Shown piece after piece: positions 1 to 64,000 of a stretch of DNA of 64,000 nucleotides (its first letter is position 1; the number at the start of each line of letters is the position of its first letter). The notes beneath the pieces were generated by a model, which did not search any database, had not been told where the DNA came from, and saw only the letters and a list, made by a program, of their open reading frames with translations. This DNA comes from Piper betle. Lineage: Eukaryota > Streptophyta > Magnoliopsida > Piperales > Piperaceae. The stretch spans positions 1 to 64,000 of the forward strand of contig JAURVB010001852.1 of NCBI GenBank assembly GCA_033002965.1. The letters are read 5' to 3'. A program made the position numbers and the translations under genes.

Positions 1-598
1 TCGTGGGAAATTCGCCGGATCATCCGCCGAACACACCTAGTCCAATCTGATCGGACTTCGGACGCCGCTAGGTGCCGAATTCGAGTTTCGAGCCACGAAA
101 CGGAAACCCTAGCCGTCACCGATTTTTCGACGACGCGAGGTATAATTTATTTTAATTTAATTATTTAAAAATATTGATTATTAGAATTGCATGCCAGGAT
201 TTGTGTGTGTGTTATAAATATATATTTAAATGTAGGTTTGATTAAGAATAGAAATATGAAATTGTTTGGTTGAGTGGTGTTAAAAATGGAGGCTAAGAAA
301 CAAATTAGGGTAACTAGGTAATGATCATGATCTAATGCAAATTAGCCTAAGTAGGCTTGCTAGAATTGATATAGGTTGATGTGTGTTGACTGATGCGTGA
401 TTGTGTTGATTGTGTGTGCATGCTATAGGATGTGTGATTCATCATGCGGGCGTTAGTTTTTAGCTTGATTGTGTAGGTACGGTGTAGGAGCTCGCCGCCT
501 AGGCGCGTGGACCCGTTTGGAGCTTCTACCAGGTCCGTTTAGGACTCGTTCTCTGTTTTACGCTATTCTATTGTGTATTTGATTTATCATGTGCAGGA

Positions 599-636
599 CG
601 AGTTAAGTGGCGTTTTATCGGATCCCACTTAACTCG
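599..636. promoter_or_regulatory. 12-bp inverted repeat in LTR-E U3
   Basis: CGAGTTAAGTGG (599-610) and CCACTTAACTCG (625-636) are perfect inverted copies around a 14-base loop, about 130 bp upstream of the TATA box. The same repeat is perfect at 19827-19864. It is retained for the inner 10 bp near 24905-24938 and is recognisable in the older F LTR near 45227-45270. A protein-binding site or an RNA/DNA hairpin is possible. Function is inferred only. Confidence 0.6.
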
Positions 637-762
637 GGCCATTTAGCCAACAATTTTTCTGGATTAATAACCCTCGAGGATGAGATCCCTCGAGTTTGTT
701 TTCGAACTTCAGATCCAGCTCACGTTGCCTTCGGGCCTATTGTATAAATCCCAACCCAGACC

Positions 763-771
763 TATATATAT
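763..771 (+). promoter_or_regulatory. TATA box of LTR-E
   Basis: TATATATA lies just upstream of a block conserved in all E copies (19990-19998 and about 25064-25072 are equivalent). It probably sets the U3/R boundary near 790-805. The placement is inferred from the sequence alone. Confidence 0.5.
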
Positions 772-1853
772 GTATAGTTTTCGCATTTTCGTGAGAGATT
801 GAATGAGGGAAATCCGACTACCGTGCTACGCGAGCGGGCACGTGTGTGTCGATAGTGGGCTCTGGAATGGTGTGCGGGCCGTTTCATTCCCGAGGGATCC
901 TGACAACTCCACCTTTGAGTTCCTCAAACCCGGAGAAGTGTGGAGGTTCACGGGTACTGCATTGCAGCGCATGTCTAGACTTGTGGTTTCAAAGGGTACT
1001 GAAGGCGACTGCCTGAGAGTACTCGGCCTTCGTGCTCAAGGCCAGGAGTAATATGGAAGGTGCAGAGGGCGGAAAGGAATGAGATTTGATGCGAGAAGCG
1101 ATAGAGAAATGGCCGAGGTATGAGAATGTGAAAGATAGGGGGACGCTGTCGACCCGAGGGCGACGGCTCCCGTATGTGCCCTGATGAGAGTTCTTGAGGA
1201 AGTATATGGTTTTCATTCAACAGGAGAGTTTGCTCTCCTGTGCCAGATTGATATTAGTTATTTTCCGGGCCGGTAACACTCGTTACTGACGGTTTTTCTA
1301 TATATATGTAGGTGAGAAATGCGAGGGATGAAAGCTGTCGGGATTGCGGAGGAGCAGCACGGAACCGCGCACACATGTACCTGCCGCGTGTAATCTATAA
1401 TGACGGTGTGTTATTGCTACGTGAATGATAATTTTGATGTGTTTGTTTAGATAAATTGCTTGATATGAAATGAATGGATAAATGTGAATGAGTAGTGAGT
1501 TTGGAGTTCAGGCTCGGTTCAATTGAAACGAAAGAGATAATGATGAATGCTACGGTAGATTATCATGTTTTATCGTATTTTGATAAAATATTTATATACC
1601 CTTGTTGTGGATAATTTTTAATTAAAATTTCTTGCCGTTGCATGGTTTTGTTTTGCTTGCACATCATAGCATGCATGTAGGACTACGTTAGAACCCACGC
1701 ATCCCATCCATGCATTTCATGTTTGCATCTCCATCTTGAGACACCGAGGGCAGATCCGGGTCGGCTTAACCGAACCCAGTAGATTAGCGAACGGTTCGGT
1801 CGCCGGTGACATTTTCGGGTCGGTTCACGGGTGAGCCGAAACGGGGTGTTACA

Positions 1854-1953
1854 GACTGACCCATCACCCAATAGGTGGACATGGTGGACTGACCCATCAG
1901 CCAACTAATGGACATTGTGGACTGAACCATCAGCTAATAAATAGTCATGTTTG
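1854..1953. repeat. Three-copy 33-bp tandem repeat
   Basis: Units start at 1854, 1887 and 1920, each beginning GACTGAACC or GACTGACCC followed by CATCA. They fill the gap between the end of LTR-E and the next LTR fragment. Confidence 0.75.
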
Positions 1954-2222
1954 GAATGGTCACAAATGCCAATATTATAGATAATGATAGGAGTTTATGG
2001 ACTTGTTTTATTTAATTATACGGATTAGTGGTTAATCACTAACGGAGAATTGCCTCCGTAAGTTAGCAGCTGGACCTAAAGACTAAGAGACGACAGGGTG
2101 GTTTTTCTACCAACGCAGGTGGTGAACGGTTGATAAGCGGACTTCTCTTTTTACTTTTCTTGTGTTATAAATGTGGCTATGGGAAACGGTCCAAGACTAT
2201 GGGATGATTACTTCATGCATTG
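1954..2222 (+). repeat. Fragment of an LTR-B-like 3' end
   Basis: This matches, in diverged form, the reverse complement of about 28240-28500 (LTR-B). The shared order is a CACTAACG...GAATTGCCT block, then TTATAAATGTGGCTATGGGA. It is fused at about 2223 to the middle of LTR-A, making a chimeric 5' flank for element A. Confidence 0.65.
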
Positions 2223-3305
2223 TCATTTGAAATTGATAGTATATTAGTCATGTAAGTTGCATGTAGGTTCATGCAAAATAAAATTATACTAATGTATAAT
2301 TTTATGCCCTCATTCAGATTAGGGTTCACGGGTCACAGTCAGACGAAATCACAAGTCAGGTACGTATAATAGGTAGAACATCGTATTTTCCTTGTTGGTA
2401 GCCTAGGTCGGCCTGAGCCCAGATTCGACCACCATGCACCGAGTGCAACCGGGGTCAAAGAATTGACTCAGTCCGACACTGGGTCGTATTATGTGCGTAA
2501 AGTTTGTAATGCATTAACATTGTTTTGGAGTAGTGATAGCTGCCCCATAAAAAGGCTACGGCCGGGGTGATGCGAGGCACTGGTAGCACGAGTTGGCAGT
2601 GAGAGCTTCCACAAACGGGCATAGCAATCACCTGAGTGCAGTGATAGCCTCCCCATAAAAAGGCTACGGCCGGGGTGTGCAAGGCACTGGCACTGGAGTG
2701 CAGTGATAGCCTCCCCATAAAAAGGCTACGGCCGGGGTGTGCGAGGCACTGGCACTAGAATTGGTAGTGAGAGCTTCCCCACAAACGGGGCGTAGCAATC
2801 ACCTGAGTGCAGTGATAGCTTCCCCACAAAAAGGCTACGGCCGGGGTGTGCGAGGCACTGGCACTGGAGACGGTAGTGGTAGCCTCCCCACAAAAGGGCT
2901 ACGGCCGGGGTGTGCGGATCACAGCGGATACCTCCTCCGCATTGTTTTGGAGTATAGCGGAATCGCTCCACCGCATATTAAAATAAACATAAGGAAATAG
3001 TGGAATGTACTTGATTTGTTTTATCTATTATACTACTTAGTGTTGTAATCACTAACGCGGAATTGCCTCCGCAGGTGTGCAGATACGAAATTAGGTGATT
3101 GACAACCAGGGCATGGAGCAAAATAAATATGAGGACTCCTTTTTTATTTATTTGAGAAATAAGTGTGGCTACTGGGAAACGGTCTAAGACTGTGGGATCT
3201 TTATATATGTTTTTGTTAAAAAAAATGTTAGACATATTTGCTTAATTGTGAGTAACACCTGGCCAGCTAGGCCCACAATGTTGTGACAAATGGCGGGTCG
3301 TTACA
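2223..3305 (+). repeat. Truncated 5' LTR of element A
   Basis: Collinear with 9757-10873 of the 3' LTR and ends GGGTCGTTACA at 3305. It begins mid-LTR at a TCATTTGAAATTGATAG block. The tandem array at 2527-2925 lies inside it. Confidence 0.88.
2527..2925 (+). repeat. Minisatellite inside LTR-A
   Basis: Five to six degenerate units of roughly 60-80 bp each contain GATAGCCTCCCC, AAAAAGGCTACGGCCGGGG and a GTGCGAGGCACTGGCACT tail. Some alternate with a GAGAGCTTCCCCACAAACGG variant. Equivalent arrays occur at 10066-10490 (+) and 12690-13140 (-), with the start of one at 16735-16805 (-), so the array belongs to this LTR family. Confidence 0.85.
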
Positions 3306-3307
3306 GG

Positions 3308-3320
3308 TGGTATCAGAGCC
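3308..3320 (+). promoter_or_regulatory. Primer-binding site, tRNA-iMet
   Basis: TGGTATCAGAGCC, two bases after the LTR end, is the standard plant initiator-Met tRNA PBS. Confidence 0.93.
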
Positions 3321-3483
3321 AAGTTTCCCAAAAGCTCACATCTTATGACTCAAGTACCTTGTTGAAGAGTCCAATATTTATCTTTCTCCAATGGGGTATG
3401 TCATTAGGGAATTAGTGGACTCACTAACAAACCTAAGTAATCATTGAAAAAAATTTAATGAACCATAACGGAATAAATTTTAG

Positions 3484-6400
3484 ATGGCAGGCACCCGAAG
3501 GAAGTCGAGCCAAGCTGCGCAGTCGGACACGAACGTGGAGAGTGTGTTAGGCCAAATTTTGACGGCCATACAGGGACTTGCGTAGGCTTCAGATAATACC
3601 AGTTCTGTGATTCAGAACATAGCGCAGCGATTACCGGGATTGGTAACAGGGAATGGAGCTCCAAATTCGGCTGCGGGTCCTAGTAGTGTCCCAAATGGGG
3701 ATCAGGGGAGCGCCCAAGAGCGGGTAGGGATAGCTGACCCGGGCGAGCGAGGGGAACTTCCAAACCCAGTGCCACCGGTAGTCCGACAAGTGGTACTGCC
3801 AGTTGGGGATGACAGTGATCGATACACTGTAGAGAAATTCCGGAGGAACGGAGCTGAGGTATTCATTGGTGGGACTGATCCAATGAAGGCGGAGAGCTGG
3901 TTGGACATTACTGAGAAAGCATTTAGAGCTCTCTCTGTGCCTCATCGCCATCAAGTGAGGTTGGCGACATGCATGCTTCAGGAGGAAGCATCCTATTGGT
4001 GGAAGTCCATGGAGAAGACTGCGTTCCATCAACGGGAGATTTCGTCCATTCCTTGGGCGGAATTTGTAACAGCTTTCAATGGACAATATTTTCCTGAGTC
4101 TGTTGTCCAGAAGAAAGCACTGGAATTTGCCACTCTAACTCAGAGGGATGATTCAGTCCGAGAGTATGCAAAAAATTTCTTGCAATTGGAGAGATTTGCA
4201 TCTGGGAGTCTGGCAACTGCCCGGGCCAGAGCAGACAAATTTTTCTGGGGGTTGAAGCCCGAATTGAGGAGTAGGGTTGCTACGGCGCCAAGAGGCACTA
4301 TAACCGAAGTGATTGAGGCAGCCACTACTCATGAGTTGGTGTACGACTATGTCCGTGCACAGAAACAGGGGAAGGCTACTATGCAACATAAGAATGCCAA
4401 CCAGGGTAGTAGCAAAAACAGGTCTGCAGAACACCAGCAGCAGAACTATCAATGGAATGTCGATGGGAACCGCAAAAGGAAGTTTCAGGAGATTCCGTAT
4501 CGACTATGTAAAAATTGCAACAAGATGCATTCAGGGTTATGCAGTGAGCCCCGTCGGTGCTACAATTGCGGAAGGACGGGACACCTGCAAAATGAGTGTC
4601 GTCAGCCCCTGAAGCAACAACAGGAGCAACCTGAAAAGGAGAAGACACCAGTTCCTAATCGCTACCCAGCACCTGCAAAATCGGTGGACAAAGGGAAGGC
4701 GAAACTTTTTGCAGTCGAAATCGAGGACGCTGAGAACGAGGACCACACAGTTCGAGGTAAAATTCTGATTCAAAGTGTTAGTGTGGATGTTTTATTTGAC
4801 TCGGGGTGTACACATTCGTTCCTATCATCCCGATTAGTTAAGAGTTTAGGACTCCAAACGTCTACATTACCCAAGACTTATAGGGTCACTACTGCAACGG
4901 GAGACGGGGAGGTCACAACGTTAGGAGTGACTAACCTATCCTTGGATATACAAGGGAAACCCTATGTATGGAATTTCATTGTCTATGGGATAATAGGCTT
5001 TGATGTACTGTTGGGAATGGACTGGTTGTCTGCACACCAGGCTTTTCTCGACTGTAAAGGGAGGAGAGTGTTGACGAAACCTTGTAATTGTGAGATGGGG
5101 GTCATTTTCCAAGGGTCATGGAATGATCCATCCTCTTGTATTGTGTCAGTTAGTGAGGCAACTGAGTGGTTTGGTGAGGGTTGTAAAGCCTTTTCGGCAA
5201 CTCTAGAGGAGTCTGAGTCCAAACCCAAAGAGTTGTCCATGATTCCGGTGGTAGCAGAATTTCCGGACGTATTTCCAGGTGAACTTCCAGGGTTACCTCC
5301 TAAGCGGGCAGTGGAGTTTGTCATTGACCTAGCACCTGGAGTATCACCAATTTCTAAAGCACCATACCGCATGGCTCCAGCGGAACTCAAGGAGTTAAAG
5401 AGTCAATTAGAAGAGCTGTTGCAGGCAGGCTTCATCCGACCAAGTACTTCACCCTGGGGAGCCCCTGTTCTTTTCGTAAAGAAGAAGGATGGCTCACTTC
5501 GATTGTGTATTGACTATCGCCAGCTCAATCAAGTGACAGTCAAGAATCGGTACCCCTTACCGAGGATTGATGATTTATTTGATCAGTTGAAAACAGCCGG
5601 AATATTCTCAAAAATAGACTTGCGGTCCGGATATCATCAACTGCGGGTGAAGGAATCTGACATACAGAAAATGGCTTTCCGAACTCGATATGGACATTAT
5701 GAGTTTCTGGTTATGCCTTTTGGTCTGACAAATGCACCAGCGGCCTTTATGTCACTTATGAACACGGTGTTCCACGAATACTTGGATAAGTTTATTATTG
5801 TGTTTGTGGATGACATTCTGGTCTATTCAAATAATGAGGAGGACCATGGGAAACACTTGTCCATTGCTCTTCAAGTTTTGAGGGAGAATCAATTGTTCGC
5901 CAAGTTATCAAAGTGTGACTTCTGGCTGAAGGAGGTGAATTTCCTCGGACATGTTGTCTCAAAGGCAGGGGTCGCAGTGGATCCATCAAAAGTGAGAGCA
6001 GTTACTGATTGGCCACAACCCAAGTCAGTCACAGACATCCGAAGTTTCCTTGGACTAGCAGGTTACTATCGGAAGTTCATTAAAGATTTCTCCTTGGTGG
6101 CATCGCCAATGACTAAGCTTACACGCAAGGGGGTCAAGTTCGAATGGAGTAACAAGTGTGAGGAGAGTTTCCAATCTTTGAAGAAGAGTTTAACTACTGC
6201 ACCAGTTTTGACTATACCAAATGGCAACGAAGGATTCGTGGTCTTCAGTGATGCATCTCTAGTGGGGTTAGGATGTGTCCTTATGCAAGATGGTAAGGTG
6301 GTGGCTTATGCCTCTCGCCAATTGAAGATTCACGAGCAAAATTATGCAACCCATGACTTGGAACTGGCAGCAGTTGTGTTTGCTCTGAAAATTTGGAGAC

Positions 6401-8121
6401 ACTATTTGTACGGAGCTCAGTTCGAGGTTTTCACCGACCACCAAAGTTTGAAGTATATCTTCACCCAGAATGACCTTAACCTTCGACAGAGGCGGTGGAT
6501 AGAATACTTGAAGGACTATGATTTCCAAATTTTATACCATCCGGGAAAAGCGAACGTTGTAGCCGACGCGTTGAGTCGGAAGGGCAAGGTGGACAAGGGT
6601 CAACAGCTAGCTAGACTTTGGGCTATGTCAGCTGAGGTGGTAGCTATTAACCCGGTGGAACGAGTGATAGGACTACTGGCGAACCTGGTTATCTCCAATG
6701 AATTGGTGGACCGAGTTAAGTTAACACAAATGGAAGATGAGAAGCTGAATGAAATGTTGGACAAAACTCCTGACATTGTAGCAGATTCCAACAGTGTAAT
6801 CAGATTTAGAGGGAGGTTGTGTGTACCCAACAATGATGCATTAAAGCGAGATATCCTGGAGGAAGCTCATCGTTCAAGGTTCTCAATACACCCTGGTGTT
6901 ACAAAGATGTACCAGGACTTAAAACGAACCTACTGGTGGATTGGGATGAAGAGGGATGTGGTGGATTTTGTTTCCAAGTGTCAGACGTGCCAATTGATCA
7001 AAGCCCAACATCAACTACCCGGTGGATTATTACAACCTTTAGAGATACCTACCTGGAAATGGGAGCGTGTCACATGTGATTTTATTACTAAACTCCCAAG
7101 GACTTTGAAGAGACATGACTCTATATGGGTAGTTGTGGACCGTTTGACTAAGGCAGCTCACTTTATCCCCACAAAATCAACAAGGACGGCAGAATACTTA
7201 GCAGAACTGTACATAAATAACATTGTCAGGCTGCATGGAATTCCAAAGGAGATAGTCTCTGACAGAGATCCCCTATTCACGTCACATTTTTGGGAAGTTT
7301 TCCAAAAAGCTATGGGGACCCAAATCAAGTTAAGTACAGCATATCACCCCCAAACTGATGGTCAGAGTGAGAGGACCAATCAAACCTTGGAGGATTTGTT
7401 GAGAGCTTGCATCCTCGACTGGGGAGGAGATTGGGAGAAACACCTAGCCTTGGCTGAATTCACCTATAATAACTCTTACCAAGCCAGTATAGGAATGACA
7501 CCGTTTGAAGCTTTATACGGTAGGCCTTGTCGATCTCCATCATGCTGGTTGGAGTCTACAGAGGTGGTTATAGTCGGGCCAGAGATGGTGAGAGAAGCAG
7601 CTGAAAAAGTGCAACTCATCCAGCAAAGGCTTAAGGCAGCTCAGGATCGGCAGAAAAGTTATGCTGACACTCGAAGGAAGGACTTAGAATTCCAAGTTGG
7701 GGAGTTCGTCTACCTTAAGACCTCACCTAAAAAGGGAGTGATCAGATTTAGAACATCAGGGAAGTTGAAGCCAAGATTCATAGGACCATTTCCAATTCTG
7801 GATCGAATCGGAAGTTGTGCATATAGATTAGCATTACCACCAAGCCTTGATGGTGTACACAATGTCTTTCATGTGTCAATGCTAAAGAAATATGTACGAG
7901 ATGAGAATCACATTATCACAAATTTTGCAGATTTAGAGCTACAATCGGATTTAACCTACGAGGAAAAACTGATTCGCATCTTGGCAAGGGAAACAAAGAC
8001 ACTCTGTAACAAGGAGATCCCTTTGGTAAAGGTATTATGGAGAAATCAGAGATCAAAAGAAGCTACATGGGAGACTGAACAGGAAATGACCAGAAAATAT
8101 CCTAGCCTGTTTGTAGCATAA
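3484..8121 (+). CDS. gag-pol: Tekay/Del-type gag-pol polyprotein, one premature amber codon
   Basis: This is the capsid and enzyme polyprotein of element A. The likely start is ATG 3484. TAG at 3583-3585 (codon 34) interrupts it, and the rest is open to TAA at 8121. The reverse relative A' has CAG at that codon, so the stop is a C-to-T change. Residue numbers here count from 3607: Retrotrans_gag about 75-265; CCHC knuckle [14 protein letters not shown] about 318-331, preceded by a CX2C pair near 301; protease [12 protein letters not shown] about 396-407; RT with FVDDILVYS at 733-741; RNase H near 880-945; integrase HHCC near 1085-1125, with D in VVVDRLTK near 1178, D in SDRDPLF near 1219 and E in [10 protein letters not shown] near 1256; chromodomain-like end with EATWETE. 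All catalytic residues I checked are present. The product would act in cytoplasmic particles and in nuclear integration. Confidence 0.93.
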
Positions 8122-8217
8122 AATCCGTGTAATTGTTGTAACATGAACTTATACCGGAGATGTACTTAATCATCAATATCCTATTTATGCTATGATATTT
8201 CGGGGACGAAATAATTC

Positions 8218-8231
8218 TAAGTTGGGGAGAT
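8218..8231 (+). promoter_or_regulatory. Polypurine tract of element A
   Basis: The AAGTTGGGGAGATT run sits immediately before the 3' LTR start TGTAAAGACC, as expected for the plus-strand primer site. Confidence 0.7.
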
Positions 8232-8245
8232 TGTAAAGACCCAGT

Positions 8246-8248
8246 AAA

Positions 8249-8280
<32 letters not shown>
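8246..8280. repeat. (AAT)n microsatellite
   Basis: About eleven AAT units near the 5' end of the LTR. Confidence 0.9.
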
Positions 8281-8281
<1 letters not shown>

Positions 8282-9226
8282 GTTCGACGCAGTGGGATCG
8301 AACGTGGGAAAAATATTTGTTAGCTGGATAAGTATGAATTACCCGGTTAATTGAAAAGTAATTTTTAATTTGATTATTCTAGTTGAATCAGTCGAGTCGA
8401 CAACATTATTTATCCAATTAACCATTTAAGTGAACCATACCATGTACCCATTTAACAAGTTAACTGAAATGGTTAAGTAGACCATGTTGATTACCCAATT
8501 ACCCGGTTAAAGGAATTACGGTGAAAGGGTTCTTTCACGTACCCTAGCCGTCATTTTATTCATTATAAAAGGAAAAGGGGGGGCTTCATCTACATTTTTC
8601 CTCCTTAGACAGACACCGGATTTCCTCCTTCGCTCGGGTAATTTTCTTTCCTTTCTTTTTCTTTTGTTGCATGCATACACATGGTGCATAAATCATAAAC
8701 ATGATAAACATAAGAATTAAATGAGAAATCAACAAGGGAAGAAGAAAACTAGGAGGACGTCCTGCTATTTTCCAGCAGCAACCATGCCATGTTTCCTTTC
8801 ATGGTGCGGGGTTGACATGCTGGAGGTGGGAATTGCTCCCGACAGTGAAGCTGGCCAGATGGAGTCACCTTGGAGTGCCAAAACAGACCGTCGAGGAGGC
8901 ACGGAGGTCTGAAATCGGAGGGGAGAAGAGGTCAGTGTTGCCATGGGTGGTGTTGCTGGCCAGACGTGGATCCGCCATGGAAAGTGTAGACTGGTCATCA
9001 CCTGGGGTGGTGTTGGTCGTCACCTTGATGGGGCAGGACATGGTCGCCATGGCTGCTGGTCGGCCACCATTAATGGTGAAATTAAGGTCCCCATATAGGG
9101 TGTAGTCCGAGTTTCATGAGATAGCAGCGGATAGAGATTGGATCTTTGGGGTTTTTTCCAATAGGATCAGTGGGGTAGACAGAAGATGGGGTCTGAAATT
9201 GTGTGGAAGGAAAAGAAGACATGCTG

Positions 9227-9320
9227 GTCGGGTGCTGTTTATGTGGCCGACTAGAGTAGTCGTCATGGGTCTGGTCGGGTGCTGTTTATGTGGCCGACTA
9301 GGGTAGACGCCATGGGTTAT
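9227..9320 (+). repeat. 44-46-bp tandem repeat in LTR-A
   Basis: Two close copies share GGTCGGGTGCTGTTTATGTG then GCCGACTAG. Degenerate further units continue to about 9480. Confidence 0.8.
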
Positions 9321-10065
9321 GGGTTGATTATGTGACCGACATGGAGTCACCATGGTCAGGTCGGGGTTGCTGATTGGGTGGCCAGAATGGGATCGCCAAG
9401 GATTGGTTGAGGGTGGCTATGTCGTGGCCAAGTTGGAGACGCCATGGCAGCAAATGGAGGCCGCCACATTACTGGTTGGTCGCTATGCATGATGAAAATA
9501 CCGGCTTTCGGGTTGACTAAATAAAGCTGGGTCGTTAAATGAATTGTTAAAGTAGAATGACAACCAGGTAAATTTGGGAGAACTCGATGCGGTTGAGTTA
9601 GAATATAAGGTAAATACAAAAGAATTAAGTATGGGACATGTTAATAATTAAATTATCAATTAGATAATGGGGATTTGGAAGGGGATAATTAATAATTAAT
9701 TATCATTAGAATTGCTGAAAATTTAATAAGAATGAAGACTAACATGAACTAATTACATCATTTAAAATTGATAGTATATTAGTCATGTATGTTGCATGTA
9801 GGTTCATGGAAAACAAAATTATACTAATGTATAATTTTATGCCCTCATTTAGATTAGGGTTCACGGGTCACAGTCAGATGAAATCACAAGTCAGGTACGT
9901 ATAATAGGTAGAACATCATAGTTTCCTTGTTGGTAGCCTTGCTCGGCCTGAGCCTAGATTCGACTACCATGCACCGAGTGCAACCGGGGTTAAAGAATTG
10001 ACTCAGTCTGACACTGGGTCGTATTATGTGCGTAAAGTTTGTAATGCATTAACATTGTTTTGGAG

Positions 10066-10490
10066 TAGTGATAGCCGCCCCATAAAAAGGCTACGACCGG
10101 GGTGTACGAGGCACTTGCAGTAATCTTTAGAGTGTGTGAGAGGCACTAGAACTAGAGTTGGCAGTGAGAGCTTCCCCACAAACAGGGCATAGCAATCACC
10201 TGAGTGCAGTGATAGCCTCCCCATAAAAAGGCTACAGCCAGGGTTGTGCAAGTAACTGGCACTGGAGTGTAGTGGTAACCTCCCCTTAAAAAGGCTACGA
10301 CTGGGGTGTGCGAGGCACTGGCACTAGAATTGGTAGTGAGAGCTTCCCCACAAACGGGGCATAGCAATCACCTGAGTGCAGTGATAGCTTCCCCACAAAA
10401 AGGCCACGACCGGGGAGTGCGAGGGATTGGCACTGCTGAAGGTAGTGGTAGCCTCCCCACAAAAGGGCTACGGCCGGGGTGTGCGGATCA
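10066..10490 (+). repeat. Minisatellite inside the 3' LTR of element A
   Basis: This is the 3' LTR counterpart of the array at 2527-2925, with the same alternation of GATAGCC...GGCTACG and GAGAGCTTCCCCACAAACGG units. Several units are degenerated. Confidence 0.82.
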
Positions 10491-10873
10491 CAGCGGATAC
10501 CTCCTCCGCATTGTTTTGGAGTATAGCGGAATCGCTCCACCGCATATTAAAATAAACATAAGGAAATAGTGGAATGTACTTGATTAGTTTTATCTATTAT
10601 ACTACTTAGTGTTGTAATCACTAACGCGGAATTGCCTCCGCAGGTGTGCAGATACGAAATTAGGTGATTTATTACTAGTGCATGAAGCAAAATAAATATG
10701 AGGACTCCTTTTTTATTTATTTGAGAAATAAGTGTGGCTACTGGGAAACGGTCTAAGACTGTGGGATCTTTATAGATGTTTTTGTCAAAAAAATGTTAGA
10801 CATATTTGCTTAATTGTGAGTAACACCTGGCCAGCTAGGCCCACAATGTTGTGACAAATAGCAGGTCGTTACA

Positions 10874-12119
10874 CAGCGTCCTCGATTTCGACGGCAAAAA
10901 GTTTCGCCTTTCCTTTGTCCACCAATTTTGTAGGTGCTGGGTAGCGATTAGGAACTAGTGTCTTCTCCTTTTAAGGTTGCTCATGTTGTTGCTTTAAGGG
11001 CTAACGACACTCGTTTTGTAGGTGTCCCATCCTTCCGTAGTTATAGCACTGACGGGGCTCACTGCATGGCCTTGAATGCATCTTGTTGCAATTTTTACAT
11101 AGTCATTATGGAATCTCCTGAAACTTCCTTTTGTGGTTCCCATCGACATTCCGTTGATAGTTCAACTGCTGGTGTTTTGCAGATCTGTTTTTGCTACTAC
11201 CCTGGTTGGCATTCTTATGTTGCATAGTAGCCTTCCCCTGTTTCTGTGCACGGACATAGTCGTACACCAACTCATGAGTAGTGGCTGCCTCAATCACTTC
11301 GGTTATAGTGCCTCTTGGAGCCGTAGCAACCCTACTCCTCAATTCTAGCTTCAACCCCCAAAAAATTTGTCTGCTTTGGCCCGAACAGTTGCCAAACTCC
11401 TTGGTGCAAATCTCTCCATTTGCAAGAAATTTTTGCATACTCTCGGACTAAATCATCCCTTTGAGTTAGAGTGGCAAATTCCAGTGCTTTCTTCTGGACA
11501 ACTGACTCAGGGAAATATTGTCCATTGAAAGCTGTTACAAATTCCGCCTAAGGAATGGACAAAATCTCCCGTTGATGGAACGCAGTCTTCTCCGTGGATT
11601 TCCACAAATAGGATGCTTCCTCCTGAAGCATGCATGTCGCCAACCTCACTTGATGGCGATGAGGCACAGAGAGAGCTCTAAATGCTTTCTCAGTAATGTC
11701 CAACCAGCTCTCCGCCTTCATTGGATCAGTCCCACCAATGAATACCTCAGCTCCGTTCCTCCAAAATTTCTCTACAGTGTTTCGATCACTGTCATCCCCA
11801 ACTGGTAGTACCACTTGTCGGACTACCGGTGGCACTGGGTTTGGAAGTTCCCCTTGCTCGCCCGCGGTCAGCTATCCCTACCCGCACTTGGGTCCTCCCC
11901 TGATCCCCTTTTGGGACACTACTAGGACCCGCAACCGAATTTGGAGCTCCATTCCTTGTTACCAATACCGGTAATCGCTGCGCTATGTTCTGAATCATAG
12001 AACTAGTAATATTTGAAGCCTGCGCAAGTCCCTGTATGGCCATCAGAATTTGGCCTAACACACTCTCCACGTTCGTCTGACTGCGCAGCTTGGCTCGACT
12101 TCCTTCGGGTGCCTGCCAT
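10874..12119 (-). pseudogene. Gag remnant of truncated Tekay/Del element A'
   Basis: Reading on the minus strand from the ATG at 12119, this matches the gag of element A from the start codon to just before the protease, where it is cut at the edge of element A's 3' LTR. The pieces are three frames: 11792-12070 (N-terminal), 11548-11835 (capsid core) and 11106-11438 (capsid end and basic linker), so there are several frameshifts and stops. The zinc-knuckle region is near 11000-11100 with altered cysteines. The copy is useful for comparison because it keeps CAG where element A has its amber codon. It cannot make a functional product. Confidence 0.87.
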
Positions 12120-12281
12120 CAAACTTAATTCCATTATGGTTCATTAAAATTTTTTTCAATGATTACTTTAGTTTTTAGTGGGTCCACTAATTCCCTAATG
12201 ACATACCCCATTAGAGAAAGATAAATATTGGACTCTTCAACAAGGTACTTGACTCATAAGATGTGAGCTTTTGGGAAACCA

Positions 12282-12294
12282 AGCTCTGATACCA
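12282..12294 (-). promoter_or_regulatory. PBS of element A' (tRNA-iMet)
   Basis: The reverse complement reads TGGTATCAGAGCT, next to the LTR terminus TGTAACGACCC at 12297. Confidence 0.85.
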
Positions 12295-12689
12295 CCTGTA
12301 ACGACCCGCCATTTGTCACAACATTGTGGGCCTAATTGGTCAGTCGTTAGTCACAATTAAGCAAATATGTCTAACATTTTTTTAGCAAAAGCATATATAA
12401 AGATCCCACAGTCTTAGACCATTTCCCAGTAGCCACACTTATTTGTCAAATAAATAAAAAAGGAGTCCTCATATTTATTTTGCTCCATGCCCTTGTTGTC
12501 AATCACCAAATTTCATGTCTGCACACCTGCGGAGGCAATTCCACGTTAGTGATTACAACACTAAGTAGTATAATAGATAAAACAAATCAAGTACAATCCA
12601 CTATTTCATTATGTTTATTTTAATATGCGGTGGAGCAATTCTGGTATACTCCAAAACAATGTGGAGTAGGTATCCGCTGTGATCCGCAC

Positions 12690-13140
12690 ACCCCGGCCGT
12701 AGCCCTTTTCTTGGAGGCTACCACTACCATCTCTAGTGCCAGTGCATCGCACACCCCGGCCGTAGCCTTTTTGTGGGGAAGCTATCACTACACTTAGGTG
12801 ATTGCTACGCCCCGTTTGTGGGGAAGCTCTCACTACCAATTTTAGGGTCAGTGCCTCACACACCCCGGCTGTAGCCTTTTTATGGGGAGGCTATCACTGC
12901 ACTCCAGTGCCAGTGCGTTGCACACCCGGCCGTAGCCTTTCTATGGGGAAGCTATCACTGCACTCAGGTGATTGCTACGCCCCGTTTGTGGGGAAGCTTT
13001 CACTGCCAACTCTAGTGCCAGTGCCTCACACACCCCGGCCGTAGCCTTTTTATTGGGAGGCTATCTCTGCACTCAGGTGATTGCTGCGCCCGTTTGTGGG
13101 GAAGCTCTCACTACCAATTCTAGTACCAGTGCCTCACACA
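12690..13140 (-). repeat. Minisatellite of LTR-A' (reverse)
   Basis: Reverse-strand copy of the LTR-A array, containing CCCCGGCCGTAGCC-type units alternating with CCCCGTTTGTGGGGAAGCT. Confidence 0.82.
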
Positions 13141-13144
13141 CCTG

Positions 13145-14029
13145 TGTGAGATCCCTCAACTTCGTCCCACATATAATACCTATTGGGAGAAGCAACTGTT
13201 TATAAGTGGGAATGGACTAGAGATCTTTAACTTTTGGGGTACCCATTTTAAAGAAATGACTTAGCCCATTACGTTGCACTTTGGGCTGGGTCGTTACAAA
13301 TGGTATCAGAGCCGACCTGGTTTCGTGTTAGATGGTCGGATGGACTAGGGACGTTGGCTAGGCTGCCGTTCACGGGCCAAAAAGGTCGTGGGCTGGGGTT
13401 AGCAACGGGCCAAGACTAAAAACGTGGACTAGAGATCTTTAACTTCCGGGGTACCCATTGTAAAGAAATGACTTAGCCCATTATGTTGCACTTTGGGCTG
13501 GGTCGTTACAAATGGTATTAGAGCCGACATGGTTCCATGTTAGATGGTGGGCTGGACTAGAAACGTTGGCTAGGCTGCCGGTCACGGGCCAGGAAAGGTC
13601 GTGGGCTGGGGCTAGCAACGGGCCAAATATAGGCATTTCGGGGACGAAATTTCCTAAGGTGGGTGGATTGTGAGATCCCTCAACTTAGTCCCACATTTAA
13701 TACCTACTGGGAGAAGGCCCTGTTTATAAGTGGGAATGGACTAGAGATCTTTAACTTTCGGGGTACCCATTTTAAAGAAATGACTTAGCTCATTACGTTG
13801 CACTTTGGGCTGGGTCGCCGACTTGGTTTCGTGTTGGATGGTGGGATGGACTAGGGACATTGGCTAGGCTGCCGGTCACGGGCCAAAAAAGGTCGTGGGC
13901 TGGGGTTAGCAACGGGCCAAGACTAAAAACGTTGGCTAGGCTGCTGGTCATGGGCTAGAAAGGACGTGGGTTGGGGCTAGCAACGGGCCAAGAATAGGCA
14001 TTTCGGGAAAATATTTCCTAAGGTGGGTG
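13145..14029 (+). mobile_element. Rearranged TRIM array
   Basis: Contents in order: LTR 13145-13298 (TGTGAGATCCCTC to GTCGTTACA); PBS AATGGTATCAGAGCC at 13299-13313; a short non-coding internal part; a 5'-truncated LTR at about 13424-13510 followed by a PBS with one change; a second internal part ending in the purine tract AAGGTGGGTGG; LTR 13669-13816, whose last bases and PBS are deleted; and a third internal part to about 14029 with no closing LTR. It encodes nothing. With LTRs of about 154 bp and internal parts of 125-210 bp it fits the TRIM definition, and it would depend on another element's enzymes. Confidence 0.82.
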
Positions 14030-14726
14030 GACGACCAGTCTGCACTTTCCATGGTGGATCCACGCCTGGCTAGCAACACCACCCTTGGCAACACCGACCT
14101 GATCTCCCCTCGGATAACAGACCTGCATGCCTCCTCGACGATCTGTTTTGGCCCTCCAAGGTGACTCCATCCGGCCAGCATCACCATCGGGAGCAATTCC
14201 CACCTCCAGCACGTCAACCCCGCACCATGAAAAGGAAACATGGCGTGGTTGCTGCTGGAAAAGAGTAGGACGTCTTCCTGGTTTTCTTCTTCCCTTGTTG
14301 ATTTCTCACTTAATTCTTATGTTTATCATGTTTATGATTTATGCAACATGTGTATGCATGCAACAAAAGAAAAAGAAAGGAAAGAAAATTACCCGTGCGA
14401 AGCAGGAAATCCGGTGTCTTTCTAAGGAGGAAAAATGTAGATGCCCCCCTTTCTTTTTATAATGAATAAAATGACGGCTAGGGTACGTGGAAGCACCTTT
14501 TCATCGTAATTCCTTTAACCGGGTAATTGGGTAATCAACATGGTCCACTTAACCATTTCACTTAACCTGTTAAATGGGTACATGGTATGGTTCACTTAAA
14601 TGGCTAATTGATAAATAATGTAGTTGACTCGACCGATTCAACTAGAATTATCCAATTAAAAATTACTTTTCAATTAACCGGGTAATTCATACTTATCCAG
14701 CTAACGAATTTTTTTCCCACATTAGA

Positions 14727-16155
14727 TCCCCGTCTCCCAATGCAGTAGTGACCCTATAAGTCTTGGGTAATGTAGATGTTTGGTGTCCTAAACTCTTAAC
14801 TAATCGGGATGATAGGAATGAATGTGTACACCCCGAGTCAAATAAAACATCCACACTAACACTTTGAATCAAAATTTTACCTCGAACTGTGTGGTCATCA
14901 TCCTCGAGCGTCCTCGATTTCAACTGCAAAAAGTTTCGCCTTCCCTTCGTCCAACCGATTTTGCAAGTCCTGGGTAGTGATTAGGAGCTGGTGTCTTCTC
15001 CTTTTCAGGTTGCTCCTGTTGTTGCTTCAGGGGCTGACGACACTCGTTTTGCAAGTGTCCCGTCCTTCTGCAGTTGTAGCACCGACGGGGCTCACTGCAT
15101 GGCCCTGAATGCATCTTATTTATATTTTTACATAGTCAATACGGAGTCTCCTGAAACTTCCTTTTGCGGTTCTCATCGACATTTCGTTGATAGTTCTGCT
15201 GCTGGTGTTCTGCAGACCAGTTTTTGCTACTACCCTGGTTGGCATTCTTATGTTGCATCGTTGCCTTCCTCTGTTTCTGTGCACGGACATAGTCGTACAC
15301 CAACTCATGAGTAGTGGCTGCCTCAATCACTTCAGTGATAGTGCCTCTTGGCACCGTAGCAACCCTACTCTTCAATCCTGGATTCAACCCCCAAAAAATT
15401 TGCCTACTCTGGCCCGGGAAGTTGCCAGACTCACAGGTGCAAATCTCTCCAATTGCAAGAAATGTTTTTTGCATATTCTCGGACTGAATCATCCCTCTAG
15501 GTTAGAGTGGCAAATTTCAGTGCTTTCTTCTTGACAATAGACTCAGGAAAATATCGTCCATTGAAAGCTGCTACAAATTCCTCCCAAGGAATGGACGAAA
15601 TCTCCCGTTGATGGAATGCAGTCTTCTCCATGGACTTCCACCAATAGGATACTTCCTCCTGAAGCATGCATGTCGCCAACCTCACTTGATGGCGATGAGG
15701 CGCAGAGAGAGCTCTAAATGCTTTCTCAGTAATGTTCATCCAACTCTCCGCCTTCATTGGATCACTCCCTCCCATGAATACTTCAGCTCTGTTCTTCCAA
15801 AATTTTTGTACAGTGTATCGATCATGGTCATCCCCAACTGGTAGTACCACTGCTCAGACTACCGGTGGCACTGGATTTGGAAGTTCCCCTCACTTGCTCG
15901 GGTCAGCTATCCCTACCCACTCTTGGGCGCTCCCCTGATCCCCATTTAGGACGCTACTAGGACCCACAGCGGAGATTGAAGCTCCATTCCCTGTTACCAA
16001 TCCTGGTAATCGCTACGCTATGTTCTAAACCACAGAATTGGTATTATCTGAAGACTGCGCTAGTCCCTGTATGGCCGTCAAAATTTGGCCTAAGACACCC
16101 TCCACGTTCGTGTCCGACTACGCAGCTTGGCTCGACTTCCTTCGGGTGCCTACCA
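14727..16155 (-). pseudogene. Gag-protease remnant of truncated Tekay/Del element A''
   Basis: On the minus strand this matches element A from gag start to the protease. The protease motif [13 protein letters not shown] is intact in the piece at 14693-14929, which then runs straight into LTR sequence of A' (a fusion caused by truncation). A knuckle-like [14 protein letters not shown] is at about 15030-15080. The capsid core is in 15497-15850 and 15136-15492, in different frames. The start codon is lost: the ATGGCAGG of A is TTGGTAGG here. Broken and truncated; not functional. Confidence 0.86.
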
Positions 16156-16330
16156 ATTAAAATTTATTCCGTTATGGTTCATTAATTATTTTTTTCTTTT
16201 TTTCCAATGATTACTTAGGTTTGTTAGTGAGAACACTAATTCACTAATGACATACCCTATTGGAGAAAGATAAGTATTGGACTCTTGAACAAGGTACTTG
16301 AGTCATAAGATGTGAGTTTTTAGGAAACCA

Positions 16331-16805
16331 AGCTCTGATACCACCTACAACGACCCGCCATTTTTCACAACATTGTGGGCCTAGCTGGCTAGGTGTTACT
16401 CACGATTTAGCAAATATGTCTAGCATTTCTAACAAAAACCTATATAAAGATCCCATAGTCTTGGACCATTTCCCAGTAGCCACACTTATTTCTCAAACAA
16501 ATAAAAAAGGGAGTCCCCATATTTTTTTGCTCCATGCTCTGGTTGTCAATCACCTAATTTCGTATCTGCACACCTGCGGAGGCAATTCTGCGTTAGTGAT
16601 TACAACACTAAGGAGTATAATAGATAAAACAAGTCAAGTACATTCCACTATTTCCCTATGTTCATTTTAATATGAGGTGGAGCGATTCCGGTATACTCCA
16701 AAACAATGCGGAGGAGGTATGCGCTGTGATCCGCACACCCCGGCCGTAGCCCTTTTGTCGGGAGGCTACCATTACCATCTCCAGTGCCAGTGCCTCGCAC
16801 ACCCC
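16331..16805 (-). repeat. PBS and truncated 5' LTR of element A''
   Basis: The PBS complement (CTCTGATACCA) lies next to the LTR terminus at 16346 (TACAACGACCC, altered from TGTAACGACCC). The LTR is collinear with LTR-A and is cut inside its first minisatellite unit at about 16799-16805. There an ACACCCC string is shared with the end of LTR-D1. Confidence 0.82.
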
Positions 16806-17152
16806 CGATTTTAGTTCACTTAAGAACCAAATCAGAATTGTTTCGATCGAGTCGAGTCATGTTTAAAGTTATCAGTCTGTACGACTCGATCGATGAAATA
16901 GATCGAAACAACCTTCTTCGTGCATGAGAATAAAAGACACTCTTAAATACACGTCAAAATAGATCAAATATAAATAAAGGTAAGAAAGTAAAAAACTGCT
17001 CTAAGGTCATGTTTGTGTAATGTTTATTTGTCGTCCAACCAAAATCGACTTAGGATTTGCAAGACCTACATATATTATATGAAAAATATTAGTAACGAAT
17101 GTTACTTGTCTAAAAAATAACTAATACAAATTGGCAGATGGGTATTCCATTA

Positions 17153-17745
17153 TGTAACAACCCAACCCAAAGTGCAACGTAATGGCCCTAAGTCATGTCT
17201 TTAAAAGTGGTTAACCAAGTTAAAGATCTATTGTCCATTCCCACTTATAAACATGATCTTTGCCCGGTAGGTATTAGATGTGAGATCCCTCAACTTAGTC
17301 CCACATCTAATACCTACCGAGCAGAGATCCTATTTATAAGTGAGAATGGACTATAGATCTTTAACTTGGTGAACCACTCTTAAAGAAATGACTTAGGCTC
17401 ATTATGTTGCACTTTGGGCCGGGTCTTTACAAATAGTGTCAGAGCAACCTAGTTACGTGTTAGATGATGGGCTGGACTACGGACGTTGGCTAAGGCTGCC
17501 GGTCACAGGCCAGAGAAGGACTTGTACTAAGGCTAGCAACGAAGGCTGTGGGTTGGAATTTTGGGGACAAAATTTCCTAAGGTGGGTGGATTGTGAGATC
17601 TCTCAACTTAGTCCCACATCTAATACCTACCGGGCAAAGATCTTGTTCATAAGTAGGAATGGACTATAGATCTTTAACTTGGTTAACCACATTTAAAGAA
17701 ATGACTTAGGCCCATTACGCTACACTTTGGGTTGGGTCGTTAGCA
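17153..17745. mobile_element. TRIM with an extra inverted LTR, TSD CATTA
   Basis: Flanked by CATTA at 17148-17152 and 17746-17750. The other D copy (near 49605-49622) lacks the insertion. Contents: reverse partial LTR 17153-17278, forward LTR about 17280-17427, PBS-like ATAGTGTCAGAGCA, internal part with purine tract AAGGTGGGTGG, and LTR about 17593-17745. Both outer ends are LTR 3' ends, which a normal linear cDNA would not have. Confidence 0.85.
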
Positions 17746-18223
17746 CATTACCCATGGAAACTAATGACACTTCAGAATTACCTCACACTGAGCAGCAAGC
17801 AACACACTTAAACAAATATCGGCTTGCATGCATGGCTAATATTCATATTCATACATACAATGTTTACGCCCTCACTCATTCCATATCACCCACCACGGTA
17901 CTCAAGTGGCAAAAAGAACAGTTAAGTTAGTGCCACAAATTCCAAAAATGTGTTGCGTTACACAGTACCCTCATAGATCACACTACCTCAGGGTTTGAAG
18001 GAGTAATAGTGCAGTCCATACATATCTCCGTACCAGTCACTCTCTTATGCATAAAATCTATAAATATTCTTGTACTTAATAGGCTTAGGGAAGAGGCATG
18101 TATCATATATTTCTGGAGCTTATGTTAAAAAAACAAGGGATCTCATCCTTGTAGTTTGATTAAATATGTGTAAAAGCAGGACTAATAACCCGACATCAGA
18201 GGGATCAAATAAAATGCTGCTAC

Positions 18224-21142
18224 TGTAAAACCCGTGACTCGAGTCAGGATTTTACGTTATAGAACCAGTCGGTTCGACCGTTAGTTCGAGTCGAGTTAGT
18301 ACATGAACCGCGTGCTGAGTCGAGGCCAGCCGTGAGTTATGAGCGATGAGAGTCAGGTGTACCAGAATATATGACGATAACGTTGAGAAGATGGTGAGAA
18401 ATGAGTTATCAGAATATATGAAAGTATGCAGTATTTTTACTTTTTATATGTTTGATCGCAGAAATGGTTTTAGGCTGAATAACGCATTAGGACGCGTTAG
18501 ATTATATTCTGATGGGTTATTAATTATAGAGCATGTCATTTGGATGTTGTTGTGTTTGTTTTATATTATGGTATTTTCCCATATTTTTCTAGATTTTTTT
18601 AGAATTTATTATGAACTAGTTATTATTTTGACTCGAGTAGCAATCGAGTCAATACTTATTTATGAAATTGCCATTGGGGGTGTTTTCTCCTTTCCCGACA
18701 CTTTCCCCTCCCAAAACCCTCACCGCCCACTTTGTTCGTCGCCGCCACCGTCGTTGACTGCCGCCCCACCGCCGGAACCAACCGCCCATTGTCCCCTCGC
18801 CGTCGTCGTGCCGTCCCGACAGACCTCAGCCATCGATCACCTGCCGGTGCGCCGCCGCGATGCCACGAAGCCGCATTGGCTGTCACCACTCTGAGCCAGA
18901 TTCTGCCGCCGTTCGGTCGCCGTCACCGCCGCCGTGACCACCAGTCTCACCCTCTCATCGTCGCCGACGTTTCCCCATCATCCTGACCGTCGTCGAGGCC
19001 GACCGTAGCCCCGATCGGAGCATGCCGCCGCCGCCGCCATCCGTTTTGACGCCGCCGCCGACAGCCATCGCCGCCCCAGCTACCCTGTTTGACACCACCA
19101 TTGGACAAAGCTCGTCGAGCTGGTGCCGATAGACCCCCTGATTGCCCCGTCCCGAATCATCGCCGAAAAATCGCCGGAATCTGTCGGAAAACTGCCAACA
19201 CTCGCCGGAAAACCGCCGGAAAATTGGATTCGTATGAAATTCGCCGGATCATCCGCCGAACGCACCCGGTTCAATCTGATCGGACTTCGGACGCCGCTAG
19301 GTACCGAGTTCGAGTTTCGAGCCACGAAACGGAAACCCTAGCCGTCGCCAATTTTTGACGACGTGAGGTATAATTTATTTTAACTTAATTATTTGAAAAT
19401 ATTGATTATTAGAATTGCATGCCAGGATTTGTGTGTGTGTTATAAATATATATTTAAATGTAGGTTTGATTAAGAATAGAAATATGAAATTGTTTGGTTG
19501 AGTGGTGTTAAAAATGGAGGCTAAGAAAGCTAATTAGGGTAACTAGGTAATGATTATGATCTAATGCAAACTAGCCTAAGTAGACTTGCTAGAATTGATA
19601 TAGGTTGATGTGTGTTGATTGATGTGTGATGTGGTGTATGTGTGCATATAGGATGTACGACTACATCATGAGTGGGCGTTAGTATTTAGTTTTGATGTGT
19701 AGGTACGGAGTAGGAGTTCGCCGCCTTGGCACGTAGGACCAGTTTGGAGCTTCTACCAGGTCCGTTTAGGACTCGTTCTCTGTTTTTACGCTACTCTATT
19801 GTGTATTTGATTTATCACGTGCAGGACGAGTTAAGTGGCATTTTATCGGATCCCACTTAACTCGGGCCATTTAGCCAACGATTTTCTAGATTAATAACCC
19901 TCGAGGATGAGATCCCTCGAGTTTGTTTTCGAACTTCAGATCCAGCTCATGTTGCCTTCGGGCCTACTGTATGAATCCCAACCCAGACCTATATATATGT
20001 ATAGTTTTCGCATTTTTGTGAGAGATTGAATGAGGGAAATCCGACTACCGTGCTACGCGAGCGGGCACGTGTGTGTCGATAGTGGGCTCTGGAATGGTGT
20101 GTGGGCCGTTTCATTCCGGAGGGATCCTTGACAACTCCACCATTGAGTTCCTCAAACCCGAAGAAGTGTGGAGGTTCACGGGTACTGCATTGTAGCGCAT
20201 GTCTAGACTTGTGGTTTCAAAGGGTACTAAAGGCGACTGCCTGAGAATACTCGGCCTTCGTGCTCAAGGCCAGGAGTAATATGGAAGGTGCAGAGGGCGG
20301 AAAGGAATGAGATTTGATGCGAGAAGCGATAGAGAAATGGCCAAGGTATGAGAATGAGAAAGAAAGGGAGACGCTGTCGACCCGAGGGCGACGGCTCCCG
20401 TATGTGCCTTGATGAGAGTTCTTGAGGAAGTATATGGTTTTCATTCAACAGGAGAGTTTGCTCTCCTGTGCCAGATTGATATTAGTTATTTACCAAGCCG
20501 GTAACACTCGTTACTGACGGTTTTTCTATATATATGTAGGTGAGGAATGCGAGCAATGAAAGTCTGTCGGGACTGCGGAGGAGCAGCACGGAACCGTGCA
20601 CACATGTACCTACCGCGTGTAATGTATAATGATGCTTGTTTAATGCTGTGTGAATGATTGTTAGAATGTTTTTGTCTTGATGAATTGCCTGTTATGAAAT
20701 GAACGGATAGATGTGAATGAGCAGGGAGCCTTGGAGTTCAGCCTCGGCTTAGATGAAAACAAATGAGATAATAATGGAATGTCGCGGTAGATTGTTACGT
20801 TTTGTCATATTTTGATAAAATATTTATATACCTTTGTTGTGGACAGGTTGGCCCTTATTGCACTTTTAGGGAAAACTCTGTTCGTTTTTACGTAGTAGTA
20901 TATATTTTCTTTGGTTTCTCATTTATTTTTTTGTCTTGTTTTTGTTGTACATCATAGCATGCATGTAGGCCTACGTTAGAACCCAATCGTTCCCATTCAT
21001 GCATTTCATGTTTGCATCTCCATCTTGAGACGCCGAGGGCAGATCCTGGTCAGCTTAACCGAACCTAGTAGATTGGCGAACGGTTCGGTCGCCGGTGACA
21101 TTTCCGGGTCGGTTCACAGGTGAGCCAAAACGAGGTGCTACA
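18224..21142 (+). repeat. 5' LTR of element E
   Basis: TGTAAAACCC to GTGCTACA. The C-rich CGCCGCC stretch at 18700-19100 gives chance ORFs only. TATA is at 19990-19998 and the U3 inverted repeat at 19827-19864. Many differences from the 3' LTR are CG to TG or CA. Confidence 0.9.
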
Positions 21143-21144
21143 AA

Positions 21145-21160
21145 AGTTGTATCAGAGCCA
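21145..21160 (+). promoter_or_regulatory. PBS of element E (tRNA-iMet, one mismatch)
   Basis: TTGTATCAGAGCCA starts a few bases after the LTR end. It matches TGGTATCAGAGCCA except for one G-to-T. A second GTGGTATCAGAGCTA occurs about 40 bp downstream. Confidence 0.8.
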
Positions 21161-21372
21161 ACTCTTGGCATATGTTCTCTATACCAATAGTGGTATCAGA
21201 GCTAACTCTTGGTTGATTAAGATGGTAGATGCGTTACAGGTTACATGTGTGCCGAAGCTGCTCCAAGCTGTACCGACAGGTATTTTTCTATCTTTATGTT
21301 TTGGTTTACAGATTTTCTTACAAGTCGGTGGTGTGACATGGTGAACATATCAGATCAGGAGTTTGTAGCAGG

Positions 21373-23237
21373 ATGGTGACACAGACCCGCCGGACACAGA
21401 TTAGGTCCCCATCGCCTCCAATAGCCAAACAGGATAGTCCTAGCCCTGTTCATAGTGACGCCGCCTCCAGTCAACCTAAGACTGCCATGCCACCAGTAGA
21501 GGTCAGTGTGCCAGTTTCAGCTAGCCGACGTGGTGAGAGCCATCATCGAGACAGTCGCTGTGACCGAGATAGTCGTCGTGACGGAGATAGTCGCCGGGAC
21601 CGAGATAGTGGTCGTGACAGTTACCACATGAGAAGTAGTCGACAGGAGAGAGACGCAGCGATCACCAGGTTTGCGGAAGCTCAGATACAAATGCTGCAAA
21701 GTCAGGAAGAATTTAGGAGACAAATGCAGCAAGGCCAAGAGAAATTCAGGAGAGAACTCAGGCAGATAGCTTTTCTGTGGCCAGAACTGAGAAGAGACCA
21801 GCAGTATGTGAAGAGGCACGGGGAGAGCCAGTAGTTTCCACGGACCCGCTGCCGCCGCCTCCTCCTCCACCGCTACAACAGAGGACTACTCCAACGACAT
21901 TTCCCCTATTTGCCCCACTTCAGGCGGGGATGAGACCGGACATCGGTGGAATTGCAGCAGTAGGTAGCGGGCAGACAGCAAGCGGAAGTGGAGCTGCAAG
22001 ATTTGACAGTGTACCAACAGGTACGAAACCACAATTTCCTCGGTATGAGAAAGGAGAAAGATTGAACAGATCAGCGGATACGAGGAAATTGGAACTGTGG
22101 CAGTACGAAAAGTTCATGAAGAATGGTGGACGACCTTTCTTTGGAAAGTTGGACACATAAGAGGCATTCTTGTGGATATCGTCACCTATTGGAGTGTTTG
22201 ACACTATGGCATGTTCCATGGAGCACCGAGTGCGCATCATCACAAGAGCATTCCAAGATGAAGCCAGGATATGGTGGAGTTCGGTCCAGAATTCTGTATT
22301 CGCCCTTCGTCATCCCTAGGACATCACATGGGAGGAATTTAGGGCAGAATTCGATGGAAAGTATTTCCCACCAAACATCAGGAAGAGAAAGGAACAAGAA
22401 TTCTAGACGCTGAGGCAGCGACCCATGATGGTGGTACAATATGAGACTAGGTTTAGAGCTCTGGAGAGATTTGCTCCAGACTTGGTGTCCACTGAAGAAA
22501 GAAGGATAGAGTGTTTTTACGAAGGCCTCCATCACGAGATCAGGATGGCCTATTTGAATAGGAAGTTCGCTACTTTCGGTGATGTTGTGAGAGCTGCAGG
22601 CGAGGTAGAATGAGTTATAGCTGCTAGACCTCGCCGGGATGTTGACCAGAGGCAGCAACATTCGAGGCCATATCAGCCAAAGCAGGGAGAACAACAGAGA
22701 CATCGGTTAGATGCACCAGTTGCCATGAGGGCTATGGATGCCCAAGTTCAAGGCTACAGAGCACCCTTCTGTCAGAATTGTCGACGTCGTCATGGAGGTG
22801 AGTGCAGAGCAGGAATAGATGCATGCTACAGATGCAGTCAATGAGGACATAGAGCTGCAGAATGCAGTGTAGGCACAGACGTATGCTATAGTTACGGTCA
22901 ACCAGGGCATAGAGTTGCAACTTGTCCAACTAGCTAGACCCAACAGATGACACTCCCAGCACCTCTGCAGAGACTTACACTCCCAGCTCCCCAGCAACAA
23001 CCACAACAGAGAGGTCAGCAAGGTCAAGGTCAAGGCCAGAGAGGACTTGTAGCTATCATGACAGGACAAGAACATCAGGCCTTGGATCAGAGTGGAATGC
23101 AAACAACACCACCAGCAGGACCATCCTCGGTACCACCATGGACAGCTGGGATGGACACAGCCACGATTGCTGAAGCACTAGAAGAGGCGACAAATGTGAC
23201 CTGTACGCAAGCGTCTCACTTCAGATTTCACATTTAG
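21373..23237 (+). pseudogene. gag: Gag of element E, with a frameshift and about six stops
   Basis: Start ATG 21373. The first 150 residues include an Arg/Asp/Ser-rich repeat (SRRDRDS-like units, 21541-21640) and a Gln/Glu-rich coiled-coil-like segment. Near 21765 the frame shifts, and the remainder runs in one frame to TAG at 23235-23237. It covers a Pro-rich linker, the Retrotrans_gag core (KFMKNGG, WW motif near 22270, YFPP near 22370, ALERFAPDLV near 22450), three knuckle-like motifs at about 22772-22930 (CQNCRRRHGGEC, then two damaged CX2CX4HX4C) and a Gln-rich tail. In-frame stops near 22158, 22318, 22404, 22611, 22842 and 22935 are mostly readable as CAA, CAG or CGA changed by C-to-T. 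It would have formed particles, but the enzymes must come from elsewhere. Confidence 0.83.
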
Positions 23238-23282
23238 TAGATAGCTACCAAAGTGAAGCCTCCTTAATCTAAAATTTTGAGG

Positions 23283-23305
23283 ACAAAATTTTTATGAGGG
23301 AAGGT
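23283..23305 (+). promoter_or_regulatory. Polypurine tract of element E
   Basis: The sequence before the 3' LTR ends ATGAGGGAAGGT directly at TGTAAAACCC. The T-rich stretch upstream is typical of plus-strand priming regions. Confidence 0.65.
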
Positions 23306-26220
23306 TGTAAAACCCATGACTCGAGTCAGGATTTTACGTTATAAAACCAGTCGGTTTGACCGTTGGTTAAAGTCGAGTTAGTTCATGAACCACATTCTAA
23401 GTCGAGGCCAGCTGTGAGTTATGAGCAATGAGAGTCAGGTGTACCTGAATATATGATGATAACGTCGAGAAGATGGTGAGAAATGAGTTATCAGAATATA
23501 TGAATGTATGGGGTATTTTTCCTTTTGTTATGTTTGATTGTAGAAATGGTTTTAGGCCGAATAAATCATTAGGACGCGTTAGATTATATTCAGATGGGTT
23601 ATTAATTAAAGAGCATGTCATTTGGTTGTTGTTGTGTTTGTTTTATTTTATGAAATTTTACCATTTTTTTTAGAATTTATTATGAACTAGTTATTATTTT
23701 GACTCGAGTAGCAATTGAGTCAATACTTCTTTATGAAATTACCATTGGGGGTGTGTTCTCCTTTCCTCGACACTTTCCCCTCCCAAAACCCTCGCCGCCC
23801 ACTTTGTTCGTCGTCGCCGCCGCCGTTGACTGCTGCCCCACTGCTGGAACCAACCGCCCATCGTCCCCTCGCCGTCGTCCTGCCATCCCGACAGACCTCG
23901 GCCACCGATTGCCTGCTGGCGTGCCTCCGCGATGCCACGAAGCCACCTTTGCCGTCGCCACTCTGAGCCGGATTCCACCGCCATTCAGTCGCCGTCACCG
24001 CCGCCGTGACCACCAGTCTCACCCTCTCATCATCGCCGACGTTTCCCCCATCATCCCGACCGTCGTTGAGACCGACCGTAGCCCCGATCGGAGCACGCCG
24101 CCACCGCCACCCATTTTCGATGCCGTCGCCGACAGCCATCGCCACCCCGGCTACCCTGTTTGACACCACCATTGGACCAAGCTCGTCGAGCTGGTACCGA
24201 TAGACTCTCTGATTGCCCCGTACCCAATCATCGCCGAAAAACCGCCGGAATCTGCCAAAAAATTGCCGACACTCGCCGGAAAACCTCCAAAACCACAGGA
24301 TAATTGGATTTGTGGGAAATTCACCGGATCATCCGCCGAACGCACCCGGTTCAATCTGATCGGACTTCGGACGCCGCTAGGTGCCGAATTTGAGTTTCGA
24401 GCCACGAAACGGAAACCCTAGCCGTCGCCAATTTTCGACGACGCAAGGTATAATTTATTTTAACTTAATTATTTGAAAATATTGATTATTAGAATTGCAT
24501 GCCAGGATTTGTGTGTGTGTTATAAATATATATTTAAATGTAGGTTTGATTAAGAATAGAAATATGAAATTGTTTGGTTGAGTGGTGTTAAAAATGGAGG
24601 CTAAGAAAGCAATTAGGGTAACTAGGTAATGATTATGATCTAATGCAAACTAGCCTAAGTAGACTTGCTAGAATTGATATAGGTTGATGTGTGTTCATTG
24701 ATGCGTGATGGATGTATGTGTGATATAGGATGTATGACTGCATCATGAGCGGGCGTTAGTATTTAGTTTCGATGTGTAGGTACGAAGTAGGAGCTCGCCG
24801 CCTAGGCACGAGGACCCATTTGGAGCTTCTACCAGGTCCGTTTAGGACTCGTTCTCTGTTTTTACCCTACTCTATTGTGTATTTGATTTATCATGTGCAG
24901 GACTAGTTAAGTGGCGTTTTATCGGATCCCACTTAACTCAGGCCATTTAGCCAACGATTTTCTGGATTAATAACCCTCGAGGATGAGATCCCTCGACTTT
25001 GTTTTCGAACTTTAGATCCAGCTCACGTTGCCTTCGGGCCTATTGTATAAATCCCAACCCAGACCTATATATATGTATAGTTTTCGCATTTTTGTGAGAG
25101 ATTGAATGAGGGAAATCAGACTACCGTGCTACGCGAGCGGGCACGTATATGTCGATAGTGGGCTCTGGAATGGTGTGCGGGCCATTTCATTCCCGAGGGA
25201 TCCTGACAACTCCACCTTTGAGTTCCTCAGACCCAGAGAAGTGTGGAGGTTCACGGGTACTGCATTTCAACGCATGTCTAGACTTGTGGTTTCAAAGGGT
25301 ACTAAAGACGACTGCCTGACTAGTACTCGGCCTTCGTGCTCAAGGCCATGAGTAATATGGAAGGTGCAGGGGGCAGAAAGGAATGAGATTTGATGCGAGA
25401 AGCGATAGAGAAATGGCAAAGGTATGAGAATGAGAAAGAAAGGGGGATGTTGTCGACCCGAGGGCGACGGCTCCCGTATGTGCACTGATGAGAGTTCTTG
25501 AGGAAGTATATGGTTTTCATTAAACAGGTGAGTTTGCTCTCCTGTGCCAGATTGATATTAGTTATTTTTCGGGCCGGTAACACTCGTTACTAACGGTTTT
25601 TCTATATATATGTAGGTGAGAAATGCGAGCAATGAAAGCTGTCAGGACTGCGGAGGAGCAGCACGGAACCGCGCACACATGTACCTGCTGCGTGTAATGT
25701 ATAATGATGCTTGTTTAATGTTGTGTGAATGATTGTTAGAATGTTTTTCTCTTGATGAATTGCCTGTTATGAAATGAACGGATAGATGTGAATGAGCAGG
25801 GAGCCTTGGAGTTCTTCCTCGGCTTAGATGAAAACAAATGAGATAATAATGGAATGCCACGGTAGATTGTTACGTTTTGTCGTATTTTGATAAAATATTT
25901 ATATACCTTTGTTGTGGACAAGTTGGCCCCTTATTGCACTTTTAGGGAAAACTCTGTCCGTTTTTACGTAGTAGTATATATTTTCTTTTGGTTTCTCATT
26001 TATTGTTTTGTCTTGTTTTTGCTTGTACATCATAGCATGCATGTTGGACCGGGTTAGAACCCTATCGTTCCCATTCATGCACTTCATGTTTACATCTCCA
26101 TCTTGAGACGCCGAGGGCAGATCTGGGTCGGCTTAACCGAACCCAGTAGATTAGCGAACGGTTCGGTCGCCGGTGACATTTTCGGGTCGGTTCATGGGTG
26201 AGCCGAAACGAGGTGTTATA
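23306..26220 (+). repeat. 3' LTR of element E
   Basis: TGTAAAACCC to GGTGTTATA. The final CA is changed to TA, consistent with C-to-T. Collinear with the 5' LTR throughout. Confidence 0.9.
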
Positions 26221-27311
26221 GCCAGTGTCGTCCCACATCTAAAATAAGGTTAAACTCAACATGCAGGGAGTCAAGTAGAGAAGGAGAGTCCTACAGACCT
26301 ATGCTCCATGCTCCAAGCATGTCTGCACATCTATGGTGAGCTTGAACTCCGAAACCTACATCAAAACCCACTGCAAAGTAAAATACTAACATCTCTATAT
26401 CATGCATGATTGTGGCCTGTGCTCATATCATCAATACATCTTAATAAACAAAATGGTACTAACAAACCTATAACTAAACATGTGGCATGAAAATCGACAG
26501 CAAAAATGTCATCGCCGACGGCGACTGTGGCAGCGTCAGTGGCAATTGTGTGTACAAATTGATAGCCGGCCGTGAGGTGGTCACAGTCGTACCGATCCGA
26601 TGGCCAACGGCAAGGTGGAAACTCACCGGCGGCGAGCCGAAGTGGTGGCAGCACTAAGAGTTAATGACTCTGAAAATGGAAGAAAAATAATTGGAAATCA
26701 TTGCATGAAGCCATAAGGCTGAGTGGATAACTCCAATCATGCCACATGGCATGATCCAGTTGTCCAACAACTTGCAGCCTAGTGGGGCCCACCTATAGGT
26801 ATATGCAATATCTATATGGACGGAAAGCTTGGATCAAGTCCGTCCAAAGTCAAAACTAATTTGAATCCTAAAAGTGATTTTATAGGCAGGAATCTAGGCA
26901 AGAAGGGCAAATGGTCCTCGAAACCCTAAACACAATCGAGTTCGGCCCAAGGGGCACAATCGGATGGTTGGAAATCCCTTTGATGCATGCAATGAGATAC
27001 CTTGAAAATCATAAACGAATACTAAATGCTGCAATTGCCTAGATCTATGCCTAAAATACTGGCCACTCATAAAAAATCATATGTATACCTTGTGTATAAA
27101 TTGATAACTTATGCTCTACTGTATCATAGCTGAAACTATCATATGCATGTCGAGCATACTCAACCTTCATAGCAAGCTCATATGGCCATCTGGGCCTCAT
27201 ACTCATATTCTTAAAATTATTCTACCTCAAGCTCGCTCGATTGGACTTGAGGCTGGTCCAACCTGGGCAACTACAAGTGGGTAAAACCTTTACCCAAAGT
27301 TGGGTTTTACA

Positions 27312-28058
27312 ACCTCTGCTCCTTATAAAAATTCTGTCCTCAGAATTTCTCACATCAACTGTGATCAAAGGACTCAACTAAAGTTGTAATCTCGCTGGCA
27401 CTCTAGTAGCTCTCTAGCGAATGCTAGCTACATACAGCCCAAATGAACCAACATAAAGCTCGCTAGCTCCTTAATAATCTGACTAGGCAGACTGCACATG
27501 ATTGAATCATCTAGCAAAACATGTCATACATGTTGGAATCGTCTGTCTGGGCTGACTATGCATGCTCAAATCATCTTACTGGACTAACCATGCATACTCA
27601 AATCATCTTGCTCGATTAGCTTCTCAAGCCAATGCAAACTGTGGGGACTGAAATGCAATGACCTCGACAGGAAAAATGTAGGTTCACCCCTAAGGATCTA
27701 CTGGGTTTTCAAGCAAGTACTCTAAAGTATTGTAGGGTACTAGTCTAGGCTGCATCAGAAAAAATTGTCCGTGCTAGGTATGTGACCTAACATCTACCCA
27801 TGTCTCCCTAATCCTCAACAATGTGATAGGTCAACTATGTGTATCCTCAGGATACTCTTGCTATAGTTCCTGTAGCTATATTAAGGTGTCCTGCAAATCC
27901 TACTAGCATATGGTGGACTTTAGTACCAAATAAAGGTATATGCTAATGCGTTCTAAGTCTCACTATTGGTAGTCTAGGTCAAACACTCAGGTGTCCCTCG
28001 AACTGGGCACCTCACCAAGTCCTAGGTAACTCGATCCTAAATTAAATATCTCACTCTC
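27312..28058 (-). mobile_element. 3' internal fragment of the family-D element
   Basis: On the minus strand it runs into LTR-D1 through a GAGGACAGAATTTTTATAAGG stretch like the pre-LTR sequence of element E, so D1 is a 3' LTR. I see no usable reading frame. It is cut at 28058 by LTR-B. Confidence 0.65.
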
Positions 28059-30846
28059 TGTAAGGACCCACCCTAGCTGGCCCAGGAGTTACTTAAAACA
28101 TTAAAACATACTATTCATGAACACGAATCATAGCCATGAAGCATAACACGGAAAATAGGACAAGAAAATTTATAAATCATAAAAATAAAACATGTTCTGA
28201 TAGCATGTGACAATGCATAAAATAAACAAACTCAAAGTTCCACACTCTCAGACCGTATCCCATAGCCACATTTATAACACTAGAAAAACAAAAGGAAGCC
28301 CAACTTATTATCGATTCACCATACCTAGGTTGGTAAAAGAACCACCAACCACACTTTTAATCTTCAGTCCAAGGCAGCTCACCTGTGAAGGCAATTCCGC
28401 GTTAGTGACAAAACCACTAAGCCACATAATTAAATGAAACAAGTCAATATAATCTCCATTATCATTTCACAAGTATTTTAGTAATTATGAGCCTATACCA
28501 AGTTCTTAATATACTGGGAGGGGTGGCCACCCCATCCAGCTACCATCTCATGCATGCGCACACACGCTACGTGGCCCACTACCTGTAGTTACCGATATTT
28601 GCCATTGAATCACCCTCTCGGTATCACAAGTGCATAATGAGCCGTCTAGGGCCACTGCACCCTATCACCCCTTTCGGTCTAGGGGTAGGTATTTAATCTT
28701 TCAGGGGGTGCTGCCTTGTGTCGAATTGAGTCGACCCCGGTTGCCCTCAGCGCATGGTGGTTAGTTATGAACTCCAATCGACCAAGACTCCCACATAGTA
28801 ATTTTAAAGGGTGCGGCTCCATGTCAAACTAAGTCAATTCCTTGACCCCAGTTGCACTCAGTGCATGGTGGTCAAATCTGGGCTCAGGCCGACCAGGGCT
28901 GCCAAAAAGGGAAAATACAACATTTCAAATAATTATACGGACCTGGATAGTTCGTAAGTGAACCTGCAACTGTGACCAACGATCTTAATCTGAACGAGAA
29001 TATAAAATTATACATAAGTATAATTTTATTCGAGTAGAAATGCATGCAACTACATGACTAATATATATCATTATTAAAATTTGACAACATAAAGCATGCA
29101 ACATTCAACAATATTAAATATTAAATTATTCATGTGACATAATCATTTAAGTCCTACTTTACATTTTAAATTAATTATCTAAATCATAATTCACACTTCA
29201 CTAATGATAAATTAATTATTAACTTATAAACAAGTATTTAATTACTATTATTAGTATATTTTCCTTTGAGATGATAATTACTTAACTACCGATCTTGATG
29301 ATTTAGTTTACGATTTTAATCTTTAATCATTATCATTATTAATAGTAATTTAATTAATTAAGTCATTCAATTAAATTATTTAAAATGATTTGTATTATCC
29401 TAATTCAAAGATATTACTAATTATTTTAAATTATTCAACTCAATAAAGGTTCGAACTTTATTTATTTTCATTATGCTATTTAGGTTCTTTTTACACGATT
29501 ATAGTTTAATAACCCATTTTCTACCTTATTGAACTCGTTATTAAAATAATCACTTTATTTACCTAATATTAAATTTAATATGATAAAGGTAAAATCTTTA
29601 TTTTATTAATTACTTATAACCATCCGATTTAAATTAATCGCTTGTAGTACGCCGATTAATTATCGACCGTTTATCATTACTGTATTTTTATTACTTATGG
29701 CGATTTCGTACAATAATTAATTAGTTTAGCAACTTTAACCCATAACCCATTAGAATAATTATTTTTAAGGATTTATTACGAGTTAGTATTATTTTTAACT
29801 CGAGCCGTATCGAGTCAAGCATTATTTACAGATCTGCCATCTTCTTCTTCCCCGACGCTCTTCTTTTCTCCAACCTTCATCTTTGGCACAACAACAGGTC
29901 AGGTCCTTCTTCTCCAACCTCAAGATGACCACTTTCTTGCACCTTGCTACCAATTCAGAGGTTCAGCTACCTCAGGCCGGCATCAAAACAGGAAGATCAG
30001 CCACCTTTGGACGTCGCAGGGAGTAGGGTCGTTCTCCCCACGTCTGCACATTCGCCGCCATGAATTCTGGCAAGAGAGGTCGTCAGCAGTGGGCTGTGCC
30101 GGTGGCAGGAACTGCTGTAGTGGAACCCCTGATGTTGTCGATGAAGAACAACCGGCGTCTACCCTCTGGATCTTCCATTGCAGCGTTTGTTTCAGAGGAA
30201 CGCCACCACCTTCGTCCACCTTGCAACTCCACCCACTCGCCGGTGCAATTCTGCCACCAATCGGAAACAAGGGATCCAGGCGAGCCATCCCTTCAACCCA
30301 GCAGCCAGAGGGACCGTCGGGGATGTGAGAGGATGCCTTGCAATTCTTGTTTACGAGTCGCCCATCTTGCCAACATTTCAGACTCGTCGGCCATGGACGG
30401 GATTTAAATTGTTAGTTTAGTTCTTTTCTTTCTTGTTGATTTAAGACTTTAATTCTTATGATTATCAAGCTTATTATCAATTCAAAATATGCATGCATGA
30501 AAATTAAGAATAGGGAGATAGGAAGGATACCCAAGCAAGGAAGAAGCCAGCTTCGGAAGGAAGAGGAGAAGGAAATGAGAGAATGAAGGCGGCTAAGGTG
30601 AAGATGACGCCCCCTCACAAAATATGAAATGAAAATGACAGCTAGGGTATGAGAAAACACCCCAACACCCGTATTTCATTTAACCGGGTAACCGGGTAGA
30701 GTATAAAATATAATCTGCTAACCGGGTAGAGAATAAAATATAATAATCATATAATAATAATAATAATAATCCAACATTCGATCCTTCCCAGACCGAGTTG
30801 AATATTTTATTTTATTTTTATTTTTATTTTTTTCACATTCTTTACA
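28059..30846 (-). repeat. LTR-B: reverse 3' LTR of a Tekay/Del relative (2788 bp)
   Basis: On the minus strand it begins TGTAAAGAATG at 30846 and ends GGTCCTTACA at 28059, where the terminal GGGCCAGCTAGG block resembles LTR-A. It has repeated ACCCGGTTA motifs near 30680-30725 and an ATA microsatellite near 30740-30770. ORFs near 29983-30420 are part of the LTR and recur in broken form in LTR-C, so they are not genes. Confidence 0.85.
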
Positions 30847-30961
30847 ATCTCCCCAAGTTGGAAATATTTTGTCCCTGAAATATTATAACGGCAACAGAAC
30901 AATCATGATTAACTATTTTTTCGGTATTGGTTCATGCTACTATAATTATAAGAATCTTATG

Positions 30962-31852
30962 CCACGAATAGGCTAGGATATTTCCTTGCCATTTCTTGTT
31001 CAATCTCTCATGTAGCTTCCTCTCACCCCTGATTTTTTCACAATACTTTTACGAAAGGAACATCCTTGTTCTTAGTGTCTTTATTTCCCTTGTTAGGATG
31101 TGAATTGGCTTTTCCTCGTAGGTTAAATTTGATTGTAGCTCTAAGTCTTCAAAGTTTGTGATTATATGATCTTCATCTTGTGCATATTTCTTTAGCATTG
31201 ACACATGGTAAACATTGTGTACACCAACTAGGCTTGGTGACAATGCTAGTCTATATGCACAATTTCAAACTCGATCCAGGATTGGGAACGGTCCTATGAA
31301 TCTTGGCTTCAACATCCCTGATGTTCTAAATCTGATCACCCCCTTCATAGGAGATGTCTTTAGGTACACGAACTCCCTAACTTTGAACTCTAGGTCCCTA
31401 CCATATAAGGATTCAAATGGTGCCATCCCTATACTGGCTTGGTAAGAGTTATTGTAGATAAATTTAGCCAATGCTAAGTGTTTCTCCAAGTCACCTCCCC
31501 AATCAAGAATGCATGCTTGTAACAAATCTTCAAAAGTTTGAATAGTCCGCTCACTCTAACCATCAGTTTGGGGATAATATGCAGTTCTAAGCTTGATTTG
31601 GGTCCCCGTGCCTTTTGGAAAGCTTCCTAGAAATGTGAGGTGAATACGGGATCTCGGTTAAAGACTACCTCCTTTGGAATCCCATGCAACTTGACAATAT
31701 TGTCAACATACAATTCTGCCAAGTATTCTACAGTTCTCATTGATTTCATGGGGATGAAGTGAGCCACTTAGTTAGTCGGTCCACAACCACCCATATGGAG
31801 TCATGCTTCTTCTAAGTCCTTGGGAGCTTTGCAATAAAATCGCATGTGACAC
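30962..31852 (-). pseudogene. Integrase and chromodomain tail of the element carrying LTR-B
   Basis: Minus-strand sequence equivalent to element A from about 7070 to the end of gag-pol. It contains a damaged integrase core, then a frame at 31265-31525 with [15 protein letters not shown] and [10 protein letters not shown]. That frame passes from SLYGR straight to DLEF, so about 55 residues present in element A are missing in frame. The C-terminal part (31049-31243) carries [14 protein letters not shown] and [11 protein letters not shown] sequence, followed by frameshifted chromodomain residues ending ARKYPSLF. The fragment is cut at 31852 by LTR-C. Not functional. Confidence 0.85.
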
Positions 31853-33535
31853 TGTAAAGACCGTGGAAAAATTTTTTTTAAAAAATTGGACACCGACGTG
31901 GTCTGAAAAGGACCGAACGTGCTATATTCTTTACCTGGTTAATTATTATATTTTATTATTTATCTATTTATTTACCCAATTACCCGGTTAAGTAATGTAC
32001 GAGTGAATCGATACGATTGGTCATCACGATTATTATGATCATTAGTCGACCGGTCCTAGTTCGACCTAAGGCCAAACCCCCGTTCTTGTGTGGGTGACGA
32101 CTTGGTGAGTGGGAGGAAAAGGGAGAACAAACTTTAGCCAAGTGATACCTATTTATGAATGGGCGGTAGGGTAGGGTGTAAGAATTTAATTGAGGGACTT
32201 GTTGAGTTGTATATATATATAGTTGTGAAGATTGTGGGAAATCCTTTTCCCTAGCCGTTCACTCCTTCTCGTCTCCTCTCCGTCTCAGGCACCCTCCTCA
32301 TTGCTGCGTGAGTATCTCATCCCTTTTCTTATTTCTTTTACATTAGGACTCTTGCATGCATATTTTTAATTAATAGTAAGCTTGTTAATCATGTAAATAA
32401 AAGTTGTAAATCAACAAGAAAAGAACTAAACTGAACTGAAATTGGAATCTCGTCCATGGCCGAGTAGCCTGAAACTTTGGCAAGACCCAACGACCTCTCT
32501 TGTTGCTAGGTCAAAGGGAGGGCTCGCCACGTCCCTGGTTTTCCGGTGGGTGGCGGAATCGCAGCTGTGAGGGGGCGGAGTTGAAGGGGTGACAGAAGTG
32601 GCGACATTTTGCTGCAATTGATGCTATAATAGAAGCTTCAGCGAGGTAAATGCCGGCTGTGCTTGATCGACAGCATCATGGGTTCCATCACAGTTTTCAG
32701 GCCGCCAGAATAATCCACTACAGACCACCTTCTCGCCAGAATTCATGGCAGCGACGTGCAGAAGTGGGGAGAACGACCATACTTCATGCAACGTCCATAG
32801 GTGGCCAATTTTTCCTGTTTTGATGCCGGCCTGAGGTCGTGGAACATCTGAATTGAAGCAAGGTACAAGAAAGGAGGGGTCTTGAGGCTGGGAGAAGAAG
32901 AACAGGCCAGGAGTTGGGCGTCATGGTGTAGCACATGGTCGTCTTGGATTGCTGCTGTAAAAACGCACATGAGGCTTCCTCGCTTGCTGATTTTATCTTG
33001 TTGTTGATGCTTTGTTGTAATGTTTAGATTGTGGTTCAATTGGAAGACAAGATAATGGTTGGAGGAGAAGGACCAACTATTTTTGGAGAAGAGAAGAATG
33101 GCTACGGGATGAATAAGAAGAAGAAGAAGAAGAAGAGGAAAGAGGATGGCAATTTTGTAAATATGGGTTGACTCAATACCGACTCGAGTTAAAAAATAAT
33201 ACGAACTCATAATAAATCTTTAAACATAATTATTTCAATGGGTTATTGGTAATGTTACTAAACTAATTAATTATTGTATAGAAATTTATTATCTAAAAAG
33301 AAAATATACTAATAATAATAATTAAATACTTGTCTATGAATTAATAATTATGTAATTATTTGTTAAGTGTTAATTATGATTTAGAAAATTAATTTAAAAT
33401 ATAAAGTAGGACTTAAATGATTATATCACATGAATAATTAATTATCTCATTGGATTTGTTGAGAATTTAACATTTAATATATTTGAATTGTTACATGATA
33501 TGTTGTCAAAATTTTAATAATGATATATATATTAG
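31853..33535 (+). repeat. LTR-C: forward, truncated relative of LTR-B
   Basis: Starts TGTAAAGACCGTGG and shares the ACCCGGTTAA motif, a TATATATATATAG TATA region near 32209-32222 and the same downstream order as the reverse complement of LTR-B. An AAG microsatellite is at 33116-33136. It stops at 33535 inside ATATATATTAG, where Athila-like sequence begins. No gene is visible in it. Confidence 0.82.
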
Positions 33536-35040
33536 ACAAAATTACTTAGTCCCCATTATGTTCTCATATGATTCTTAATTAAACTATCCAGACGCAACAA
33601 GATGTCAATCAAATCAGAAATTCCCTTTCATCAATCACACCCAAAAGAAGGCTCTACGTGTGTGTGTGTGTGTGTGTATGTGTGTAAAATAATCCATTAA
33701 CTTATCATTCTCATTTTGCAACCAAGAGAATACAATCAATCACATGCTTAAATATGTTCACCTTTCACTCCCATCTCCACTAATGTAGGCGATGTCAATT
33801 CAATTGAATAAATATATCTTTGTATGTTGTAATAGGGCATAGGGCTAGGGACCAAAAATAGGATAAACAAGAGAAAAAATCAGACGCTAATATGCACCTT
33901 AGCATTAAAAATCCTTTCTAAATCCTAACATACATGTACAAAAAATCCCCAAATACCGTAGCAATATGATACAAACTTTCTTAAATGTAGTAGCGAGTTG
34001 ACCCAATATAAGAACAAACTTTGCTTTGATTTGCCATTGGTTACCTGTTGCATTTTTTTCTTTTATTTTAAACTAGTGGAAGCCCATTGCTTCATCTTGT
34101 GTGTACAAGTGGAGGATCATTGCCTTGTCTTGTTTTCCATTTTTTCTTTTTTCGATTTTTCTTTTTTTACAAAGCAAAGTGCCAGGAAAGTCCACACTAT
34201 TTACTCAATTACCACTCTATGAAAAGCAATGCCCCCTCCATACTACTCAAAGTTTCATCCCCGTTAGAATTTATTACGAATTCAAAACACTAGGACGCTC
34301 GGACTTAAGCAGCAAGATATATTTTCAATAAAAAGGACAAGGCTAAAATAAGGGTAATCAAACAAACACGTATAATAAAGGCCATAAATTTGTGTGCAGA
34401 GGATAATTTATATTAGGTAGGCTTGAAGAAAGGCCCAAACTCATCAAAAAGAATTGTTTATATCATTTTCCATGTACATGGCAAGCCAAATATTTCCCCT
34501 TAAAAGTTGCCAGGGCAAAATCTAAAAGTCATGACCATCATGTGCAATCCTTATTATAAAACATTCATTGAAATCATCTAAACCAAAGGATTATGAAAAT
34601 AATATAAGGTAGAGAACCAACTCTCGAATGCAATCTTTTACTCAGTTCATCCTTCCTATCAATTAATCAAGTTTTCCCAAGAAAGGTAAGACTAATTCAC
34701 ATGTATCTATCATTGAACCAAGAGACGAAAATTCCATTGCATAATAAAATTTTTACACTAAACTACACTATATATATATATATTCATATCTAAATCTAAA
34801 CATGAGTCAAGCATGAACAATATGCATAAAATTAAGGCATCACCCCCAAACTTAAACTAAACGTTGTCCTCATAAATAAAAATAACAATAAAGAGGAAGA
34901 AGTGAAAGAGAACTCCCTCAACCAATTAGTCGATGGATGATTATCATCAATAACTAAATTTGCACTTGACCCATGCTACAAAAATAAAAAGAAATATATT
35001 AAAAAAAGCTACAAATTGAAATAAACTTTTAAAAGAAGTC
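33536..35040 (-). other. Non-coding 3' region of X1
   Basis: Collinear with 51062-52620 of X2. Contains TG and TA microsatellites (33659-33684, 34768-34782). I see no gene in it; the ORF near 33998-34331 is low-complexity T-rich sequence. Confidence 0.7.
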
Positions 35041-35077
35041 ACTTGGGTTGCCTCCCAAGAAGTGCTTGGTTTAACAT

Positions 35078-35700
35078 CTATAGCCCGATTATCTTGATAA
35101 TCTCCAAAATAGGTGGCACTTCAACTAATGGCAGCAATCTGTGGAATGGTAAATCTAAGGTTTCCACAATTTTGAATCTCTTAGGCAAGATTTGTTGTGA
35201 ATCTGATAGTTTAATGATCTCTTCCACATCAGTATCATCTTCACAAAGAGAATGTATGGCCTTATGTAATGAATCACTCAACTGATCCCCTTTGTACATT
35301 ATTTTATCAAATAGTTCAATTCTAGAACAATCATATGTTGCATCCAGGCAATTCATGGATTTAAAGATATTATATGTGACATAATCGTTGTTTACCCTAT
35401 GTATAAGTTTTCCAACAGCTACGTCGATCAGTGTTCTCCCAGTTGCTAAGAAACCTCTCCCAACAATGAGTGGTATATCGTCATTCCTTCCTTCCATTTC
35501 AAGCACCACAAAATCTACAGGAAAGATAAACTTGTCAACCTTTATTAAAACATCTTCAATGACTCCTTTAGGATATACCCATGACCGGTTAGCCAACTGG
35601 AGTGTGATGTCGGTAGGAGCAATATCCTGGATTCCTAACCTTTTGAAAATCGAAAAGGCATAAGATTAATGCTAGAACCTAAGTCACATAAAGCATTACA
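35078..35700 (-). pseudogene. Athila-type protease region of X1 (172-aa open frame)
   Basis: The frame at 35078-35596 carries the Athila protease core: YPKGVIEDVL, KVDKFIFPVDFVVLEMEGR, IPLIVGRGFLATGRTLIDV. The catalytic aspartate motif (GLGSSIN, altered from DLGSSIN) lies just upstream near 35690 in a shifted frame. After the protease a linker ends PPILEIIKIIGL, the point that normally precedes RT, then a stop and LNQALLGRQP-like sequence typical of the end of Athila pol. This shows RT to integrase were removed. Confidence 0.85.
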
Positions 35701-37533
35701 ATAAATATTTCCTCCAATTGAACATGGAATCACAAATTTGCTCAGGGTCTTTCAACTTAGGAGGTAGTTTTCTTGGAGGATAGCACTACATTCCTTTGTC
35801 ATGGCCATAACTTCATTATCATTATCTCCTTTTCTTGGCTAGAATATCCTTCAAGTATTTTACATAACTAGGCATCGTTCAAGTACTTCAACGAAAGGTA
35901 AGTTAATTTGTAATTTCTTAAATATATCAAGAAAATTTTTGAAATATTTTTCATCACTTTGTTTCCTCAATCTAAAAGGAAATGGTACATTTTTTTCGAC
36001 CTCTTCTGTATGTACCTCATCTTTCTCTTTCCCTTTGCTTCCGAGTAAGCTAACCAATGTATTGGGTTCATGTTCGTTGTTTGGTTTTTCATCTTTTTCC
36101 TTAACTTCATTAGGCTGAACTGGTTCTTGTAAAGTAATACCACTCTGGGTTGTTACAGCTTTGCAATGCTCTTGACCATCTTTCCTTGGTTGTTCTGGTT
36201 GGCTAGGAAGTACACCCTTGGGTCGCTCACTTGGTTCCTTGTTTAATTGCACCATAACTTGTTGCATAAATCTTGTTGTTGTTGTTGTTGATTCTACATG
36301 AATTGTTGCATAGTTTGTTGCATGGAATTGAACATTTGGATCAAATCCGGTTGTTGTGGCTGAAAAGAAAGTGAAGGGGGTCAAGAATGTTGTGATGGTG
36401 GTGGTGGATTATTGAGGACAGATAGCCGATTGTGGAGAATTATTCCATGAAATGTTGGGGTTATTGCCAACCCACATTGTAGGTATTGGAATAGGGATTG
36501 TTGTTCCTATTAAAGTTGCCTACATAGTTAACTTGATCTGTTGCACATTGACCTGTAGAATGTCCTTGTCCACACCATTCACACCTTGGCTCCACAGCCT
36601 TAACATGTCCCTGCATATTAATGATTTTGAACTTGATTAGCTAAAGCACTAACCTGAGCAGATAAAGCAGTAAGTGCATCTAATTCTAAAACTCCAGTAG
36701 TCCTCCTTGGGTGCCTTTCTTGTGTTGCATGGTGGTTGCTAGGAACCATTAATTCTAGCAATTGAAAAGCATCATGTGGGTTCTTCCTAAGAAACGATCC
36801 ATTGGCCGCCGCATCAACTATGTTCTTTGTTTTCCCCAACAACCCATTATAGAAAGTTTGCAGTTGCATCCATCTTTCTATACCATGGTTGGGACACTTT
36901 TTCAACAATTCTTTAAATCTTTCCCATGCCTCAAAGAGAGACTCACCATCAAACTGCAAAAAAGATAAAATTTCATTACGTAATCTAGCAGTTTTAGAAG
37001 GAGGAAAATATTTTAACAAAAATTTTTCAGACAATTCATCCCTAAGTGGTAATTGAATCTAATGATGACAACCACTCTTTCGCACTTCCTATTAATGAGA
37101 ATGGAAATAAGCGAAGGCGGAGAGCATCGTCAGAGACACCAGGTTGCTTATACATATCGCAAACCGATAGGAAATCGATGATATGCCTATTAGGATTTTC
37201 AGTAGGCGATCCACTAAATTGTCCTATAGTTTGTAACATGTTAAATAAAACTGGTTTAAGCTCAAAGTGGGTCGCATCCACCAGTGGTGCAATAATACTA
37301 GGTTGTAACCCTCTTGCAAGAGGTACAACCCAATCTTGGATTGCCCTATTGTCATCATTGGCTACTGCTACAATCAGTGGAAGTGGAGGCATTTGTTGTT
37401 GTTGTGGGTCCATGGCTTCTTCTTCTATTGCTTCTTGTGCTCTTCTTCCAGCAGCACGCAAGTTTCTCAAAGTCCTTTCAATCTCTGGATCATAAGAAAA
37501 CAAGGGTGACCACACTAATCGATGCATAAACAA
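35701..37533 (-). pseudogene. Athila-type gag of X1, frameshifted
   Basis: Pieces: 37042-37533 (N-terminal part; MDPQQQQ start within it; FNMLQTIGQFSG; NRHIIDFLSVCD), 36618-37034 (KYFPPSKTARLRNEI, EAWERFKELLKKCPNHG, TFYNGL) and 35860-36384 (hinge before the protease). A one-base insertion near 37038 separates the first two pieces. The zinc-knuckle region, near 36480-36600, is frameshifted. The motif order is diagnostic for Athila-lineage gag (Ty3/gypsy, Tat clade). This is the structural protein of the particle; broken here. Confidence 0.87.
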
Positions 37534-37654
37534 ATGATAATAAGGAAGAAGACAATGATATAAGTTTATTTTTTTAAAAAATCAGACACTAAAATCTAAA
37601 AGAAAAGAAAAAGACTCAAAATTCTAATCCTAAATTAACTAAGAAAATTTGATC

Positions 37655-37672
37655 TCCCTGGCAACGATGCCA
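37655..37672 (-). promoter_or_regulatory. PBS of X1 (tRNA-Asp)
   Basis: The reverse complement begins TGGCATCGTTGCCAGGGA, matching the 3' end of plant tRNA-Asp with one change. Confidence 0.85.
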
Positions 37673-37678
37673 AAAACT

Positions 37679-38846
37679 TGTTCGAATAATTTCAATGACA
37701 TGCAAGTATACACAGTCAAAACAAGTAATATAATGATAAATTCGAATATCATCCCACAGAGAGATGAATTTCCTTAAATTAATTAAAGAAAATTAAATTA
37801 AAAGCAAAATAGAAACAATCGACTTGAACTAAATCTAACTAATAACTTTAAATTAAAGAAAGAGTTATAATGATAAAATTCGTTCTAGAGTCGAATTTCC
37901 CTTAATATTGAATTTAATCTTCATCAAATCTTACTTTTATCTTTTATTCCTTCAGATTGTCAATCTAGGATAATTATATGACATGGTGGCTCCCGCTCCT
38001 TCATGCTTCTATTATTTTGCCTCAATTTCTACCTCCTGGTGATAATTGATTAATCAACAAAATAATGCATTAAGATTTACCTTACAATCGCATACGGTGT
38101 TATGTATCTCCCGACCACAATGACAAACAAGTCAAAAGACTCGATAGTATGATGAATTATCAATGACTAATCTAATTAATTTCTCCCGAAATCTAATTAA
38201 ACCTCATGATCTAAGAAATAGGCGATCAATCTATTCTTAACATTTAGAACATGATAATTCAAACAATCTAATTGAATAAAATAGTAAGAGCTTGAAATGA
38301 ATTCAATTAAATCATGTTAAGTTTCATTCTTCTCTAGAACGAAGCATAAGACTACTCCATAATAAAAATAGAAAACAATATGAAAAAAACTATTTTTCAT
38401 TTTAAGAAGAAAAGAGTTACAAAACTAAAACTACTTCTAAGCCAAAAGTTGAGATATCTCAAACAACAAATGACCACCCTTTATATAGAAGATGAGATGC
38501 CCACAAGATACATGAATTGAAGGAGGTTTCTTACACATCAACGTAGACTAATTAATTATGATGTCCATTCAAATTTCCAACTCCTCGACATACTCAAATG
38601 TAGCCAAGATAATTTACGTCCATCTTCGTCAAACTTTGTCATTGGGTGACCATGACCTTTCAATTCCAAAGCTTAATTTGTTTCTTCTTTTTCTGCATTA
38701 AAAATCCAAAATTAAGTATATCTCATAAAATATTAATTAACTAGAATAAAATGAGAAATATCACATAAGTAATAATGTTTATACCCGAGAAGTACAAAAT
38801 CATATTAAAAATATGGGTAAATATTGTATACTTTAAATACTTAACA
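37679..38846 (-). repeat. X-family LTR (1168 bp), shared by X1 and a truncated neighbour
   Basis: On the minus strand, TGTTAAGTATT to CGAACA. TATATAAA complement is at 38481-38488. Sequence on its right (38847-39282) is the 3' internal end of the same family, so this LTR closes one element and opens the next. Confidence 0.88.
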
Positions 38847-39282
38847 CAACCCCAAACTTAAACTTTTGTGCGTCCCGAGCAAAATATCATAACCAAGAAA
38901 ATTTTACAACACAAAATTACGTAGTCCACATTATGTTCTCATATGATTTTTAATCAAACTATCTAGAGGCAACAAGATGTCAATCAAATCAAAAATTTCC
39001 CTTCATCAATCACATCCAAAAGAAGGCTCTAAGTGTGTGTGTGTGTGTGCGCGTAAGATAATCCATTAGCTTATCATTCTCATTTGCAACCAAGAGAATA
39101 CAATCAAGCACATGCTTAAATATATTCACCTTTCGCTCCCATTTCTACTAATGTAGGTGATGTCAATTCAATGGAATCAATAGGTCTTTATACGTTATAA
39201 CAGGGCCAATGGCTAGGGACCAAAAATAGGATAAACAAGAGAAAAAAATAAGACGCTAATATGCACCCTAACATTAAAAATC
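38847..39282 (-). mobile_element. 3' internal fragment of a second X-family element
   Basis: Collinear with 51062-51490 of X2, including the purine-rich tract next to the LTR (CCCCAAACTTAAACTTTTG on the plus strand). A TG/CG microsatellite is at 39032-39050. Truncated at about 39282. Confidence 0.85.
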
Positions 39283-39673
39283 TATAAACACAATCGAGCT
39301 AGGCCCACATGGGCACAATCCGATGGTCCAAAATATCTATGATACATGCAATGAGATACCTTAAAAATTCTAAATGAATACTAAACACTATTGTGGCCTA
39401 GATCTAGGCCTAAAATCTTGGCTAAATCATATAATATCATTTGTATGCCTCATGTATACACAGAAAACTTATGCTCGACTATACTATAACTAAAACTATC
39501 ATATGCATGTCAAGCATGCTCAGCCTCCATAACATGCTCATATGGCCATCTGGGCCTCATACTCATATTCTTAAAATTGTTATAGCTTGAGCTCGCTTCG
39601 AACTGACTCGAGATTGGTCCGTACCAGACAACTACAAGCGGGTAAAACTTTTACCTGAAGTTGGGGTTTTAAA
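39283..39673 (-). repeat. LTR-D2: fragment of a family-D LTR
   Basis: Collinear with 26936-27308 of LTR-D1, ending GTTGGGGTTTTA without the terminal ACA. Truncated on both sides. Confidence 0.85.
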
Positions 39674-40330
39674 AGAGAGATGGTGGTCCCGACAACACGG
39701 AGAGGGGATGAGGTTGGGGTGCTTCATGGTGGTCCGGCTAGGTGCCTGCGGCACCTATTTTCCAACAACCGAACTGGGAGAAACTCCTGGTGAGGCGAGC
39801 AAAGGTGAAGGGTCTGGAAGAAATAATAAGGTGGTGATAGTTTCATAATTAAAATTTGAGTTGCTCTCAACTCGAGTTAATAATCATAAAATAATTTTTC
39901 AAAATTATAAAATAAAATATTATACACCTAATAATTGTCTAATGACACGTTCTAAATCTACCAACCCACCCAAAATACTAACTCATGCAGCTTAACATGA
40001 TAAATGACCTAAATCTAATTTGTTAGTAGTGGAAGGATCCAGTCGGCCACAACGATGGTGGCAGCGGCAGCCAGAGGAAGAGGGCGGCCACATGAGTAAA
40101 GGATGCACTTTTGGAGAATCACGTATGCATGAAAGGGTAGTTTTTTAAATAAAACTTGACTCGGTCCCGAATCAAGTTAATAATAATAAAATAAATCGCA
40201 AAAATAATAAATAAAATACAATAATATCCAATAAAATACAATACATTTAATACTCATCTAATAGTATGTTATAACTCTACCAACGTAACCAAAATACTAG
40301 CTAATGTGTCTTGACGCAAAAAATGTTGGT
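39674..40330 (-). repeat. Two diverged LTR-like fragments in tandem
   Basis: Two segments, about 39829-40000 and 40133-40320, share the same order: TTAATAAT...AAAATAA after a Gln/Thr-codon-free ACTCG block, then CTAAT, then CTCTACCAAC or ATCTACCAAC and CAAAATACTA. They resemble the reverse complement of the U3 region of LTR-E and LTR-F (the CGAGTCAA block near 44560). I see no gene. Confidence 0.5.
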
Positions 40331-41239
40331 TTTCAAAGCTTAATTCGTTTCCACGCAATTTTAAAAAGCTTAATTATTTTCTATGCAATTTTAAAATTTT
40401 AATCCTCTTAAATCTTTTGGACATTCTTGGCATAGAATTTTTATAAAAAAATTTTATATATGTATTTTTATCCTGGTAATAAACTAAATTTTTTTTTGTT
40501 ATATCCATGTTTTTGGTAGTTCGTCTCTTATATAAGCTACGACATCCTAATTTGTTAACCTTACGATTTTAGTTTATTAAGCCATGATAAACAATTAAAT
40601 TGTTGTAAAGAAATTTTCTAGAGGTAACAAACTCATGTTAATTAAAATTGGTTTTCATTCTTTAATTAAAATAAAATTATTTTTTTGAATTTATATTAAT
40701 AGTTAATAATAAGATTTATCTACAATTTTAAATGTGTTTTAGTAGGTAGGTGATATTGTATATATTATTATATTATATTATCGAGCTGAATTCGAGTCGA
40801 GTTACGAGTTGATTTTTAGTTGAGTTCGAGTTATAATCGAGTCAAGTCGAGTCGAATACTGCTTTGCTCAAACTCAACTCGTAAGATTCATGTTCAAATT
40901 AAGTTCAAGCTTGAATATATATTAAATATCAAGTTTCGAGTCGAGTCGAGTCAAGTCAAACCAAACACCAAATCTTCACAAACTAGCTCTCTCAATTAGC
41001 GGTCCTAATTTCCATATCAGCATAGCACATCATAGCAAAATTTCACATCAAATAAGTTCTACAATCTACAAACATGTTCAAATCTAGTTTGTTTTTCCTT
41101 CCCCAAACTTAAACATAATTGTGTCGTCACAATTACTTAAAGTTAGCACAGAACAACAAAAGATGAAACAAACGGAAAGAGAAGAGGAATAAGAGTTACT
41201 CATTTTTAATTCTCGTTGTCGAAACTTGCATTGGCCTAG
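40331..41239. other. AT-rich sequence with a degenerate CGAGT-rich block
   Basis: Mostly AT-rich without a reading frame. 40785-40965 is a dense run of CGAGTCGAGT-type pentamers on both strands, resembling the subterminal repeats of plant hAT elements, but no ends or TSD could be placed. A CCCCAAACTTAAAC motif near 41103, like that beside X-family LTRs, hints at Athila-related debris. Confidence 0.45.
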
Positions 41240-42393
41240 GTGAAGTGGTATGTCGGGGGTTCGGATCCTCTGAGATATGTAACAATATCTTCTTTAGACT
41301 CTTCTTCTTCTACTTCATCATCTTTTGCAGACTTTGCTGGTGTTTTGGAGTGCATGGCGGGGTTTTGCCTTTTGTTCTATGATGGTGTTGGGGCCTCGCT
41401 TATATTCTTTGTTTCTTCCTTCTTCTGTTTGGATGCTTGAGTCTTTGCCTTGTCATCAACTTGAGGCTTCTGCGGGATCCTAGTAATAAGTGCAAAGATA
41501 GAATCACTAAAAGTAGGGAAGTTAGAAGTATCCACACTATTATATTTGCATATCTTTATCATTATTTGGTTCGTGCTGAGTGAAGGACATTAGCTTTTCC
41601 AGAATTTCTCTGCTTTTTCTCAATTCATCAAGTATTTTAGTAGTGGTTTTTGTGTCTCCAAATTGCGGTAACTCCTCCAGTGATTTGGCATAAATGGTCG
41701 TCCCATCCTTAACCCTTTGCTTATCTTCTGCAATCTCGACTCCAACATCCGTGCATATTATTGTGACCATAGCAGGAAACCATAGAGCTTTCAAAGGATT
41801 TCACCACGTCAATTATCTTGTTGTAGATAAGCCACCCAGTATCCACGTTCTTTTTTATAATCATTACATAAAGGAGGATGGTCCTATCCAAAGTGACATG
41901 GGAAGTGTGAGTGGTCAATTTGGAGCAAATTAATTTGAACAAGGGCATCCATCTTGTTGAGATTCTGATTGTTTTAACCAGTGGTCCATACTACATCCTT
42001 CACCTCCTGACATAATGTTTTTACCAGTTCCTTTATCTCGAGTCCTTCCTCCATTAGTGTTGAATAGTCATCCTCCTTATGGTGTGGAGTGTTAAGCAGT
42101 TTGTTCAGAGCTGAGCTGGAGAAGTCTACCCATTGACCAAGGAGAAATACCTTATCATCAACTACGCCCTACAAGTTATTGTAGAAGTCCTTTGCAATGG
42201 GCAGCAGTACCTCATCCGGCTTATCACACAACTGTCCCCACCATAGGTTGAACAAACCATATTGATCCCAAGGAAATATCCAAGCCAAAATAGAAAAGAA
42301 TAAGGAGCAGTAAGTAGAGCACTAAGTAGAGCTACCCCCAAGGAAGAAAAGTCTGGCAAAGAAAACAAAAGAAAACAACTACCCACTACCCAC

Positions 42394-43184
42394 CACCATT
42401 GAAAAAGTGCGCCGATTCCACTCGGAATCGGCCGATTTAAATCAGATCGGGCGAAATCCGCGTCAAATTTGGTTGGAATCGGTTTTGGGTAAATTACTAA
42501 AATACCTTTCATTTTATATTATATAAATTATTTATCAATGGGTAAAATATGAATTTATAGTTTATAATGATAGAAATACCCCTTTTTCTCCCTCTGCCGA
42601 CGCTGCCGCCCCTTCGCTCTGGCAGGGTGGGACAGGGTTGGAGGGGGGAGGCAGGGCCGGCAGGGGGATGGGGGCGGGGTCGGTGGGACTAGGGTGGCGG
42701 GGCGGGGCAGATGCCTGAGGGGGATAGGGCGGGGCAGGGCCAGTGGGGGAGTCTGAGCGAGGCGGGGACAGTGGGGGGAGTCTGGGCGTGGGCCGGTGGG
42801 GGAGTCAGGTGTGGCTGGGCTGGCGGGGGAGGCAGGGTGGCGACGGTGGGGTGAAGAGTTGGAGTGGTATTTTCATAATTAAAAATTGACTCGATTCCGA
42901 TCCAAGTAAAAAAAATAATTAATTAAAAATAATTTTTTTAAAAATCCTGAAAAATATGAAAAATATCATAAAATATAATACACACAATAATATCAAAATT
43001 ACACCAATATCTAATTTTTATATATTTATGTTATGAGTTGTCAAATTATTATATATGACCGATTTGGACGGTTTCAGATCAATTCAATTGGACCGATTTT
43101 TGTCCGATTTAGACCGATTCCGATTCTAATTCCGACTCCTTTGAAAACCGATTCCGATTCCAATTTCCAATTTTTGCGACGATG
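42394..43184. mobile_element. Non-autonomous hAT-like element, 8-bp TSD CTACCCAC
   Basis: CTACCCAC occurs at 42386-42393 and 43185-43192. The ends are imperfect inverted repeats: left CACCATTGAAAAAGTG, right (reverse complement) CATCGTCGCAAAAATTGG. Subterminal GATTCC/GGAATCGG repeats follow on both sides. The TSD length and A/T-rich terminal pattern fit hAT. At 791 bp it has no transposase. The middle (42600-42850) is strongly G-rich. Confidence 0.72.
42600..42855 (+). repeat. G-rich tract with quadruplex-type runs
   Basis: Almost continuous GGG and GGGG runs separated by 1-7 bases, with many GGCGGGG, GGCAGGG and GTGGGGG units, on the plus strand. It looks like a degenerate short tandem repeat inside the hAT-like element. 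Confidence 0.8.
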
Positions 43185-43888
43185 CTACCCACTACCCCCT
43201 GAGGGGGCTAGAGCCTCTTCTTCGTGGGTGTTGTTTCTTGTTTGGTTGGAGGCTCTGGCCCTTAGCCCCTCTCCTCCTTTGATTAGATCCTTCGATTGAT
43301 ACAGGTAGCTCTTGTACTTCCTATAGTGCAATATCTGCATTTTCCTTTGACTACTTTCTCCTTGTGCAACATACTAGGACTTCTCTTGTATTCTGATTGT
43401 CTTTTCTCCTGCCATTACTTTGTTTATTGTGTCTGGCCTTATGTGTTGGCTTGTCTCTTTCTCTTCGACCCTTACTTCCTTTGTCTGCTTTGGTTTTGTG
43501 CGGTGAATTGGGTTGAATGAGGGGCTCATGTTGGCATTGGAAATTGTAAGTCTTGTAGACTTCCTGTGCACCATCTTCCATAGAGGAACATCTAGATCCT
43601 CCTATTTTTCTGTATCTTCCTCATCTTGATTCCTTTCCTCCTTTTCTTCCTCTCTACTTGGTTTCTACATCCCATCCCTCTCAGTTAGTTATGGAGGTAG
43701 TGGTGATCCTTCGATTTCTTCATCCTCCGAGTTAGTAATTTGTGGAGAGGCCCTTTCTTTTTCTGTAATGCTTCGGCTTGAAGTACTTATTGCTTTTCAG
43801 TGGTTGGAAAGTCAGCAGGAATGGAACTATTTAGTTCCCCATCATGTACTGCCTTGGATTTGAAAGCAAGTTTCTTCTTGTGCACCAT

Positions 43889-44142
43889 CCTAACAAATGA
43901 GTAATATATGAGCAAATTGCAATTTTTGAACAAATGAGTAATATATCAGAACGTGCATGGACAAGCTAAAAGGAAGTCACGAATTATCTGACATGTATGA
44001 ACCATTTAAGTTTAAGTAAGCTTCTAAACACACATAATCTATAAAAAATTTAACTTGAACACTTTTTCATCGGCACTCATACTTTTTGGTTCAAATCATC
44101 AAATCTTTTTTACATCTTAAACATACAATCATACAACTAAGA
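43889..44142. other. Short spacer before element F
   Basis: Contains two copies of ACAAATGAGTAATATAT (about 43893 and 43932). No gene or recognised element. Confidence 0.5.
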
Positions 44143-44147
44143 ATAAA

Positions 44148-46647
44148 TGTAAAAACTATGATTCAAGTTAGGGTTTTATAGTCTAAACTGGTTTGTTCGA
44201 CCGTTATTTTAATTCGGGTCAATTTCAGAACACACGTATTGAACCGAAACCGATCTTGTGTTATGAACTAGGAGAGTCATGTGCGCCTAAGTATATGATG
44301 ATAACGTTAGTAAGACAGCAGGAAAATGAGTTATCAAAATATATAAGAGTATGCCTTATTTTTCTTTATTTATTTTAATTATATCGTAGAATTATTTTTA
44401 AGCCAAATAATACATTATGACGCGCCACAGGCAGTTTGGGCGGGTTATTAATTATAAGTATGCATTGCAGTATTGAGTGTATTATGATTTATGAGATTTT
44501 TCCATGTTTTTCTAGATTTTTTAGAATTATTACGAATTAGTATTATTTTTCTAGAGTCAGAGTAGAGTCAAGTTTTAATTACGAGATGACCATTCATTTT
44601 TCTTACCGACCATTCGTTTTTCTCACTGACCGTTCATTTTTCTCACCAATCATTCGTTTTTCTCACCAATCATTCATTTTTTATCTCCGTCCACTCGTTT
44701 TTCTCACCAACCACTCATTTTCTTCCCCTTGACATCTATTTATTCCACATCTCCGACACTGTCACCATCCAGCAGCCACCCTCCACCTCACCAAACTTCC
44801 TTCTTCTTTTTCTCCCTTCCCTCTTCCCCATGATCCTCACTCGAGCTAGCCACAACCTTGTCACTATTGCCGCATGATTGACGATTATGTAAAGAAATTT
44901 ATCCAATTTTATTTGATTGTTTTATGACTTTGGTGTGATTGTAAATATGTGTTGATTTAAATTTAAATGCATGTTAACGGATGATAATAATGAATTAGAG
45001 TTTGAATTTAAATGCATGTAAATAGAAATTGTCTTGTATGGATTGATGAGGAGTGTAGCATTTATGCATTATACGAGTCGTTAGTATTTAGTTTTGATGT
45101 GTAGGTACGGAGTAAAAGCTCGCCGCCTAGGTGCGAGGACACGCTCGGAGCTTCTACCATGTCCATTTAGGACTCATTTCCTGTTTTACGCTCTATTCTT
45201 TTGTGTATTACTTCATTATTTACAGGGTGAGTTAAGTGGAATTTTATCGGATTTCACTTAATCCGGGCCATTTAAATAGATAGTTTTCTGGATTATTAAC
45301 CCTCGAGAATGAGATCCCTCGATTATGTTTTCCAAAACAAGATCCACCACAAGTTGCCTTTGGGTCTATTGTATAATTCCTTTTACACACCTATATATAG
45401 TTTTATTGAGTTGTCACTGAGACGAGAGATGGGAAAACTGACTCCTATGTACCATGACCTAGTGCGCGTGCCAGTCAAAGTAGGCTCTGGATTAGTTAGC
45501 AGGCTATTTCAATCTTGAGGGTTCCTGACGACTCCTTTTTGAGTTCCTCACACCCAAAGAAACATGGAGGTTTACGGGTACTGTTTAGTATAGCACATGT
45601 CCGGACTTGTGGTTCAAAGGGCACTAGATGCGACTACCTAAGAGTACTCGATCTTTGTGCTCAAGGCCAGGAGAGTTATTGAGAAAAGGAGAAGGCTTAT
45701 GATATACTAGTAGTCCTGAGGGATTAGAAAATGAAATGAGAATCTCAGTAGCAGCAGAACAGTTAGTTCAGAATGCTACAAGGTCTAGAACCCAATGGCT
45801 CCTCAGTAGGTTCCCTTCAGAGAGTTCACAAGAAGTATATGAATGTTTTCCTTTATATGAGAGTTTTCTTTCATAGCCAGTTTAATATTTGTTATATTTT
45901 TGGACCAATGACACTCGTTACTGATGTGTTTTTATAATATATGTAAGTAACGATCATGAGTAGGATGAACCAACCTAGATAGATGAGCGGCGACGTCTCT
46001 TGCATACACACATGTCAGACGATAGCATATTTAATATTTTGAGGATGATGTAATGAAATACAATACATGATGATGTGGTGTGATATGAAGTATGTTGCCG
46101 TAGAAAGTTTGCTAACGATGACACGTTAATAAATATATTTAGACATTGAATAAGTACAATCAGTAAGTCAGGTCCCACAATTAATGAGAAATGTGAATAG
46201 AATGTATAGATGGATCAAGACCTTGTTCAGTTAGGTAAAATGAAGGCAAATCAGCAATTGAGTTGAGACTCAATACAAAAATGAATTCTATAGTTAAATG
46301 AATTAATCGTGTAAATATTTTAATAATTATTTATATATGTATACATGTTGATTTGACAGAGTGTCCCTTAATTGCACTTTTGTGGGAGATTTTGTCTATT
46401 TTATTTTTCAAATTTTTTTAATAATTTTATTGCAATTGTTGTTGGTATATAAATTGGTTTTCATGTCACTCATGTAATAGCATGTTAAGTTTATTTTTAT
46501 GCATTCATCAATACATAGCGATAGAAATCTTCCATCTCGAGACACCGAGAGTAGATCCACAAGGTTGGGTTTGGGGTAGCTGACCTAACCGAGACTAGTG
46601 ACATTCTGGTTTGCTTCCCGTGCATAAACCGGATTTGGGGTGTTACA
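44148..46647 (+). repeat. 5' LTR of element F (2500 bp)
   Basis: TGTAAAAACTATG to GGGGTGTTACA. Contains the 20-bp minisatellite at 44588-44722 and a TATATATAG TATA region near 45390. Blocks near 45115-45200 and 45540-45670 are strongly similar to LTR-E. Confidence 0.88.
44588..44722 (+). repeat. About 20-bp minisatellite in LTR-F
   Basis: Seven degenerate units of GACCATTCGTTTTTCTCAC type. The 3' LTR equivalent is at 48227-48373. Confidence 0.88.
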
Positions 46648-46839
46648 ATTTTGGTATCAAAGCAAACTCTCGATCAATTAAGTTGGAAGATATTTTCATT
46701 CATGACGTGTGTGCAAAGACTACTCCAAGTCCAGCTGGCTAGTATATATTTCTGTCTTTGTTTTCTTTGATTTACAGATTTCTCACCAATGGGTAGTGTA
46801 GTAGTATTTTTCAGGATTGGATCAGTGAGCAGGGGTAAT

Positions 46840-47711
46840 ATGGTAAGAGCTTGAAGTACTTGGAATAGAACTCCATCACCTCCTTTACCTAGACAGGCTA
46901 GCCCTACTCATATTCATAGTGAGATGGTGTCTAGCCGATCTAGAGCCACATTGCCTCTAGGAAATCCTCGTGAGCTAGGCTCGGTAAGCCACCGTAGCCA
47001 GAGCCATCGTAGTGGAGACGCCGCAACATTAGAAGCCATTAGAATGAAACGGAGGCTACCATTACCTGGTTGGAAGAGGTGCAAATGCAAATGCAACATA
47101 GTTAGAAGGAATTCCGAAGAGAACTATGACAAATAGCTCTTGCCATAGAACGAACAGAGAAGAAAATAGATGTGGATGATGAGGCACGAGGGAAGCCTGC
47201 AGTTCCCATGGGCCCTCTGCAGCCACCTCCTCCACCACTACATCAGGGGACCACTCCTACAATAATCTCACCGGTCATCCCACTTTAAGCAAGAAGGGGT
47301 ACAAAGGGTAGTGGACCTGGAAGAAATGACAAAGGATGGATAGGTGCCCCAGTGTTTGGTAATACTCTAATAGGAGCAGCATCGTCATTTTCGCAATTCG
47401 AGATTGGAGAAGGATAAAAAATTTGGCGAAGAGTTCAACAAAACCAAGGGTAGGGACAAAGAAACAATGATCAACAATCATCAAGACAACAACAAAGGGG
47501 TCTGGATCAGAGAGGAATAATGGCTACCATGATAGGAGAAGAATAGACAGCTTTGGATCATAAAGGAATACATATAACACCACCAGTAGAACCATCTACT
47601 TCTGCACCAACATGGGCAATGGGGATGGGCACAGCCACAATTGCTGAAGCACTGGAGTATATGACAAATGTGGCAGGTATACACGCATCCAGCTTCAGAT
47701 TTCAGATTTAG
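46840..47711 (+). pseudogene. Gag remnant of element F
   Basis: Begins at ATG 46840 with a Pro/Ser-rich stretch aligned to the start of E gag (RTPSPPLPRQASP). It keeps the Pro-rich linker near 47220 and the distinctive C-terminus near 47520-47711 (TATIAEALE, then a final FRFQI) that also ends E gag. The capsid core and zinc knuckles are deleted near 47400, and several stops are present. The shared final stop in E and F suggests the family's gag frame naturally ends there without pol. Confidence 0.75.
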
Positions 47712-47782
47712 TTGATAGCTACAAGAGTAAAGCCTCCTTGATTTAAAATTTCGAGGACAAAATTTTTATTAGTAGGGAAGAT

Positions 47783-49268
47783 TGTAAAAATAGTGATTTA
47801 AGTCAGGGTTTTATAGTATGAACCAGTCGGTTCAACCGTTATTTTTAGTCGGGTCAATTTCAAACCACACATTCCGAGCAGAGGTCGGTCTTGTGTTATG
47901 AGCTATGAGAGTCATGTGTGCCCAAGTATATTATGATAACGTCAATAAGACAACATCAAAATGAGTTATCAGAATATATGAGAGTATGCCAGATTTTTCT
48001 TAATTTATTTTAATTAGATCATAAAATTATTTTTAGACCGAATAACACATTAGGACACGTTATGGGCAGTTTGGGTGGGCTATTAGTTATCGAACATGTC
48101 ATTGTAATATTGTGTGGATCATGTTTTATGAGATTTTTCCTTGTTTTTTGGATTTTTAGAATTATTACAAGTTAGTATTATTTTTCTAAAGTCAGAGTCG
48201 AGTCAAGTTTTAATTATGAAACAACCATTCGTTTTTCTCACTCCCATTCGATTTTCTCACCGACCATTCATTTTTCTTACTGACCATTTATTTTTCTCAC
48301 TAACCATTCTTTTTTCTAATCGACCATTTATATTTCTCACCAACCATTCGTTTTTCTCAATGACCACTTGTTTTCTTCCCCCTGACATCTATTTATTCCA
48401 CACCTCCGACACTGTCACATCTAGCCACCACCATCCTCCTCACCCAACTTCCATTAGGTATAGAAATTTATCCAATTTTATTTGATTATTTTATGATTTT
48501 TGTGTGATTGTAAATAGGTGTTTATTTAAATTTAAATGCATGTTAACGAATGATAATAATGAATTAAAGTTGAATTTAAATGCATGTAAATAGATGTTGG
48601 CATTTATGGATTGATGAAGAGTATAGCATTCATGCATTATACTAGGCGTTAGTATTTAGTTTTGATGCATATGTACGGAGTAGGAGCTCGTCGCCTAGGT
48701 GCAAAGATATGCTCAGAGCTTCTACCAGGTCCGTTTAGAACTCGTTTCCTGCTTTGCACTCTATTCTTTTATGTATTGTTTTATTTTTTGGTGGACGAGT
48801 TAAGTGACATTTTATTGGACCTATATATACTTTTATCGAGTTTTTAGTGAGATGAGAGATGGGAAAACCGACTCACACGTACCATGAGCGGGTGTACGTG
48901 CCAGTCAAAGTGGGCTCTACATTAGTTAGTGGGTTGTTTCAGTCCCGAATGATCCTGACAACTCCTATTTTGAGTTCCTCACACCCAGAGAAACATGGAG
49001 GTTTACGGGTACTGTTGAATGTAGCGCATGTCTAGACTTGTTGATCAAAGGGTACTAAAGGTGACTATATAAGAGTGCTCGGTCTTTGTGCTCAAGGCCA
49101 GGAGAATTATGGCGGAAAGGACTGAGCCTAGGATATACTAGTAGTCTCAAGGGACCAGAAAATAGAGAAAATCAGTAGTAAGAGAACAGTCATTTAAGGA
49201 TGCTACCGGGTCTACAACCCAATGGCTCCTCATTAGGTGTCCTTCAGAGAGTTCATGAGAAGTATATA
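47783..49268 (+). repeat. 3' LTR of element F, first part
   Basis: Starts TGTAAAAATAGTG. It lacks about 260 bp of the 5' LTR around the U3 inverted-repeat region. Continues after LTR-D3 at 59471. Confidence 0.85.
48227..48373 (+). repeat. Minisatellite of the F 3' LTR
   Basis: Degenerate CCATTCGTTTTTCTCAC units matching the 5' LTR array. Confidence 0.82.
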
Positions 49269-49906
49269 TATAACACCCCAATTTCGGTTCACTTACAAAC
49301 CGAATTAAAAATGTTATGATCGAGTCATCTTTAAAATTGTTTGTCTATAAGACTCGATTGATAAAATAGATCGAAAAAACCCACTTGATGTCATGGGAAT
49401 GGAAGACATTGTTAAATACGCGTCAAAACACATAAAATATATGTAAAAGTAAAAAATAAATAAATGCGCCAAGCTCAAATGTATGGTAGCATTTATCTGT
49501 CCTTCCACCAAAGTCAGCTCAGGATTTGCAAGACGTATATATATTATATGAAAAGCGTTAGTAACTAGTGTTACTGGTTCAAAAAATAACTAATACAATC
49601 TGGCAAATGGGTATTCTATTGCCCACGAAAACTTATAAACTTCAAGCATTTCCTTCACTGCAAAGTAAGCAAACATATTTAAGCAATTATCGGCTCACAT
49701 GCACGATTAATATTTATATTCATACATACAATGCTTATGCCCTCACATCTTCTATATTTTACCCACCACCGGAACTTGAGTGGCAAAAGGAACAGTTCAG
49801 TTCATGCCACAAATTCCAGAAATGTGTTGCGTTACACAGTATCCTCATACAGCACTACTTCAAGGTTTGAAGGAGTAATAGTGTTGTCCATACATATCTT
49901 CATCCC

Positions 49907-51061
49907 TGTTTGAATATTTTCAATGACGTGCAAGTATACACGGTCGAAACAAGTAATATAATGATAAATTGAGTATCGTCCCACAGGGAGATGAATTTCC
50001 TATAATTAATTAAAGAAAATAAAATGAGGAACAAAACAAAAATAACTGACTTAACTAAATCTAAGTAATAACTTTAAATTAAAAGCAACGATTAAAATTA
50101 TAAAACTCGTTCTAGAGTCGAATTTCCCTTAACATGAATTTAATCTTCATCAAATCTTACTCTTATCTTTTATTCCCTCGGATTGTCGATCTAGGATAAT
50201 TATATGACATGGTGGCTCCCGCTCCTTCATGCTTCTATTATTTTGCCTCAATTTCTACCTCCCGGTGATAATTGATTAATCAACAAAATAATGCATTAAG
50301 ATTTGCCTTACAATCGCATACGGTGTTGTGTATCTTCCGACCACAACGACAAACAAGTCAAAAGACTCGTCGTATGATGAATTACCAATGACTAATCTAA
50401 TTAATTTCTCCCGAAATCTAATTAAACCTCGTGATCTAAGAAATAGGTGATCAATCTATTCTTAGCATTAAGAATATGATAATTCAAACATTCCGATTGA
50501 ATAAAAGAGTAAAAGCTTGAAATAAATTCAATTAAATCATGTTAAGTTCCACTCTTCTCTAGAACGAAATAAAAGACTACTCCATAATAAAAATAGAAAA
50601 CAATATAAAAAAGAAACTAATTTTTACTATGAAAGAGAAAGAAATTACAAAAACTAAAACTACTTCTTTCACTACACTTCGAAGCCAAGAGATGAGATAT
50701 GATAACAACAAATGACCACCCCTTTATATAGAAGTGGAGATACAAGAATTCGAAGAGAGTGTTCACAAATCGACGTAGTCTAATTAATTATAATGTCCCT
50801 TCAAGTTTCCAACTGTTCGACTCCATTGAACACCATAAATTGTAGCCATTGGGTGGGGCCAAGTGTCATGACCAATCAAATCCAAAGCTTAATTTATTCA
50901 TCTTTTTCTGCATTGAAACACCAAAATTAAGCATATCTAATAAAATATTAATTAACTAGAATATAATGAAAAATATCACTAAATTAATAATGTTTATACC
51001 CGAGAAGTACAAAATCATATTAAAAACATGGGTAAATATTATATATTTTAAACACTTAACA
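49907..51061 (-). repeat. 3' LTR of X2
   Basis: TGTTTGAAT on the plus strand (TGTTCGAAT in other copies) to CACTTAACA. Confidence 0.9.
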
Positions 51062-52338
51062 CACCCCCACACTTAAACTTTTGCACGTCCCGAGCAAAAT
51101 ATCATAACAAAGAAAATTTTACTACACAAAAATACTTAGTCCCCATTATGTTCTCATATGATTCTCAATCAAACCCTCAAGAGTCAACAAGATGTCAATC
51201 AAATCAGAAATTCCCTTTCATCAATCACATCCAAAAGAAAGCTCTCTGTGTGTGTGTGATAGTCCATTGGCTTATCATTCTCATCTGCAACCAAGAGAAT
51301 ACAATCAAGTACATGCTTAAATATGTTTACCTTTCGCTCCCATCTCCACTAATATAGGTAATGCCAATTAATGGAATCAATAGGTCTTTATAGGTTGTAA
51401 CGGGGCCAGGGGCTAGGGACCAAAAATCGGATAAATAAGATAGAAAAATCAGAGGCTAATATGCACCCTAGAATTAAAAATCCTTTCTAAATCCTGACAT
51501 ATATGTACAACAAATCCCCAAGCAATATGACACAAACTTCCTTAAATGTAGTATCGAGTTGACCCAATATAAGAACTAACTTTGCTTTGATTTTCCATTG
51601 ACTACCTACTACTTTTTCTTTTTCTCTTTTCTTTCAAACCAGTGGAAGACTCTTGCTTCATCTTGTATTTACTGGTGGAGGATCATTGCCTCATCTTTTT
51701 CTTTTCTTCTTTTTTTTTCTTTGTTTTTCTTCTCTCTTTTTTTTACAAAGCAAAGTGCCAGGATAGTCCACACTATTCACTCAATCCCCACTCTATAACA
51801 CGCAATGCCTTCCCCCTATACTACTCAAAATTTCATCCTTGTTAGAATTTGGAACGAATTCAAAACACTAGGGTGCTAGGACTCAAGCAGCAAGATATAT
51901 TTTCAATAAAAAGGCCAAGGCTAAAATAAGGGTAATCAAACAAATATGTATAATAAAGGCCATGAAATTGTGTACAGAGGATAATTCATATTAGGTAGGC
52001 TTGAAGAAAGGCCCAGACTCATCAAAAAGAAATGCCTATATCATTTTCCATCTACATGGCAAGCCAAATATTTCGCCTCGAAAGTCGCTAGGGCAAATTC
52101 TAAAAGTCATGACCATCATGTACAATCCTTATTGCAAAACATTCATCGAAATCATCTAAACCAAAGGATTGTGAAAATAATATAAGGTAGAGAACCAACT
52201 CTCAAATGTAATCTTTTACTCAGTTCATCCCTCATATCATTTAATCAAGTTTTCTCAAGAAAGGTAAGACTAATTCACATGTATCTATCATTGAACCAAG
52301 AGACTAAAATGCCATTGCATAATAAAATTTTTACACTA

Positions 52339-52380
<42 letters not shown>

Positions 52381-52620
52381 AAATCTAAACATGAGTCAAG
52401 AATGAACAATATGCATAAAATTAAGGCATCACCCCCAAACTTAAAGTAAGCATTGTCCTCAAAAATAAAAATAAGGAGAAAGAAGTGAAAGAGAACTCCC
52501 TCAACCAATTAGTCGGTGGATGATTATCATGAATAACTGAATTTGCACTTGACCCATGCTACAAAATAAAAAAAATATTTAAAAAAATCTACAAATAAAA
52601 ATAAACTTTTAAAATAAATC
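51062..52620 (-). other. Non-coding 3' region of X2
   Basis: Starts (minus-strand end) with a purine-rich tract beside the LTR. A (TA)n microsatellite is at 52343-52378. I see no gene; T-rich ORFs at 51598-51845 are low-complexity. Confidence 0.7.
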
Positions 52621-52862
52621 ACTTGGGTTGCCTCCCAAGAAGCGCTTGGTTTAACATCTACAGCCCGACCATCTTGATAATCTCCAAAATAGGTGGTACT
52701 TCAACTGATGGCAGCAATTTGTGGAATGGTAGATCTAAAGGTTCCACAACTCTAAATCTTCTAGGCTAGATCGGTTGCGAATCTAATACTTTAACCATTT
52801 CTTCCACATCAATATCTTCTTCACAAAGAGAATTTATGGCTTTATGTAATGAATCACTCAAC
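52621..52862 (-). pseudogene. Post-protease linker and end-of-pol tail of X2
   Basis: Minus-strand sequence continues the protease reading region interrupted at 53757. It includes INSLCEEDIDVEE and PSVEVPPILEIIK, which normally precede RT, then joins at once to the LLGGNP/GRQP-type end-of-pol sequence (52621-52670). A stop follows CEEDID...SQPI. The junction equals that of X1. Confidence 0.78.
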
Positions 52863-52934
52863 CTTTGTAGTATAGTGGTAAGTATTCCCCTTGTCACGCC
52901 GGTGACCTAGGTTCGATCCTCGGCAATGGCGCCA
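52863..52934 (+). ncRNA. tRNA-Asp(GTC)-derived sequence with 3' CCA, non-functional
   Basis: TTGTAGTATAGTGGTAAGTA is the D-arm half, CTTGTCAC the anticodon loop with GTC, GGTTCGATCC the T-arm, and GGCGCCA the acceptor 3' end including CCA. Plant nuclear tRNA genes do not encode CCA, so a mature tRNA was copied. One base is missing and others are changed in the anticodon stem, and about two 5' bases are replaced. It directly precedes reverse-oriented X-LTR sequence. Confidence 0.85.
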
Positions 52935-53757
52935 AAAGTTGTTCGAATATTTTCAATGACGTGCAAGTATACACGATCAAAACAAGTAATATAATGATAA
53001 ATCGAGTATCATCCCATAGGGAGATGAATTTCCTATAATTAACTAAAGAAATAAAATGAGGAGCAAAACAAAAATAACTGACATAACTAAATCTAAGTAA
53101 TAACATTAAATTAAAAGCGAAGTCAAAATCATAAAACTCGTTCTAGAGTCAAATTTCCTTAACATGAATTTAATCTTCATCAAATCTTACTCTTATCTTT
53201 TATTCCCTCGGATTGTCGATCTAGGATAATTATATGACATGGTGGCTCCCGCTCCTTGATGCTTCTATTATTTTGCCTCAATTTCTACCTCTTGGTAATA
53301 ATTGATTAATCAACAAAATAATGCATTATGATTTGCCTTTGCAATCGCATACGGTGTTGTGTATCTCCAGACCACAATGACAAACAAGTCAAAAGACTCG
53401 TCGTATGATGAATTACCAATGACTAATCTAATTAATTTTCTCCCGAAATCTAATTAAACCTCGTGATCTAAGAAATAGGTGATCAATCTGTTCTTAGCAT
53501 TAAGAATATGATAATTCAAACATTTTGATTGAATAAAAGAGTAAAAGCTTGAAATAAATTAGATTAAATCATGTTAAGCTTCACTCTTCTCTAAAACGAA
53601 ACAAAAACTACTCCATAATAAAAATAGAAAAAAATATAAAAAAGAAACTAATTTGTACTATCAAAGAGAAAGAAATTACAAACACTAAAAACTACTTCTT
53701 TCACTACACTTCGAAGCCAAGAGATGAGATATGATAGCAACAAATGACCACCCCTTT
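52863..53757 (+). mobile_element. tRNA-Asp plus LTR chimera: fossil minus-strand strong-stop DNA
   Basis: tRNA-Asp with CCA (52863-52934), spacer AAAGT (52935-52939), then the 3' end of an X-family LTR in reverse (52940 to 53750-53757, about 815 bp). This is the exact order of a tRNA primer extended through the PBS-proximal spacer, U5 and R. It lies in the protease-linker region of X2. X1 (35268-35310) shows the intact site. CCTTTGTA flanks both sides, partly through similarity to the tRNA 5' end. Confidence 0.8.
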
Positions 53758-54872
53758 GTACATTATTTTATCAGATATTTTAATTTTTGAACAATCATAT
53801 GTTTCATCCGGGCAATTCATGGATTTAAAGATGTTGAATGTGACACAATCGTTGTTTACTCTAAGTGTAAGTTTTCCAGCAGCTACGTCAATTAATGTTC
53901 TCCCAGTTGCTAAGAAACCTCTCCCGACAATGAGTGGTATATTGTCATTCCTTCCTTCCATTTCAAGCACTACAAAATCTGTAGGAAAGATAAACTTGTC
54001 AACCTTTATTAAAACATCTTCAATGTCTCCTTTAGGATATACCAATGATCGATCAGCCAACTGAAGTGTGATGTTGGTAGGAGCAATATCCTTGATTCCT
54101 AACCTTTTGAAAAGAGAAAAAGGCATAAGATTAATTGCTAGAACCTAAGTCACATAAAGCATTACAATGGACATTTCCTCCAATTGAACGTGGAATCACA
54201 AATTTTCCTGGGTCTTTTATCTTAGGAGGTAGTTTTCTTTGGAGGACAACACTACATTCCTCTGTCATAGCTACAACTTCATTGTAATATACTCTCCTTT
54301 TCTTTGCTAAAATATCCTTCAAGTATTTTACATAACTAGGCATCTGGTCAAGTGCTTCAGCAAAAGGTATGTTAATTTGTAATTTCTTAAATATATCAAG
54401 AAATTTTTTAAAATATTTTTCATCACTTTGTTTCCTCAATCTAGAAGGAAATGGTACCTTTTCTTCGACCTCATCTACAAGTACTTCATCTTTTTCTTTC
54501 CCTTTGCTTCCGAGTAAGCTAACCAATGTATTGGGTTCACGTTCGTTGCTAGGCTTATCATCTTTTTCCCTAACTTAATTGGGTTGAACTGGTTCTTGTA
54601 AAGTAATACCAGTCCAGGTTGTTATAGCTTTGCAATGCTCTTGACCATCATTCCTTGGTTGTTCTTATTGGCTAGGAAGTACATGCTTGGGTCGCTCACT
54701 TGGTTCCTTGTTTAATTGCACCATAACTTGTTGCATAAATTGTTGTTGTTGCCGATTCTGCATAAATTATTGCATAGTTTGTTGCATGAAATTGAACATT
54801 TGGATCAAATCCGGTTGTTGTGGTTGAAAAGAAAGTGAAGGAGGTCGAGAATGTGATGGTGGTGGTGGTGGA
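53758..54872 (-). pseudogene. Athila-type protease and preceding hinge of X2
   Basis: Hinge frame 54131-54526 (FPSRLRKQSDEKYFKKFLDI, MPSYVKYLKDILAKKRR, CSVVLQRKLPPKIKDPG) ends at the catalytic DLGSSN motif, where an extra A shifts the frame. The protease core then runs from MPFSLFKRLGI at 54126 through LQLADRSLVYPKG, KVDKFIFPTDFVVLEMEGR and IPLIVGRGFLATGRTLIDV to MYKG at 53758. There the strong-stop insertion begins and adds unrelated residues. Repeated TTGTTG codons lie near 54740. The product would cleave gag; the copy is broken twice. Confidence 0.86.
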
Positions 54873-56032
54873 TTAGTGGGAACAGCAACCAGCTTGTGGA
54901 GAATTATTCCATGAAAAGTTGGGGTTATTGCGCCAGCCCGCATTGTAGGTGTTGGAATAGCGATTGTTGTTTATATTATAGTTGCCTACGTAGTTAACTT
55001 GATCTGTTGTACATTGACCTGTAGAATGTCCTTGTCCACACCATTCACACCTTGGCTCCACAGCCTTAACATGTCTCTGTATATTAAGAATTTGAACTTG
55101 ATTAGCTAAAGCACTAACCTGAGTAGATAAAGTAGTAAGTGCATCTAATTCTAAAACTCCGGTAGTCCTTCTTGGATGCCTTTCTTGTGTGGCATGATGG
55201 TTGCTAGGAACCATTAATTCTAGCAATTGGAAAGCTTCATGTGTGCTCTCCCTAAGAAATGATCCATTGGCCGCCGCATCAACTATGTTGTTTGTAAGCC
55301 CCAACAACCCGTTATAAAAAGTTTGGAGTTGCATCCATCTTTCTATACCATGGTTGGGACACTTTTTTAACAATTCTTTATATCTTTCCCATGCCTCAAA
55401 GAGAGACTCACCATCAAACTGCAAAAAAGATAAAATTTTATTACGTAATCTAGCAGTTTTAGAAGGTCGAAAACATTTTAACAAAAATTTTTAGATAATT
55501 CATCCCAACTGGTTATTGAATCTAATGATGACAACCATTCTTTCGCACTTCCTATTAATGAGAATGGAAATAAGCGAAGGCGGAGAACATCATCAAAGAC
55601 ACCTGGTTGCTTATACATATCACAAACCGATAAGAAATCCATGATATGCCTATTAGGATTTTCATTAGGCAACCCACTAAATTGTCCTATGGTTTGTAAC
55701 ATGTTAAATAAAACTGGTTTGAGCTCGAAGTGGGTCACATCCACCGGTGGTGCAATAATACTAGGTTGTAACCCTCTTGCAAGAGGTACAACCCAATCTT
55801 GGATTGCCCCATTGTCATCATTAGCTACTGCTACAATTGGTGGAAATGGAGGCATTTGTTGTTGTTGTGGGTCCATGGCTTCTTCTTCTATGGCTTCTTG
55901 TGCACTTCTTCCAGCGGCACGCAAGTTTCTCAAAGTCCTTTCAATCTCTAGATCATAAGAAAACAAAGGTGACTGCACCAATCGATGCATAAACAAATGA
56001 TAACAAATAAATGATATCAAGGAAGAAGGCAA
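54873..56032 (-). pseudogene. gag: Athila-type gag of X2, one frameshift
   Basis: Frame 55478-56032 carries the N-terminal region (MDPQQQQ start at 55876; FNMLQTIGQFSG; FDDVLRLRLFPFSLIGSAKEW). An extra A near 55485 shifts to frame 54873-55484, with PSKTARLRNKILSFLQFDG, EAWERYKELLKKCPNHG, WMQLQTFYNGL and the zinc knuckle CEWCGQGHSTGQC (near 55030-55070). Without the single base the gag would be continuous, so decay is recent. Motif order is typical of Athila. As the structural protein it could package the element's RNA if the enzymes came from a partner. Confidence 0.88.
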
Positions 56033-56143
56033 TGATATAGTTTTTTTTCTTTAAAAATAATAATAATAATCAGACACTAAAATCTAAAAAGAAAAGAAAA
56101 ACACTCAAAATTCTAATCCTAAATTAATTAAGAAAATTCGGTC

Positions 56144-56161
56144 TCCCCAGCAACAGCGCCA
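56144..56161 (-). promoter_or_regulatory. PBS of X2 (tRNA-Asp)
   Basis: The reverse complement reads TGGCGCTGTTGCTGGGGA, complementary to the 3' end of tRNA-Asp with small differences. It is separated from the LTR by AGTTTT-type spacer. It matches the tRNA for the PBS length only, unlike the insert at 52863. Confidence 0.88.
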
Positions 56162-56167
56162 AAAACT

Positions 56168-57322
56168 TGTTCGAATATTTTCAATGACGTGCAAATATAC
56201 ACGGTCAAAATAAGTAATATAATGATAAAATTGAGTATCGTCCCACAGGGAGTTGAATTTCCTATAATTAATTAAAGAAAATAAAATGAGGAACAAAACA
56301 AAAATAACTGACTTAACTAAATCTAAGTAATAACTTTAAATTAAAAGCAACGTTAAAATTATAAAACTCGTTATAGAGTCGAATTTCCCTTAACATGAAT
56401 TTAATCTTCATCAAATCTTACTCTTATCTTTTATTCCCTCGGATTGTCGATCTAGGATAATTATATGACATGGTGGCTCCCACTCCTTCATGTTTCTATT
56501 ATTTTGCCTCAATTTCTACCTCCCGGTGATAATTGATTAATCAACAAAATAATGTATTAAGAATTGCCTTACAATCGCATACGGTGTTGTGTATCTTCCG
56601 ACCACAACGACAAACAAGTCAAAAGACTCGTCGTATGATGAATTATCAATAACTAATCTAATTAATTTCTCCCGAAATCTAATTAAACCTCGTGATCTAA
56701 GAAATAGGTGTTCAATCTATTCTTAGCATTAAGAATATGATAATTCAAACATTCCGATTGAATAAAAGAGTAAAAGCTTGAAATAAATTCAATTAAATCA
56801 TGTTAAGTTCCACTCTTCTCTAGAACGAAATAAAAGACTACTCCATAATAAAAATAGAAAACAATATAAAGAAGGAACTAATTTTTATTATGAAAGAGAA
56901 AGAAATTACAAAAACTAAAACTACTTCTTTCACTAAACTTCGTAGCCAAGAGATGAGATATAATAACAACAAATGACCACCCCTTTATATAGAAGTGGAG
57001 ATAGAAGAAGTCGAAGAGAGTGTTCACAAATCGACGTAGTCTAATTAGTTATAATGTCCATTCAAGTTTCCAACTGTTCGACTCCATTGAACACCATAAC
57101 TTGTAGCCATTGGGTGGGGCCAAGTGTCATGACCAATCAAATCTAAAGCTTAATTTATTCATCTTTTTCTGCATTGAAACACCAAAATTAAGCATATCTA
57201 ATAAAATATTAATTAACTAGAATATAATGAAAAATATCACTAAATTAATAATGTTTATACCTGAGAAGTACAAAATTATATTAAAAACATGGGTAAATAT
57301 TATATATTTTAAACGCTTAACA
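56168..57322 (-). repeat. 5' LTR of X2
   Basis: TATATAAA complement is at 56984-56991. The strong-stop fossil ends at the equivalent of 56978-56986, next to this TATA. Confidence 0.9.
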
Positions 57323-57876
57323 GTCCCACTCATTCTCTTGTTCGTGAAATCTAGAAAAATATGCATACTTATATAATAGGCTAAGGAAAGAGGCTTGTAT
57401 CATAAATTTCTTGAGCTTAAGTTCGAAAACCAATAAAGGATCTCATCCTTGTAGTTTTATTAAACACGTGCAGAAAACACGGCTAAATAGCTCGACATCG
57501 CAGAGGTCCGACAAAACACCACTGATGCTACCCCATGTATAAAAAATGACTAAACACTACGCGCAAGGAGTCAAGCAGAGAGGGAGAGTTCTATGGACCT
57601 GTGATCCATGCTCCAAGCGTATCTGCACATCTACGGCGAGCTCAAACTCCAAGACCTACATCAGAACCCATTGCTAAGTAAAAAATAATATCTCTATATG
57701 ATGCATTTTCGTGGTGTGTGCTCACATTATCAATACAACCTAATAAAGAAAATAGTGCTAACCAGGCTACAACTAAACACCTGGCACGCAAATTGAGACA
57801 TAATCATAATTAATATACAAATAAATACACACATAGATAATTAGGTAAATAATAAATACATAAACAAACAAATAGA

Positions 57877-57877
57877 T

Positions 57878-57909
<32 letters not shown>
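57877..57909. repeat. (TA)n microsatellite in LTR-D3
   Basis: Uninterrupted TA units, with an AAATA-rich run near 58040-58063. It lies in the 850-bp block missing from LTR-D1. Confidence 0.85.
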
Positions 57910-57912
<3 letters not shown>

Positions 57913-59470
57913 ATACACACAACTTAGTAACATAATAAGACTAATGTTAATAAGTAAATATAATATTAGTAATAACAAATAATCATGTAAACATTCATCA
58001 CATACGATAAACATATAAATTAAATAAATGAGCAATAAAGAATGAATAAATAAATAAATAATAAGGAAAAATAATCATAACATCTACACATGCTAAGTCA
58101 TGTGAATATGCATCTAAACTAATATAAAGGTTCTCTAATTATCAAAAGTGGTGTAAGAACTAACGAAAATGGTTCAAAAGTGAGCTGCATCAGACAGAAC
58201 GAAGCTGAACCAGACCGAACCAAATGGGGTAACCAACCCATTCTAGGATAACTAGAAAATAGGCTAGGTTGGTTGGGTAGGCCTGACTTAGACGGGTGGA
58301 CTCAGACATGGGCTGGTGGGCCCAAACGCAGGTAGGCGGACGGGGATGTAGGCAGATGCAGATGTAGGCAGGGGAGTGCAGATAGGAACGCTAGCGGAAG
58401 ACGTGATCATGATCAAACTGGTGGTGATGATATGCAGAGTCTGGCCACTGGCTAGCAAGAAAACAACATGAAAGGGGGTAGATTGTCACCGGGTGCGGCA
58501 ACATCGTCGGCGACAATCACGACCATGGCGGTCATCGTGGGTTGTCACAAAATGGAGATCTCAGCAAATAGAAGCTGTGTGGGTGGTCAAACTGGCTGGA
58601 AGTGGCTTGCTGGCGCTGGAAAATGTTCTGAAAGGGTGGCGGTGGCAGCAGCAAAAATCGATAGCAAAAACATTGTCGCCGGCAGTGACTACAATGGCTC
58701 CATTGGCGATCGTGGGTACGGACTAATAGCCGGCCAAGAAGTGGTCACGGTCGTACCGATTCGGTAGCCCGAGGCAAGGCGAAAACTCGTCGGCGGTGAG
58801 CCGAAGTGGTGACGGCGTGTGTAAATTCTAAAATTGTGAAAAATCTCAAGATATATAACATGGTGAAGCCAAGGCTGATGTGGACAGCTAAGATCTTGCC
58901 ATGTGGCACGATCTAAAAGTCCGACAACCCTTGGTCAAGTGGAACCTACCTATGGGTATGTGTAATATACATATAGATAGAAAGCTCGATTCGAGACCGT
59001 CTAGAGTCGAAAATGACTCGAGTCCTAAAAATGAATCAATAGGCGGGAATTGAGGCAAGAAGGCTAAATGGGCCATAAACCCTGAACTCAATCAAGTTGG
59101 GCCCATAGGGGCACAATCTATTGATCTGAAATTCCTATGCTGCATGTAAATGAAATACCCATAAAATTCCAAACGGATACTAAACGCTTCAACGACATTG
59201 ATCTAGGCCTAAAATCTTGGCTAACTCTTAAAAACCATATGTATACCTAGTGTATACACTGACAACTCATGCTCTACTGTATCATAACTGAAACCATCAT
59301 ATGCATGTAGGGTATACACACCCTCCATAAAATGCTCATATGGGCATCTGAGCATCATACTCGTATTCTCAAAATTGTTCTGGTTCGAGCTCACTCGAAT
59401 TGACTCAAGGCTGGCCCGATCTGGGAACCTACAAGCAGGTAAAAACATAACCCAAAACTAGGGTTTTACA

Positions 59471-60223
59471 ATATGAATGTTTTCCGTCATATGAGAGTTT
59501 GCTCTCCTAGCCAGTTTGATACACCCATTACTGATGTGCTTTTATAATATATGTAAGTGATGATCATGATTAGGATGAGCTAGCCTAGACAGATGAGCAA
59601 TGACGTCTCTTGTATACACACATGTTAGATGATAGCATATTTAATATTTTGAGGATGACATAATGGCATGCAATACATTATGATGTGGTGTGATATGATG
59701 TATGGCAATAGAAAGTTTTCTAACAATGACATGTTAATAAATATATTTAGACAATGAATAAGTACAATTAGGAAGTCAAGGCCCAGAATTAATGAGAAAT
59801 GTGAATAGAATGCATAACTGGGTCCAGACCTAGTTCAGTTAGGTAAGATGAAGGTAAATCAGCAGTTGAGTTAAGACTCAATACATAAATGAATTCTATA
59901 GTTATATGAATTTATTGTGTGAATATTTTATTAATTATTCATATACGTATACATGTTGATTTCATAGGGTGGCCCTTAATTTCACTTTTGGGGGATATTC
60001 TATCTATTTTAGTTTTTTGAAATTTTTAATAATTTTATGGCAATTGATGTTAGTGTGTACATTGGTTTTCATGTCATTCATATAGTAACATGTTAGTTTT
60101 TTTGTGCATTCATCCATGCATAGGGATAGATATCTTCCATTTCGAGACACCGAAAGTAGATCCGCTGGAACTAGTGACATTCTGGTTCGATTCCCAAGAA
60201 TGGACCGGATTCGGGATGTTACA
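59471..60223 (+). repeat. 3' LTR of element F, second part
   Basis: Collinear with 45838-46647 of the 5' LTR. Ends GGGATGTTACA. Confidence 0.88.
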
Positions 60224-60228
60224 ATAAA

Positions 60229-60639
60229 TCAACAATATTTACTCTATATCAAACTGAATGAAGATTAATTGAAAATTTTTTACAAACCTAGGGCCAGTGG
60301 AATTTTTAATAGTCCATAAATGAAGCATCAACCAGTTCAAATTAGTTGTTTCAAGCAAGATTATAACAAGAATAGAGTACACCCTTTCATACATCTATAG
60401 TAAATCGGCTGATTAAAGTTGAATCAAAAGACGATGAAAAGAGGAGCAACGAAAGGGAGGAGGAGCAGGGTAAGAGATTTTTGCCTTTCTCTTCGTTACC
60501 TTTACCTTATCTGATTTGGTTCGGTTCAGTTTATTATTTTTGGGAGTTGGACACATTCTATCTTTCTTCTTTTATTTTCTTGCAAAAACAAATTAGTTAT
60601 TTATTGCTTTTTTACTCATTCTTTTTTGAATGAAATACA
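60229..60639. other. AT-rich sequence, no recognisable feature
   Basis: Follows the TSD of element F. No frame, LTR terminus or repeat recognised. It may be the flank of the Athila/Tat remnant beyond it. Confidence 0.4.
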
Positions 60640-61333
60640 TGAGTTTCCTCCCATAAAGCACTTGTTTAAAGTCTTTAGCTTGACTCAGCCTTTCCTTTAC
60701 TTTGTTGACAACATGATGGATGAAGCTAGTCGAGTTATATCTTCGCCATGGTAAAACTTGAGTGTTTGGCCATTGTCTTTAAATTGGGCACCAGACTTTT
60801 CATCTTTGATGTCTACAACCCCATGCGGAAATAATTGTGTGCTTGTAATGCCAAAGCTTGGTCCTTTCCTCTTGCATTTACATTTGCATCTAGTCTAAAC
60901 TCATTCATTTCATTTAGTTCTAATAGCCATCTTTCTTGTATATCCTTACATCAAAGTTATGCTATGTGCTCTAGCTCAAATGCCAAATGACATGTTTTCC
61001 CAAACACAAGTCAATATGAGGACATTCCAATTGGTGTCTTAAAAGTTGTTCTTTAAGCCCATAGTTGGCCATCTAACTTAAATGACCAATTTTTTATTGA
61101 TGGACTCACAACTTTTTCCAAAATTCTCTTGATTTCTTGATTAAAGATTTCAGCTTGCTTTCTTTGGATGATATGTTGTGGCAACCTTGTGTTGGACTCC
61201 ATTTTTGTGAGAACTTCAAAAACATTGTTGCAAAAATGGGATCCTTCATCACTAATGATAGCTCTAGGAGTACCAAATCTTGTGAAGATGTTCTTTAAAA
61301 ACCTTTGTAACAATGTTTGCATCGTTAGTGGGG
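60640..61333 (-). pseudogene. Athila/Tat integrase fragment
   Basis: Minus strand: NIFTRFGTPRAIISDEGSHF at 61220-61290 carries the second catalytic Asp of the integrase core, then a damaged HPQ region and NQEIKRILEKVV with the catalytic Glu. This is followed by LDGQLWA, TPIGMSSY, LVFGKTCHLAFELEH, WLLELNEMNEF and, in shifted frames, FRMGL/SGAQFKDNGQ-like residues and the end-of-pol LYGRKL motif. About the last 230 residues of pol are present with several stops. X1 and X2 lack exactly this domain, so it marks a former autonomous relative in the region. Confidence 0.84.
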
Positions 61334-61551
61334 AACAAACCTAGTATGTACTGATTGTGACTGAATGCATGAAATATGTAACAACCTAATTCGGTCAAAG
61401 AATAGACAGAATCTTGATGTTATAATTCAGAAATTTGTTCATTGGATTATGGTCGTACAAACTCTATGGAAGGGGATCTTAACCCATTAGGAGGTTAAGA
61501 AAGACGCCTTATGACAATTTCATACAATGAAAATTGATCTTACTAATATAA
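61334..61551. other. Unassigned spacer
   Basis: Contains one TGTAACAACC string that could be the edge of an LTR, but no partner end was found. No gene seen. Confidence 0.35.
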
Positions 61552-62440
61552 TGTAACGGCCTGCACTAATCGGCCAGGGGTTACTAAAAAACATAAACGA
61601 TGTAACAATAACAGTCAAAAACATGAATCATAATATGAAAAATAAGACTAGAAATTTATAATTTATAAAAATAAATCGTGTTCTGATAGCATGTGACAAT
61701 ACATAAAATAAATTAACAACATGAGCACAAAGTCCCACAGTCTCTAACCATTTCCCATAGCCACATTTACAACACAAGAGAATAAAAGGAAGTCCAAATT
61801 ATTATCAATTCAACAAACCTAAGTGGGTAAAAGAACCACCAACCACACTTTTAATCCTCAATCCGAAGCTACTCACCTGCAGAGGCAATTCCGCGTTAGT
61901 GATAAAACCACTAAGCCGCATATTTGAATAAAACAAATCAATATAATCCTAATTATCATTTCTCGAGACTTTTAGTAGTTATGAGCCTACACTGAGCTCC
62001 AATTATTCTGGGAGGGGTAGCCACCCCATCCAGCTACAATCTCATGCATGCACACACACGCTAAGTGGCCCACAGCCTTTAGTAACCGATATTTGCCATT
62101 GTCTCACCCTCTCAGTATCACAAGTGTATAATGAGCCGTCTTGCGCCACTGCACCCTGTCACCCCTTTCAGCATGGGGGCAGCTATTTAATCATTCAAGG
62201 GGTGTTGTCCTATGTCAAATTGAGTCAATTCATTGACCCCGGTTGCGCTTAGCCATGGTGGTCAGATATGAACTCAAGTCGACCAAGACTCCCACATAGT
62301 AATTTTTTAAAGGGTGCAACCCTGTGTTGGATTAAGTCAATTCCTTGACCACAGTTGCACTCAGTACATGGTGGTTGAATCTGGGCTCAACGCTAGTGAT
62401 TTTTACACAATTATAGTTTAATAACCCATATTATTACCGT
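61552..62440 (-). repeat. Fragment of LTR-B (reverse) with internal deletion
   Basis: TGTAACGGCCTGC onward is collinear with 28059-28900, then jumps to the equivalent of 29490-29520. Truncated near 62440. Confidence 0.82.
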
Positions 62441-62564
62441 AATCATATTTGAAAATGGTTTAATAATATTCTGTCATAGTTGGCGTGTTATTTTCACTAC
62501 TACATAACATTAATTTAATATTATTTTCACTACTACATAATATTCTATCATAGTTTCACTACTA
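62441..62564. repeat. Short duplicated AT-rich block
   Basis: TTTCACTACTA occurs three times at roughly 50 and 35 bp spacing (near 62494, 62526 and 62551). It bridges the LTR fragment and pol fragment. Confidence 0.6.
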
Positions 62565-63866
62565 TAGTAACCGACGCGTTGAGTCGAAATGGACAAGGTG
62601 GACAAAAGTTAGCAGCTAGCTAGACTTTGGACCATGTCAGCAGAAGTGGTGGCTATCAATCCTATGGAGCAACTAACAGGATTACTAGCAAATTTGGTTT
62701 TTTCCATTGATTTAGTTGATCGTGTTAAGCTAGCACAAATGGGTGATGAGGAGCTGAATGAAATGTTGGACAAGATTCCTGACATTGTAGTTGATTTCAA
62801 TAGTGTGATCAGATTTAGAGGAAGGTTGTGTGTACCCAAAGATGATGCACTAAGACGGAATATCTTGGAGGAGGCTCATCGCTCAAAGTTCTCGATACAC
62901 CATGGAGTTACTAAAATGTATCAGGATTTAAAGCGAACCTACTAGTGGATTGGGATAAAGAGGGATGTTGTGGATTTTGTCTCCAAGTGTCAGACTTGCC
63001 AACAGATCAAAGCCCAACATCAGCTTCCTAGAGGACTGTTGCAACCTTTAGAAATACCAACTTGGAAATGGGAGTGTGTCACATGCAATTTTATTGCAAA
63101 GCTCCCAAGGACTCAAAAGAAACATGACTCCATATGGGTAGTTGTGGACTGACTAACTAAGGTAGCTCACTTCATCCCCACAAAATCAATGAGGACAGCA
63201 AAATACCTGGCAGGATTGTATGTCAACAATATTGTCAAGTTGCATGGGATTCCAAAGGAGATAGTCTCCGACCGAGATCCCCTATTCACCTCACATTTCT
63301 AGGAAGCTTTCGAAAAAGCCATGGGGACCCAAGTTAAGCTGAGTATAGCCTATCAACCCCAAACTGATGGTCAAAGTGAGAGGACTATTCAAACTTTGGA
63401 AGAATTGTTAAGAGCTTGCATACCTGATTGGGGAGGTGACTGGGAGAAACACTTACCTTTGGCTGAATTCACCTACAATAACTCTCACCAAGACTGTATA
63501 TGGATGGCACCATTTGAAGCCTTATACGGTAGCCCTGCATATCTCCATCATGCTAGCTAAAGTCTACCGAAGAAGTTATTGTCGGGCTAGAGATGGTGAG
63601 ACAAGCAACTAAAAAGGTTAAACTCATTTAGCAAAGGCTTAAGGCAGCTCTGGATTGACAGAATAGTTATGCTGATACTCGAAGGAGGGACCTAGAGTTC
63701 CAAGTTGGGGAGTTTGTGTACCTAAAAACATCTCCTAGGAAAGGGGTGATCAGATTTACAACATCAGGGAAGTTGAAGCAAAGATTCATATGACCATTTC
63801 AAATCCTGGATCGAGTTGGAAATTGTGCATATAGACTAGCATTACCACCAAGCCTAGTTGGAGTAC
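62565..63866 (+). pseudogene. Tekay/Del integrase fragment
   Basis: Collinear with element A from about 6560 to 7850: the end of RNase H (ALSR), linker (MSAEVVAIN), the HHCC zinc finger ([14 protein letters not shown]), integrase core with VVVD near 63143, SDRDPLF near 63270, and [20 protein letters not shown] near 63366-63425, then the YNNS and FEALYG motifs. Most of it stays in one frame, broken by stops at about 62943 (TGG to TAG), 63150 (CGA to TGA) and 63301 (TGG to TAG), with further damage after 63550. It ends at GGAGTAC (63866). No LTR or 5' part is attached. Confidence 0.88.
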
Positions 63867-64000
63867 TGTTCGGGCGCGGTTCGTCCGCGTCGGGTTGGAA
63901 GGGTTCGGTGGGACCGAGGCGCCCTTGCCGCGCAAAGAGACAGCGTGAATGAGACTAAAGTGTCACAAGTTTTCAATAACACTTAGACAATTCTTATGCA
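63867..64000 (+). other. GC-rich sequence, possible start of another element
   Basis: Begins TGTTCGGGCGCGG exactly where the pol fragment stops. It is richer in CpG than anything nearby. The TG start would fit an LTR, but the end lies outside the window. Confidence 0.35.

Follow-up and report, generated by a model that had tools for sequence, protein, structure and literature searches.

An 895-bp insert at positions 52863-53757 of the window, a 64,000-nt stretch of Piper betle DNA (contig JAURVB010001852.1), is best explained as a captured reverse-transcription intermediate whose primer tRNA had been copied to within 2-4 nt of its 5′ end (probability about 0.75). The insert lies in X2, an LTR retrotransposon, where it separates the protease part of the reading frame from what follows downstream. 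It joins a tRNA-Asp sequence by its 3′ CCA to the complement of the spacer, U5 and R of an LTR of the same family (X); the order after the CCA is a 5-nt spacer, then U5 and R, all in minus-strand sense. Minus-strand DNA from which the primer has not been removed has just this layout; such an intermediate does not normally enter the chromosome. Because the match to the tRNA continues past 18 nt, and because spacer, U5 and R follow the CCA, the tRNA can be regarded as the primer in its primed position. The original prediction had proposed such a join in early minus-strand order and orientation, and the alignments agree; it had also held that the RNA primer was copied into DNA, which applies to nearly the whole tRNA. 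Within the window, the tRNA/LTR join is present in one copy. The coordinates of the features are collected in Table 1.

Table 1. Features of the insert, of its recipient element and of the paralogue X1 (positions in the window).
Feature	Position	Strand	Basis or remark
DNA copy of tRNA-Asp(GTC), nt 3 to terminal CCA	52863-52934	+	Alignment, Rfam model
Spacer, primer tRNA to U5	52935-52939	-	AAAGT on the + strand, 5 nt; in X1 and X2 6 nt, AAAACT
U5 and R of X-family LTR, plus about 13-26 nt of expected U3	52940-53757	-	Self-comparison
Left junction	52857-52866		Target end CTCAAC (52857-52862), then tRNA from nt 3
Right junction, 7-nt microhomology CCCCTTT	53751-53757		Common to LTR and target
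Empty site in paralogue X1, CTCAACTGATCCCCTTTGTACATT	35277-35300		Inside open frame 35081-35665 (-)
Recipient element X2	49907-57322	-	Self-comparison; complete-looking LTR element
X2 LTRs	49907-51061 (3′ LTR) and 56168-57322 (5′ LTR)	-	1155 bp each
Genuine X2 primer-binding site	56144-56161	-	16/18 to tRNA-Asp 3′ end, match stops at 18 nt
Genuine X1 primer-binding site	37655-37672	-	15/18 to tRNA-Asp 3′ end, match stops at 18 nt

The alignment reference was a sequence that we take to be plant tRNA-Asp(GTC) with CCA added. Its first 18 nt are confirmed as the tRNA-Asp forward primer in a published primer table (PMC6521008), and this 18-nt stretch occurs in at least 14 papers. Global alignment of 52861-52934 to this reference gave 65 identities, 9 mismatches and 1 gap over 75 columns; within the copy itself, which ends in CCA at 52932-52934, one 1-nt deletion and seven substitutions are found, nt 4 included. 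From nt 5 onward, 64 of 71 columns are identical, and from nt 5 to 57, i.e., beyond the 18-nt primer segment, 48 of 53. The copy had been described as full-length; it is near-complete, extending from nt 3 to the CCA, with nt 1-2, perhaps 1-4, missing. Its local score of 55 compares with 14 for the runner-up in a scan of the window, at the X2 primer-binding site (PBS) region, and with a maximum of 14 in 1000 dinucleotide shuffles. Without its last 18 nt, the tRNA body scores 41 at the insert and at most 12 elsewhere, which upholds the earlier claim of a match running through the body of the tRNA.

A covariance model had been proposed as a check, and the general tRNA model of Rfam aligns 52861-52931 end to end, but its 21.9 bits fall short of the gathering score (29). 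ARAGORN reports no tRNA gene in the window, and because of these two results the tRNA part is regarded as a copy that has decayed. From nt 5 onward it has six substitutions, five of which are C-to-T or G-to-A, and A58 reads A, without a mark of misincorporation. The ends approximate those of a mature tRNA, with CCA and without 5′ leader or 3′ trailer. A tRNA gene is ruled out, given the ARAGORN result, the encoded CCA and the lack of a leader. Of the Pol III promoter boxes, which lie within 52868-52920, the copy keeps the A-box region of tRNA-Asp unaltered and differs in the B box (GGTTCGATCCT) only at the last base. An exact search of viral contigs for the 26-nt 3′ part of tRNA-Asp with CCA returned no stretches, and the tRNA-Asp 3′ part, searched as text, was not found in the literature covered.

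The genuine PBSs of X2 and X1 match only the 3′ end of the tRNA, as had been claimed, and in both the best local match is exactly the last 18 nt. Over the next 42 ungapped positions, agreement is 8 in X2, 9 in X1 and 28 in the insert, whose single gap falls inside these positions. The methylated base m1A58 normally blocks reverse transcriptase, right where the 18-nt PBS match stops; the insert's match crosses this position and runs on to nt 3. The encoded CCA, which had been held against a tRNA gene, is present in the insert, but it is weak evidence alone because the PBSs of X1 and X2 encode CCA too. The strong evidence is the match past the 18th tRNA nucleotide. Simple PBS similarity is ruled out by the score of the tRNA body alone.

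Identity to the X2 3′ LTR (49907-50728) is 94.4% over 52940-53760, to the X2 5′ LTR with PBS 92.1% over 52917-53760, and to the X1 LTR 85.9% over 52922-53756. The LTR part of the insert lacks LTR nt 1-336 (or 1-343) and ends at or in the TATA box, with TATATAAA occupying LTR nt 332-339 in both X2 LTRs. The part thus reaches nt 344 of 1155, or nt 337 if the 7-nt microhomology at the junction is counted. A cap site generally lies about 25-32 nt after the first T of the TATA box. Inferred from that box, the X cap site would be near LTR nt 357-363, which places the insert end roughly 13-26 nt upstream, i.e., into U3. Either the first strand transfer had been completed, or transcription started unusually early, or a longer cDNA was trimmed. 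The insert had been called exactly strong-stop DNA, although the difficulty at the TATA box had been seen as well; because the LTR part passes the expected cap site, the insert is best called early minus-strand cDNA, and such tRNA-primed cDNA is the best source for it.

The claim that the target is another X element, with the empty site preserved in X1, holds: the X2 flanks of the insert align to X1 at 34917-35282 and 35287-35636, and the X1 frame that contains the site is 195 aa long. Among 19 aligned homologues of this frame, some run on through the empty-site region, though the alignment there is loose. The ancestral state is probably that of X1, because the site lies in an open frame and loss of the 4 or 7 bases that X2 is missing shifts the frame; the pre-insertion state is here that of one paralogue and not of an ortholog. 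Relative to X1, the four bases TGAT are absent from X2. At the LTR-side junction, the CCCCTTT microhomology named by the original prediction is indeed present in both LTR and target, and the chance of a microhomology of at least 7 nt at a random junction is about 4e-4 at equal base frequencies. At the left junction, either tRNA nt 4 is changed or a 2-nt filler is present. Eight nucleotides at the left junction, CCTTTGTA, recur at the right junction, a repeat partly explained by the microhomology.

An integrase would use the LTR ends and leave about 5 bp duplicated. The ends of the insert are tRNA nt 3 and a mid-LTR position, with no clear duplication and with 4 bp of target missing compared with X1; a clean integrase insertion is ruled out by the junction sequences. 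The repeat of CCTTTGTA could stem from a target-site duplication of 8 bp and a later deletion of 7 bp, a less simple reading because one more event is needed. A 7-nt microhomology and the loss of TGAT, as judged against the paralogous X1 site, are what capture at a break would leave, and capture at a double-strand break is the simplest reading of the junctions. Where the insert had been described as integrated, its junctions resemble microhomology-mediated break repair and not the work of integrase.

The LTR part of the insert differs from the X2 3′ LTR at 38 of 814 positions, from the X2 5′ LTR at 53 of 814 and from the X1 LTR at 89 of 795. Ten substitution columns group the insert with X1 and apart from both X2 LTRs; private substitutions number 24 in the insert, 2 in the X2 3′ LTR and 13 in the X2 5′ LTR. 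The 10 X1-like columns and 24 private substitutions suggest that the donor was probably a sister element and not X2 itself; the private substitutions also argue against an assembly or cloning chimera. Over the insert-equivalent part, the X2 LTRs differ at 19 of 817 positions, or about 1.2% per branch. For this age about 0.8 changes would be expected in the 71 nt of the tRNA part, compared with six found (P = 2e-4; if this GC-rich part changed twice as fast, P = 0.007, and if four times as fast, P = 0.12). The tRNA part (6/71 from nt 5) has also changed more than the LTR part (24 private/814; Fisher p = 0.027, for counts not made quite alike). Since the tRNA changes exceed what the age of the X2 LTRs predicts, the insert may be older than X2's own integration and have been carried along by X2.

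The recipient family was characterized from its protein-coding pieces. Retrotrans_gag (PF03732) was found in two of six X1 and X2 pieces scanned, one from each element; the other four gave no Pfam hit, and no pol domain was detected in any of the six. The X1 protease piece has 684 homologues, and the species among the 120 listed are plants. Those species are presumably all eudicots, as far as they were recognised (Humulus, Cannabis, Ulmus, Citrus, Olea). With its gag domain and related protease region, X classifies by sequence as a Ty3/gypsy-type LTR retrotransposon. For plant non-chromoviruses, tRNA-Asp is among the primers reported (PMC6317226). A search of viral contigs for relatives of the X1 frame gave four stretches that fit a pattern and none that was confirmed. 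The X2 LTR pair is 97.4% identical over 1156 columns in self-comparison, and the element is flanked by ATCCC and GTCCC, an imperfect 5-bp target-site duplication (TSD). After the X1 LTR, 37679-39282 aligns with the 3′ internal region of X2 (49907-51482), and 38911-39282 is a repeat of 33536-33913, as if two X elements with one LTR in common had been joined in tandem or by recombination to give X1. On the + strand, antisense to the X2 gag region, the Rfam model of snoR71, a plant C/D snoRNA, aligns end to end at 55345-55451 (44.4 bits against a gathering score of 40), which would be either a chance match or a sign that the snoR71 family is related to such elements. An unbroken gag-pol frame of 1511 aa at 3586-8121, with gag, protease, RT, RNase H and integrase, belongs to a different LTR retrotransposon; no other stop-to-stop frame of at least 220 aa is listed in the window.

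Captured cDNA is favoured because the tRNA identity is far above chance and extends past the PBS, whereas the genuine PBSs stop at 18 nt. It is favoured further because the tRNA ends are near-mature, because the X1 empty site lies in an open frame and microhomology is accompanied by a 4-bp loss, and because the LTR end, at nt 337-344 of 1155, is near the expected start of R. The LTR part passing the expected cap site, the presence of CCTTTGTA on both sides and the greater change of the tRNA part stand as counter-points. A longer or even full-length cDNA could instead have contributed its end, with the tRNA kept at the U5 end and copied, the other side cut back and the remainder captured at a break. 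The U3 portion of the LTR part follows naturally from such a molecule, and break insertions in yeast draw on every region of Ty1 (PMC10802722, a preprint). The end near the start of R would then be a coincidence; random ends are estimated to lie no more than about 27 nt from the expected cap site about 5% of the time (54/1155 nt), and we consider this origin unlikely.

Template switching in the virus-like particle could also produce the insert if the 3′ end of the minus strand jumped through CCCCTTT to an internal site of X RNA, the plus strand later jumped from the tRNA end back to neighbouring sequence, and the product integrated as X2. The polarity of the right junction fits, with minus-strand DNA ending in CCCCTTT on sense AAAGGGG, as does the possibility, from the excess of tRNA changes, that the insert predates X2 integration; but the second jump must land by chance within 4 bp of the first, and the scheme is quite improbable. 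An origin at the DNA level, in which a tRNA-Asp gene or tRNA-derived SINE beside an X LTR was copied or recombined together with it, has very little probability: CCA is present, leader and trailer are not, the sequence continues directly into spacer and U5, and there is no SINE body or tail. Chance resemblance, or resemblance to a PBS only, might be read into the low Rfam score and the absence of an ARAGORN call, but it is refuted by the scores of the whole copy against shuffled sequence and of its body against the rest of the window, and its probability is negligible.

For captured cDNA, the following course of events is proposed. A mature tRNA-Asp would have primed minus-strand synthesis on X-family RNA in the virus-like particle, and the cDNA would have run through U5 and R; it probably then made the first strand transfer and was extended into U3 by a few more nucleotides. 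RNase H would have left the tRNA in place, and a polymerase, either the element's reverse transcriptase or a repair polymerase, could then have copied the RNA-DNA chimera past m1A58, nearly to the 5′ end of the tRNA; both the retention and the bypass are inferred. Once in the nucleus, the molecule would have been inserted at a break in a copy of the X element, where CCCCTTT at its end paired with CCCCTTT of the target and 4 bp (TGAT) were lost. The tRNA part would then have decayed, mostly by C-to-T and G-to-A changes.

Capture of Ty1 cDNA at yeast double-strand breaks was reportedly described from 1996 to 1999. In wild-type yeast, 40 of 56 3′-LTR insertions at breaks carry nucleotides present only in Ty1 cDNA, as stated in a preprint (PMC10802722). 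The yeast events resemble the present one in that breaks receive cDNA intermediates of an LTR element through end joining, with a hotspot in the 3′ LTR region and with nucleotides found only in cDNA; the present insert differs as a natural, old plant event with a nearly complete primer tRNA and a copy of the same family as target. An HIV provirus offers another parallel, in which a mature tRNA-Gly with CCA was copied to DNA without its first 5 nt and adjoins the LTR (PMC12220202). That tRNA-Gly, however, is a non-primer tRNA found outside the 3′ LTR and explained by self-priming, whereas the insert has the primer tRNA where priming would place it, separated from U5 by the spacer. Filler DNA of maize is described as copied from nearby DNA (PMC2686159). 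The term "strong stop" is absent from the text of PMC4997597 and PMC3747384, and "strong-stop" from that of PMC3747384. No insertion of primer tRNA plus strong-stop DNA in a plant genome was found among the titles and abstract openings listed, a coverage with few subscription journals. What is known comprises cDNA capture at breaks and a mature tRNA beside an HIV provirus; for a plant case, with a near-complete primer tRNA copied, no report was found in the literature listed.

A retrovirus/strong-stop model for the origin of tRNA-derived SINEs was reportedly put forward by Ohshima and colleagues in 1993. The model is reported to postulate that a chimera of the present kind, primer tRNA plus strong-stop DNA, reaches the genome; the insert differs in that neither amplification nor a LINE-type tail is shown. 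The link to SINE birth is not supported as originally stated: TTTT begins at 52950, 16 nt past the tRNA copy, a likely point for a Pol III transcript to end. SINE identity is itself ruled out, as there is no tail and no clear TSD, with one copy in the window. The Helenus TRIM elements are LTR elements that likewise contain a tRNA sequence and its Pol III boxes (PMC10886601). Helenus elements form mobile families with the tRNA inside the LTR, whereas the insert is one tRNA copy that adjoins the U5 end of an LTR fragment in an internal region. The describer of Helenus ascribes its tRNA to SINE insertion (PMC10886601).

If the chimera is older than the X2 insertion, a small X family with an internal, nearly complete copy of the primer tRNA would exist, which is possible but doubtful. 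If true, the primer of an LTR element can itself be the direct source of tRNA sequence with Pol III boxes; tRNA-bearing LTR elements such as Helenus could then have arisen in this way instead of by SINE insertion, and the insert would be an actual case of the chimera that the model of SINE birth postulates. The sequence tRNA-CCA-spacer-U5-R provides a searchable signature for how often such intermediates reach plant genomes. Read as captured cDNA, the insert would be physical evidence that an attached primer tRNA can be copied nearly end to end, past its methylated base, and that the product can enter a plant chromosome, which is the first step of the old model for the birth of tRNA-derived retroposons.
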